Source: Eremomyces bilateralis CBS 781.70
Taxonomy: Eukaryota > Ascomycota > Dothideomycetes > Eremomycetales > Eremomycetaceae
Reading direction: 5' to 3'
NCBI RefSeq assembly: GCF_010015585.1
Contig: NW_022985074.1
Coordinates: 496,026-560,025 of the forward strand
DNA: 64,000 bases
Position numbers and translations under genes: made by a program
Part shown: positions 1-64,000 of the stretch, piece by piece
How positions within the stretch are numbered: the first letter of the stretch is position 1
Layout: the number at the start of each line of letters is the position of its first letter
The notes under the pieces: model-generated
The model's input: only the letters and a program-made list of their open reading frames with translations
The model's database searches: none
What the model was told of the DNA's origin: nothing

Positions 1-1
1 T

Positions 2-193
2 GATGGGCTTGAATTAGCTGTACAACGTCGGGATCAAGATATAATCAGTGAAAATGGTACTTCTAATGACGTTCCCGCAAGGCGCCAGCGACGTTGCGGA
101 CGCTGTCGCGAGCCAGGACATCGCGTTGAGACCTGTACAATGCCTCAATTAGCTATACCAGAAAACGTAGATCCTAGCCTACTTCCTAATTAA
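2..193 (+). mobile_element. C-terminal end of a Tc1/mariner (Pogo/Fot1-like) DDE transposase
   Basis: The window opens inside a reading frame that ends at the TAA at 191-193. Its last 63 codons hold a basic stretch followed by a zinc knuckle, C-G-R-C-R-E-P-G-H-R-V-E-T-C (CX2CX4HX4C). Fungal Pogo/Fot1-type DDE transposases commonly end with this arrangement. The catalytic domain would lie left of the window, so I cannot say whether the copy is whole. The next 120 bases are rich in GGGCGACTCG-type direct repeats (near 256-285) and may be the 3' terminal region. The alternative is another CCHC-bearing element. Confidence 0.6.
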
Positions 194-337
194 TAAATTG
201 CTTCAGTAGTTGTTGAGATATTCAGGTTACGGTAGTGGGCCACGGTTGAGGTGGGCGACTCGGTGGTTTGGGCGACTCGCTGGTGGATTACGTTAAGTTA
301 ACTAGTTAAAGCTAAGTTTTAAGTATAGCTTCTCATA
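194..337. other. Probable 3' flank of the transposon
   Basis: After the transposase stop there is a short stretch with two near-copies of a GGGCGACTCG motif (around 256-265 and 271-280), then AT-rich DNA with TTAACTAGTTAA at 297-308. It could include the terminal inverted repeat. The partner repeat lies outside the window, so the end of the element cannot be fixed. Confidence 0.3.
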
Positions 338-913
338 TCACCAATCTACACCACTACAATTATTTCTAAGAGAAGAGTTCTCCGAAACGAACGCGATAAG
401 TTTTGACCCCTTTTCGCGCCTGAACCTAATTATATTATTCACTTCCATATCATTGATCGTCCGGATAGCTACATCGACAACGGATTGCCATTCTGTCTGG
501 GGAGATTTGAGTGGTAATTTGTCCAAAGTGAAGCCGTCGACGAATTCCATCAGAAACCCAAGACAGGAGGAATGTTTTCCAGTTGAGGTTATCGACGCTA
601 GCGAGGTAGCGTTGATGAAGACGTGTCCGTATATGTTTAGGTTAGGCGTACCATGGTACTTTTACAGTCTTTGGTAAGCCTCACATTCCTCGTCTACTGA
701 GGCCATCCAAAGTCAGAGGTTGAGGCTATGCTCGGCCTCAGTTAGCATGTGGCACCGCTCCTCATTAATGGACCCCTGTGTGAAGAACTTGTTGGTGCTG
801 CCATCAAGTACTACCTTCTGGTATTCAGGTTCTAGGCCCCTGGACCACGTAGGATAACAAAACATTGTCCTCATTTCATTGCAGAATCGGCAGTCGAATG
901 GTTTCAGCACCAT
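338..913 (-). pseudogene. Relic of a fungal protein-kinase-like gene
   Basis: On the minus strand three pieces follow each other: a segment with LKPFDCRFCNEMR (713-913), a segment EECEAYQRL then KYHGTPNLNIYGHVF (about 560-690), and MEFVDGFTLDKLP followed by WQSVVDVAIRTINDMEVNNI (338-550). The order E-x-E-A-Y-x-R-L, then G-x-P-x-x-Y-G, then MEFVDG resembles the N-lobe and hinge of the many uncharacterised kinase-like proteins of moulds. One in-frame stop and one frame change separate the pieces, and no catalytic HxD segment follows. I read it as a broken, truncated host gene. The family assignment is by pattern only. Confidence 0.4.
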
Positions 914-1920
914 TCGACGTCGAAGTCCAGGCCGGGAGTATTCAATCGGACTGGCATGACACGAGACATCGTAGTGAACGACTCAAAGATGATATAGATG
1001 ACGCAAGCAGAAGAGACTTGGAACCAACGCTGATACCGCCAACCACTGTAGCGAGACGACTTCTCGGATTACAAGCTCGGCACTTGAAAAAACGTCCCCG
1101 TCGACGCCTAGATTGACGCCGTCACTGTGGACCAACAGGTCCGTACCCTGGACACAAACAGCGGGTGTTCCTATCCGAGAGGAGATGACGGAAGCAAATC
1201 CACGGGCAGATCGTTCTTATAGTGAAATCCGTCGATGAGGCGACGGGCTCCTACCAGGTGATCATTAAGAAGCGTACGCATGGGTAACTTGGGGATCCTT
1301 GTGGCGGATTTCTAAAAGACGGCGGAAGTAGAGGTTGCCAGGAAAATAATGGGAAGGTCGGGATTTGAACTTGGAATTCGAGAAATATAAATAGAGACGA
1401 CCAGAGTTTGATAGGAACTTGACAAGAGTTGGTAGAGCGAGGACTTTACCATGCCTTTTATAACTGCACAGCAGGTAAATGGTCAAAAGAACGAATATCA
1501 TCTTACTCCACCTGAGGAACAACGAAGATTCATTCAATTGACTAGTCTACCACACTCGTAAAAATGAACCGCAGAGGCTGTTTAGGTCTTCAATCCCAAC
1601 TGCGCGAGTCGGCTTGAATTGGCGATATATAGCCCGACTCCAACTTGAGGTTTTTTCTTGATATGCAATGTGTAACCAGCGCTGTCCCTGTCGGGTATGG
1701 TGTATCCAACAGAAAGTAGAGAGTCTTCCTTCTTCCATCCTTGCGATATTTCAAACACGCTCTTTTGTACAACCGAACACATCTCGTGCCAGGTACCCGT
1801 AAAACGCCATGCCATGCAATGCGAATAATGCGCCTCTATTGCCACGCTTCAATGATTTCCAGTCCCTCGCTCGTGATCGTACAGTAACCCCGCCATTTGT
1901 CCGTTGGGTATCGATCGTCG
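914..1920. other. Gene-free stretch, about 1 kb
   Basis: Only short overlapping frames occur here (for example 1582-1845 on the minus strand). None shows a recognisable domain or exon boundaries that join into a longer product. The right end would carry the 3' UTR of pam16. Confidence 0.4.
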
Positions 1921-2395
1921 CTATCTGTCCTTATACACCTTCGGCTTCCACCCCTCCTTCGCCTCCTCCGCCGTCTCCGCCGCCTCTGCCTTCGTCCGCA
2001 CCTCCATCTCTATCCGCTCCCGCGCCCTTAAAATCTTGCTCTGCAGATAAAAGCTCCCCCCCTTCTTCGGGTCGTTCTGGTCGAATAGTCGCTTGAATCG
2101 TTCCATGACTTGCTCGGCGTTCATGGCACCGCCCTTCGGAGGGGCCACGTCGAGAATCTTGCATGCTTCGTCGAGGGTGAGGCCGGAGGATGCGAAGGTG
2201 CCCCCGGAGCTGGAGTTCTTACCGCCGGCGGCGGCGTATTTTTGGGAGGCGGAGGCTTGTCGATAGGCTTCGGCGAAGGCACGGCCGACTACTCGGGTGC
2301 CGGTCAGGACAACCTGCGTGATGATTCGGTGCGCCTGAGACTGTTAGCCACAGGATAATGGACATCAGTGTTGTTGTAGCCAATTCGCATACCAT
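1921..2395 (-). CDS. pam16: Mitochondrial import motor subunit Pam16/Tim16
   Basis: J-like regulatory subunit of the presequence-translocase import motor. It pairs with Pam18 at the matrix side of TIM23 and restrains Pam18 stimulation of mtHsp70. Exons: 2395-2393 (the ATG only) and 2334-1921. The intron 2392-2335 starts GTATGC, has GCTAAC near its end and ends CAG. Product 138 aa, the usual size. It begins MAHRIITQVVLTG. Then come RVVGRAFAEAYRQA, a short Ser/Gly linker and the J-like fold (LTLDEACKIL, MNAEQVMERFKRLFDQND, KGGSFYLQSKILRARERIE), with a charged Ala/Glu tail. The D-N-D at the HPD position of true J proteins is as expected for Pam16. The start is fixed by the conserved MAHR and the intron phase. 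Confidence 0.93.
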
Positions 2396-2775
2396 TTCTT
2401 CAAGGCGCAAGCTTGAAATGCGTGTCAAGCTATGGCCTTATTAAATTGCGACTTAGAGCGCCCGGGACGGAGATACTGATAAGGTCGAGGTGCTTGAATC
2501 ACGTTCTCAAAGAAAATCTTGGGATGAAGTCGGGATCGGCTGATGTTCGGCTTTCGGGAAAATGTTGCGATGCATTGCACGTGACCAAGGTGAGATCTTC
2601 AGGGGTATTTACAGCTTCATTATTTCCGGTTCCGGAATTTCACCTCGTGTGTTGACATTGGCCTTTCATAGTGACAAAGAATATTCTACTCAACCAAGAA
2701 TGCTTGACAGGCAGACAGGCTAGATGGGCACTGTCAAATCATGCGAACGTACGGCAATCCAAACTCTCAATTTCT
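2396..2775. other. Intergenic, pam16 5' side to LITAF gene 3' side
   Basis: It holds the presumed pam16 promoter/5' UTR and the 3' flank of the next minus-strand gene. I see no gene or repeat. Confidence 0.4.
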
Positions 2776-3819
2776 TCAATGCCGCCAGATATGGACATGC
2801 GTTCCTTGTATTACGCCATGCGTAGCAAGTCGAGTGCCACAAATCCTACACCGGTGTTCCGAGTCTCGCATTCCTGTGAGAGCATACGGCATCCAGAAGC
2901 AGAGGAAGCAACCGCAGAGGAGTAGCGCGACGGCGGAGGCACTAGAACCAGGTACAGTGATCAGCAAGTGATATCTTTTCTTGCCTATGGCTTCATGAAA
3001 GTGTAATACGGTATGCACACTCACTGTTGTGTCAATCCCACTTTCCGCTTGACTTTCGACACGAGAGTATTTCCGCAATTGGGACACAGCACAGGAGAAG
3101 GACCAGACCCTAGTGTGTGCAGAGGGACAGAGGGACCTTGATAGCCAGCACTCGATTGGGACTCTTGGTCATATCTGGTATTGACAATCCGGAGTTGCGT
3201 CTCAGCATCGATGATGTCCTCGGCCCCGTTGTCTAACATAGCTCTTAGCAGTCCATTCGCAAGTCAGAGAACCAATCGTACATTGATGGAGCTGCGCTCT
3301 GCGAAACGCTATCTTCGCCTCCTCGCGTGCTCTTGCTTGACGGCGCCGCTCCATCTTCTCGGCCTTGGATGCATCCTTCTCCGCTGCTTTGAAGCCCTTT
3401 CTCTCTGCCTTCTGAAGGGTTTTCGATTCCTTTCTAACGATCTTGCGTCGTTTCTTGTCGATCTTTGCCTCTTCGTCACTGAGTCTGCAGTGCGCACGCT
3501 GCAGTTTGACGTCTTGTTTGAGTAGCTTGTAGTCTAGCCCTTCTGGATCGAGACGATCGATGGGCGTTGAAGGGATAAAGGAAGAATGAGGTATTGTTCC
3601 AGTCTCTTGCCCCTGAGTGGGTGGTACATCGGACGGGGTATGTGTGGCCGTGGAACGTAGAGGAGTGGCCGCTACGTCTTGCATTGCCATAACCACGGGA
3701 TTATCGCTGTCGTGTGCGCTCTGAATGAAGAGCTTCTTAGAAGCCTGGAATACTCGACATTTGCGAGACGGAAGATCGGCGGACAGCCAAGTAATCTCAC
3801 CTGGGTAGAAAGATCGAAT
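2776..3819 (-). CDS. LITAF-domain membrane-associated zinc-ribbon protein (5' end unresolved)
   Basis: Visible exons: 3819-3282, 3241-3025 and 2941-2776. Phases match across both introns. The C-terminal domain has CPNCGN (exon 2), a hydrophobic segment ASAVALLLCGCFLCFWMP (exon 3) and H-R-C-R-I-C-G-T. Together these are the split CXXC...HXCXXC zinc ribbon with a membrane-dipping helix typical of LITAF/SIMPLE proteins, which act at late endosome or lysosome membranes. Upstream there is a conserved-looking segment YPGEITWLSADLPSRK and a long charged coiled coil (about residues 90-165 after 3819). The frame is open to an acceptor-like TTCTAG at 3820, with no ATG before 3690. Either an unseen first exon lies beyond 3820 or translation starts at 3690. 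The first intron, 3281-3242, is only 40 bases. Confidence 0.75.
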
Positions 3820-4415
3820 CTAGAATCAGGATAAGGATAAGGATGGAGGAAACAGACTATTTAGACTGAGGGGATACATAAATCTGAGGGATTATCTTGC
3901 GCGACGAAGGTAGCTGAAAAATGAGATAAGACAGTGGAGAGTAGACCGGTGATTTTCTGTAGAAGCCATGGCGATGTCGAGTTCCTGTAAAGGGTATCGA
4001 CCACCTTGGTTCCTTCCACTCTAAGGTAATTATCATAGGACAGTTTCAGCACATCACGATTAAGAAGGACTTGGCACCGCGATCAAATTCCAAAGTGAAG
4101 TTGCTTTTGCTCAACCATTACTCCTTTCAATATCATTCGAGTAATCTCAACCACATATCTGCAGATCCACCTATCTCACGCTCTCACGCTTAGCAGGCGT
4201 GATTCACACTAACCTTATTAAAAGTCCTCCAGAGAAGCGTTTGCACTGTGGATGATAACCCGGAGAAATCAACCCCGCATCCATCTACTCGACTATGCCA
4301 CTAAAAGCCCATATAGTCGCTCGAACGCCGGGCAGAAGAGCAAACGCGGCCTTTCCAATGCATGAACAAAATGAAATCCAGCTCTCAGCCAAACATGGGA
4401 AGATGGTCCAAGGAA
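3820..4415. other. Promoter or first-exon region of the LITAF gene and 3' flank of the RCC1 gene
   Basis: A 64-codon minus frame at 3861-4052 has no recognisable content. An ATG at 3969 on the minus strand could begin a short first exon, but I could not find donor and acceptor sites that fit. Nothing else is identifiable. Confidence 0.35.
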
Positions 4416-6420
4416 TTAGTGGCCGTTGACCTGCGGTTCATCCGCCACGGCAGTAAGCACTGAAAACTGGCCACCTGCCCCGGCCCAGTTAAGGGACCTC
4501 TCCCTAACAGCAGTGTTATCAATGAGGGTCATGGTGGTGACATCGTCATCGTTCCCGATACCCAATTGGTAGTTGGCATTGAAGCCAGTGGAGTAGGCTT
4601 TGCCCTCGGTCGTGACAACAAGGGTGTGGTCGGGACCGCAGCAAACCTGTTTCGCTCGGAGATCTAACCATGTTAGCTGGATCATGTAATGGAGAGTAGC
4701 AGGACTTACTGGGAAGGGCCATAGGCTGCAGCAGGATCTTGGGCTTGCCCGACTCATTCTTGCGGATCATCTCCTCGTCCTCTAAGGTGGCGGCTTGGAA
4801 GTCAATGCCAATCTGGCCGCCGTCCATTCGGCCCCAGATCAAACAATCTCCGTTCGCCGCGACCGCTGCCGAGTGGTGGTTCCCACCGGACAAGTGCGTC
4901 ACGCCTTTTCCACTCAATCCTTCGATCTTCTTTGGACGGGGAAGCATCGCGCTGTCGCCACCAGCGGTCTCCGGATCTCCAGCCTCACCGAACGAGTTGA
5001 GGCCCCAGCCCCAGACATCATCGTTCTGGTCGATGGCGAACGAATGGTATGAGCCGGCGGTGACGTAGCGAATCTTGCGACGATACATGCCAACTTCGCG
5101 GGGAACAAGGCTTTCCAGTCGACGACGTTCAACCGTGCGATATCCGAGTTGGTCGGTTTGGCCGCAGCCCCAAGCGGACACCTTACCTTTGTTGTCGAGT
5201 GCGAGGGCATGGTTAGCGCCGCAAGCGATCTGGACGATGTTCTTGAGGTTGGGAATAAGAACAGGGGTCTCCTGGACCATAACAAGTTTGTGCCCAGGTT
5301 CGGAGAATCCGAAACCCATAACGCCTTCATTGCTCTGCGAGGTATTATTAGCAAATTCATTCCCTAACCGTCTTGGAGGTCTTGTGGCATTTGTTTACGT
5401 ACTCGGAACGTTCCCCAACCATAAACTTGCCCGTTATCGGTGAGTGCGAAGCTGACGCTGTCACCCGCTGCAACTTGAACAAAATTGGTGCCTTCGGGGA
5501 AGTGCTTAGCAGAGACAGCCGTCGGGGTAGATTCACGAGGGTTCAACCCGGAATCTTCATCATCCGAGTCGGAATCTTCGGCGTCAATATCACGAAGTCC
5601 ACCTTCCCAGGCAGTGTCGCGGCCCAACGCGCCTTGATCGTTGACACCCCAGGTGAGGATGCGGTTGTCATGGGTGAGCGCCACATTGTGCATTCCTCCG
5701 GATGCGACCAAGACAATGCCGATCTGGTCGGCCGGGAGGAGTGGATTCAACCGCGGGCGCTTGACATCGATCGCGTTCTTCGCAGTGCCGAGACCCAGTT
5801 CTCCAGCACTGCCTTCGCCAAAGACGAAGACGTTGAGTCGGTCGGTTGGAGCTTGGTTGATGACGGGAAGGGTTGCAGGGGCCTTGGCCTTCTTGATCGG
5901 CTTTGCGGCGGCCTTCTCCGCTGGAGCCTTGGTTTCCTTCACCTTCTTGGCTGGCGGAGCCTCTGTATCGCCGTCGGCCTTCCTCTTGCCTTTCTTCGTG
6001 GTGCCGTTGGTCATTGGCGCGTCGGCCTTAGCGCCATTCTTAGGTTTAGGATGGTCGCCGTTGACGAGCTTGTCGCCGCTTGTCGGCGCAGCTGGGCAAC
6101 ATTGTTAGCCGATCATATAGACATGACGCTCCTCGAAATGGCTCACCTTTCTTCGCAGTCTCGGTCGCTGCCTTTGATGCTGCCTTTGGCTTTGTTGGCT
6201 TTGCAGCCGGCTTTGCAGCCGGTTTGGCCACGCGCTTCGATCCTGTCGACGTGGAAGTGGTCGTGCTTCCAGTTCCCGTGGTTCTCATAGAGCGGGCGGC
6301 GGTCGGTTCCTTAGGAGGGGCCGCTGCGGTGATCTTGCGCTTTGCAGACGTGTTTGCTGCCGGTGTTTTGGACTTGGAGGCCGTCCCGTTGGCCTTCGCA
6401 TTGGCTTTCTTGGGAGCCAT
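4416..6420 (-). CDS. srm1: Ran guanine-nucleotide exchange factor, RCC1 family
   Basis: Chromatin-bound exchange factor that loads GTP on Ran (Gsp1) in the nucleus and so sets the direction of nuclear transport. Exons: 6420-6147, 6091-5403, 5334-4710 and 4663-4416. All phases agree and give 611 aa. Residues 1 to about 165 are a basic Lys/Ala/Pro-rich tail (AKPAAKPAAKP, KKGKRKADGD, PPAKKVKET) likely to act as nuclear signal and DNA contact. From about 168 follow RCC1 propeller blades, seen as repeated GxxxxGQLG/WGxG units (VFGEGSAGELGLG, TWGVNDQGALG, VYGWGTFR, SAWGCGQTDQLG, VWGWGLNSFGEAG, IWGRMDGGQIG, STGFNANYQLG). An acidic loop DIDAEDSDSDDEDSG interrupts blade 2, as in fungal homologues. Intron donors are GTGAGC, GTACGT and GTAAGT. 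It is divergent from the phosphoesterase gene, 412 bases away. Confidence 0.95.
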
Positions 6421-6832
6421 GACGAAAGAACGTGATTGAGAAACGAAATAGACGAAATTGAGGAAAGGGTGGGATGCAATGAGAAAACAAACGATCCGAG
6501 GTAAAATGATGTCAGAGACGGGATGAAGTCAAAGAAGGATGTGACTGGGAATGTGAGAATGTAATAAAGAAGACGAGGTGTGCTGTTCAAGTACTGAAGA
6601 TTTCGGAGTTCCAAACATTCAACACACGAATCAGCCGGACAGGTGATGCGCGTCACTTCCGGGCCAACATGACTCAATAGCGGAACAATAGCAACTGGTA
6701 CTGCGTCAGTAGGCTTCCCTCGGTCATGTCAATAACAAACAGTCGAGTGTCAATAGACTTGTCAGTAGATGTAGTTGTTCCTGCGCAATACCATTTTGGT
6801 AGTGCTAGCCTCTACCGGCGCACAATAACACA
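6421..6832. promoter_or_regulatory. Shared divergent promoter, RCC1 homologue and phosphoesterase
   Basis: A 412-base gap separates two divergent start codons. It has pyrimidine-rich tracts on the side of each gene, but no motif that I can name with confidence. Confidence 0.4.
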
Positions 6833-8745
6833 ATGTTCACTCTATTGTTTGGCTGTTTGGCCATTGTCACTTCAGTCTGGGCTGCCCAACCGTCCGCACC
6901 AGACCCGATCCCAGCTCCGCTCCGAGACCTGCCTTGGGGTGAGCTCAACTTCCTTCACACGACCGACACCCACGGCTGGCTCGGGGGTCATTTACAAGAG
7001 TAAGAAGAGTTCGGGTGCATTTCCTGGTTCAAGACTGATGGGTTCCCAGACCGTCCTTCAGCGCCGACTGGGGCGACTACATCTCATTCACAGAGCATCT
7101 CGACAGGAAGGCGAACGGCGACAACGTCGACCTGCTCCTCATCGATACTGGAGATCGGGTAGAAGGGAATGGACTCTATGATAGTTCAGAGCCAAAAGGT
7201 CGCTACTTGTTTGATATTTATAAACAACAGCGCATCGATTTGATATGCTCGGGCAACCATGAACTCTACAAACGGAACTCGTCCGAGAATGAGTTCAACA
7301 AGACCGTCCCGCATTATAAGGATGGCTACATCTCCTCAAACATAGATATCTACAGTCCCGAGACTGGCGAGTTGGTCCCGCTTGCGCCTCGCTTTAGAAA
7401 ACTCAGAACACGCAATAAGGGCTACAACATCCTGGCGTTTGGTTTCCTATTTGACTTCACGGGCAATGCGAACAATACGGCGGTAAACACTGTCGAGGAT
7501 ACCATCGGGCAGAAGTGGTTTCAAGACGCTATCCGAGACGATGACCTTGACCTTATTGTCATTATCGGTCACATACCCGTCCGAAGCAAGGAGTACACTC
7601 TCCTGTTCCGGGCGATTCGATCCGTGAAGTGGGATATCCCGATTCAGTTTTTCGGCGGGCATATGCACATCCGGGACTTCAAAGTGTATGACCGCGTGTC
7701 AACCGCTATAGCGAGCGGGAGATTCATGGAGACCATCGGGTGGCTGTCGATCTCTGGGCTGCCTGATCCCGAGAAGCCGAAGGTCAAGATCAACGAGAAA
7801 CAGCGAAGTATCACCGCGAGTCCGTCGTTCTCGAGGCGGTATATCGACAATAACCTGTTCTCACTCATGCACCACGCGCGGATGAGCGCATCCGACTTCC
7901 CAACCAAAAAAGGCCAAGCGGTTTCAAAACAGATCGAGCATGCTCGCCACGCGCTGAATCTCGACAAAGTTGTCGGCTGCGCCCCTCAAGACTATTACCT
8001 TTCCAAGAGGCCGTACCCGTCGAGGGAGAGCATCATCACCTGGCTTGAAGAGCTCGTCCTCCCAACCGAACTTCAAAAGTCCAAGCGAAGCACGATCGGC
8101 ATCCCAGCGTTCGCCATTTTAAACACCGGTGCCATCCGATTCGATCTCTTCAAGGGCGTGTACACCCGGGACACCACTTTCTTAGTCTCTCCGTTCACCA
8201 GCGGATTCAAGTATATTCCTGACATCGAGGCCGAGACGGCTCGGAAAGTGCTACAGTTGCTCAATTCCCAGGGGCCCATCCTCGAGCAGATGGCGAAGGA
8301 GCACGGCGACCTCACCTGGCTTGCCCCACCTGAGCAAGTTGGCTGGCTGGCCCAAGAAGTGGAGGTTGGTCCAAAACTTGCAGCTGCGCGAAGCGACCAA
8401 GTTGTCTTCGGGGACGACGGTCATAAACACGACGATCTGGTGCCGGGTTATACCACCAATGATGACCATGGAGACGACGGAGATGACACGATACACCAAG
8501 CCGTCAAGTTCTACCAAATGCCAAACTGCATCATGGCCGAGGTGGGACCGAAAGATCCCAAGACTGTCGACCTGGCATACATCGACTTTGTCGAGCCGTG
8601 GGTGCTGCTGGCGTTGCGCTTCTTGGGCGTGAAAGTTCCCCCGGAGACGCCGCAGGTTTATATGGATGACAAGATCCTTGGCACCCATATAGAGGATTTT
8701 ATTCGAGGTAATATAGACTGGAAACCAAAGGATGGCCGATGTTAA
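6833..8745 (+). CDS. Secreted 5'-nucleotidase-type metallophosphoesterase
   Basis: Exons 6833-6999 and 7050-8745 (intron GTAAGA...CCCAG) give 620 aa. The first 18 residues, MFTLLFGCLAIVTSVWA, are a signal peptide, so the enzyme is secreted or enters the secretory pathway. All calcineurin-like metal motifs are present in order: TTDTHGW (DxH, about 49-55), DTGDRVEGNG (GDxxxxxN, about 94), SGNHELY (GNHE, about 124), GHIPVR and GGHMHIRD (GHxH, about 262-268). The C-terminal half has the 5'-nucleotidase-like segment AILNTGAIRFDLFKG, which would bind the nucleotide. It matches fungal proteins annotated as Ser/Thr phosphatase family or 5'-nucleotidase. The substrate is not known. There is no GPI signal at the end. 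Confidence 0.9.
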
Positions 8746-8924
8746 ATTTCTTGGTCTGGACATTAAGCGTGCCTGTTTCCTTTTCGCGGCCTGTCACTGT
8801 ATATCGGGAGTATAAACCTAGGTGTTAGTTGACATCCAAATTATGCTCTTGCCGCAAAGTTATCCGAGATATTTGAACTTTCATCTCGCCCCATTAATCT
8901 CACCATCTTGTACAGGTGTCGGAA

Positions 8925-10663
8925 TCAGTTCTTCACCAACTGATGGTTAGTGACTTCCGCCCCTAAGCCATCTCGTGCATCCCACCAACTTGCCCAGTCC
9001 ACTACCTTTCGCTTCAGTCGTGCCTCCTCGGCCGCAAACACCAACGCGTGGCTCCTCACAATATCATCAGGAGAACACCCGAGGTGCACGCTCTGTGCTT
9101 CTTCGACACTCATGGTTCCACTCAGAGCAGCTGATACAGCCTTAAGGAACTGCCGTATTAGGCCACTGTCCCCTCCTCCATGACCACTACCTCCGTGGGC
9201 AGGGTTATAGGTAGTGGACTTGCCCGAAGCAAAGTTGTGGACGGTGATCGTATCGCTGTCGTATTCCATCTCGCCCTCCGTGCCGTATATCCTCCCTCTC
9301 CTCTCGCAGATCTTTTCGGTCATGGCGGTCCTATGGCAAGGTCAATGGTCGATTTCGGGAGGCAGCGATGTCAGTAGTATCCACTTACATATGCATCGTC
9401 GCCGATTTGGCTGCTTTGCCCTGTTGGATAGAGCCATCACTGGACAGGACGTCGTCCCACTCGAGCACGACGGTCTGATCATCGCAGACATCATTATCCG
9501 ATTCCCAGACGCAGCGTCCAAACCAGTTTCGTTTCTTCACCTCTTCCTCCGGCATATCTACCGACCAATCTTCCGCCAAAACGTCGAGAAGCTTCGTCTC
9601 CGCGACTCCTTGACCTTTCGCATAAAACGACTCAATCTCAGGGACGACGATATCCACCGGCCAATTAATATTCCCCTCTGAAAACTGTTGATCCCGGTAG
9701 ATCTTCTTTGCGCTGAATTTGCAGGATGGCTCAATGGGGCATTGCAGGCAATTGGTGGCGTTCCCAGCTGCGGCGGGCTTTCTAGCACGGCGGAAGTAGT
9801 TGAGTCGACCAGTAGACGAGACGCGAGCGGGTAGATGAGGCTCTCGCGTGGACGTTGCGTCCCCGTTGTCCCGAGGTGGCGTGGAGAGTAACCAGAGCAA
9901 AAAATCAAGGTCGTGACAGGATTTTGTCAGGAGGGACGGCGCTGTTCGGTCCTCCCGTCGCCAATTGCCTCTGCAATAACGTTAGCTTTCGTCCCACGTC
10001 CCATTTATTTAGAGTGACTTCAACAAACCTAACATAGCTATGCGAAAAATGCCACCACCCTACCGGCTCCGTATGCTCGACATTCAGAACCTCTCCTATA
10101 ATTTTCTGCTCCACGACTAGATCTCGCAGCATCATGTTATGCGGGCTATACCTCAGCACATGACAGATCGCGAAGACTCTCTGCTTCTCCACCTCTTCCA
10201 TCTGTCGGGCCTTGATCAACGCGTGAATGTCGTTGACGTCCTTCAACCGCGTTGCCAGCGGTTTCTCGCAGAGGATGTGAACCCCCAGCGGCCAGACTGC
10301 CTGGATAACGGCGGTGTGCATCGCATCCTGCACGCAGATGAACACCGTGTTGACGACGACATCCTCATCCCCGCCTGCGTCAATTGCGCTCGTGCTCTGC
10401 CCATAGCCCTGTCTGAGCCGCCGCGCCTTCTCATACACCACCCAATCTTCCCAGCTCTTGAACGACTCGGCCTTCTTCGGACTTCTGTTTCCCCAGATGT
10501 ATTTCGCCCCAAAATCATTTTTTCGCCAATCGTTGATTTCTGCGATGGCCACGATTCTCCCAAGGTTATCCTTGTCGGACACATTGGAGATCAGCTTTTT
10601 GGAGTAGGACGATCCTCGGGACCCGGCTCCGATGACCAGGATGCGGGGAGTGGTTTCAGACAT
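8925..10663 (-). CDS. Gfo/Idh/MocA-family NAD(P)-dependent oxidoreductase
   Basis: Exons 10663-10029, 9970-9389 and 9330-8925 give 540 aa with matching phases. The Rossmann fold starts at residue 7 (RILVIGAGSRGSSYSKKL, GxGxxG type). The catalytic-lysine motif of the family, CEKPLATRL, is near 136-144, followed by FAICHVLRYSPHN. The C-terminal domain contains a CLQCPIEPSCKFSA Cys cluster and TEKICERRGRIYGTEGEME. Proteins of this kind oxidise sugars, inositols or related substrates. Nothing here identifies the substrate. The ATG at 10663 was chosen because no earlier in-frame ATG exists. The donor of intron 1 is GTTTGT, chosen because only it keeps the frame YVRGNWRRED. Confidence 0.9.
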
Positions 10664-11349
10664 GCTCAATCGCGTTGGGAAGCTGACGAATGTTTATTTG
10701 TTGCTGTTAGATGGATTGGTTTTCAGGTCCGACAATGGGTCATATACCGGATTGCTTCCACGGTCGATGTAACCGTGTCATTGAACCGGAGCTTAAAGTG
10801 TTGCCTAATACGGTAGTACCCTGCCCATGCACGACGACGGACGAGATACGAGCATATAAAGGTTGGACAGGGATTCCTATGATAGTCAGGTAGCACAGCA
10901 TGTATTGAAGCTTGCATAATGCAATTCACCAGCCGGTATCTAGAGCAAATCCGAGCTATCTTCCATGACTCCTGCTGGAAGGTTCGTTTAATCGAGGAAC
11001 TTTACTCAAATGCAGCCACTCAGAGTCCCAAGATGCTCGACAGAGTCCCAGGTAGGATACCTATCAGAGGCCCGCGTGTAAGTGTGACTGGCCGACCGAC
11101 GGCCGATAGTACGGGGTCTACTCTTTGATAGCAGATTTAAACCACCGTCGGTCACCACTTCATATCTAATAGCCTCGCATAGCCACGAAAGTATGAGCTC
11201 TCCATGTTGGCGGCGGTAGATTCGACTTGCAATCTGCAGGTAGTGCACCTGTCCTAGATCATCTGAAATACCCCAAGTAATCCGTTGATCCATGAGGATT
11301 AGTATATCCTTCAGCCCAGTGATGACTTCGGCCACTGCGGACAACCCCT
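10664..11349. other. Intergenic, about 0.7 kb
   Basis: Promoter side of the oxidoreductase gene and 3' side of tfb2. Short frames only; no repeat, RNA gene or domain seen. Confidence 0.4.
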
Positions 11350-12907
11350 TCATCCCGGTCTCTGCTCCTGCTTTTTATTACTGAAATACGTCTGCATCTG
11401 CTCCAGCTTGCTGACGAAGAAGCACCGCTTCGCCGCACTTTTCCACACCAGCACCCCCAGCGCGTCGGCATACTTCATCGCATCCTCGTATTCCGCGAAG
11501 TCGCGGAAATCCTTCATGATGAACCCGTTAGTAGAGCTCATTCGGTCGCCTTCGATCTGCCAGAGTCGGATCTGATCGACGACGGTGGGCGGGAGGATCT
11601 GTTTGCTTTTCTGCATTTGAGGATGTGCGTGCGCGGTGAGGTAGGAGATGATTTGCTCGGCAGTGATGCCGTAGCTGATGGCGCGTTGGATGGATTGCTT
11701 GGTCAGTTTTCCGGAGACGAGGTTCGGAAAGCGGCGGGAGAGGTTGGAGAAAAGGTTGAGGATGGCGATTTGGAGGACGGAGGCGGTGTATGCGTAGAGT
11801 CGGTAGTTGGTTTCGACGATGATGTACCCCTTGCTTGCAGGCGAGTGCGAAGGCATATTAGACCCGAAGGATGAACTAGACAACAAGGCGCCAGCGTCGG
11901 AAGTCAGAGTGGTCGCGAGCCGGGTAGGGTAGAACCGGTTTGGTTCGCTCATATAAACGATACCGAGATCCGCAAGGTCGTCAAGAAAGGTTCGCTGAGT
12001 GGCGGTGAGATTCTGGGTGCGATAGTCTTGTCCAAGCTCAAGGCTTCCTAGGGTAAATAGGAAAGACAGAACATCGACGTGATCCATGTGGCGCTATATG
12101 GCATGAGCACGAATATGTAATGGCCAGAGAAACGACGTACCTCGTCAGTTCCTTCCAGATATACGATCATTAATCGCCATACTTGAGAATTTACATCCTG
12201 CAAGAGGAATGTAAAGCCTTCTTGGGAGATAACTGGATACCCTCCTTTCATCGCGACGAAATTGCCTTCTTCCAGCAGTTGCTTCGTCCCGTTCGCAATC
12301 GGGGTGTCTCCGCCGAGACCGGCGCCAGCACTTCCGACCATGTAGTAAAGGATCGCCTCCCATCTTCCTCGAGCAAATGTATCCAGAAATTGAACATCGA
12401 CTGTCCTGCTGCCGGGTGTACCGCAGGGGACGCCGAAGGAGGCTTTGGTTCCTCCACCAGTCAGTGCTTGCTGGAGCGACTGTCCGAAGTTGGTGGCTAA
12501 TCGGTAGGCTCGTGCCCCTTGGAGATCTGAGACCTTGAGGATGTGTAGCCGCTCAAGGATGGAGATGGCTTGTTCCTTTTCCCTAAACGCACTCCTTAGC
12601 CTTCCACATTAGAATCCTTGATGGCAATCGGGCGTACGGTTTCGCTTCCGGTCGAATCCAGCACAGGAGGTCGGCATCTCGGATAGGTGAGGTCATGTAC
12701 AACATGGCCATTACGATTGTCTTAGCTGGATGTGAGCATGTTAGCACCGCACTACGAATATAAGAGCTTCGGGAGAGTGAACATGCCCGAATGGGGTAGC
12801 ATTCGACGGAATACTGCAAGAGCAGTTGAGGGCTGTTGATATAGCCTAGTGAAGACCATACCAGGCAGGCTCTCGAGATATTCGAGAGCCTGCACGGAGG
12901 CCGACAT
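11350..12907 (-). CDS. tfb2: TFIIH core subunit Tfb2 (p52)
   Basis: Component of the TFIIH core needed for RNA polymerase II initiation and nucleotide-excision repair. It anchors the XPB/Ssl2 helicase. Exons: 12907-12787, 12725-12638, 12582-12141 and 12093-11350 give 464 aa, the usual length. Conserved pieces: VQALEYLESLPG near the N-terminus, AKTIVMAMLYM, WIRPEAKPEKEQAISILERLHIL, ALTGGG, WEAILYYMVG, FTFLLQDVNSQVWRLMIVYLE, VDVLSFLFTLGSLELGQDY and a C-terminal part FIMKDFRDFAEYEDAMKYADALGVLVW, the region that contacts the XPB homologue. The first intron (12786-12726) begins with GC, in GCATGT, and ends CCAG after a GCTAAC branch site. No GT site gives an open frame there. Other donors are GTACGC and GTACGT. 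Confidence 0.95.
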
Positions 12908-13271
12908 GGCGAAGGAAGATATAGTTTGGTGGTGGATTTGTGTATTTCAATCTGTTCGACTCTTGGAAGTGAGGAAGCTCATGGTACCTTCAGAGTAAGG
13001 ATTCCGAGCAGTCCAATCAGATGCTTCATTGACAGCGATCATGACGCGTGAAGTCGCGGTTACACGTGATTCAAATCACGTGATTCAACCTTGGCGTCCA
13101 TTCACTTGGGCAGCAAATGACTGTCTTACGCAACACACCAGGCAGTGCCTTGGTCACATATCAGTCATCATGGACTCTCAAAGGAAACGAGGCAACAGCC
13201 ATAAAAGAGTAGGATAGATCTCGTTATCACTTCCGGGCCACCAAAAGAGAATGTAGTTTGCAACACCAGAC
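12908..13271. promoter_or_regulatory. Divergent promoter region, tfb2 and SGNH hydrolase
   Basis: A 364-base gap between divergent genes. Near 13063-13084 the sequence ACACGTGATTCAAATCACGTGATT forms an imperfect inverted repeat of two CACGTGAT units. CACGTG cores are classic sites for bHLH factors (Cbf1/CpcR types). Their use here is inference. Confidence 0.4.
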
Positions 13272-14600
13272 ATGGCTGCATCTGCCTGGTCTCGTCTCCC
13301 TTTCATTTGGCTACAGTTGAGCGTAATTACCTTGTCTCTTGCCATCCCAGATCAGAGCTACGAATCAGTTCACCGTGTCCCACAATCGAACCCCGTTGCA
13401 CCATCTTCTAACCCGTTCGACAACTCTTGGATTGCTAACTGGGCTGTCATCGGTGACTCCTATGCCGCCGGACTCGGAGCCGGCCAACGCCTGGATTATG
13501 GCTGCTCCCGCTACTCCGGCGGCTACCCGAGTCTAATCGCAGCAGACGACCGGTTTGGCGTCAATCCCAATCGGACGTCTCAGTTTCTCGCCTGTTCGGG
13601 GAAGACGACGTCTGACATACTGGACAAGCAGGTTCCATACGCCCACGACAACCTTGACCTTCTCCTTATATCGGCGGGCGGTAACGATGTCTTACTCGGC
13701 GATGTTTTGGATAGCTGCATCTTCCAGTGGAAGAATGGTGACACCGAGAAGTGCGAGAGAACGCTGGATAATAGCCAGAGTCTGATCGATCATGATCTCC
13801 CCAACAACCTCGATAAACTCCTAGACGCGGTCATTCCCAAATTGCAGCCGGAAGGTCGGATATATTGGCCGGGCTACGCGCAGTTCTTCGGAGAGAGTCC
13901 GTTTTGCAACAATGTCAGCTGGAGCGTATGGCCGTGGATGCCAATGACCGAGAAGCAGATGCTGACTCTCGAGCGCCGACAACTGATGAACAACATGGTG
14001 GCGCAAACGAACCTCCGGATCAAAGAAGCGATTGAGAGGGCGAACAACAAGGTCAACAAGATCGGAAAACATCAGATACCTTCACCGATCGCCTTCGTGG
14101 ACTGGGACTGGACGTCCCGAATGGCCGAAGGGAGATTCTGTGAAATGGACGTGAAAGAGCCGGATCCGATGAGGAATAAACTGATGTTCTTCGAATGGAA
14201 TACGTTGGACGACGGCGATGACCCGACCATCATCACTCGACCGGCTGACCCCGTGCCTGCGGATTCGTTCGAAGGCAGCATCGGCAAATGGGCGCTCGAG
14301 ACCCTCGCTGAGCATCCTGACTGGCTGGAATTCGGGCCGGACGGGACGGAGCCGGTCAATTTGGACCCAAATCTCATCGAGGTTGCCATGAGGGAAAGAG
14401 AGGCGTATGCAGAGACGGGGTTGGACGGTATTATTTCTTGGTTTGTGCCGGACTCGTGGAAGAGGGTGTTTCATCCGAGGGCGTTGGGTCATAGGATCAT
14501 TGCGGATATGGTGCTGCATACCATGGCGGTTGATAGAGCGAAGTGGTTGAAGATCCAACCACCGGAACCACAAGGCTACGCTAGGTTGGAGTTGAGATAG
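13272..14600 (+). CDS. Secreted SGNH/GDSL-type hydrolase
   Basis: Single-exon gene, 442 aa. The N-terminal hydrophobic stretch up to about residue 25 (FIWLQLSVITLSLA) is a signal peptide. Block I of the SGNH fold is AVIGDSYAAGLGAG (Ser nucleophile near residue 63), block III is SAGGNDVLL (Asn near 137), and the catalytic His is likely the one in FHPRALGHRI near the C-terminus. GRIYWPGYAQFF and a Trp-rich segment lie between. This is the arrangement of fungal secreted esterase/lipase-like proteins of the SGNH family. The substrate cannot be told. Neighbouring genes give no functional hint. Confidence 0.88.
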   Translation: MAASAWSRLPFIWLQLSVITLSLAIPDQSYESVHRVPQSNPVAPSSNPFDNSWIANWAVIGDSYAAGLGAGQRLDYGCSRYSGGYPSLIAADDRFGVNPNRTSQFLACSGKTTSDILDKQVPYAHDNLDLLLISAGGNDVLLGDVLDSCIFQWKNGDTEKCERTLDNSQSLIDHDLPNNLDKLLDAVIPKLQPEGRIYWPGYAQFFGESPFCNNVSWSVWPWMPMTEKQMLTLERRQLMNNMVAQTNLRIKEAIERANNKVNKIGKHQIPSPIAFVDWDWTSRMAEGRFCEMDVKEPDPMRNKLMFFEWNTLDDGDDPTIITRPADPVPADSFEGSIGKWALETLAEHPDWLEFGPDGTEPVNLDPNLIEVAMREREAYAETGLDGIISWFVPDSWKRVFHPRALGHRIIADMVLHTMAVDRAKWLKIQPPEPQGYARLELR

Positions 14601-15279
14601 GTATCTCGGGTATCATGGAGCTCTCATGATTGTATGAAATGATAATAGGCTTCTATGGATTGCACATATTGAGGGCTGAGGGCCAGATAGGCTGGGAAAT
14701 GCCTGTGAAATCGATGTGCGACTTGCGAGATACACCCATCGTTACGAAGGCCTCACCAAATGCTGCGCGTATTGTCTCGTGTTTCTGATGGGAGCATCTT
14801 ACGAAACTGCAAGGCTTCAACTTCATCGCGGCTCCCAGATGCTCCTAGAGAATCACGCCAGAGACGTGAGAGAAGTGTCCCAGGTAAGTCCCAAATATTC
14901 TTGATAATACCACCATGATGATCGCGTATAGAACCCTTCGCCTTATCGCCTTCGGACACCAATGAAAATTGGTAGCGATGGATAGAGTATTCTGGATCTA
15001 ACCCCATTGGTCCTAGTGTATGGGGACCGTCGAAGTTCACGTCAAAAAGTTCCAGATCCGCAACATTTTGAACGTCTTGGACTGCAACGGCCTCGCTGCC
15101 TCGTTTATCACCTTTGTCCACTTGCCGTGCTCAACACATTTGCTTCGTGTACTTATATGAGTTGGTAATTCTTCCTTTGCATTAACCTTGGTTTTACAAA
15201 ACCCCTCCGCAAACCTTAATTCTTTGTGCGCTTGCCTGGTTTTCCGAAAAATCGAAACTTCAAACACCGATACGTCAAT
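14601..15279. other. Intergenic, about 0.7 kb
   Basis: 3' flank of the hydrolase and promoter of the methyltransferase. A 122-codon minus frame at 14753-15121 has no ATG start and no family resemblance. Confidence 0.35.
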
Positions 15280-16663
<1,384 letters not shown>

Positions 16664-17246
16664 GCGGTTGACACGGTCCTAATCTGCAAACGCATTGCAT
16701 GAGTTTCGGAGTTACCACGAGTATCTGACGACGGGAAGACGATGCCTCGGGTATCTGGCTTTCATATCCTGGGTTTTCTATAGACATGAGGCATGACCGA
16801 TCCCCCTTTTCGGGCCTTGGAATGTGGGCTCAACCTGACCTGTAGTACGAATGATAATTGGCCCTTTTCTGGCTGTTGCGATGCGTCCTGGCGTGAGGTG
16901 ACATTTGAGATCGGTTCACCAGGCCCTTCCGCCGTCCGCCATCCACAAGCAGCGCGTGAATTGCCTGTCGGTGACACAGGCGGGTAGAGTGGCATAACAC
17001 GAGGGTTGGCATCTGTCCAGACCATGGATTTATCCTATCATACTCTGCCGTCAGTCTCAACTCAGGTGCTGACTGAACGCATGCAGGAATTCCTGCCTCA
17101 GGCTCTAACTCACCGATGTGTGGCCACATCGCATGCACGTCCAATCTGTCGGTTCCTTATATCGTATGCCACGTGGTTAAGCCACCCACCCACGCTCCAC
17201 TGGTGGGGGTCTAATTACCAGCAAGTTGATCTTGGCGAACCGTAGC
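16664..17246. other. Intergenic, about 0.6 kb
   Basis: 3' flank of the methyltransferase gene and 5' side of the deaminase relic. No domain, RNA gene or repeat recognised. Confidence 0.4.
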
Positions 17247-19200
17247 ATGTCACCACAGGAAGTGCTTCATCTGGATAGCATCTCGGTACTCTCGCAGGCA
17301 CCGGAACGTTGGCGGTACTACTATTGTGAGTCGAAGAATTTCATCCCTTAGTCGTCATCGAATATGGGGATACTGCGAGGAAGACATTTGGCATCTAGCG
17401 GACGTCGAAGAACTCAAGTTTGCCATCGTCGGTTCACTCCTCGCAATCCGAGCCGGTCAACAAGCCATCGCCACTGCCATTCATCCTAATCCTGAACACG
17501 ACGAGGATAGTGAAGATGAGGACGTGGACGTGGACTGGGTGTCAACGGGACCGGCTTCATTGAATAACCCCTCCGCAGATGACTTGAAACGAAAATTCCT
17601 GGATTGATTAGCGGAGGTGCTGGCACGGGAAAAGAGCTTTCCCCAGGACCGCAACCGAAAAGATGCGAAGCATGTCGCTGCTACCGGATGGATAAATCAC
17701 AACGATAATCTCCCAACTACAACCGTTTTGGCAAAGAATGAAGGACTGAACAATCGCGACACCAGAATGGCAACGTGGCTCCAGTCATGGCTTCAGGCCA
17801 TTTCAGTGACAGGTCGACCTTCACTAAATCAAAACTATGCACTCTGGATCGGAAACAAGACTCATGAGGGACTCCTTGAGTACTCCCGCAGTCGGTTGGG
17901 ATATTACATATCCCCAATTAACCAGCTTTCTCGCTCCATGGAGATAGTCCTAGCCAATTTAGGAGACTACGCTTCCTTAGTCACGCGCCTTCAAAGTCTC
18001 TCAGCCGATTTTGAATCGGACTCGAACCCCAAAACCACAGATCAACTTCGTCAGATAGTAGACGCAGCATATCAAGTACGCTCTATCTGGGGGCAAACTA
18101 CGGACGGCATCCAAGTTTCTAAGGTACTGCGGCCAATACATATGCTAGGCCGACTGCGCGCTGCATATGAATGCTTCAAAACTACGGCGCTCAGCTTTTC
18201 GGACTTCAGGAGCGTGGAGATACAACCAGTGGAGATTCCTCGTTACGTGAAGATTAACGCCATGGCTTTCCGAAAAGTGGTTCAGGACATTGCGCAGAAG
18301 GATGGAATCAACAAGCGTCTTCTCAAAACAACATCGGCGCAGAAGTACATGGACGCAAGTCAACTACATATCCATGCGGAAGTTCAGATACTGGTCGCTA
18401 TAGAAGGCGACCCTAGGTGACCTCGGCGCGCGCATCGCTACCTTGGAACCAGCAGAAAGCCATGCTTGCTATGCCACACATTTTTGAACGCCTACATCAA
18501 ACTCTCCATGGACGGCGACCGCTCCTCAGCCTTTACATCTCGCCCATCTTATGGGAAGATGTATCCATTGTAGACTTTGCCTCGAATCCACGCTGCGGGA
18601 CGTAACGTTAATATGTCCCTGGCAACGGCGGTGATAAGGACGCGTGGTCAGATTCAGGGGAAATTGGAGCGACAAGATCTAAATCGGCGACCACCGAAAG
18701 CGGAGTCTTCTGCTGGTATTACCCAGAGCGGGACATACACCAGCGGGAGCAATCAACTGAAGAAACAGCATCTGGCAAATCAAAGAGCAGCTATGGCTAC
18801 GAAGAAAACCAAGAGCATCGATAATCACTCTCCATTTGGAGCCAAAGTAAAGCTAGTGCAAGTAAAACTTCTCCTTGCTAGCGGAGAAGAGCCGAAGTTG
18901 GTTCCCATCGACTTCCATATGCTTCCAAAGAAAAGGGACCTCAGAACCTAGGAGTATGGGAGTAATTATATACCGAATTTTCATGACTATTGGGGCGCTT
19001 GCCAGTTTGATCGAGGATTCCGGGAGATCAAATCATTGGAAGGATAGTACCGGATTTACTGGAATGAGGCTGACGAGCTTCCCGAAAACGAATATGTCAA
19101 GAGTCTTATTGGTATCAAGAATATTGACTTCGCCAGACGACTTTGGTAGGGTCATGTCATCCTACCCTCAAACCTTATAAAATGGTTACACCACATCGAC
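17247..19200 (+). pseudogene. Broken OTT_1508-like deaminase-family gene
   Basis: A single reading frame from an ATG at 17247 runs, with about six in-frame stops, to about 19200. Its N-terminal part (EEDIWHLADVEELKFAIVGSLLAIRAGQ) and long helical middle resemble uncharacterised mould proteins with a C-terminal OTT_1508-like deaminase domain. That domain is recognisable: L-H-I-H-A-E-V-Q-I-L (HAE zinc and catalytic motif, near 18370) and, past a break, YLGTSRKPCLLCHTF (second zinc motif with CxxC). The tail DYWGACQFDRGF...YRIYWNEADELPEN also fits the family. Fungal members have no established function. There is an intron after the first 80 bases (donor GTGAGT at 17327). The spacing of the motifs is intact, so the decay looks recent and mainly by point change. 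Confidence 0.65.
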
Positions 19201-20020
19201 TGAATCTGACTGAAGTTGGCAACGGCTGAGGTGATATGAATGAGGAGATTCATGGCTTCCTCTGAATAGTTGGTGGCCCTAGTGGTCTACAAGCGGCCTT
19301 CATCAATAATTGGGTACGGGAATAATAGCTAAAATCGGAATGAACAATGCTTGCGGCAAATATTAAGACCAATCCACAGACCAGGGGCCTGACAGAGAGG
19401 CGACACGATTTGCGTTCAAACAACAGCGATGGCGGAGACCACAAACAGATAATTCCTCATACGTTAGAGAATCACAAGAATTCGCTTGTTTTGAATAACA
19501 CTGCGTAGAGGCCACGCTGGCGTGCTTGGGTGCCTAAAATATCGTCGATATCAGTGTCCATCAGTGCCACGCCACATGTAAATTCTGTTGCGGATGAACT
19601 CTCTGGTATTTTAATTTGACACTCGAGACTTTTCCTTAAACCATTGTAATGTGACAAAGGCCCTGTCTTCGTGAAGAAGAGCGATCTCAGTCGCGCTAGT
19701 TTGGCCGACAACCAAGACCTTTAGGAACAAGTCTATGGAAGTACTGGGCGAACATATCGAGGGCTGCTGGAAGATATTGAAAACGCTAATATGCTACATA
19801 TTTACATGGGAAGTCCGTTGCAAAGACTGACCTTCAAGTCCGAAATGTTAGGTCCCTCATAAGGGAAAGGAGGTTTAAACTTCAGTTGACAGCTGGGCAC
19901 AACTATGACAAGTTCATGATGGGCCGAGGATGGATGCCAAACAGACTGGAATTACCAATGACCAGATTCAGGACAATGTCGGATCTATAATTGATGCAGC
20001 GCTGCGGTTCATCTCCCAGG
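19201..20020. other. Gene-free stretch, about 0.8 kb
   Basis: Between the deaminase relic and the 3' end of the GNAT gene. Short frames only (for example 19472-19711 minus). Nothing recognised. Confidence 0.4.
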
Positions 20021-21915
20021 CTACGATTTCTGTCTAAGACCGTTGGTAAGACTGCTATCATGTCCATTTGCCAATCCATTGCTCTCCCACGGCACGTCAC
20101 GGAAGTATACCACACCTCCAGGGGTATCCGCCAGCGGGTTGCCTTCTCCCTGGCCCGCCGTACCAGCGGTATTATTGAACCCGCAATTCTCATAAAACTT
20201 CTCCTTCCCGTAGGCAGCGATCACGCTAGCGCAGATATTCTCCTCCTTCGCTCTGTCCAAGCCCCACTGCACGAGAGCGCGTCCGTGTCCCTGACCATGG
20301 TACTCAGGCGCAACTGCAAGCCACTCGAGATACCACGACTCTTCTCGAGAACCGGTCCAGGGATTGATAAAGGGGTAGGCTCGCTCGATTACGTCTTCTA
20401 GGTCGGGATGAGCAGCACGGTTGGGAAAGAAGCAGGAGGTGATGGAGGTGTAGAGGTGGGAAAGGGGTAGGATGATGCGGCCTATTTGGTTAAGAATTAG
20501 TGTCTGCTATTAGGATTTGGTTTGGCTACGAGTAGTGCAAAGATTGGAGAGCATCCAAACGGATTGTAAAGACTCGGAACGCAGGAGATTCGGAAGTAAG
20601 AGTATCGCTTGAAGACTCCAGGGCCAACAGAGCTGCAATTGATGCTCCAGAGCACTTTCGAGAAAGAGGAATGTCCAAGCCGCATCATGTTAGTTACAGC
20701 ACACCCATTTTTGCCTTGCTATGGTAGCTTTCGAGCCGTGAGGCTTGGCCCTCCGGACTCGCAAGTCTCAACCCAGTGACATCCTTCGATGTTGAGTAAC
20801 AGTTCGCCCTTGACGTGAGGGTAGATGGCACTCTGAAACCCAATGCATTCGAAACGGATCACACTGCGTCGATGTCGCAGTCTGGATTTGCATCCAGGTC
20901 CTGAATGCACCAGTCCAATGGACATCTATCCTAGGAAAGAATACATGGGGGAATCGCAGTCGGAAAAGAAACGGACGAGTGTCACAAAAGTTGCTGCACG
21001 AGCGACCGAATCGAGACCACATCTTGCGTAGAGGCTTGGAACGCAAGACAAGGCAGAGCACAGATGTAGAATTCTCCGGTAGGGCAATGAGGAAGCTGGG
21101 ATAGCAGTGGACCTGTTTCAGGACCTACAAGGTGCTAGGAGCCAACCAGCCACCAAGAGTATGGACGCTCTCAATCTGGCATGTTGTGCTGGTTACTCTA
21201 ACCTCAGACACGCAGTTTATAAAAAGGAACAAAGGGTTTCTGAAACGCGGGGCGTATCTTAACAAGTGCTGAGAACAAGGGCCGGAAAAGACGTTGAGCG
21301 CCACTGTGATAGTGGCAATATGTGAATGTGAGCCCTCACATGGGAGGAAGACGTTGAAAGAACAGGTCAATGCGCGAAGGGACAGGGCAGCTACTCGAAA
21401 ACTATAGTCCAGGTCCGAAAAAATATTCTGAGGGCAAGAGTATGGCCGGAATAGATGGAAATGAGCAGACAAAGCAGTTGTGCAGCAAAACAGGACATTT
21501 TGAACCAGGTTGGAGTTCGAATATAAAGCAAAAAGCATGGAATGATATAGGAGGAAATATTGAGACACTTACGAGGATCCCACCACCTTAACCCGTATTT
21601 CTTTGCTCCCTCAGGACCCAGCCTCGCCCAATGAGCGACACCAGTAACTATCTCTTTTCCTATTTTCTCGTCGTTCACGGTTGATACAATGAAGCGATGC
21701 GTCCAATCCCACCACTCCACCTGCATCCTTCGCAGCCAGTAGAGGTCATTGTCGGCAGGGTACTTCTCTCGGTATGGGTGGATGTAATCACCAAATAATA
21801 CATCTTTCCAAAATCCACGGGCGTAGACGTTGGCCAAGGTAGGTTGTTCAGAGCGACGGGCGGGGCGGAGAGAGAAGGGCGGAAGGGCGGGGCGGGGGTT
21901 GATAGAAGTAGCCAT
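20021..21915 (-). CDS. GNAT-family N-acetyltransferase with a 1.1-kb intron
   Basis: Exon 1 is 21915-21573 and exon 2 is 20481-20021. The join (CCT C | GC CGC) reads RWWDPRRIILPL in frame and gives 267 aa. Exon 1 carries the fungal GNAT N-terminus (FSLRPARRSEQPTLANVYARGFW) and VTGVAHWARLG. Exon 2 carries the acetyl-CoA motif A, EWLAVAPEYHGQGHGRALVQWGLDRA (Q/RxxGxG/A), and the C-terminal AAYGKEKFYENCGF. The substrate is unknown. The intron, 21572-20482, is 1091 bases, against 45-70 for most introns in the window. It starts GTAAGT and ends AATAG. Confidence 0.87.
20482..21572 (-). other. Oversized intron of the GNAT gene
   Basis: 1091 bases between a good donor (GTAAGTGTC) and an acceptor preceded by TTAACCAAATAG. 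Minus frames 21125-21568 and 20768-21061 inside it have no family resemblance. I see no terminal repeats that would mark a transposon. It may hold an old insertion or an unrecognised RNA. Confidence 0.6.
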
Positions 21916-24178
21916 GGCTGATCGGCGAGCGAGTGTTTGGCACGTGGGAGGGAAGGACCGGTATGTGAGCGGACACCAAAGTCCAAGAACTTAGGACTGG
22001 TTGCCTGGCCTTAATAAGAGACAAAAATAATGATAGATCGTCGGGGCACCGATACGGCAATCCAAGGAATGGAAGATTAGAAGGAGATCGACTGGGCCAC
22101 GAAGAAGTGGAAGAAGGGGAACGATACGGGCACAAGCCACAAGGTCTGGTTTCCTGTGCCCTAAAACAAATTACAAATCGTTTTCTTCTCCGCTGAAAGT
22201 CATGTTAGGCTGCACGTTTCGATTCTTGAGAGGATCGATGAAAACTGCCGATCAAATTCCCTTTCGTAACGGGAGGTCTAAGGAGCCGCTCTTTAGCGGG
22301 CAGGTCCGCTCCACCGTCTATCGGCGATCCGCGGCTCTGGCGAACAATGAAATCGTTCGATAGCAATTCCTTGCCAGCCTGAAGGGGGGGAAGATCGGCT
22401 GTTCGAGAAAGCTTTCGTCGTTCCAAGTCTCCGAGTTTCATGATTCGACCACCGATCCACCAAAGGCGACCGCGAGACTTGATAGGGAAGACAACCATGA
22501 TCTAAGTGGGGAAGAAAAGAAATCCCACCGTCGTGGGACCCTAGCCTTTAGCGCCGGGCAGGGTACGAAATCCCACGTTCCCTGACTCGCATGCGGAATA
22601 GAACAAATGCAATTGATCATTAATGTTGATTAGAAGGGAGAACAGAGAACTGCGGTTCGGCCGAAAAGGGAGGGATATGATCCAGAATAACGGGAACAGA
22701 GTATTTTACATTGTCCCAATAACTATACTGGGAATCTTGTTAGCACATCGCAGTATCAGATTAGACAGAGGTTCCTCGTTCATCTTGTTGGGGGGTCCTC
22801 CGACATCGCCTTATTGTACTATCTCTCGCCCCAACGAAGGCTTCGTCCAGCGTACCGGGGTAATCTCGACTTTGTCGACGCAAAAAAGCTGCGACGGGCT
22901 CAAGCGCAATCGCAGAACGGCAGAAATCAGAATTGAAAATTCACACCAAGAGACTAAGAGAGGGTCACCAGGGCCCCTAGCATCACTGACAATTGTGCCA
23001 TACCCCAGCAGGATTGAAATAGGAACATTCTAATAAGCGACCAGGGAGAGAGGGCTGGCACTAAGCTTGCAGGAACTAGCACTCGCCTATCCGACGTGGT
23101 GGGATGCTCCCTCCGTCCCTCGATGGGATACTCACCCGACCGCTGCAGCGAGTCAGCGAGCCAGTGGAGTGAAACTGAGGAATACTTAACCTGGGTAATA
23201 ACAATAGTACCTTGGCTTGTACGGAATACCAGTACGGCAGCTATCGAGGTCAGAAAAGGAAAATGACCAGGTAGGTACCATGTCAAAAGTCGGGGCCTCA
23301 GGGGACATCATGATGATTCCGGATCCCCCGGAAGGTCGATGGAAGGGAACGCATGAACTGTTGGTGAATCTGTAGTGCTAGTGTGATCGGTCATCGAAAA
23401 GAATATTTGAAGTCTGGATCGAGCACGGAATACGCCTCGTGTGGGAGAATCAGGAGCGGCGATCTAGGAACGGGAGATGCTTGGGACGAAGAGGGTGTGA
23501 ACGAACGGGCGAATATCCAAACTGCTGGGACACATGGGTGATAAAGGCTGCTGTTTGGCCGTTGTGAAACGTTGCTCCGTGGGATGGGACCTGGGGATGG
23601 CTGTTCGCATCACGCTGCTGTGTAACTTCAAATCTCTACTTTCGGGGGATTTCACGCTGTGACACTGTGACGGATTCATCTGTGACCACCGTGCCTGTCC
23701 CAAATAATATTGAAACGGCAATATTGCATTGAGTACGGAGTACGAGGACTGTGTAACATAGAACGGTCAATTATCGATATAAGGGTTTGGATATTGACAA
23801 CCCAAATTTGGGATATGTACCGAAATATAATCAAAAGTCCGTGATTTCACCAACCATGGGGTGTTGTCGAACGATCGTTGGTTAATTAATTGCTCCTCAC
23901 GAAATGGCCGTCTCGGCGCTCTATCTCTATCTCTATCCGGATTTGTAGCGTACAGTCGAAATCTTCAATCCATACTTTTCCACTCTTTTGATATGTGGTA
24001 CACCGAGGGGTTCGCCATCCGTGTAACGCCAGTCATAGAGCCAACTAAGAGGAAGCACATGACCATCATATATACATAATACAAGTGTCCAAAAACTGTA
24101 CCAGCTAGAACGCTCATCCTGTGACACCAATACGCTGAGATACAACTTGAAATCGATGGCAAGATCAGAATCCCTCAT
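21916..24178. other. Gene-poor 2.3-kb stretch with an unassigned open block
   Basis: Between two minus-strand genes. Two ATG-started frames, 22205-22498 (-, 97 codons) and 22623-23033 (+, 136 codons), and a minus frame 22954-23286 (110 codons) lie in a block whose base composition looks even and not AT-rich. None gives a family resemblance, and I cannot support any of them as a gene. A near-palindrome ACGAAG-G-CTTCGT lies around 22834-22846. From 23300 to 24178 I see nothing. Confidence 0.3.
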
Positions 24179-25620
24179 CTAGTGAGGCCGATTATATGAG
24201 ACGGTCCACTGAACGTCCCGGCCTTTGTACTGCGTTAGTATCAACAAGGTTTCACACGAGACTGGATTAGAAGCCCAGGGGTAACTCACGGATGATCATC
24301 TCCTGACTATTTCCACTCGTCACGCTACTCTCCTCCCCTTCCGTTGACGCCCCCTTCCCATAAATGCTCGTCGTGGTTTGCAGTGCGTCAGTTCTCAGCC
24401 TGTCAGCGGTGCTGTCGGCGTGGCTCCGATTCAACGTCTGCTCTCGGCTTTTGTGGCCGCTGCCAGTATGCAGGGAGTTCATCTCGTAGTTTCGCGAGCC
24501 ATATCCGTAGGTGAGCCCGGCGATCTCAAGCCCAAAGCCCGAGTTGAAGGACCGCATGAAGGTCTTGAGGTTGGGAATGCTGGCTGCCATAAGTGACCAG
24601 CAGAGGAGGAATTGCGTCCAGACAATGGCGGAAGATATGGTGAAACTGGGGACTGGAGAGCTGACGGTCGGAAGGAAAAAGTAGAGCTTCAAGGCGGTGA
24701 AGGCAATTACGCTATGGGCGGTCAGGGGTTTGCTACGCAGAATTGTCATAAATTGAAGGGCAGACTTACGGGATGCGTAGCCAGAACGCGAAGATGACTT
24801 GGAACCTTCGCTCCCAGCTCATTTGCAGCGGGAGAATGAGCCAGGTAGGCAAAACGAGGAGGATTATCTCAATCGCAATGTCAACTCCAATGACTAGCCG
24901 CCACCTCAAGAGCTATATTAAGGTTAGAAAACGGAACAGCGGGTAATCATGCTGGGAGACACGAACCTGTGATGGACATTTCGCATCAGTTAGATCAGTC
25001 AATAAAGACTTAGGATCGCATGCCACAGATAACGCAACGATTGAGCCGGCCCCCCACGCGATAGCTAAGGTAATGGTTATAGCAGCGACCATGGACAGCT
25101 TCTTCATGTCTCGTGTGAAGAGTCGAAGGATCAGACACAGCACCGAACATTTGGAGAGGCAGTGCGCAACAACGAACATAATATTGGAAGCGAATAGCGC
25201 CTGACAGGGAGGTTAATACCAATGGATCTTTGCATTTGTTGGATGCCAATACATACCACTCCAGCTTGCTCAACCTCGCCAGGAGGGATCAAAGATGGGA
25301 CTTTGCCTAAGCCATACTTCAAGGACAAGGCGATGGCAGCTACTTGAGCGCCGTGAAAGATCTGTAATACGATGTTAGTACCGAACCGCAGACCTGGCCT
25401 TAAACGCTGAACTTACAGTTGAGGCGAAGATCGTCCAGTCATCGAAACCATACAAGCCCCATTTGATATGACCTCGCACCACCAAAGAGAGTACGGTATA
25501 TACAATGAAGAGGATTGTTGCGATGTAGATATAACCAGCATGGTTGCCATCAATGATGGGTGAAAACCTCGATGGATCAGGGAACGGGGACGGATCCGGT
25601 GCAGGAATAGAGGGGTCCAT
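24179..25620 (-). CDS. Seven-helix integral membrane protein, fungal rhodopsin-domain (Pth11-like) family
   Basis: Exons 25620-25417, 25361-25257, 25200-24967, 24912-24770, 24711-24290 and 24222-24179 give 383 aa. Hydrophobic helices follow in order: YIYIATILFIVYTVLSLVV, the HGAQVAAIALS region, FASNIMFVVAHCLSKCSVLCLI, MVAAITITLAIAWGAGSIVAL, the IGVDIAIEIILLVLPTWLI region, the VIAFTALKLYFF region and SAIVWTQFLLCWSLMAASIP. The CLSKCSVL segment and the C-terminal MIIRRDVQWTVSY are typical of fungal rhodopsin-domain proteins. These include Pth11-like receptors, but most have no known ligand. There is no CFEM domain at the N-terminus. The tail after helix 7 is Ser/Thr-rich and probably cytoplasmic. 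The last exon has 44 bases; its acceptor (TACAAAG) was chosen because it alone restores the conserved end. Confidence 0.88.
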
Positions 25621-28600
25621 CGTGCATATCCCCCGTTGAAGGAAATGTTCAGTGAGAGAATGTAGTGGAAACGAATATAGATAATGTATCGGTGAACAAC
25701 TCGCGACGACGGGCTGCTGACCTGTTCAAGAAGAGGAGAGGTGGGCTATTGATGTACAATCTTCCTTGAGTCGCACACTCTCAAGGTATCACCAGATCGT
25801 CCAGGATACTGGGCAAAGTGCACCTAGCAACGACGGTGACATGAAGAAGATGTAACAGCCTTCTGATTCAACGGTCCCTGGCAGGGAATGCACAGCTCAA
25901 GCTGGTGCGATGCTTGGATTCGACCCAAGAAAACGGTACAGAACGTCGCGGAAGGAAAGATAGAGATCGCGATGAGAAGTACGAAGATAGGCACGCATGG
26001 TGGTGCGCCAGGCCCACGGGATGCATCAGAAACGCAGCAGACAGTGACGTCTATGGTATTAGGGATGATTGGTAAAATGTGCCTAAATCCCCTAACAGTC
26101 GTAAGTCCTCCAGAGGATCCTAGGAATCTGCTCACTTCAGCTGGTCCCAAGCTATTGGCACCAGCGCTCCTAAGACCTTGCTTTGATGTGATCCTGCCTA
26201 ATCCTGCTTGGTGCATCCCGATATCAACCATGTTGCAGTCAGGTCGGCTTCCCGGACTTACCCAGTATTACTGCGCCAGAAGCTGCGCACGGGATGATCC
26301 TCGCTCCGGCCAGGTCTCGGTTTCTCTAGTGGAATTGTGGAAGGTATCCTTTCCCTCTACCTCCCGTCCATACAGGATCCTTAGAGTGGTAGATCACATT
26401 GCGAGAAGCAGGATAGACCATTAGCTCAATGAGAAAGGGACATCCACTGAACTAGTGAAGATATAAAGAAGAGGAATTTAGAGCTCTCGACAAGGCAGCC
26501 GGATTCCGAATTACCGAACATTGCCTGAGGTGATTCAGATGGCGGCTAGGATGTCTTCGCTTTCTGGTGATCTAAACGTTGAGAATGGTGAGTTGGTGAT
26601 GCATGGTCAAGGGGCTGTGGCTTGTTGAATTTGCGAGATATCTCGGTTGACGGCGACCAAGCTTCGAGCTTGGGTACGGGTAATACCAGGTAGCACTTCG
26701 TTTGAAACCATCATCACATCATAGCCCTCAAGGATGTAAGCTTTGGGAACCCGAGTTTTGGGAACTCATATTTGTGCGACCATTTATTTTCTCGATTCAT
26801 CTCAGTTCACACTCTTGTCACGTACATTCCCTGGTGGCATCAACTCGCTCTCGAGAATGTCCCCGTCTCTTCACCGTCAGTCGGTTACGTTCAGATGCGA
26901 GGGAAGCCGCGATAAGATGAAACCGAACAGAAACCCCCGGGCCAAATATAAGCATGACTAGCTATATCGAGAATCGTATGCCGGGAAGGCTGATTGGAGG
27001 GTCCTCCCCCCACGTTGACCTGAACAACGACGCGACATTATACGTGAAGCCATTCTATGTCCTTCTCGCAGTTGATTCGTACTAGCCATTGGGCTATTGG
27101 ACGCCACAGTCATTACATATTACTACAATGTCGCCTCACCATAAGCTTATTTTAGTTCAATTTCTTGAATCGGAGATGCTGCATCGATTCCGTGCGGTGT
27201 TCCGTATTCACAATTCAGGAATCAGGACTCTGGTCAGGACGGAAACCAGAGCATGGGGGTAGTTCGGACGGCAGCTTTACTGGGTACATGCGGCTGTCTG
27301 TGCTACGTCGGCGGATGTCATCGGGCGCAATGATGCTCTTCCGATATCGCCATTCGCCAATTCCACGTTCCTGATTGTGGACGTTGATTGTCTACCAGCA
27401 GCCGATCGAATCACGCAACCTTCCTATAGGGCATAGGCTTATATACCTACCTTACATTTCCTAATGTCGATCCTTCTACGATGCGATCGATCGCCGGGCT
27501 CAGAAAGGCAGTGATATGCCATCTTAATGCCCGGGAGCGACTAGAAAGGTGAAGGATGACAATGCTACGATCTTGCTACTCCGTACTAGCGTATTCTACC
27601 CTATTCCGTCGACATCCCGTCGTTGCGGGCGAGTCATGGACAAACGTTTCGATTGGACGGGGGAATCGGGAAGCGCGGGAACCAATCTGGGAGGGTCGTC
27701 CCGCGGCTGTGGAACGTACCCTGTTTTCCTTTGACTAGCGCAGCCATTAGCGCAACAATTGGGCTTGGCATATCAAGGATCCTTAAGTTCTTGAACCCTC
27801 CAATTCAGTGTTACCTGTCACCCAGCCAGTCACCAGCTGCAAAACTCACCAACTTCAATTGTTCAGAACACCCTTTTCAGATTATCCCCCCTCATTCTGC
27901 CTTTTGCCACTTTGTCTGATTCAGGTAACTCTCAGTGCTGATCCATTCTCTTCTCACGAAAACAAAGTCTTTGAACGATTCAGTCACTATCTCACTAACA
28001 AAATCGCGCTGCAAACGATCGCGATGGGCATGATGCGGGTCGGTGGAGCGATATCAGACCAGATTCACTTGATCGCCTTGTGGAAGGCCAGGGGTCTCGA
28101 TTTGAGGTGGGAGGTGGTTATCGGAGAGATCTGTCGAATGTGGATCGCTAGGTCGAAATGGAGCACTGCTATGGTGAGCACCCATCCTGCGTAGGCATGC
28201 AACGCCACCAAAGTCGGCAATTATTTGTTATACTATGTACAAATCTGTATCCTTCTTTACTTTTGAAAAAAAGTTATATCCTAACGGTCAGTAACTTGGC
28301 AAAATACGGAGTCTCTTCTTCCGAAACATCCGTCAAGAATTTCAAATTGCCTTCAAGAACGCCTGGAGAAAAGTTGAATAATGCAAGTGGCTTTTGTTGA
28401 TAATGACCCTGACTGTCCTGCATTCCTGCAACATTAATACTGGGTAAGCATACAAACACAGCAAGGTAACCCGAACCCTGGTTCCGGGCGCAAAAGGTCC
28501 GTGTCGGGGTCAACGATGACCAGACGTCCACTTCAGAGTCCAGACTCAACAACCAGTCTCAAATCTCACTGTCTCAGAGGCTCAGGCTATTTGAGCAGCA

Positions 28601-29489
28601 TGTAGTGAAAAACTGAAAATGTGGCGTTCCCACGCTGTGGCTTAAGTGATAGAAAGGAGCAAAATGGAGGGATGAGCCGATGAAGCGACCTTCCAGTCCC
28701 CATTGCGGTAGAAGCGGGAAAGTGTGGGTAAAGACTCTATGGGCGGGCGTGGGATGGAATCACCTAACCCCCGGCCTCTCGTGATGTGATTGGCGTTCGA
28801 GTCCCAGCACACCGACTTACATACTACGTAGAAGGGCCCGTACCCCTAATGTGGACCTGACAGGCATCCCCTGTCTAAATCCAATTGGCCAATAAGAGAC
28901 GGTTAATCCCTGCCAGTTATTCCAACGTACTGCATGCCTCTATCAAAACATGAGTCTTTGCGATATGAGATTCCCTGTTCCATGTTCAATGTAATGCAGA
29001 CGGGGGAGTTGGCGTTTTTCGCCTGATGGCCCGAAACTCCTGCTGGGTTTCAACCGTTCCATCCATGTGTGGTCGGGAGGGAGTTGGACTGGTTCCAGAC
29101 ATGCCTTGAATCTGACAATCGGTTCTGTTACGTGAGAGGATGTCTCGTCTGGAGCCTGGACCGCGAGATCAATTGTTAACGGTCCGCCGTAGGTAGGCGT
29201 GTGGCGGCCAACAGGCAAGTACCCTCTCGAATGCGGTCCGGGGAGCAGCTTTCATTCTCGATCTCCGAGTCAGTCCCTCCCTCCAGTACCGTCTTCATGG
29301 AAGCTGGGAATGGAGCTCCCTGCACATCTTGCAGACCTTCTCTCCCTTCTCCCCCGCCTTTAACTCTTAACTGTCTTTCTTCCTTCAAGGCATCAATTTT
29401 CTCTTCCTTCTTGTTGCGCTCACTCACTTGCGCATTCACTGTCAATTCTCCTAAAGCCCCCCCTCAGTTGCCTGGTGCAAGCTTTCATC
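25621..29489. other. Gene-poor stretch, 3.9 kb
   Basis: Promoter side of the rhodopsin-type gene through to the permease promoter. The longest frames (25888-26424 plus, 178 codons; 25824-26231 minus, 135 codons) overlap each other, and neither shows a domain. I find no exon chain, RNA gene, terminal repeat or transposase. The permease side (28900-29489) has pyrimidine-rich tracts (29330-29460), common just upstream of fungal start codons. Confidence 0.4.
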
Positions 29490-31346
29490 ATGGAGTCTGA
29501 AAAGGAAGTCATTCCTGTGGTCACGGCCGTAGACTCGGAAGTCGTCGACAATCCAAACCTACCGACCGTGAAGAAGGGAACAAAGGATGACCAACGAGAC
29601 ATGTTCCGTATGGGTAAAGTCCAGGAGATGAGAGTATGTGCTGTCCAGCATGGTATTACCAGCATAATACTGACAAGGCGATCAGCGTAACTTCCAACTC
29701 ATCACCATATTCGGTTTCTCCATGATTCTCATGGCGACTTGGGAAGTCGCGCTCGGGTATGCATTTTCCAAGAATGATCGGCATTCTTCCACGCGGAAAC
29801 CTTGTGCTGACCGGATCATCCAGTGTCTCAACCTTGGGTCTTATGAATGGTGGGACAGCAGGTATGGTATGGATGTTCTTCATCGTCTGGTGGGGTTTCA
29901 TTGCCATCAACACCTCGATGGCTGAGATGGCCTCAATGTAGGTCATTATAGCTCCTAAGTCCGGATTGCAAACTCTAACAGACAATAGGGCACCAACCTC
30001 TGGTGGGCAATACCACTGGGTGTCGGAGTTCGCCCCTCGACAGCACCAGAAGTTCCTAAGTTATATGATTGGTGAGCAATACTTCCTTCAAATTATAGTA
30101 GCGATGGGTATTAACTATACCAAGGCTGGCTTTGCGTCCTCGCCTGGCAAGCATCATCGGCTGCCACGGCATTTATTGCAGGATCCCAAATCCAGGGTCT
30201 TGTGATCCTGAACTACCCTAACTACACTCCCGAGAACTGGCACGGAACGCTGATGGTTTTTGCCGTCTCTGCCTTCGCCGTCCTCTTCAACACAGTCCTC
30301 GCCAAGAAACTCCCGCTTATCGAGGGCACCATCCTCGTCATCCACATCCTCGGATTCTTCGCCATCCTTATCCCTCTTTGGGTCCTGGGTCCGCGTGGTG
30401 ACCCTAAGGTTGTCTTCTCCGACTTCCAGGCCTTCACTGGGTGGTCTCCCGCCGCTGGTACGCTCGTTGGGGTCCTTCCAGCCATCCTCCCATTGCTTGG
30501 CGCCGATGCCTGCGTGCACATGTCTGAGGAGCTTCGCGATGCGTCCGCCTCTCTGCCAAAGTCCATGATCTGGACAACCGTCTCCAACGGTGCCCTTGGT
30601 TTCATTATGCTCGCCACGTTCGCCATGACGCTCGGTGACATTGAAACAGTTATCAACTCGCCAACAAAAAACGCCTTCATTGAGGTCTTCTTCAACGTCA
30701 CCAAGAGCTACAAGGCCACCAACGCCATGTCTTCTCTCATAATCTTCATGCAGATCTTCTGCAATCTCTCCATCGTCGCGACCGCCTCTCGTCAGCTCTT
30801 CGCTTTCGCTCGTGACGGAGGTGTGCCGTTTGCCTCGTACTTCGCTTATGTAAGTACCTCCATATATTTCTGACTCTTCATTTCCACAAACCTGCTAACA
30901 CGCCATCCTAGATTCCCCAGGGCTGGGACATCCCTGTTAACTCGGTCATCCTCTCCTTCGTCAGCACCTGCCTCCTCTCGCTCATCAACCTGGGCAGTCC
31001 AGTCGCCTTCAACTCCATTTCCTCCATCTCCACCGGTGCTCTGCTCTCCTCCTACGCCGTATCCATCGGCCTGATCGCCTTCAAGCGCATCCGGGGCGAG
31101 CCTCTCCTCCCCAGCAAGTTCACCCTCGGCAAGTTCGGGCTGCCGCTCAACATTATCAGCATCCTATTCTTGCTATTCTTGTTCCTCATGAGCTTTTTCC
31201 CGAGCTTCCCGAGCCCGGATGCTGAGACTTTCAATTGGGGCGTTTTGGTCTATGTCGTCATCGTCCTATTTTCGCTCGTATATTATTACTGGAGGGGACG
31301 TCATGTGTATGTTGGTCCCGTAGAGTACGTTAGGAAGATAGAGTAG
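29490..31346 (+). CDS. Amino-acid/GABA permease (APC superfamily)
   Basis: Plasma-membrane amino-acid or GABA/choline transporter. Exons 29490-29633, 29686-29756, 29824-29937, 29989-30071, 30125-30849 and 30912-31346 give 523 aa. The cytoplasmic N-terminus ends in the conserved DQRDMFRMGKVQEMRRNFQLITIFGFSMILMATWE, read across intron 1. Then come LGLMNGGTAGMVWMF, EMASMAPTSGGQYHWVSEFAP and GWLCVLAWQASSAATAFIAGSQIQGL, followed by about eight more hydrophobic helices. ASRQLFAFARDGGVPF is the conserved loop before helix 9. This pattern is that of the fungal GABA/UGA4-like clade. The exact substrate is not readable. All five introns start GT[AG]NGN and keep phase. Confidence 0.93.
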
Positions 31347-32336
31347 GAGGGGTTTTATAAAACGCCTGGGAGGAAAAGTCTGCATCTCCTTAGCGAGTTT
31401 ATAGATTCGCATCTGACCGCATTTCGGCATCCACTCATTTGGGAAATAGACGCTTCTGGTGGCGTCCTCCAGCAATTGACTCCGAGATCCTATGCCTATT
31501 TGAGATGTACATTTAGAAATCGCCAATGTATAGCAGCTCCTGGCTCTGTCAGTTGTGGCTTCATATCCTTTGTACCGGCGGCGAGATATCAATTGTAGAA
31601 CGACACATTCAACGTTGACTAGGTAGAGGATGTTTTTAGCCCACATCTCGATAGAACCACTCTAACGTAGTATGTCCGTTGTAGCAACTTTGCCACTCTC
31701 CAAACTTCATTGGTAGTATCGTAACACAGTCGAACAGATTGGGTCCTCGGGAAAAACGGACGCGTCGGGGGTCTTTCCAGTCCGCCGTACGGTATTGGAA
31801 GAGACAGACACCTTGTGGCCTCAGGCATAATACTATGTACATCCACCAGCCCTGGTCCACGCGACTATCTCAAGTCCACTGACAATGTAGATTAGTCAGC
31901 TAATTCCCCACATAGGCCGACCGATGTTGGCCCGAAAGGTGCAGGAATCAGTCAATCAATCAATGAAGTCCACGGATACAACATGACTTTGACGTCTGGT
32001 GCAGTGGAAGCATGTTGCAAGAAGTGGAGGGACTAGACAGCAGTAAATCGAATCGCCTAGATTTGGGCCATGTGACTGTGGAAAACAGATGCTCCAGGGT
32101 GAATAACGGACTCTGTTTATGCTACATCGCCATCCTTTGCAAATATGCCCCCAGCCGACGGTCCATATTCTGTGCGACTGGTGAATACGAATTGACCACT
32201 CGGTAGAGCCAGCCTCGCACCGTGAATTATGGTTTATTGATTTTCTCGATAACTTTCTCGTATTTGGCGTGTTTTCCGCAATTGTGTTCACTTTCAGCGA
32301 CCTGAGCCACTTTTGTCTGCCCTCTGAAGTTAGAGA
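31347..32336. other. Intergenic, about 1 kb
   Basis: 3' flank of the permease and promoter of dcl2. Minus frames (31956-32480 and smaller) have no support. An AATCAATCAATC-type repeat occurs near 31953-31965. Confidence 0.35.
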
Positions 32337-35300
32337 ATGACCGTCATGGCTTTGGGTGATGTGTCGACGGCTGGGCAGGGCCAGATACGGACTCGCAGCT
32401 ATCAGATGGAGATGTTCGAACGAAGTATGAAGGGGAATGTCATAGTTGCAGTGAGTATTGTTGATGGTTAGTCGGGACACCGCTTACCGATTCAGATGGA
32501 TACGGGGAGCGGCAAGACGCACATGTTCGGCTTCATTAGCTTTAAACCAGCTTTCGATTAACATCCTAACATAAATAGAGCATTATTACGAATCATGGCA
32601 GAGCTGGAACGGTGTGGTCCAGATAAAGTAAGTTGATATGCTCTGGTCATTGGTTCCTGGCTGATCGGAAACATCAGCTACTTTGGTTCCTTGCACCAGG
32701 AGTCGCCCTCTGCAATCAGCAGTTTAAAACCATCTCCAGCCAACTCCCGTCCGTAAGGATGAGAGTTCTTGTTGGCTCAGATAACGTTGACCGATGGAGT
32801 GAACAACGTATTTGGGACGCTGCGTTGCAAGGGGTACGAGTCGTCTTCTCGACTCATGCCGTCCTCGCAGATGCTTTGAGCCATGGATTTATAAAGATGG
32901 CACAGTTGGCTCTGCTCGTATTCGATGAAGGTACATTCAAGTTCGTATAGAGAGCTGACATCATGCTCACGATCCATAGCCCATCATTGCACGAAGCAGC
33001 ATCCAGCAAACAAGATCATGAGAGACTTCTACCATCCAGCGAAGGCTTCGAAGGCCTCCAATTCTGTTCCACATATCCTTGGACTGTCTGCAAGCCCCGT
33101 GGCGAAATCAAATATCAACGACCTTGGAACAATAGAGGCGAATCTCGATGCTGTTAGTGTTACTCCTCGCATCAACCGTCAAGAGTTGCTCAAGCATGTC
33201 CATCAGCCAAAGGCCATAAAGCTGGAATACGAACATGCTTTACGGAAACTTTGTGCCTTACAGAGCCCTGCGTATTGCGCCCTCATGAAGTTGTGTGATG
33301 TATTTTCCCCTCTTGATGAGCTCGGAAAGCAGCTAGAAACATTCTCTCGGAAAGCAACGCATATATATGATGAGCTCGGGCCGTGGGGAGCTGAATACTT
33401 CATTCTAGAGTCAGTCGCAGTATTGAAGAAAGGAGGCGAGATGGATAGTTTTGGATACGCTTTCAGTTCTGGAGGTCAGGACCTCAGAGCGCATCTTCTG
33501 GCCAAGCTCGCTCCGATCGTCCACTCTAGCAAACCAGAAGACGCGACGAAGATGGATGACCTGCCCATCTCGCCAAAGGTTGAGCTTCTCATCTCGTTCC
33601 TTGCCAAGCAAGATCCCGAAGTGTGTGCCGGTCTGATCTTCGTGGAGCAGCGCGCTGTAGTTTACGTCTTGTCCCGACTCTTATCTATTCATCCACAGAC
33701 AAGATCACGCTTCCGATGCGCTACGTTCGTTGGCGAATCTAGCTGGGGCAAGCGTAAACTCAAGTTGAATGAACTCGTTGATATCAAGGCGCAAAAGGAG
33801 ACGCTATTAGAGTTTCGGACAGGAGTGAAAAATTTGGTCGTCGCTACGAAAGCGATGGAGGAAGGCATTGATATCAGTGCATGTAACTTGGTGGTTGGCT
33901 TTGATCCCCCCAAAACCCTGAAATCATTCATTCAGTGTCGAGGAAGAGCAAGGCATGAGGAGTCAAGCTACATAATCATGCTTGCTAAGGGCGATTCACG
34001 AGCTAAAGCGGATAAATGGGAGGCTCTCGAGGAAGAGCTCATTCGAATCTACCAGAATGAAGCCAGAATGCAGCAAGAGCTCGCTGCTATCGAGGAGATT
34101 GATGAGAAAATAGATTACAAGCTCAAAGCCCCGTCAACTGGGTGAGTTTTCAACCGTATTCAACTGCTAAAAGCTAATTCCTCGGCAGTGCGATGCTCAC
34201 AGCCAATTCAATGATTGCGCATGTCCATCATTTCTGCAACCTACTTCCTAAAGAACCATATGTGGACTACAAGCCCGAGTTCACCTTCCATGAGGACACC
34301 TCGCACCTCATCACAGCTACTCTAACGCTTCCCAACGGCGTCAACGCCGCAGTGCGTACAACAGTGGGGAAGAAAGCATGGCGTACCGAGCGTGCGGCGA
34401 TGAAAGATGCTGCGTTCCACGCATATGAAAAGCTCTACAAAGCAGATCTCTTGAACGAAAATCTTCTGCCTCTCCCGCACGGGTGGCATCTAACTCAACA
34501 TGATCAGGAAGAGCAAGATCGTCCTGCAGTGTTGGACGTTTCTCCACAGCTGGATCCGTGGATTGACCTCGCAGAGGCGTGGCAATCCCCCGATTTCCAT
34601 GAGGCGCGAATCTCGATCCTGGACCAGACCTCGAACCAGGAGTTGCGAATGGTATTGATAACTCCATCTGCGATTCCAGAGATACCAAGATTTGACCTAT
34701 ACTGGAATCCCCAATCTACACTTACTGCTGGCATCGCTAGTAAGGGTCGGATAGGCCGACTAGAGAAAGATCCAAGGCAACTACTTTCATTCAGGGAGGC
34801 TACGAATGCTTGTCATGCTGCTGCTAGGCGAAGCGACGTATCACACGAATACTCGGACTACATCGCGCTCTTTGCTCCAGATATGACGCAGACACAGCTC
34901 AGCACGTGGCTACCTCTATGCCGGGGGTCTAGAAACGCAATTGACGTTTATAGAACCGGCGCCGGTAACCCTGACGGGATTGTTACAGTTGCTGCGAAAG
35001 GATATGCGAGGTATATCCCCATCCGATGGATTGTTTCCTCTGCCAGTGCCTCTGAAAGTGGACCATCGGAAGAATCGATCGAGATTGATTGCCGGAGGCT
35101 CCCCAAACGCCAAAACTTTTTGTTGCCCGAGCATAACTGGAAAAGCCAGGCTATAAATCCAGGCCTGCAGGAGCGGAAAATCCGGATGTTCTCTGCTCAC
35201 GAATGCACCATGGACACAATTCCCTTCGTTTACGCCCAATTCGGACTTTTCATACCTGCAATTCTGCAACATATTGAAGTGTACTCTGTGGCAGAGCGCG

Positions 35301-36721
35301 TTCGCACAACCGTGCTAAAATCAATTCCTTTCCAGGGCCTAGAGCACATTGTTGCTGCAATCACCGCCCCTTCGAAGCGATGGACCTCGAACTATCAGCG
35401 CCTTGAATTTATTGGAGATACGGTGCTCAAATACACTGTCTCTATCCAGCTATACACGGATCATCCTACGTGGCCAGAAGGATATCTCTCGTCGAAACGA
35501 GACTCGCTAGTCTCAAATTCGAGACTTCTGAAGGCAGCGAAGGCCAAAGGATTGGAGAGATTCATTATGACCGAGCAGTTCAAAGGCGGGAAGTTCTCTC
35601 CACTCCGTGTTTCGGAAGCACTCGATCCTATGAAGGCAAAGGAGGGCAGGACAGTGTCCACGAAAGTCATCGCGGACGTTGTAGAGGCACTTATTGGCGC
35701 TGCATATGTCGAATTTCAGCATGATGAGGCACGAAAATGTATCAACCTTTTCTTACCGGAAATCCGCGCGAAGGCCCCGATCCTGAAAAGACCAGGCGTT
35801 CCAGTTTCACCCGGATCTCATAGCCATCTCAACGAAATTGAAGCTCTCATCGGCTATTCATTCCTCGACAGGTCAATTTTACTTGAAGCTGTTACTCATC
35901 CAGCGGGCAGCACGGATGCTCACACCGAGTCGTATCAGCGGCTGGAGTACCTTGGTGACGCGGTATTGGATATGGTCGTAGTCTCTATCCTCGAAACGCA
36001 CGAACCAGATCTTTCGGAATCCGAAATGACACTCTGCAAGCACGCACTTGTGAATGGCGACTTCTTAGGGTTTCTTTGTTTAGAAACTACCTTGGAACGT
36101 GACAAGATCGATATTATCGAGCACACGCGTGGCAACTTCATGGAGAATCGGAGCACAGATCGAATTCAGCTTTGCATGTACATGCGACATCGTTCAAAAC
36201 AAGTCTGGGAGGCACAGGCTGCCTGCTCTGACAGGCACCTCCATCTTCGAAAGGAGATCAAGCGAGCTTTGGAGTCGGGTTCTTCATTTCCGTGGGTGCT
36301 GCTGGAAAGGTTAAGGCCAGACAAGTTCTTCTCCGATATCATTGAGAGCATCATTGGTGCCATATTTGTCGACTCCTCTGGAGACCTTGGCCTTGTTCGG
36401 CAGTTCGTCGAGAAGATCGGGCTGATGAATTACACGAACCGACTCATGAAGGAGAAAGTGGATGTTCTTCATCCCAAAACCGCTCTACATCTTATGCGGC
36501 CAAACGCAACGATTGACTTGGAAGTCAAACCGGACGAAGGGGAGACGTTGTTTTGCGAAGTCAGTGTTGGTGGCGCGAGGGTGTGTACGGTTAGGAATTG
36601 TTTGAATAAAGATGAAGCAAAAGCTGCTGGGGCTGAGCAAGCCTGCAAAATCCTGGCATCAGAGTCTATGGAAGGGATTCAGATGGCGAATGATGATGAT
36701 GCCATCGCGGGGGCAGAATGA
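32337..36721 (+). CDS. dcl2: Dicer-like protein 2, RNA-interference ribonuclease
   Basis: Cuts double-stranded RNA into small interfering RNAs. In fungi Dcl2 is the main Dicer against viruses and transposons. Exons: 32337-32450, 32496-32524, 32579-32627, 32678-32930, 32980-34141 and 34189-36721 give 1379 aa, the usual length. Domains in order: DExD/H helicase with [10 protein letters not shown] (motif I, about 38), [25 protein letters not shown] and LGLSASP; helicase C with [16 protein letters not shown]; Dicer dimerisation domain (about 660-760); RNase IIIa ([28 protein letters not shown]); RNase IIIb ([30 protein letters not shown]). The acidic residues of both RNase III sites are present, so the gene looks functional. 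No PAZ domain is evident, as is usual for fungal Dcl2. Exon 2 has only 29 bases. Confidence 0.96.
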
Positions 36722-36899
36722 GTGGTGCAGATACGTGGGTTAGTTGGACACCAAATTTGCAGATAACCATTCGAGAGGAATACAGTACAACGTTGCGTCT
36801 CCTGCAATGCGTGGCTTTACTGCTCCCACAGCAATCCGTTCATAAATTGAAGCACTTCAATTGATCTAAGACTCCTCTATAGACGAATGCGATATGTCG
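36722..36899. other. 3' flank of dcl2
   Basis: Short flank before the decayed minus-strand sequence begins. Nothing recognised. Confidence 0.4.
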
Positions 36900-38440
36900 C
36901 TTAGTCCGACCACCACCTATTCAATTTCATCAAGAAGTCGGAGTCGACATCGATGAAGCTCTGCCACAAATCAACCTTCTGTTCAATCTCCACGGCCTTG
37001 ACTGAATGGCGACCACCGCTCTCTCCATGAACTTCCTGCAACTCTTCTCATCCTCGGCCAGGACCAAATCAATATTCCGCGTCCTGCTCCAAGTAAGGAT
37101 CAAGATCGCAGCGCAATTTTTAGCCAGAGCATGATCTCTGCTTGTGCGACTTAATACACTTCACTGATAGCAAGAGCGTCCGTGGCACCACGAATGAGTC
37201 GTAGCATCCACTTCCACCGGTCTTGCGCCCCTTCCTCGAGGTCGGCTTGATGCCAACAATACTTGAATACTAAGGATGTGTTCTTAGGTGCTTAAATTAG
37301 TTGGTTGGGGAGGGAACAAACACTTCAGCCTTCGGATGTCCATCCAATCCATAAAGTCTTTCTGCATTTCAGCTTGTGTAGAAGGCAAATCCGGGGGGTC
37401 ATTAAATGCCCCAACCTTTTTCATCAGAGGGTGATGACTTTCGAAACGTGTTCCTTCTCTCGTGCATTGTCAAGGTCTAGGGGCTTGCCTTCCCATGGAG
37501 CCCCTTTTATCAAAGCCTTATGCAAATGGCCGATATCCATGGCCGATATCCATGGCCATCACCTTCGAGCGCATCATGGATCCCAAACATTTCTCGTCGT
37601 CTCATGCATCCTCTCGCATCCGCTCCCAATCGTTTCATTCTGTCTTCTTCATCGGTCTCCCACTCCGACTCTTCCACGTCATCTGCGAGCAAGATGTCCT
37701 CGTAATCCTCGTCCATGTCAGCCTCCATAAACTGTTCCATCGGCATTCTACCGGTCTCGAGCTTGGTAAGCGCGTTTTGGACCCGGATAAATATTTTCGA
37801 ATTTATCCCACCCTCTGCCTCGTCTGGAAAGAGGATTTGGTCTTCTTTCGCATCTGCCGCGTTATACAATCGACGTTTCTTGACCAGTTCTGCCGCTTCG
37901 GGGTGAGGGTCGAAAAGCTTGGGATTGGTGCGCATTTGCCATGTGATGACCGGCTGCCTCTCCAGATCTGGGAAGTCGTCGTCGGGACGTTTGTCCCTAA
38001 CCCGGTGGGTGTTCGGATCCATTACCAATGATCTGAAAGAGGGACAAGAGTTTGTTTCTGAACATCGTCCATATCTTTGCAGCGGTATGCTTTGACCATG
38101 ATGTTTTACCATATCAGCATTTGTTTAGTAGCAGTTTGGAAGAGTAGAGGAGGGTTGCCTCTAGCATCACCGATATCAGCTTCATGATGTTGTCGCCTGA
38201 TGCAAGGTCCCAGAGATAGACATCGTAATGGTCGTTGAACCCCAATTCCCCCGGTCTGTACTCGTCCATCTCCTCAAAGAAGTCAAACCCCACGCTCTTC
38301 TTTTTTTCCATGTAGCTTTGGCCATCTGACCTGGGTCGGAAGCGGTTCGCATGAGCCACAACTGATCATCCAGCGGAACGATTAGGATCTTTCCCGTCTT
38401 TGCGTCCTGCACCAATAGGCAAGCGGCAAATGTCTCCACC
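36900..38440 (-). pseudogene. Decayed unidentified minus-strand gene
   Basis: Protein-like stretches lie in order on the minus strand but in changing frames: VETFAACLLVQDAKTGKILIVPLDDQLW (38350-38430), KKKSVGFDFFEEMDEYRPGEL (38230-38310), a 200-codon open frame with ITWQMRTNPKLFDPHPEA and an acidic segment DMDEDYEDILLADDVEESEWETDEED (37510-38112), VFKYCWHQADLEEGAQDRWKWMLRLI (about 37180-37265) and a C-terminus KVDLWQSFIDVDSDFLMKLNRWWSD (about 36905-36985). Several frame changes separate them. I do not recognise the family; the look is of a cytosolic mould protein. A 13-bp unit, ATGGCCGATATCC, is tandemly doubled at 37526-37551. The open middle part might still be expressed, but I consider the gene broken. 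Confidence 0.4.
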
Positions 38441-38839
38441 GATAGATACTGGAGGATGTGCCGACTGGAAGGGTTGTCGCGGGGAATATGTCTGCGGATG
38501 ATATTTCGGATTTCAATCCCTTGATTCTCTATTGGTCCTCCCCTCTTCCCGCCACTCTCTATGTTTGGTCAGGGCACTGGCGGGATTCAGTTCAAATTAA
38601 ACAGCAAATCCCTGGACCGAGTTAGCGGATCGCCTTCCTAGAATTGTCAGAAGCGGTAATACATACAAAAGGAAGTAGAAATTCCGGTAGCCCGGATGTG
38701 AACCACTTTGTGACCCGCCTAGATGATAGGAAGTACTCCAGCATAGACAGCACTCCAGCATAGACACCATGATGACCTCGTGAAACTCGTCCCAACTGCG
38801 GTAGAGCTTGATCACTTCTCCCGATCCGCATTCCTGTTT
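38441..38839. other. Unassigned sequence between the decayed gene and the retroelement fossil
   Basis: Short minus frames only (38597-38881). The sequence may be flank of either relic. Confidence 0.3.
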
Positions 38840-40060
38840 CCTAGTCTTTGATAAACTCTCGGTAGAAGTTCGCGAAACCAAGGAATCCGCGTAGGCCTCG
38901 GAGAGTCTTTGGAGCTTCCCAATTCAAGATCGCCGTGACTTTCTCTGGATCCATAGAGATTCCCTTTCCGGCTTTAACAATGAAACCCATGTACTTGACT
39001 CGTTGGGTGTAGGACTCGCACTTCGTGATATACTGATGTCGACTTGTAGACCTACAGTCCTCAGGCGCTCTAAGACTACGCGGACTTGCTTCTTGTATTC
39101 TGCCAAGGAACCGTCCGTGCAGATCAGAATGTCGTCGATGTACACGGATACAAACCAGTCTAAAAACTCGCGTAACGTGTAATTGACGAAGCGTTGGAAA
39201 GTGCTCAGCGCTCCGGCTAGTCCAAAAGGCGTCACTAGGAACTTATAGAGTTTATAACGGGTTCAAAAGCTGTTTTCCACTCGTCTCCTTCGGCCACTCT
39301 GATCTTGTTAAAAGCTGCGATGATATCTAGTTTCGTAAACCATTTTGCTTCGCTTACTTAGCTCAGGGTTTCCTTAATCGGAGGCAACGGATAACGATCC
39401 TTCCTCGTCCTCTCGTTGAGACCTCGATAATCGAGGCAACTCGGAAGCCACCCCCTGGCTTCTTGACGAATAAGACAGGAGCCGCTACCAGAGAATGGCT
39501 GACTCGAATAAAACCTTTCTCGAGGAGCTCGGTCAAGGTTTTCCTTAGGACAAGTAACATTTCTCTCGACATAGAATAGAGCGGTCCCTATGGCGCTTCT
39601 ACCTCTTTCCTATCTTAGTCCTTGAGTAGTTCGATCCGGTGGTTAACCCTAGGTCGGTAAGGGGGAAGTTTGTCTGCTTTTATTCGATCAAACACGTCTT
39701 TAAGGTCTATAAGATCCGGGGGAAGGTAATCTTCAATCTTGACTTCTTTCTTCCCTCGTAGGGCTTTCTTAATATCAGCCATTAACACTGCGAATACTCG
39801 AGTCGGTTCTCTCCTATACTTCTTTACGGCGTGCGCGAAGGACACTGATAAAATTTGCCTAATCCCTTTCGCGAAATCTCTAAGTTCGGGGGTATCTAGC
39901 TGCTTAACTAAAACCCTAGTTCGTTCGATGTATAAGGTTCATATTTCTGCGTTAGTATAGGCCGTTTATTCTTTAGCTATAGGGTGCCTAAGATTATCTG
40001 GTATTCTCCTACGATCTTGGGGATAATATAGAGGAAGATCTTCCTAGATAGCGTTCGTAC
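38840..40060 (-). mobile_element. Ty3/Gypsy LTR-retrotransposon fossil (partial pol)
   Basis: Minus-strand fragments of a Gypsy-type polyprotein lie in the right order: a linker after the protease (DLIDLKDVFDRIKADKLPPYRP), reverse-transcriptase entry ([27 protein letters not shown]), the palm with YIDDIL, and the connection region with GFLGFANFYREFI. It is broken, with roughly half a dozen or more interruptions. I find no integrase part and cannot identify LTRs or a target-site duplication, so the ends are approximate. It is old and not autonomous. Confidence 0.75.
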
Positions 40061-40792
40061 TGATTAAGACCCTCTAACATCTAACGAATCTAGTATAGCA
40101 TACTCCGTGTCATGGGCCCAAACCACGAAGGATTTGGTAAGCTGGTAACGCTGTTGAATTGCTAAAGAGAAAAGGAAAAGATCTCTCTCACTGTGATCTG
40201 CTATTTATTACATCTGTGAGCAAACGGTCTGTCGCATTTCGCGGGGAGGATGATTAAGCACGATCGCTGCTTAAGCTCAGTTACTGTAGAGTCATAACGC
40301 AAATTGGTATTAACGATTCCCATTTCCTTTAGAAAGGAGATCTAGCTAGTAAGCCAGATGAAGGTAACAAATACATAGGAGAAGACTGAAGAGTCCTGAT
40401 TAGGCCTAGCCCAGGGGTAGGGGGGAGTGAAAGGAATGTTAAGTGGCAGTAGAAACCGACAGGGACATCTTGCGACACGGTCTACTTACATGTGTCTCTT
40501 ATGCCTTAGGCCGCAAGGCCACAACACACAGACTGACAGTTGAAGCGCTAAAGACACTCTCATGCAGGGTTGTAGCCAACCTTTGCCGATGGCCAATCGG
40601 AATAATGACTGAAAGGGCTCTACACAAGGATATCGAAGATCTCACCGCCCTACGGAGTACAAGAAGCCAACTCCTTCAAGGTGACCATGCCACTTGTACC
40701 ACCTTGATAACATTCAATCTCGTTTTCGAGCAAATTACAGGCATATTGTTGCACTCTCACTCCTTTTCCATTGAAGTCCTCTTTTCCAAACC
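40061..40792. other. Unassigned flank of the retroelement fossil and promoter of the second GNAT gene
   Basis: The left part is AT-richer and may be degraded retroelement. No clear LTR is seen. A 121-codon plus frame (40443-40808) overlaps the next gene start in another frame and has no support. Confidence 0.3.
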
Positions 40793-41572
40793 ATGGATAT
40801 CCAATTAATGCCTGCTTCCATCGCCTCTGTGCGCGAAATGTGCGATTGTGGACGCCGCGCTTTTGCGGATGACGGGCTGCAGAATGCCATTTTCCCTCCT
40901 CATCTTCAAGATCCGGCAGACAAGAATGATAAGAACGAGTACTTGGAGCAGCGGATGAGAAAGCGCCTACAATCACCAAACTGGCAGTACGTGCTTGCCA
41001 CAACTGTATCAAGTGAGGGCCATGCGCAGCTCGTTGGATTTGCTGGATGGGTTGTGCCCGTGCATGAGAACGAGTCGGAGCAAGAAAAAGCCAACAACCT
41101 CACCGGATTTGATGCCAAGCAGCGATCCCATGCAGGTGATGCTGAAGTCTATCCTAGAGGCATGGATATAGTCGCCTTCAAGCACGCGGCGGACGTGATA
41201 GAGAAGGCGAAGAAAGAGATCCTAGGAGAAGCTGAACAGCATAGAGTATGGTGTAAGTTACAATTACCCACGCTTACCGGAAAGCTTCTATTCGTGGGTG
41301 GTGGATTTGTATTAACTTGAAAAGCTCTCATGTCTTTAGCCGTGGACCCAGCGTTCAAGGGGAGAGGTATAGCGTCGAAGCTGGTGAAATGGGGAACGGA
41401 CAGAGCGGACGGTGATGGACTGCCAGCCTACCTGGAGTCCACGCCGGCGGCAGTTGGCGTATATGAGAGACTTGGTTTCAAAGTGCAGAGGAGATTGAGC
41501 GTAATCAGAAACGACCAAAGCCATTTCTTCAGTGTTATGATGAGGGTTCCAGGTAGTAGTGTTGAGACGTAA
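40793..41572 (+). CDS. GNAT-family N-acetyltransferase
   Basis: Exons 40793-41252 and 41325-41572 join as GTA TGG T | CT CTC ATG, reading VWSLMSLAVDPAFKGRGIASKLVKWG, and give 235 aa. Residues 1-30 form the first strand and helix (IQLMPASIASVREMCDCGRRAFADDGL). The acetyl-CoA-binding loop is GRGIASKL after the AVDP strand, and the C-terminus has YLESTPAAVGVYERLGFKVQRR, the usual end of fungal GNATs. The intron (GTAAGT...GAAAAG) is 72 bases. The substrate is unknown. It is not closely similar to the GNAT at 20-21.9 kb. Confidence 0.9.
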
Positions 41573-44009
41573 GAGTCTTTAACTACAAGGTTAAGCTTTT
41601 CATACCTAAGATTACTACCACTGGGTGCCGTACATTTGCAAGAACCCAGCATCTCCAGCTGTTCAGTCTATACTAAGCCATTTTACACGAAATCATAGAG
41701 ATCAGAGGCTTACCGAGTATCCTGGGCATCTCTTCCCGGTTCAACTTCGCCGACTTTCCAGTAGGCTATACCATGAATTTCGAGGTATATTCTTAAGATA
41801 GAATTAGACAATTTATCGTAATGTGGACAGAGTGAGCCTTGCTCGAAGTCTAGGTACCGATGGTATTTCTCGTCATGGAGTTTTTCTCGCAACCCAGACC
41901 CGCCAGAGATGCGCATTACTGCGGAAAAGGCATCAACTACTTCATGCCCTGTGGCCTAACTTATGATTCAGATTCCAGATTCAGACATTCGCGATCAAAT
42001 GTCTATGGTTGTCGACTATCACGTCTTCTGTGTCTGCGGTAGTAAAATGCTTCGAGGGAAAATGCCGTTCTCAAAGCACAGGACCCGCCTATCCACGTTA
42101 CAAGCACCCACAAACGTTTTGAAACACACCACCGTAGCCTGGTCGGCAATTTCAAGAACATGGACGGATAGGGCATCTTTATCGCCTCTTTATATCGCCG
42201 GCTGTGTCCGGACTAGGTTTCGCTGTTCCAGGGACTGATGCGAGTAACCAGTCCCTATTGCCATGTGGAATAGAATCACATCTGCTTCGACTGAATGTAT
42301 CGGTGCAGCTGGACATCGTCGCTATCTGCTCCAGATGCCCCAGGAAGAACGGACCGATGACGATATCCCGTCCCAACCATATTCAGATTGGCCGGATGTT
42401 GGGGACGCTGCGTTCCAAGATTTTATCCGGGGGAGATGATTCTAGATCCTATGAGTCATGAGGCGACAGCTTGTCAGGCGTTGGAACTTGGAAAGCCCGA
42501 ATTTGAAGACTCCACGCGTATCTACTAATATCTAGAATCTAGATAGGAGATGATTCGGCCCCGCAAAGGGATCCACAGCGTGGATCAAGGGGAATTCGCT
42601 AGAGGCGAGCCCAAAGGTCCGATGGTGACATCGTGAATTCTAGAATATTCTTGAATCACGACATTCGGCACGACATACTTACGAGGCAACAGGATTATTT
42701 TATCATGTGGAGCCTCAATCTATCGAAGGAATATGGAACAGGCGAACAGCCACCGGAAAAGTGGTTCATGCGGAGAGCAATATATTTAAGATTCGACCCC
42801 GTAGGAACATGGTTGTCTCCGGTTCGGAATCAGGCAAGCCGAGATCAAATCCACGCAAAAATTTCTTGTTGCAATCACGCCGGCTGTCACAGAAGATGTG
42901 AGCAATATTGGCATCTGGGGAAAGAGTCTCATGTTCATGCAGTGCTTCAGGGGTAGTCCGAGGCACAACATTAGTCTTGAGCTAATTTCGGGATTTATGG
43001 TGAGCTGACAGAGGCGGGAGTCTGACGGATACCGATGCAGTGGTGAGAAAGCGAATGCAGGAGGATATAGTCAGCGTGTCTATCGATAGATTCAATACAC
43101 ACCGTCGCCTCTGGTGAGATCAGTTCAGGAAACTTAAGCCAATAATACTGTGGTAGGCAACCCGAATTCCATTCCAGCGGGGTTGGACTGGACGAAAAAT
43201 GCGGTCTAGGCAGGTTCGGGGAGTTAATGAGGGGCCAAGACAACCACTTACCACTCATCAGTCATCCGAAACAAAGGACTTCGTCAGAAGCAGAGTCGAC
43301 ACTCGAAAGGCGAAACAAAGGCTATTAGGTGGAACAGGCGAAACATATCCTCTCCATCGTGGCTGATTGGCGGTATTTGTACATTCATCTCAGCAGCTAA
43401 ATTTCTAACACTGGATTGTGTGGGATGCACGACAGGATTGGCCCCAAAGGATGGAGAAGTAGAGAGGCTGAGCAGGAATGATTGCGTAACTCCAGCTACG
43501 CCAGACAGAAATACCGTGAACTGGTGAACAAAGGCGTCGGAGGGCAAGAAAGATTTCGGCTAAAATATTTCCAGTAGAAATTAAAAAGGGAATTCAATAT
43601 TCATTCATCCGGGAATAATCACAGGTTAATATTGATCTCAATATCAGAAGATGAAGCAACTCAATCTGAAGTTCCTTTGGCGACACCACGGATGCACGGA
43701 GCCACGGACTGACGGACACAGTGCAACGTGCACGTGCCCAGAATCATGCTCAGGTAAGGGGAAGGGGGAAGGGGGGATGGTACAATCAGGAAGGCGGGCC
43801 GTGGGCTGATGTGGGCACTTTTATTGGCTCAGCTCTGTTCCACACGGGTTCGGCGGGCTACTTCGACCAGAGCCGCTCAGCACATAAAGGACACAGTTGC
43901 GCCTTCCCCAACTTCCTTTCGCCTTCCGTCCCCAAGCGAATCGGCCGTCTGGCCACCTGTTCTCTTTCACTCCTGTCTTCAACTCCGTCACTTATTCATC
44001 CACCCACGG
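41573..44009. other. Gene-free stretch, 2.4 kb
   Basis: Short frames on both strands without domains. No exon chain found. The right end is the hacA promoter and leader. At 43728-43736 the overlapping palindromes GTGCAC and CACGTG occur, the latter a G-box-type site that bZIP or bHLH proteins could bind (inference). Confidence 0.4.
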
Positions 44010-44093
44010 ATGGTGTCCTCTCTTTCACAATGGACATCCTCTCGACATCTTCGTCACTACATCTTCTATCCAACACCATCTCTAGTCCTATGA
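44010..44093 (+). promoter_or_regulatory. Upstream ORF overlapping the hacA start codon
   Basis: An ATG at 44010 opens a 27-codon frame that ends TGA at 44091-44093, so it overlaps the hacA ATG at 44030 in another frame. Its stop overlaps a second in-frame hacA ATG as ATGA (44090-44093), a layout that permits termination-reinitiation. Translational control through an upstream ORF is known for hacA of aspergilli. Its use here is inference and depends on where transcription starts. Confidence 0.55.
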
Positions 44094-45445
44094 CCACCGT
44101 CAAAATGGAAGATCTCGAGCAGCTGAATATGTCTACCGCATCCTCCCCCTCACCATCGCCATCCTCATGCACGTCTGACGTCAAGCCTTCCGTAAAGAAG
44201 AGGAAGTCATGGGGTCAACAACTCCCCGAGCCTAAGACCAACCTCCCACCGCGGAAACGAGCGAAGACAGAGGATGAGAAGGAACAGCGACGCATCGAGC
44301 GAGTCAAGAGAAATCGGCTCGCTGCTCACAACTCCCGGGAACGCAAGCGACTCGAGGTCGAGAAATTAGACACCGAGAAACAGAGACTCGAGAACGCTGT
44401 GGCCACCCTGCGTGAGCAGATGCGACATAAAGATGCCCTTCTCCAAGCCTATCAATCAATGCATGGGCCACTCGTCGGCGATGACTTCAAGTTCGCTCCA
44501 TCCCTCACTGTCTCGGACATGGACGCGGCGTCGCCCAGTATCAACTCCCAGCACACGTCCATGTCCGTCCCATCATTATCCTCCGCCGCTCCATCGATCA
44601 TCGACTCCCCCTCCACCCGGACATTCTCGCAACCCGCCACCCCGGCGACTCCCGCGCTCCCCATCGAGGCTGACTTGACACAACATTCTGCAGCAATGTT
44701 GTGCCCCGACCTGCAGTGTCAGTCAGCCTCGACGGAGGGCGCCGAGGAGCCGTCGACTCGGCCAACACCTTCGGCACCCTCACTTTCGCCGACGCACTGC
44801 GTTCAAATCATTTTGACGGTGCTGACGACCCTTCAATCCCTCTCGACATGGACTTCGATCTCTTCACTCATCCCGACACTTCCCACGACCTCTCCCTCAA
44901 AGCGACCATGGGCTCCTTCTTCACGGACGCGAGCGCCTCCCTTTTCGACAACATCCATCCCGCTTCTTCAAATCCTCTCCTTCCTCAGCCCCACGACCCC
45001 GACCATGTCTCCGCCTCCCTTTCTCCTGACGGCACTCCTGCTGCTCCGCTCCTCTCGCTCCCTGATGACCCTACTCTCGATTCCTTCTTCGACTTCACCG
45101 CTGACTCTGGCGCGCCGAACCCTGCGGCTCTCGATGCTGCGGGCTCGCTCTGCGACGGGTCCAGCGCGAACGCTGTCGAGACAGGAATCTGAGAGGGGGC
45201 TCACCAGGGCCGACGGAGTGGTGTTGGCGGGGGTGGCGCGGTGGTGGGAGCGATCACGGCACGGGGAGTCGGCGCAGTCAATTTTAAATCATGAACGGAG
45301 AACGAATCTAGGATGGGACAATCGGCGTTTAGAGCAACATGTTAAGGAGCAGGTGAGGAGGTTCGATGGACGATCGAGGAGGAGACGACGGGAGCAATTG
45401 AAGTTAAAGGGCGTCCGGGGAGTTTGGGTATCAAAATCCGAGTGA
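44030..45445 (+). CDS. hacA: bZIP transcription factor HacA/Hac1, unfolded-protein-response activator
   Basis: Activates chaperone and secretion genes under ER stress. The unspliced frame is 44030-45445 (471 aa). Removing 44694-44716 joins 44030-44693 to 44717-45192 in another frame and gives 379 aa. Residues 55-80 hold VKKRKSWGQQLPEPKTNLPPRKRAKTEDEKEQRR, a hallmark of Hac1/HacA. The basic region is NRLAAHNSRERKR (NxxAAxxSR, about 95-107), followed by a leucine-zipper-like helix. Ser/Pro-rich sequence leads to DLTQHSA, where the Ire1-type site lies. The spliced C-terminus (VSVSLDGG..., DMDFDLFTH, SFFDFTADSG) is acidic and aromatic, like an activation domain; the unspliced tail is basic and low-complexity. 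The 44030 start is the first ATG in this frame; 44090 is an alternative. Confidence 0.93.
   Translation: MDILSTSSSLHLLSNTISSPMTTVKMEDLEQLNMSTASSPSPSPSSCTSDVKPSVKKRKSWGQQLPEPKTNLPPRKRAKTEDEKEQRRIERVKRNRLAAHNSRERKRLEVEKLDTEKQRLENAVATLREQMRHKDALLQAYQSMHGPLVGDDFKFAPSLTVSDMDAASPSINSQHTSMSVPSLSSAAPSIIDSPSTRTFSQPATPATPALPIEADLTQHSAAMLCPDLQCQSASTEGAEEPSTRPTPSAPSLSPTHCVQIILTVLTTLQSLSTWTSISSLIPTLPTTSPSKRPWAPSSRTRAPPFSTTSIPLLQILSFLSPTTPTMSPPPFLLTALLLLRSSRSLMTLLSIPSSTSPLTLARRTLRLSMLRARSATGPARTLSRQESERGLTRADGVVLAGVARWWERSRHGESAQSILNHERRTNLGWDNRRLEQHVKEQVRRFDGRSRRRRREQLKLKGVRGVWVSKSE
44681..44716 (+). promoter_or_regulatory. hacA: Ire1 cleavage sites and 23-base unconventional intron of hacA mRNA
   Basis: At 44681-44701, CAACATT - CTGCAGC - AATGTTG is a perfect 7-bp stem with a 7-base loop. 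Cutting after CTGCAG (44693) fits the known Ire1 rule, cleavage after G in a 7-base CNGCNGN loop. A second 7-base loop, CTGCAGT, at 44711-44717 sits on GAC/GTC, only 3 bp as read. The 23 bases 44694-44716 would be removed. That is 2 modulo 3, which switches translation into the frame ending at 45192. There are no GT-AG borders, so this is not a spliceosomal intron. Confidence 0.88.
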
Positions 45446-46854
45446 TATGTATGATAGATGACGATATCCATCGTAGTAGCAGCGATCAATCCTTATGCTA
45501 CTCTTCAACATCGTCCACATGCATTGAATATGGGATCGGGTTTGCTCCAAACTAATTGAAACTAGCGTATTCGTGTATCATTGAATACACATCCTGAACA
45601 AACGCATTGAAACAGGACTACCTTATCGCGGTTGTCAATACTAATTAATGTCGAGTTAAGTCATCTTGTGGTCTTCTCTCCCAGAGATTGTAGGAAATCG
45701 TGAACCATATTGGGGGTCCGTTATATTAACCTTAAATTTATGTTTTCCTCATGTTGGCGTTTGGCAGCTATTTCATTCTTATTAGTCTTAGTAGAAAAGG
45801 AGTTATTTGTCTCATCGCCTCATCGCCTCATACCGGTGGTTTTATATTAATATGAGCATAACGTAACAGTCTGGTAGACGGTGCCATGTTCGCCGGTACC
45901 TACGCTTTATTTCAGCCAGTTTTATTTCTCTTTTAGTATGGTTCACTACCAGTACCAGGGACTGTGTCAATCTCTATTTCCAGATCCAGCAGTGTGACGC
46001 GAAGCCCCTTTAGTTTTCTGGATTCATTCCAGTTCAAAGGTGGATACCTTTTCAGAAGTATGCAGCTCGCACTGAATTGACTGGTTGCTCCATGCTCGAC
46101 CATCTTCGTCCTGCAATCCGCTGTTCCCCTAAAATGCCTGTTTAAATTTCCGGCTGCTCGATTTTCTTTTTCTAAGCACTCGATCCCTCCTCTGCAGCAG
46201 AACAAGTATTATATACATCTTTCGAACACCGTTTGCCATCATCCACTATAGAATACGAAATATCCGGAATAATCTAGGAATCATCATGAACCACCAGTTG
46301 CACGCAGAAAAAAGCATTTCCAAGTATTATCGTGTGTCATCGTTATAACAATGAACCAATAATTCCATGAATATGCTTCTCGCAGAATTACGGAGGCAAG
46401 TCAGCCTGGCCTCGCAGCTAACAGCATTCAGAAGAAACGTGACAAGAGGACCGGGCTGTCGCTGTCTCAGACCGAGTTCCACCACATCCGAGTGAAAGAG
46501 ACTGCACAGTATCCTGATTAACAGCTACACAAAAGGCGTCAGTTGTCGCAGGCACATGACCCACAGAAGCAGACATCATCTGTTCTCGTTCGTAGCTAGC
46601 TAGTTACCATAGCTCGATCAATACATCAACATCCCCACATGGGTCTCGCAGAGAGGCCTGACGGGCGTATGAATCTCTCTCTCAATACATCGACACCCCC
46701 AGATATGACGACCGGGCTTTGCATTGATTTCACATCAGGCGGCACTACAAATCACCCAGACTACACACTAAATGAAGATATGCTTAGCAGTGCCGTCGCA
46801 AAGCAGGAGAACCCTGTTGAAAATCAGCATTTCTTGTCCAATCGAATAATCCGT
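45446..46854. other. Gene-free stretch, 1.4 kb
   Basis: hacA 3' flank, then sequence without supported frames. A 90-codon minus frame at 45933-46205 has no resemblance to a family. A CATCGCCTCATCGCCTCAT repeat occurs near 45812-45832. Confidence 0.35.
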
Positions 46855-47582
46855 TCAAGGGTAGGGCGAACCGAAGCTAGTTAGGAACAGTGGATCGTCC
46901 ATGCCATCGCGTGGATTGCTGATTTTGGAAAAGGCCGCATAAGCGTTGAAGGAAGGGTGTAGGGTGGCTGCGTAGGAGAGGTAGAAGGCCGCTGTTGCAT
47001 GTTAGCTCGATGATCTCAGGAAGCAAGATAAACAGCGCGACGATGGGGTTAACCAACCAAACCTACCGAACACCACGAACACAAAGGCGTTGCCGACGAT
47101 CCACGGTTGAACGAGTTAGTCTTCCTGCTTCAAGAAACGCGTGGGCTACGGTTCAGACGTGCCTCGCCAATGCTGCCATCACGAGAAGCATTCCGCCAAA
47201 GAAGAAGTAGTTCCAGATGAGGGCTTCACCATGGCCCCCAGTCCCTCCCCAACCCATGAGAACGCAACTGAAAGGCGTGGGAGCCACCAGGAACCCTATC
47301 ATGGCCCTATCAGCAATTATCGCGTCAGTGATCCACTGAGCCCTGGTGGTGGACTCGGACTTACAATGGCGTTGGGTTTCCGAATTTTATCCTCAGCTGG
47401 TCGTCCGCAGACATGTCTTTGTCAAGAGAGGTGCGGTCTGAGCTGGGCAGCGGTGGTGTCGGCGCCCTTTCTAGAGGGACAGGAGACCTTCCCCTGCCAC
47501 CAGTGCCATCGGCTCGCAGAAACGGTCGGTTGATGCTCTTCGCCGGTAGATCAGCTGCAAAGTCCCTGATGTAGTCTGCCAT
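46855..47582 (-). pseudogene. Decayed GPR1/FUN34/YaaH (acetate transporter) family gene
   Basis: The family carries acetate or ammonium across the plasma membrane. Exon 1 (47582-47363) gives a polar N-terminus ending LRIKFGNPTPL. The join at 47362-47304 (GTAAGT...GATAG) continues AMIGFLVAPTPFSCVLMGWGG, ALIWNYFFFGGMLLVM. The expected G-S-I-G-E then appears only one base out of frame (47180-47166). The next piece, WIVGNAFVFVVFG (47103-47068), has no AG acceptor before it. After an intron the end reads FYLSYAATLHPSFNAYAAFS and stops at 46855, without the last helices. NPTPL, FFFGG, GNxFxFVVF and YAATLxPSFNAY are family signatures. One frame slip, a missing acceptor and the lost C-terminus point to a pseudogene. 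A sequencing error could explain the slip but not all three. Confidence 0.65.
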
Positions 47583-48570
47583 CGCGGAGACTGTAAGCCT
47601 TTAGGAACTGGATTATTAAAAATATGTGCAAATAAGAAGGTAAAGCTGAAGATTTGTGAAGATATAAGAGAATGAGCGAGGGGGTAAGGGAATAGTGCAG
47701 CTGTAATAAATAGTGTGGAATGTTATGGTCCCGGGCCTGGGCCCTTGAGTATGGCTGATGCCACAGGGATGTGGCTAGTGGATGGCATGGAGGATTATCA
47801 AGGAGATAGTCATATGGGAGCTATGTGTTAGGACGGAGCTGTGTTAAGGAGCTGTGTTGAGCTGTGTTAGGATAGCAGAGAGAAGAGTTTATATCTCGCG
47901 CACATAGGCGCTGGGAGATTTCTTCCTTCTCTCTCTTCAGTTTAGATCAACGAAACTTGGTATTCGCAGATCTTGCGCATCCAGACCGTGTCATGGAATG
48001 ACTAATGAATGATTTACTGTCTATTCCCCATCACAGAAGCCCATGTGTACCTACTTGATGTGCTTTCAGAGTTCGACTTATGGACATTGTGAATGGCGCC
48101 TCATATTTATATCGTACCGAACAGGATAGGCCGCTGATCCCCAGACAAGACGTAGAACCTGGACGGATAGTTTCGAGATGTGGGGTTCGGGTTGCTTTTA
48201 TTAGCACAATACGTCTTACCTCCAGCCATAAATGGATCCAGAGCATGAGCGTCGCTAGGGCCATTCCTTGCGAAATTCATCCCCGGTCTTAGGATTTAAT
48301 GACAGCTTTGTACACGAAAGACGGCGAGAAGACTCAGATGAAATACCTCGTGGGAGCAGGAAGGCCAAGATTCAAAGAGCATGGACAAAATGAAGAAGTA
48401 AGAGCATTCTCAAACGGGAGACGGAAGACGTGGACTGCGCGGGAAACACATCTCTTTATCGGTTGATTCGCTCCTCCTGACCCGATATACGGTGCTTCAA
48501 TATCTACAGATTGTCAACGCTTCCAATGCCACATATCCAAATCTATCACACGGTCCATCGCGTAAGCTTC
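47583..48570. other. Gene-free stretch, about 1 kb, with a short tandem repeat
   Basis: Former promoter of the transporter relic and 3' flank of the deubiquitinase. At 47818-47873 imperfect copies of GGAGCTGTGTTA follow one another (about four). No gene seen. Confidence 0.45.
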
Positions 48571-50502
48571 TCACTCATCGGTCATCAACTCATAAAACAG
48601 CAGATACACCTCCTTCTGCATCCCCAACACATCGCTAGTCTTACACTCCTTCACCTTCTCGTCGCTAATCCGCCACCATTTCGCGTCCCTCTTCTTCGCC
48701 TTCCGCTTCGCATGCGCGCTCGACAACCGCTGCGACGCGCTCCGCTGCGGCCGCTTCGCCGATTCGGGCGTCGCGGTGGCCGAGCGGCTCAAGATCGACC
48801 GTGACGTCGATGGTCTACCGGTTGCGCTGGTCTCCGACGACCCGGACTCGTCCGACACCAACTTCACCGACGGCATGTCTCGCGGGGTGGACGTCGGTGC
48901 GGGCCGTCGCAGCGCGGCGATCGATTCCCGCGACGACACGGACGAGAGAGACGGCGATTTCATCCTCTGAGGGACCGACCCGGGCGACAGCGGGCTGAGT
49001 GAGATCCCTGCGTCTTCTGCATCCTTCCCTTTCGAGGTGCCCGTCGTGTCCGAGTTCGTCGCTGGCAGCACGGCGCCGAGCTTGGGACTCTGCGCGACGC
49101 TTGGGAGCGCTGAGGAATGGGGGCTTCCGGCGTGGCTGAGGCTGGGGCTATGGGCGCGGCTATACGCGCCCTCGGCACCGAAGGTGACGGATGTACTAAA
49201 GGGGATGCTGGCGATCTGGCGGCGGAAGGATTCGTAGTGGCCACTGTTGTGGCCGCCCTTGTGGGTGACGACGGTGAGAAGGCGGTAGGTCTTAACGTCG
49301 AGGAGGGAGCCGAGGGACAGGGTTTCGGGGAAGTGGACCTTGGCGAGGTTTTTGGTGGAGGAGGCCATGCTGTAGATGGAGCGGGAGAGATGGATAGCGA
49401 GGATTTTGGGGTGGTGGGAGATTTGGGAGTGGCGTTGGATGCGGCGCTTCGGGGCGTGTTTGCGGTCGGGGAGGGGGACGTCGGGGGGTGGGTTCTCGGG
49501 GTCGGTGATGATGGCGTCGTTGAGACGGGAGATCTCTGAGGTAAGCGTGCTGTGTCGGGCGGACTCTGGATCCGTCCGCGACAGCTCGTGTTCTTTGATG
49601 GCAATCGCATGCTCTAATCGACACCGGTCGCATTTGTAGTCGTCGATGTTCTCCACTTTGAACATCCCATCGAAGCAGCGATTGAGCGTCGTAATGGAGG
49701 TTTGCGGGACGTTCAGCGTGAATATCACGAATTGCGACGCGGCGGGCTTCGGCTTGAACCCGCATGTCTGACACTCAATATGCGACTCCAGCTTCCCCTC
49801 GAACGGAAACCCGTCCTCGGCGACATCCTCAACCGTATCATCCTGCTCATTCTCCTCCGTAGCCTCTCCCTGCTTTGTTTCCCCGTCCGCCACGTCCGGA
49901 TGAACCCCGATCTCCGGTACTTGTAAACCGAATCTCCGCGCCCTCGCCCTCGCCTTCCGACCCGCATGGTACTCATCGCGCAGCCTCTCCGTCACCAGCT
50001 GCAGAAACTCATGCGCATCCTGCTGCTGCCTGCTGATCCGCGACCGAAACCCATGCTCCAACGCCGCAATGAAGCCCTGCGCCGAGATCGTTTTCCGCGC
50101 GATTGGCCGTTCATTCAAATTATCCAGCACGTCCTTCAACGCATGCGTCACGATCCCCTGCCTCAGGCTTTCGAGCTTCGACAGGGTGATCTCCCGGCTC
50201 TTGAGGGTGGGTCCGGTGATCTCATCGGGCGTGGCGGAGTAGACGTCGATGCCGTCGAGCTTGCGGCGGTGGACTTCGCGGATGAGGTACTTGCGGAGGT
50301 CTGGGAGGCCGGCGAGCGCTTGGAGAATGGAGTTGATGAAGCAGTCGTTCGCGTAGTTGGTCAGGCCGACGGCGCCGCGTTTCTGGGAGCCGGGCTCTTC
50401 ATGATCGAGGAAGAACGTGGGACCAAAGACGTAGACGAGCGTGATCGCAGCGAGGGACGCGCCGGCTGCATATGTAGCGATGGTAAGAGGTCGCTCCGGC
50501 AT
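48571..50502 (-). CDS. ubp16: Membrane-anchored ubiquitin C-terminal hydrolase, Ubp16-like
   Basis: Cysteine protease that removes ubiquitin. Single exon, 643 aa from the ATG at 50502; the frame is open further up but without ATG. A hydrophobic helix at about residues 6-31 (TIATYAAGASLAAITLVYVFGP) would anchor it, as in yeast Ubp16 at the mitochondrial outer membrane. The Cys box is GLTNYANDCFINSILQAL (Cys near 53). QQQDAHEF follows, then zinc-finger pairs CQTCG and CDRC, and the His box GGHNSGHYESF. The C-terminal signature is KWWRISDEKV...VYLLFYE. A Ser/Thr/Pro-rich insert of about 150 residues splits the His box from the C-terminal strand. The Cys box has ANDC in place of the common GNTC. 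The gene is divergent from bL9m. Confidence 0.93.
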   Translation of the reverse strand: MPERPLTIATYAAGASLAAITLVYVFGPTFFLDHEEPGSQKRGAVGLTNYANDCFINSILQALAGLPDLRKYLIREVHRRKLDGIDVYSATPDEITGPTLKSREITLSKLESLRQGIVTHALKDVLDNLNERPIARKTISAQGFIAALEHGFRSRISRQQQDAHEFLQLVTERLRDEYHAGRKARARARRFGLQVPEIGVHPDVADGETKQGEATEENEQDDTVEDVAEDGFPFEGKLESHIECQTCGFKPKPAASQFVIFTLNVPQTSITTLNRCFDGMFKVENIDDYKCDRCRLEHAIAIKEHELSRTDPESARHSTLTSEISRLNDAIITDPENPPPDVPLPDRKHAPKRRIQRHSQISHHPKILAIHLSRSIYSMASSTKNLAKVHFPETLSLGSLLDVKTYRLLTVVTHKGGHNSGHYESFRRQIASIPFSTSVTFGAEGAYSRAHSPSLSHAGSPHSSALPSVAQSPKLGAVLPATNSDTTGTSKGKDAEDAGISLSPLSPGSVPQRMKSPSLSSVSSRESIAALRRPAPTSTPRDMPSVKLVSDESGSSETSATGRPSTSRSILSRSATATPESAKRPQRSASQRLSSAHAKRKAKKRDAKWWRISDEKVKECKTSDVLGMQKEVYLLFYELMTDE

Positions 50503-51067
50503 CGCCTCGATCCGCTCGCTGGGTAAAATACTCCTGTACAGATCCAACCACTACACTATAATTCTGTCATGAAGCTGTTGCGTGCTTCGGCATCTGCCTT
50601 CCCGGTAGATGCCGGATGCGCCGATGAGGATCTATGTATCAGGCGGCTTCCCGGGGTGATATCGAGTTGAAAGACAAGGTGAAAGGCGAAAGGAATAGCT
50701 GATGATGCCATCCATTACGAGGCAAGAAATCCAAATCGTCAAAGAAACGCATTATGGTTGCGATGGTATGGAGCCAGGAGGAACTCCGTGGTCCGGTAGT
50801 CGTCCCCTTACTAAGTTAGCACTTGTTACCTGTTGCCTGTTAGCAGCGATTGGTGTTTTGGTGTTGAATATTCCGTATGGTACGCCGCATTCGGCTTAGT
50901 TAAAGCTCCACTCTTGGCAGTTGGCTTCCATGTCCGTGACAATTGACAAGGTGTGAGAGATCTGAGCTCTTCAAGATTTAACCCGACATTGACCTTCACC
51001 AAATATCCGCTCAACACACGCGATTCCCGAACCACCAACTCTCAATTAAGTCCATGCCCCCATCATC
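50503..51067. promoter_or_regulatory. Divergent promoter, ubp16-like and bL9m genes
   Basis: A 565-base gap between divergent start codons of two mitochondria-linked genes. Short frames only; no named motif recognised. Confidence 0.4.
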
Positions 51068-51994
51068 ATGACATCCATCCGGTCCACCAACCCCTTCCAG
51101 CGCTGCACGCGCTGCATCCACCTCCTCTCCACCACCACCACCACCTCCTCCCGCTCCCCAACTCCCACCCCCTTCCTCCCCATCACCCAAACCCGCACCA
51201 AACGCCGCTCGCGCGATGCCCAATTCGTCACCGTGAAGCTGCTGAAGCCGGTGGACGGGTTCGGTAACACGGGGACGATCCTGTCGGTGAAGCCAGGGTT
51301 CATGCGGAATATTTTGTATCCGAGACGGGCGGCGGACTATGTGCTGCGGGAGGAGGTGAAGCGGTTACGGGAGGAGGGAGTGAGGATTGCGAGGGATCAT
51401 GAGTTTAATTTAGAGGGCTGGAGGGCGGTTAAGGATATAGCGGTGGAGGAGAGTGCCATAGAGAGTGAACCAGCGGAGATGAAAAAGAAGGCTTCGATTG
51501 AGCTGCTTTCGGTAGGTGGTTATCTACATTTGCGCAACGGATGGATGCTAATATGCAAACAGGCCGAACGATCCCACGAGCTCCTCACCCGATTCCTCCC
51601 CGCCCGTCTCACATTCATCCGCACGCCCATTCCCTCCACCTCCCCTTCCACCGAACCATCTCCCCCAACCGGACCCGGCACCCCGATCTACGGCTCTGTA
51701 TCTACCACCGACGTCCTCGTCGCCATCATGGATGCCATCAAGCAGGACGAAGAAGCCTCGAAGGTCGTGCTGTCGCTGGACAACCTGCGCTTCGTGGACC
51801 GGGCGGCGGACGATGCGACGAAGGTGAAGCAGCTGGGGGAGTTTGTGGTGGAGGTTAATCTGAGGGGAGAAACGGAGGCGATTCGGAGGGTGGTGGTGGT
51901 GAGGAGTTCGGCGGGTGGGAAGGGAGAGACGGGACCGGTGGGTGGTTATGTTGGGAGTGAAGCATCGACGGCGGAAAAGAGGGTGGATTTGTGA
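51068..51994 (+). CDS. MRPL50: Mitochondrial large-subunit ribosomal protein bL9m
   Basis: Structural protein of the mitochondrial ribosome. The N-terminus is rich in Ser/Thr/Arg with few acids, a matrix-targeting signal. The bL9 N-domain follows: VTVKLLKPVDGFGNTGTILSV and KPGFMRNILYPRRAADYV. The C-terminal part ends in a region with KQLGEFVVEVNL. Exons 51068-51511 and 51563-51994 give 291 aa. The 51-base piece between (GTAGGT, TGCTAAT branch site, AAACAG) has all intron signals but also stays in frame without a stop. If retained it would add 17 residues. I prefer it as an intron because it joins IELLS to AERSHELL. Confidence 0.88.
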   Translation: MTSIRSTNPFQRCTRCIHLLSTTTTTSSRSPTPTPFLPITQTRTKRRSRDAQFVTVKLLKPVDGFGNTGTILSVKPGFMRNILYPRRAADYVLREEVKRLREEGVRIARDHEFNLEGWRAVKDIAVEESAIESEPAEMKKKASIELLSVGGYLHLRNGWMLICKQAERSHELLTRFLPARLTFIRTPIPSTSPSTEPSPPTGPGTPIYGSVSTTDVLVAIMDAIKQDEEASKVVLSLDNLRFVDRAADDATKVKQLGEFVVEVNLRGETEAIRRVVVVRSSAGGKGETGPVGGYVGSEASTAEKRVDL

Positions 51995-52727
51995 AAAGCG
52001 GAAAGTCGAGCCTAGATTTCGGCGTTTGTATAGATGGTTACAAGACAGGGCGGTTTCTGACCCGTAATGGCCTTATAGAACGCCTATGTACAAGATTTTT
52101 GTATTATATTATAAGTTGCGGCATGGGCATCTATCGATCTAGATGGCACTCAAAAATTACGCAAGAGGCAAATTCTGCAACGGAGACGCGGTTCTTCATT
52201 TTGCTAAGAATACTTATCCGCCTAGTCTCCTGCGCTGCTGTGATCTGTCATCGCCGTATGAAGTCTGAAAGATCCATGATGCTATAATAAGACATGCTGG
52301 ACAGCAAGTGAACGAGATCCCGACGCATCATCTGGCTATCCGCTCGTTCATCGACCCCTCCGTATCCACCGATGGCACGACGATCGTCGACCGAATAAAC
52401 CAAGCAAGCAATTTTTTTTATCCATGATTCGCCCTGTTGTTGAAATTCCATGAACGGGTGGTAGGTAAACTGGCGAGTGGGGGAGTGGGGTTCGGTGAAG
52501 GTAGGGGTTCTAGATGAATAAGTCGTTGTCCTTCTCGAACGCAAGATGGACGCCTCCGAACTAGTGAAAGGGGTAGATAGAAGGGCAACGCAACGCAGCG
52601 CCAAAACAAAGATCAATGTTGGTGGTTGCAACAGCCGCTACATAAACCATCGCAACAAACGGCAAGCCATCACCTCCATCGGACGGGGCACCCAGGAGTC
52701 GCAGAGGGAGAGGCAAGAGAATCATAA
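51995..52727. other. Intergenic between converging genes, about 0.7 kb
   Basis: 3' flanks of bL9m (+) and the SR factor (-). Nothing recognised apart from an (A/T)-rich tract near 52411-52420. Confidence 0.4.
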
Positions 52728-54449
52728 TCACCAGTAACGCCGCTCATATCCAGGCTCATATGCACGAGCCGGGCTCCTTGGTCGACGCCCCGGGGACGGC
52801 GGCCGGTCGTACGACGGACGCCCGTGCCCGTTCACGTATGGATCGGCATCGTAGCGTCGGGGCGGGGGCCCGCGCGGGTCGTACGCGTCGTCGGGGAACC
52901 GGCCGCGTGGAGGGTAGTCATCGACGGGCGGTCCGCGCATGCGGGGAGGGGAGCGGCCGCCGCCGTAGCGGTCCATGTAGTAGTCGCGAGGGGGCGACCG
53001 GCGGCGGTAGTCGTCGCGGCGGGGGCTGTAGCCGCGGGGTTGACGGCGGTAGTAGTCGTCTTCCCCGGGTGGGCCGCCGCCACGGCGCGGAGGGGAGCGG
53101 GATCGATGGCGTTCGCGAGGACGGTCCTGGGAGATGGTTAATGTGGACTGTGACAGGATCAGACGAGATAAACGGCACGATGCTTACGTCCACGGTGCAG
53201 CGAATGGTTACGCCTTTGAACTCGCGATTGTCCAGACCTTCGATGGCTTTGCGGAGGTCCGCGGCGGTTTCATATTCAACGGAACTGGGAGAGTTAACTC
53301 ATGAAATTGAAGTGGAAAGGATTGAACTCACCCTTTGCCATCGCGGTCACGGCCTACCTCGGAGTAGACAACGTCAAGGCCAGATTGACGGGCGAAATCT
53401 TTAAGGTCCTGTGATCCTGGTGAGTCCGGTGCTATGCGCAGATGACATATCCGAGATGTTTTTCGCTCATATATCGTACACCTCCATAGGAAACGGAAAC
53501 GGAATGGGGGCGGGGAAAGGAACAGTGGCCAATCCATCCAGGTTTAGGAACATTGCCGTAGCCCTCCGATCCCAGAGGAACCGAGGAGCCGAGCAAGTCA
53601 GGACTCAGCCACCCAGACAAGAGGGACAGGAACACAGGAGTGGGCAACTGGGCGACCATATCATCTCCCCACGGCGCGAGAATATCCGGAACAGCCCATT
53701 CGGAAACACATCCGAACCGGAGGAGAGGCCGGAAAAGACCGCTCCAGACGACCCAAGGAAAGGAGGAGGCGGCCAGACAGCGACCAATGAATGCGAACCA
53801 GGAACCAGAGTGTACAGTAGGAATTTAGCTAACCTGCCAGGACGTCTCGGCGGGGAGGTTCGCGATCGCCATGCGATGCGGCGTGCGACGGGGACGGGGA
53901 GCAGTACGCTCGTGAATGGCGTTTTCGTTGCGCGGCCGGGAGCCACGGGCGAATTGAACGACCAGGCGCTCGCCCATGAACTCGGAGCCATCTAGACGGT
54001 GTTAGGACCGCCATTGAGCGGCAGATCAGGTTGGAGGGCTTACGGAATGCTGTAACTTGTTAGATACGATCAAACAAGGTCGCGGCTTGGGTACTCACCA
54101 GGAACGACATCACGCGCATCCATGGGGTCCTTATACTCAATGAAGCCAAACCCATTCATGAGCTTGACCTCGACGATCTCTCCAGTTCCATGGGTCGCGA
54201 AGTGTTCTTCGAGAGTTTGCTTGGTCGCTAGAGCGGAAACAACGGATTAGCTGGGACCCTCCGGAGGCGTGGGAAAGAGATGTTCTGGCCGGGCATCCTC
54301 GCCGATCCAAACCATGTCCCCAACCATGTCGCATGGCGGCGACAGTGGCGAGGCCAGAAGCGCAGTTATCCTCCAGTTGGGTGAGGCATACCGTTCCGCG
54401 GGAGATTCCCGAGATACAGACGGGTCGCAGAGACCTGATCGGTGGCCAT
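52728..54449 (-). CDS. SR-type pre-mRNA splicing factor with two RRMs
   Basis: Binds exonic RNA and recruits splicing factors in the nucleus. Exons: 54449-54392, 54227-54099, 53991-53834, 53408-53332, 53284-53188 and 53126-52728 give 305 aa with all phases matched. RRM1 starts at residue 10: TRLYLGNLPRNATKQTLEEHF (RNP2) with MNGFGFIEY (RNP1). RRM2 starts HRMAIANLPAETSWQDLKDFARQSG and continues SVEYETAADLRKAIEGLD. The C-terminal 130 residues are Arg/Ser/Pro/Gly/Tyr-rich (RSRSPPRR, YRRRSPPRDYYMDRYGGG), an RS/RGG tail. This matches fungal Srp1/Srp2 proteins. The intron between RRM1 and RRM2, 53833-53409, is 425 bases, far longer than the others, as is common for autoregulated SR genes. Confidence 0.95.
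53409..53833 (-). other. Long intron of the SR-factor gene
   Basis: 425 bases, donor GTTAGC (53833-53828), acceptor ATCACAG (53409). The weak donor and length suggest alternative splicing. I cannot define an internal exon from sequence alone. Confidence 0.7.
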
Positions 54450-55397
54450 GTTGAAGGTGGGTGTCAAGGTAACGCAGCAAGGCCAGGAAGTGGAGGATGG
54501 AACCAAATAAGGGTCTCGGAGATGGGCCAGGAGATGGGATCTGTGTTAGAAGGCAAGCGGAGATGAAAAAGAAGGAAGTCAATTCACGAGAGATCCCCTT
54601 TGTGATGGAGATGAGTGGTGAAGAAGATGGGGGAATACCGTTGAGATGGACGCTTTGTGTTGGGCATGAGTGTCACACAAGGCTCACTCCTCTCACTTCT
54701 CTCACTTCACTTGGCTTGGGAAACGCCTCACTTTGGCGTTCACCCAATCAAATGCCGACCCAATTATTAAGGCAACAATCCCAGTTATGGCCTTGTGCCT
54801 TGTGCCAGTGCCCTCCTGCCTTGTGACAATCACTGACTCGCAATTAATGCTTTGCGATCATGCCTTGACTCGTGATTGCTGCCTTGCTTACGTTGTAGTT
54901 GGTTGCATGTCAGCATGTGAATTGTCAATTGTCAATTGTGATTTGTGAAGCCTCTGATGACATCAGCTCGCTGTTGATTGGGAGACACAGGAGTATCCCT
55001 CTTTTACCTACTCTGGATTGTTAGGAGGGGAAAACTGAAAGTTCATTTCTCGGGTCTCTTTGTTGAAAAGCAACCATCTTTGATCAACGTTGGATTTCTT
55101 AATACCGTCCGTCCGTCCCCCACAAGTCCATGACTAAAAGCCAACATCTTACGGGCCGAGCGAAAAATATGAGGGACGGCAGCTCGCCGGCCTAACGCGA
55201 AGCTTTCGCTTAACCTCGGGGCATCCCTTCTTAGCACGCCTGGCATGGGCATCCTCACCCGCACGTCATTCGTCAATCGCTCACTCATCGTTCAGAACTT
55301 CAGATATCTCCTTCAAAATCTTCAATTGCCCTTCTCCCCCTTTCTCTTCTCCTTCCCATCCGGCAGATCCCATGAACCCCCCCTCCACACCGCAATA
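54450..55397. promoter_or_regulatory. Divergent promoter, SR factor and ETF-QO genes
   Basis: About 0.95 kb between divergent starts. It has clusters of direct repeats: CTCACTTCTCTCACTTCACTTGGCTTG-like tracts near 54690-54720, several CCTTGTGCC/CCTTGTGAC units at 54792-54832, and AATTGTC repeated three times at 54920-54940. Such repeats may bind factors but I cannot name any. Confidence 0.45.
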
Positions 55398-57328
55398 ATG
55401 TCGTCGCGCCTTGCCCTTCGCGCCGGCCGGGACCTCGCCACCCTCTCCGCGCGGACGACCAGACGATCCACCCCCTCGCTCCTCACCCGCCACATCTCAA
55501 CCCGCTATGCATTCCCTGCCCTCCGCATCGCTGGCCAACGCCGAGCCTTCTCCCTCACCCCGCGCGCGCGCCTCGCCTCCTCTTCCGACGCCCCCTTCGA
55601 CCCCGCGCAGTTCCAGCGCGAATCGGACCAAGTCGACGTGTGCATCGTGGGCGGCGGGCCGGCGGGGCTGAGCGCGGCGATCCGGTTGAAGCAGCTGGCG
55701 AACGAGGCGGGGAACGAGGAGTTCCGGGTGCTGCTGCTGGAGAAGGCCGGGGAGATCGGGGATCATATCGTGTCGGGGAACGTGATGGAGCCGAGCGCGG
55801 TGGATGAGCTGTTGCCGGATTGGAGGAGTCCCGACAATCCGAACGCGTTCAAGGACATCACACCGGCGAAAGAGGATCGGATGCGGTTTTTGACGAAGAA
55901 GAGGGCCATTCCGCTGCCGGCGCCGCCGCAGATGCATAACACGGGGAATTTCATTATCAGTTTGAATCAGTTTACGAAGTGGTTGGCGGAGCGCGCGGAG
56001 GAGGTTGGCGTCGAGATATACCCCGGGTTCGCGGCATCGGAGGTGCTATACAATCCGGATGGGAACGTCATGGGGGTAGCAACGAACGATCTGGGGATTG
56101 GGCGCGATGGGCAGGCGAAGGATTCGTTCGAGCGGGGCATGGAGTTCCATGCGCGAGTCACTTTGCTGGGGGAAGGGTGTCACGGCAGTCTCACGAAGCA
56201 GGTGATCAAGAAGTATGATTTACGGAGGGACAGTCAACATCAGACGTACGGGCTGGGGATCAAAGAGGTGTGGGAGATCGACCCCGCGAAGTTCGAGCCG
56301 GGCTTGATCGTGCACGGGATGGGGTATCCGCTCCCCTCCGACACCTACGGTGGAAGCTGGATGTACCACTTCGGCGACAACCTCGTCAGCATCGGGCTTG
56401 TCACCGCCCTGGACTATCCGAACCCATGGTTGGCGCCCTACGGCGAGTTCCAGAAGCTGAAGCACCACCCCCTCTTCGCCTCGACCCTCGAAGGCGGCAA
56501 ATGCCTCTCGTACGGCGCGCGAGCCCTCGTCGAGGGCGGATTCCAATCAATACCGCGCTGCGCGTTCCCCGGCGGCGCGCTGATCGGCGATTCCGCCGGG
56601 TTCGTCAACGTGCCGAAGATCAAAGGCACACACACCGCAATGCGGTCAGGGATGCTGGCGGCGGAGTCGACGTTCAACGCGCTGTCGTCCGCCGACAACG
56701 GCGACGTGTTCTTGTATGAGTACGAGGACCGGCTGCGCGAGTCGTCAATCTGGAAGGAGCTGAAGGAGGTGCGCAACATGCGGCCGTCATTCCACACGCC
56801 GTTGGGCATGTACGGCGGGATCATGTACTCGGGGTTGGAGGCGTTCGTGTTGAAAGGCCGAGCGCCGTGGACGCTCAAGCACGGGACGCAGGATCATGCG
56901 GCGACGAAGACGGCGGATCAGTGCAAGAAGATCGAGTACCCCAAACCGGACGGGAAGCTGAGCTTTGATATTATGACGAGCGTGAGCCGGACGGGCACCA
57001 ACCATGAAGAAGATCAGCCGGTTCATTTGCAGGTGAAAGACTGGGATAAGCATACAGCGATGGACTGGCCGAAGTACAAGGGGGTAGAAAATCGATTCTG
57101 TCCGGCGGGTGTGTATGAGTATGTTGAGGATGAGTCGAAACCACATGGTGTGCGGTTCCAGATCAACAGCCAGAAGTAAGTGCTCCTCTGCTTGATTGTC
57201 GCCTATTGTTATGCTCACAATACTGCAGCTGCGTACATTGCAAGACTTGCGACATCAAGGACCCAAGCCAAGACATCAATTGGCAAGTTCCACAAGGAGG
57301 AGAAGGCCCGAAATACTACATGACCTGA
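55398..57328 (+). CDS. CIR2: Electron-transfer flavoprotein-ubiquinone oxidoreductase, mitochondrial
   Basis: Inner-membrane enzyme that passes electrons from electron-transfer flavoprotein (fatty-acid and amino-acid oxidation) to ubiquinone. Exons 55398-57175 and 57229-57328 give 625 aa. The first 60 residues are Arg/Ser-rich without acids, a matrix presequence. The FAD motif is [19 protein letters not shown] (about 79-97). Then come GDHIVSGNV, the [11 protein letters not shown] segment, the quinone-region IKEVWEI, and [19 protein letters not shown]. The 4Fe-4S ligands are at the end: CPAGVY and, after the intron, [19 protein letters not shown]. The join (CAG AA | C TGC) restores this cluster. 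The ATG at 55398 is chosen because the presequence begins there; the frame is open upstream with an earlier ATG at 55245. Confidence 0.95.
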
Positions 57329-59288
57329 GATCGATTGCAATTTTGTAACATGTTTGAGCAGTTATGCAGGCGCGGGAATGTGAGCTTGTATTATTAGAGT
57401 ACTTGCCGTGAGGTGTAAATATGGAAATGTTTGGATCATGTAACAAGCTGGCCTCAACCTGAAGACACCAATACCCAGGCCACACACAGCAGAGTACAAT
57501 TAGATTAGATGGTCTCACCACCAATGGACAATGGCCACTCTCATGACGCGGCGTGCTGGAAGGGAGCTCGTGTCAAAAGTACTCCGTTGCTAAAGCCGAC
57601 TGCGACTGAAACGATCATCTGACAGGTCATGATTGCCTCAGGTACTGAGGCTCCAAAGAGCTTACGACAATGGAGAGCTGAAACCGGTTCGGATGGACAA
57701 CGCCTCCAACGGACAATGAAATGGCTGTGACACTGTAGTAGAAAGTAGCGGACGTCATCCAGAGGTACCTCAACGACAACGGTTGGTGGAAGCAGGGTGA
57801 TGCACGAAAAGCATCGAGACTTGGAGAAGTCGACGAACCGCATCCGGGATATCAAATCGCTCAGAAACCTCCTTTAGGAATTTCCAGATTACCCGAAAAG
57901 GAGAGCGTTCGCATATTACTCCGGATTCATCTCCAGTAATTCCTCTCCAGTACGGGCCAGAATAAGGAGCGGAGCGCTTGCTGTGACGGAAGGGTACGAA
58001 TAGGCGCCGGCTTCATGAACGCCAAACCTCAAACTTGCCTCGGAGTTGGTTCGTCGGACAGAGGAGCCACGATCAATCAATCCGAGCTGGATGTCCGTCA
58101 AGCGGTTACGGGTATGGAATTCAGCGCTTCGGAGTGGAGTCGAGCTTCGGAGTGAGAAACTGAGGATAGGAAGTCCGAGGAGTGAGCATCGTCACGACGG
58201 TCGTTGAGGGTGGGAATCCAGAAGACCTCGAGTTTAAGAACGCGAAAACAACGCGTCTTCCCGTGAACTGCTCAGTGACTCATTCTGCAGGTTCTTGCAT
58301 CCATTGTGAAACATTTGTTTGCTGTCCATCAACCAATCTACGCTGCAAACAAAGTTGCCCAATGAGTCAGAGAGAAGGGCTGCAGATCCGGATCATTACT
58401 CGGCCCGGCCATGGCCCGGTCCACCAATCAGCACGCGTGTGCGCATGGACGATGTTGGGTCTATCAATCGACCATCCGCGTCGCGTCTACAAGCGCCCAG
58501 CCTCAACCTCGACCTTGGTATTGTCCCACCGACGATACCTGACGTCCGCTCCACCTCGAAATTGCCGCCCCGACCTATTGCATATCGCAAACGATGCCCA
58601 AAAATAAGTCATCGTCCACCAAGAGCGGCAAGCAGCGACGGTTTCATCTCAGTAACCGCCCGCTCCAGCGTGTCCCAGCCCAGAACCTCTGCGGTGCTGT
58701 CTATGTCTATCGCCATGGCCCAGCGATGCGTCGCACAGCGGGATATAGCCGCCTCTCGAAACATCCGGAAACATTGAACCCCAAATATAGAAGCGCGACG
58801 TGAACGGTCCAGCGTTGTCTGAGGCTCCACGCGCGACTGTCTGGCAGTTGATCTGGGTTTCATCGTCGTGGAACGGCGAACTTGATACTGCTTTGGGGGG
58901 GAACTCCTCGGGTGAGGTTCACGCTTGATGCCCGTTGCTGCAGGTTCGCTCCACCAATATGGATGGATACGCGTGGATCTGGTTTCAATTTCCCGGAGTT
59001 CATATTAAGCGTGTTCGCCCTTCGCATATGTGCTTCGCCTCTCGATTTTGTTCCTCAGTCTCTGTCTCTATTTCTTGCATCTTGCATATTTTCCTACACG
59101 CGTGTCTATTGCATTTGTGGCGCGGGTCTCCCCTTTCCTTGTCATATCCAACCATACCCAAGGAGCAGGCCTCCGTCCTCTAGACTAATCCTTAACCACC
59201 AAAAGAACGCGCTCAACTAAACCAGTGTGTAAGTCCAATCCATTAATGTCAGTTGGTTCAAGTCTCATTATGTCAGGCGGGCACCACC
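57329..59288. other. Gene-free stretch, about 2 kb, with a 5'-UTR intron at its end
   Basis: ETF-QO 3' flank, then many short frames with no domains. Just before the next gene, GTAAGTCC near 59230 and TTATGTCAG ending at 59276 look like donor and acceptor of a leader intron of the 590-aa protein gene. Confidence 0.45.
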
Positions 59289-61061
59289 ATGGGCATCTAT
59301 AATATCAACACCCATGTCCGCCAGAACACCCCACCGTATGAAGGTCTCCAGTATGGCAGTGCCGTACCCTATCAGACGTGTGGGAATGTCTATCCGGACT
59401 CTTCCCCCGAATCCGTCCTTTCGCGTCATACCCATATGACCACTCCCGAGCGGTCCCCAATGCGCGTTGTCGGCCAGGCCATTCTCCCACGCATTCGCTG
59501 TCAGGATCAGGTCACGGAACCTTCGGCGCCCGGCCCAATCCGCCACAGAAAATCCGCAAGCGCAAGTTCTCACCCTTCGCTGTATCCGTACACACTTCGG
59601 CGACCGTCATCGATCCACCGTGGCACCAGCCCCCCCAACAGTGACATTGTCTCGCCTTCCTCCGCTGTGTCAACCGCTTCTCTCTTTGAGTCTGCGTTCA
59701 GCTCCGCCCTAAACTCTCCCATCTCTATCACCGGCAATCATCGACGTCGGTCGTCCCTGGCTGTCATGTCACGTGAGCCATCTCAGCAATCCTTCGCCGG
59801 TCGTCCAGGCCACTCTCGCGCTGGTTCAGCGTCAAGTGTGGACGAGGCCGTTCTGAGCCGTTACTCCTATCCGTATCGGACCGAACCCCAATATGTCACT
59901 GCGGCGACATACCCCCCCAACTCGGCCACTCATCTGCCGAGCACAAGCTTTTCCAGCCAGTACAATGCAGATATATTAGCTCCGTTCACCGATACCGCCG
60001 CGGCTGGCACGGAGGCTCCGCAGGAGTCCAATTGCCTCACCAACTACCTCACGTCTACCAATCCCACTCCCATGCTGATCTCCCGCGCGACGCGGAACGA
60101 CATTGGAGCGAAGCACTTCTGGTTCGACGTGCGCAATCTCCGGCGTTGGGATGGCTTCTGTGTCCAGACCATCATGGACCTCCCCACCATCCCCGGCCTT
60201 CTCGCCATCTCACTGAATGCCGACGAATACTTCCCTCTCCCTCCCCGCACCAACCCCACGCCAGAAACCGAGTCGGCGCTCGTGGATATCTGGAAGAACA
60301 CGCTCGCCTTCAAAGTCAACGCGGGCCTGAAGCTCTGCAACAACAATCTCCGCATGCATGCCGTCTCCAACCCCACATCCGGCGCCGTCAATCGCCCGGA
60401 TTTCGTCTCCAATGCCCCGGGTGACATCGAAAAGACTTTCCGTGGCCACACCCGCGGCCGCGTCATTGGAATCGCCAAGAGCTACGAGGAGTGGAATACC
60501 AGCCTGCGCACCGGCAACGCCAACGACCAATGCAAATATCTCAAAGGCCTTGCCCATCTCCACTACCTCCTGCGCGAGAACGGCTGCCGATACGGCTTCA
60601 TCATCACCGAGATCGAGCTCATCTGCGTCCGTGCCGGCGGCCCCGCGAACAACATCCCCACCGACTTATCTGCGTCCACCAACAACGCCGCGGCCACCGG
60701 CGCTGAGGATCCGAACAACTGGCCGATCTACGGCTGGCTCGAGCTCGCCGCGCCGATCAAGCTCGCCACGTCCCACGAGCCGACGGACGTTACCGACGCC
60801 GGTGCGCACCCCCCGATGACGGCCGCGTTGGCACTGTGGTTCCTCAACATGCTCGCCGCGGACCTCGTGCTGCCCGGCCAGCCGTCCTGGCGCATGGAGG
60901 TCGGGGGGCCGGCGGCGTGCTCGCGGAATCGGTGCGAGCCGCGCGACGAGTGGATGCCGAAGGTGTTCACGCAGTTTGAGAAGCGGGCGGCGAAGAAGGC
61001 GAGAAAGTGGGTGTTTCCTGATGAGCCGTTTCAGAGAGGCGAGGCGAAGCGGGAGAAGTAG
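59289..61061 (+). CDS. Uncharacterised conserved fungal protein, 590 aa
   Basis: One coding exon from the ATG at 59289. Residues 1 to about 235 are Ser/Pro/Thr-rich and look disordered. From about 245 on a folded domain follows: NYLTSTNPTPMLISRATRNDIGAKHFWFDVRNLRRWDGF, then CKYLKGLAHLHYLLRENGCRYGFIITEIELICVRAG, GWLELAAPIKL and a Cys-containing segment GPAACSRNRCEPRDEWMP before a basic end. The order of a helix, a strand ending FIITEIELICVR and a WLELAAPIKL strand recalls nuclease-like or kinase-associated fungal domains, but I see no certain catalytic triad. I do not know a function. There is no signal peptide or membrane helix; nuclear or cytosolic is likely. Confidence 0.8.
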   Translation: MGIYNINTHVRQNTPPYEGLQYGSAVPYQTCGNVYPDSSPESVLSRHTHMTTPERSPMRVVGQAILPRIRCQDQVTEPSAPGPIRHRKSASASSHPSLYPYTLRRPSSIHRGTSPPNSDIVSPSSAVSTASLFESAFSSALNSPISITGNHRRRSSLAVMSREPSQQSFAGRPGHSRAGSASSVDEAVLSRYSYPYRTEPQYVTAATYPPNSATHLPSTSFSSQYNADILAPFTDTAAAGTEAPQESNCLTNYLTSTNPTPMLISRATRNDIGAKHFWFDVRNLRRWDGFCVQTIMDLPTIPGLLAISLNADEYFPLPPRTNPTPETESALVDIWKNTLAFKVNAGLKLCNNNLRMHAVSNPTSGAVNRPDFVSNAPGDIEKTFRGHTRGRVIGIAKSYEEWNTSLRTGNANDQCKYLKGLAHLHYLLRENGCRYGFIITEIELICVRAGGPANNIPTDLSASTNNAAATGAEDPNNWPIYGWLELAAPIKLATSHEPTDVTDAGAHPPMTAALALWFLNMLAADLVLPGQPSWRMEVGGPAACSRNRCEPRDEWMPKVFTQFEKRAAKKARKWVFPDEPFQRGEAKREK

Positions 61062-61702
61062 GCCGATGAAACTGAAGGGAGTCGAGAGGTGCACTCCATG
61101 CTAGGAGTCGAGGGTAGATGGGAGGCTATCAATCCGTCTGGAACGGACTTGTCGAGCTACGATGGCTCTTGCATTGGAAGGCGTTTGATGTGCATTGATT
61201 TGCATTAGTCTGTTGGCCGAGCTCAGTAATGGGGCTTTCATGCCGCCGAGAAACATTAATACCATAACCACACAGTAGTGTCTTCCAATGATCACCTCGA
61301 TACAGCATCGTGGAGCAATTTGTACGAAATCGCCCATCACGTGAGTTCCTGATGCGAGTCGTCGCGAGTCGTCGCGTCAGGTCGCGTCAGGTCGTGTCCG
61401 CTAGCCGTTTTAGGAAAAAACCAAGCGTAAGGCACTGGAACTTCCTCCTGTGACCTAATCACTTGCACTTTGTCTCCATCCCGATTCATTTACACGTCAA
61501 TATTGTATTAATTTCCGACCTATTGCCCACACTATTCAGAGCTTCTATACCAATTGCCGTGTATCCTAACTTCTTACTCCGGAAGGCTAGTTACCGACTC
61601 TCAATTGCGCTGCGTTAGTCTACCTCCTACAAATCGGTGTTCAAGTCACTAATTCAACTTGACACCCTCTTAGGCATCACAACCCACAACCCAAGCAGCA
61701 TC
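61062..61702. other. Intergenic with doubled 10-base repeats
   Basis: At 61354-61373 GCGAGTCGTC occurs twice in tandem, followed directly by GCGTCAGGTC twice at 61374-61393. It is upstream of the next plus-strand gene. No gene seen. Confidence 0.5.
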
Positions 61703-62361
61703 ATGTCTGGCCTCACCGATTACCTCACACAGTCGGACACCAAACGTACAGTACACAATCAACCCTGATTGTCCCTGCGGCTAAAGCAACCTAGGCAAGG
61801 CGGACGAAGAGGATGTCTCCCCCGCCACCAAAAAGGCTCGCACCAGCGACAAGCCCAAGACGCTCCGTCAGCTCCAATCCATGCCGCTCGACGACCTGGC
61901 CGAATACGCCTTTTCGCTCCAGGAACAGCTCGCTGCCCGGCCACCCGCTCCCCCGCCTCTGAGCGATGAGGAGTTGGAAGCGAAGGCGGTACAGCTCATC
62001 GACATCTGCAGGCGGGAGATCAAGAAGCAAATGAAATGGCAGCCGAGTTGCAAGCGGGGGACGACGAAGTGGAGTTACCAGGGGATGGTGCCGAATGAGG
62101 ATGTATTCTACCGCATGGTGCGGATCGAGAAGGGGAATAAGGGGTGGAAGAAGAAGCAGATGCCGATGGCTGACTTTCGGAGGCGGTTTGGGCATGTGGA
62201 AGCGAGTGTAAGTGAATGGATGGTCGTTAGATACCAGAAGCCGTGGCTGACACCAACACTAGATTCGATATGGAACCTTGATGATTACTGGAGACCATGT
62301 CAACGTGCAGTGGGATCCTGAGGAGAAGACATTCAAGCTTAGCGGGACTTATGGCTTATAG
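61703..62361 (+). CDS. Small basic, probably nuclear protein of unknown function
   Basis: Exons 61703-61745, 61795-62207 and 62263-62361 give 184 aa with matching phases. The N-terminus MSGLTDYLTQSDTKRKADEEDVSPATKKAR holds a bipartite nuclear-localisation-type signal. A helical segment LQSMPLDDLAEYAFSLQEQL follows, then a Lys/Trp-rich domain (IKKQMKWQPSCKRGTTKWSYQG, FRRRFGH) and a beta-rich end, RYGTLMITGDHVNVQWDPEEKTFKLSGTYGL. I recognise no family. The exon structure and the protein-like composition support a real gene. Confidence 0.78.
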
Positions 62362-62683
62362 GCATACGTCTATTATCGATCACTAAGGAGATCATCCGGC
62401 AAAGGCTGCGATAGTTGGGAGACTCCTTCGGATGACGTTGACAGTGGCACAAGACGAATAGGGACGAGTGTATCATTATTACGTAGAGTTTCTCTCTGTC
62501 GATACTGTAATCATATTTAAGAGGGTCGGTTTGAGCCGCTCCTGATTACTCTAAATATAGGTAGTATAAGGATAGCAATCTGATATTGACGTCAACCTGT
62601 GCGAGCAGGGAATTGGATATAAAACTGTAGGAAAACTAAAGCAGAAGAGCAGTAAGTGTACACTTGTCATGCTGGAATGTCCA
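62362..62683. other. Short intergenic stretch between converging genes
   Basis: Holds the 3' flanks of the small nuclear protein gene and the ferric-reductase-type gene. Nothing else seen. Confidence 0.4.
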
Positions 62684-64000
62684 TTACCACGAAAAGCCTT
62701 CAGTGTGAAGGTAAACCTCGGAAGCTCCACGACCAGCAAGCACCCGAGTCTGTGCCAAAGATGCCGCCTCACGGACGTCATGCGTCATACTATCAGGGCC
62801 ACAGACAGCAATTGCAACACTCTCTCCAGCATTTGCTGTCCACTCTTCCAAAAGACCACTCAAATGGGGTCTGCCTTGGGAAACCTGCAACCACTCCCCG
62901 CGAGACTTCGTAGAGGAAACCTTGACATCAATATTCTTTTCATCCAACGATGGTGTTCCGGAGCTTCCGTTTCTGGAGTCGCCAGTAAGATGGATGGCCA
63001 CGCTTAGCGCTTCGGCACCAGGATACCGCTCATGAAGACGGCCAATTTCTTCCACGAACCACTCGCGCACCTCTGGCTTACGCGCCGCGAGAACAACTTG
63101 AATCAGCGTCTTCTTGGCATCTCTTCCCTTCTGGCGCGCCAGAATATCTTCGACGAGTGGAAGAGTAAACCCGGCGCCTGAGCCGCCAGCGATGATCACG
63201 GCTCGGTCGAATTGAGCGAACGATTTCAGCGCGATGCCGCCAAACGGCCCTTCAAGCATAACTGGAATAGAAATTCCCGGCGATTTCTGAGCAATGGCTG
63301 CCAACCGTCCGGTAACGCCCCGGGCAGATTCAATGTAAAAGACCGCTTCGCAGGGACTGGTCCCGTCCTTTGAAGGGGGCAAAGAGCAGATGGTGAAGGG
63401 GTGGGAGGTCAGTGATTGAAGACCAAGGTGACGGAAGCTAATGAATCGGACGAAGAAGTGCTGGCCTGGGTGCCAGGAAAGGCGGAGTGCAGCTCTGGTT
63501 GCGGCACCACCCGATCGCAAGGGGACGACAGCCTTAATCATGCCGCTTGGAAGGGGGGTGAGGACAGCTTTATGGGAGAAGCCGTATAAGAAGAGAGACT
63601 TGAGCTGTGAGTACCAGAGCCCACTGAGGTAGACAGCTCCGGCAGCAATGAAGTAATCCCTAGATGACCGTCAGTCCCAAATCTTTGTAGGTATCAAGTC
63701 CAACTTACACAGAGGTAAGCGTGAAACTGCAGTGGATAAAAAAAAAGACAATAAACACAACTGCGGCAAGGATATGCGTAGCTTTGAAGAACTCGTAGAA
63801 TCGTTTCCGCAGCGGAGCCCAAGAGAAGAACGTCAGATAGGCCTGGGGAATTAGAGCCGCGACGCCGGTCCAGTAATAGAGGTTTGCAGTCCATTGAGCT
63901 CCCAGGTCGCCTTGTGAACGTCGATAAATGATGAAGGGGAACGTATGGATCAGGGCCAAGACAAGCATTGCCCACGCAGAGTACTGATGGAAGACTTGGA
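62684..64000 (-). CDS. Ferric-reductase/NADPH-oxidase-type transmembrane flavocytochrome (C-terminal part)
   Basis: The gene enters from the right edge. Visible exons are 63998 (first full codon) to 63709 and 63659-62684; the join reads LTSVDYFIAAGAVYL. The membrane part shows VFHQYSAWAMLVLALIHTFPFI, a helix TGVAALIPQAYLTFFSW and FFKATHILAAVVFIVFFFIHC, the His-bearing helices that bind haem. The FAD domain has HPGQHFFVRF and HPFTICSLP. The NAD(P)H domain has GPFGG, VIIAGGSGAGFTLPLVEDI, VVLAARKPEVREW and VAIAVCGPDSMTHDVREAA, with the typical end EVYLHTEGFSW. It moves electrons from NADPH through FAD and haems across a membrane, probably to ferric or cupric chelates. It is an FRE-type metalloreductase more likely than a NOX; the exact role needs the missing N-terminal part. 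Confidence 0.9.

Follow-up and report, generated by a model that had tools for sequence, protein, structure and literature searches.

A predicted 23-nucleotide Ire1-type intron of the Hac1/Xbp1 family in the hacA gene of Eremomyces bilateralis

A gene at positions 44030 to 45445 of the window analysed here (64,000 nucleotides of Eremomyces bilateralis CBS 781.70; all hacA features lie on the + strand) is almost certainly fungal hacA/HAC1, including the conserved cytoplasmic intron that operates in the unfolded protein response. Within the Hac1/Xbp1 family this intron is ordinary and well formed, and such introns are the standard switch in other fungi and in animals. Direct observation covers the sequence, the RNA-family match, the reading frames and the fact that the genome has genes for IRE1 and a tRNA ligase. 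Because the splice sites are predicted along with the unspliced and the spliced protein, the latter can be annotated in Eremomyces bilateralis, and the stress response could be assayed with one primer pair.

Translation from the hacA ATG at 44030 gave a reading frame that is open without any conventional intron and encodes 471 amino acids in its unspliced (u) form, with the stop at 45445. A Pfam scan of the unspliced frame, covering the first 229 residues only, placed a bZIP domain at about residues 83-131 (44276-44422), upstream of the intron, with PF07716 (residues 84-131) above its cut-off (24.5 bits; cut-off 22.3) and PF00170 under its own (23.8 bits; cut-off 27.6). Positions 44664-44732 matched the Hac1/Xbp1 non-canonical intron structure (RF04247) over model positions 1-72 of 72, scoring 53 bits where the gathering score is 41, with an E-value of 4.6e-9 for the 2301 bases searched. 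When the whole assembly (26.6 Mb) was scanned with RF04247, 73 of 1310 first-look candidates being scored, 44664-44732 was the sole match listed up to an E-value of 10 (E-value 1.3e-8); none of 14 control genomes yielded a match above the gathering score, and seven had matches at the E-value limit of 10. Compared with 200 dinucleotide shuffles, 44664-44732 had a folding z-score of -6.72, and the z-score for 44660-44745 was -4.05. We named the gene hacA, as a putative assignment, because the RF04247 match and the bZIP domain combine. The sequence-only reading had proposed a hacA gene with an Ire1-type, frame-shifting intron of 23 bases, and this putative assignment fits the RNA-family match, the bZIP domain and the reading frames alike. 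We consider it barely conceivable that the structure is unspliced and owes its inverted repeat to chance in a GC-rich coding sequence: in a scan along the reading frame with 69-base windows every 3 bases, the window at 45098 did fold at -33.0 kcal/mol, equal to the window at 44663 (-33.0 kcal/mol; 44664-44732 itself folds at -34.8 kcal/mol), but the genome-wide RF04247 match is the single one listed, at the E-value given above, and lies in a gene that encodes a bZIP protein and in which excision changes the frame as expected.

Within the Hac1/Xbp1-type structure, the RF04247 alignment defined two hairpins carrying the predicted cleavage sites. Hairpin 1 (44679-44703, 5' cleavage site) has the 7-base loop CTGCAGC (44688-44694) and hairpin 2 (44708-44720, 3' cleavage site) the 7-base loop CTGCAGT (44711-44717), which places the two CTGCAG loops exactly 23 bases apart, as had been claimed. 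The stem of hairpin 1, CACAACATT/AATGTTGTG (44679-44687 with 44695-44703), is perfect, in agreement with the earlier description, and comprises 9 bp rather than the 7 bp given there; the stem of hairpin 2 was correctly read as 3 bp (GAC/GTC, 44708-44710 with 44718-44720). Both hairpins are enclosed by a perfect, uninterrupted closing stem of 12 bp (44664-44675 with 44721-44732) that was absent from the sequence-only reading, and whose pair probabilities were 0.96-1.0 for the outer 11 pairs and 0.49 for the innermost one; in a fold of 44600-44800 it runs outward to 44636/44762 with bulges and internal loops. Hairpin 2 has its last 3' base at 44720, immediately followed by the first base of the closing stem's 3' strand at 44721, and the 3-bp stem can therefore stack on the 12-bp helix. 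The question raised earlier, how Ire1 finds a site on so short a second stem, probably has a structural answer: the stem abuts the closing stem, an arrangement of three stems shared with RF04247, and we infer that stem 2 would actually stack on it. Both loops fit the splice-site motif CNG|CNGN described in PMC8071499 and PMC6037481 (CTGCAGC at 44688-44694, CTGCAGT at 44711-44717). Seven placements of the intron, with starts from 44688 to 44694, yield an identical product because CTGCAG flanks it on both sides; the excision of 44694-44716 suggested earlier is one of them, whereas the CNG|CNGN rule places the predicted 23-nt intron at 44691-44713.

Loss of 23 bases shifts translation, as anticipated, into a new frame ending at 45192, which adds 158 residues and not the 160 codons previously counted (second exon of the spliced, i, frame at 44714-45192). 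The spliced protein has 379 residues and the unspliced one 471, the first 221 being common to both. No Pfam family was found in the spliced C-terminus (44701-45189) at an E-value of 0.01. Searches for homologues gave 11 pattern matches, none of them confirmed, for a 110-residue stretch around the bZIP domain in the viral_contigs scan, and 38 pattern matches, again with none confirmed, for the first 229 residues in the genome_contigs scan.

No stop interrupts the unspliced frame along the full length of the spliced C-terminus, and it continues for a further 84 codons, counting its own stop (44714-45445). Across the 157 spliced-frame codons tested, the unspliced frame had no stop and the third frame six. 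When the synonymous codons of the gene were permuted 20,000 times, 86% of the outcomes kept an unspliced frame without stops, as did 59% of 20,000 codon-order shuffles; such a frame was rare (0.23% of 20,000) only under uniform synonymous-codon choice. We therefore rejected selection keeping the unspliced frame open, since codon usage suffices for the overlapping part. Upstream, a 27-codon frame (44010-44093) begins with an ATG at 44010 and runs, out of register with hacA, across the start of that gene at 44030. In N. crassa and other fungi the hac-1 leader is reported to become shorter under stress (PMC4488935), and by analogy this upstream frame could be a translational brake on hacA.

Elsewhere in the window, two neighbouring open frames at 32925-36721 contain a helicase C-terminal domain, a Dicer dimerisation domain and two RNase III stretches, and probably represent a Dicer gene, judging from these domains. 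Another open frame, at 59253-61061, encodes 602 residues and had no Pfam match at an E-value of 1e-4.

Domain matches show that the genome has genes for both IRE1 and a tRNA ligase of the fungal type. The Ire1 RNase family (PF06479, Ribonuc_2-5A) had one match in the assembly, in a kinase-RNase frame of 426 residues that matches solved IRE1 chains along its length (best match PDB chain 2rio IRE1, E-value 1.4e-90). The 846 residues preceding it matched PDB chain 2be1 IRE1 (E-value 1.8e-13) and no Pfam family at an E-value of 0.01; we take both chains to be from yeast and 2be1 to be the luminal domain. The two parts of IRE1 occupy neighbouring open frames (L005 1819-1831), a pattern that points to a short conventional intron near where the kinase domain starts, over which the frames would be spliced together. 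For the fungal tRNA ligase, the phosphodiesterase domain had one matching place in the assembly. We scanned a 663-residue part of this protein, the frame of which extends past the fetched locus, and found complete phosphodiesterase and kinase domains and an RNA ligase domain covering profile positions 98-227 of 227.

Reasoning from relatives, we infer cleavage, ligation and stress dependence at hacA as follows. Under ER stress, Ire1 would cut both 7-base loops, at CUG|CAGC after 44690 and at CUG|CAGU after 44713. The long closing stem would hold the cleaved exons together while they rezip, and a Trl1-type tRNA ligase would join them. The loss of 23 nt would then switch the frame, so that the bZIP factor gains the 158-residue C-terminus (379 aa) in place of the unspliced tail (471 aa).

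Folding 44660-44745 without constraint gave as minimum-energy form a zipped hairpin (-38.9 kcal/mol). It lies 5.2 kcal/mol below the twin hairpin (-33.7 kcal/mol), which is the best fold when the two loops are kept unpaired. In the zipped fold 44689-44693 pairs with 44711-44715 (CUGCAG with CUGCAG, five pairs), burying both cut sites inside this helix, and five exon pairs (44677-44681 with 44716-44720) lengthen the closing stem; pair probabilities in the ensemble were at most 0.008 for hairpin 1 and 0.0 for hairpin 2. A heuristic estimate of the barrier from the twin to the zipped form was 6.6 kcal/mol, and over 44600-44800 the gap between the two remained at 5.2 to 5.6 kcal/mol at 15, 25, 30 and 37 C. 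These energies would suit a bistable RNA, in which the unspliced mRNA is mostly zipped with its cut sites hidden and is opened by translation, a helicase or Ire1 itself, and which, if true, would mean extra control on splicing. We nevertheless judge it unlikely. The energy program leaves out coaxial stacking in a three-way junction, and the stacking of hairpin 2 on the closing stem thus omitted from the energies would favour the twin form. Among growing 5' fragments folded every 5 bases, those ending between 44704 and 44719 contained hairpin 1, whereas the one ending at 44724 was the first to show the zipped form, so hairpin 1 can form earlier. Moreover, the cleaved exons form the same exon pairs as the zipped fold (cofold -35.1), and these pairs may be selected only for ligation. 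A two-state switch, in which mutual pairing of the palindromic CUGCAG sites hides both places where Ire1 cuts, so that splicing needs active unfolding as well as Ire1 activation, is in our estimation very unlikely.

We thus retain the ordinary Hac1/Xbp1-type intron, for which the modelled zipped state would be mainly a product state, with an inhibitory role before cleavage possible. The letters of the RF04247 consensus folded into a closing stem and two hairpins, with the second loop shortened by extra pairs, which as a single consensus is no real control for the competing folds. The self-pairing CUGCAG sites raise the small question of how cut sites stay accessible in the short introns of fungi. 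The exon pairing of the zipped fold resembles the rearrangement described for XBP1 in PMC6037481; there, a zipper-like structure keeps the exons in place until they are ligated, and an analogue has been identified in yeast HAC1. For N. crassa, the authors of PMC4488935 state that the twin hairpin is the lowest-energy form of hac-1 RNA, as computed with another program; the species may differ in this preference, or the programs may. The same paper mentions an element in the 3' UTR of yeast HAC1 that is important for its splicing.

Intron length had been presented as unusual in the sequence-only reading, which compared it with 20-nt introns only. Such introns are indeed given for Aspergillus nidulans, A. 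fumigatus, Trichoderma reesei and Verticillium dahliae in PMC9552611 and PMC8071499, and they would suit a lineage-specific, unusually long Ire1 intron requiring a changed Ire1 or changed recognition. We find this hardly plausible, and rejected the unusual length, as 23-nt introns are already in print: Neurospora crassa hac-1 loses 23 nt by cDNA comparison (PMC4488935), and Myceliophthora thermophila Mthac-1 loses 23 nt in sequenced RT-PCR products (PMC9552611, PMC12310822). The V. dahliae authors also quote 20-26 nt for filamentous ascomycetes (PMC8071499), the range for yeasts being 19 to 848 nt (PMC6222058). In addition, the structure here fits RF04247 end to end, and the kinase-RNase part of IRE1 aligns along its length with the solved chains, as described above. 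The Eremomyces bilateralis hacA intron leaves knowledge of Ire1 introns unchanged.

Among known systems, N. crassa hac-1 and M. thermophila Mthac-1 are like hacA here in having a 23-nt intron, a frame change and a longer unspliced than spliced protein; unspliced and spliced lengths are 571/448 aa in M. thermophila (PMC12310822), 526/417 aa in V. dahliae (PMC8071499) and 471/379 aa here. N. crassa hac-1 has CTGCTG on the 5' side (PMC4488935), whereas CTGCAG flanks the intron on both sides here, as it does in other filamentous fungi (PMC4488935), and Mthac-1 has an extra conventional intron of 58 nt (PMC12310822), which hacA here does not need. Aspergillus hacA, T. reesei hac1 and V. dahliae HAC1 share the CNG|CNGN sites (PMC8071499), with introns of 20 nt as against 23 nt here. 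The RF04247 family, matched at full length, likewise combines a closing stem with two hairpins bearing 7-base loops; its consensus has 6 bp in stem 1, 5 bp in stem 2 and an interrupted closing stem of 12 pairs, whereas the corresponding stems of Eremomyces bilateralis hacA have 9 bp, 3 bp and an uninterrupted 12 bp.
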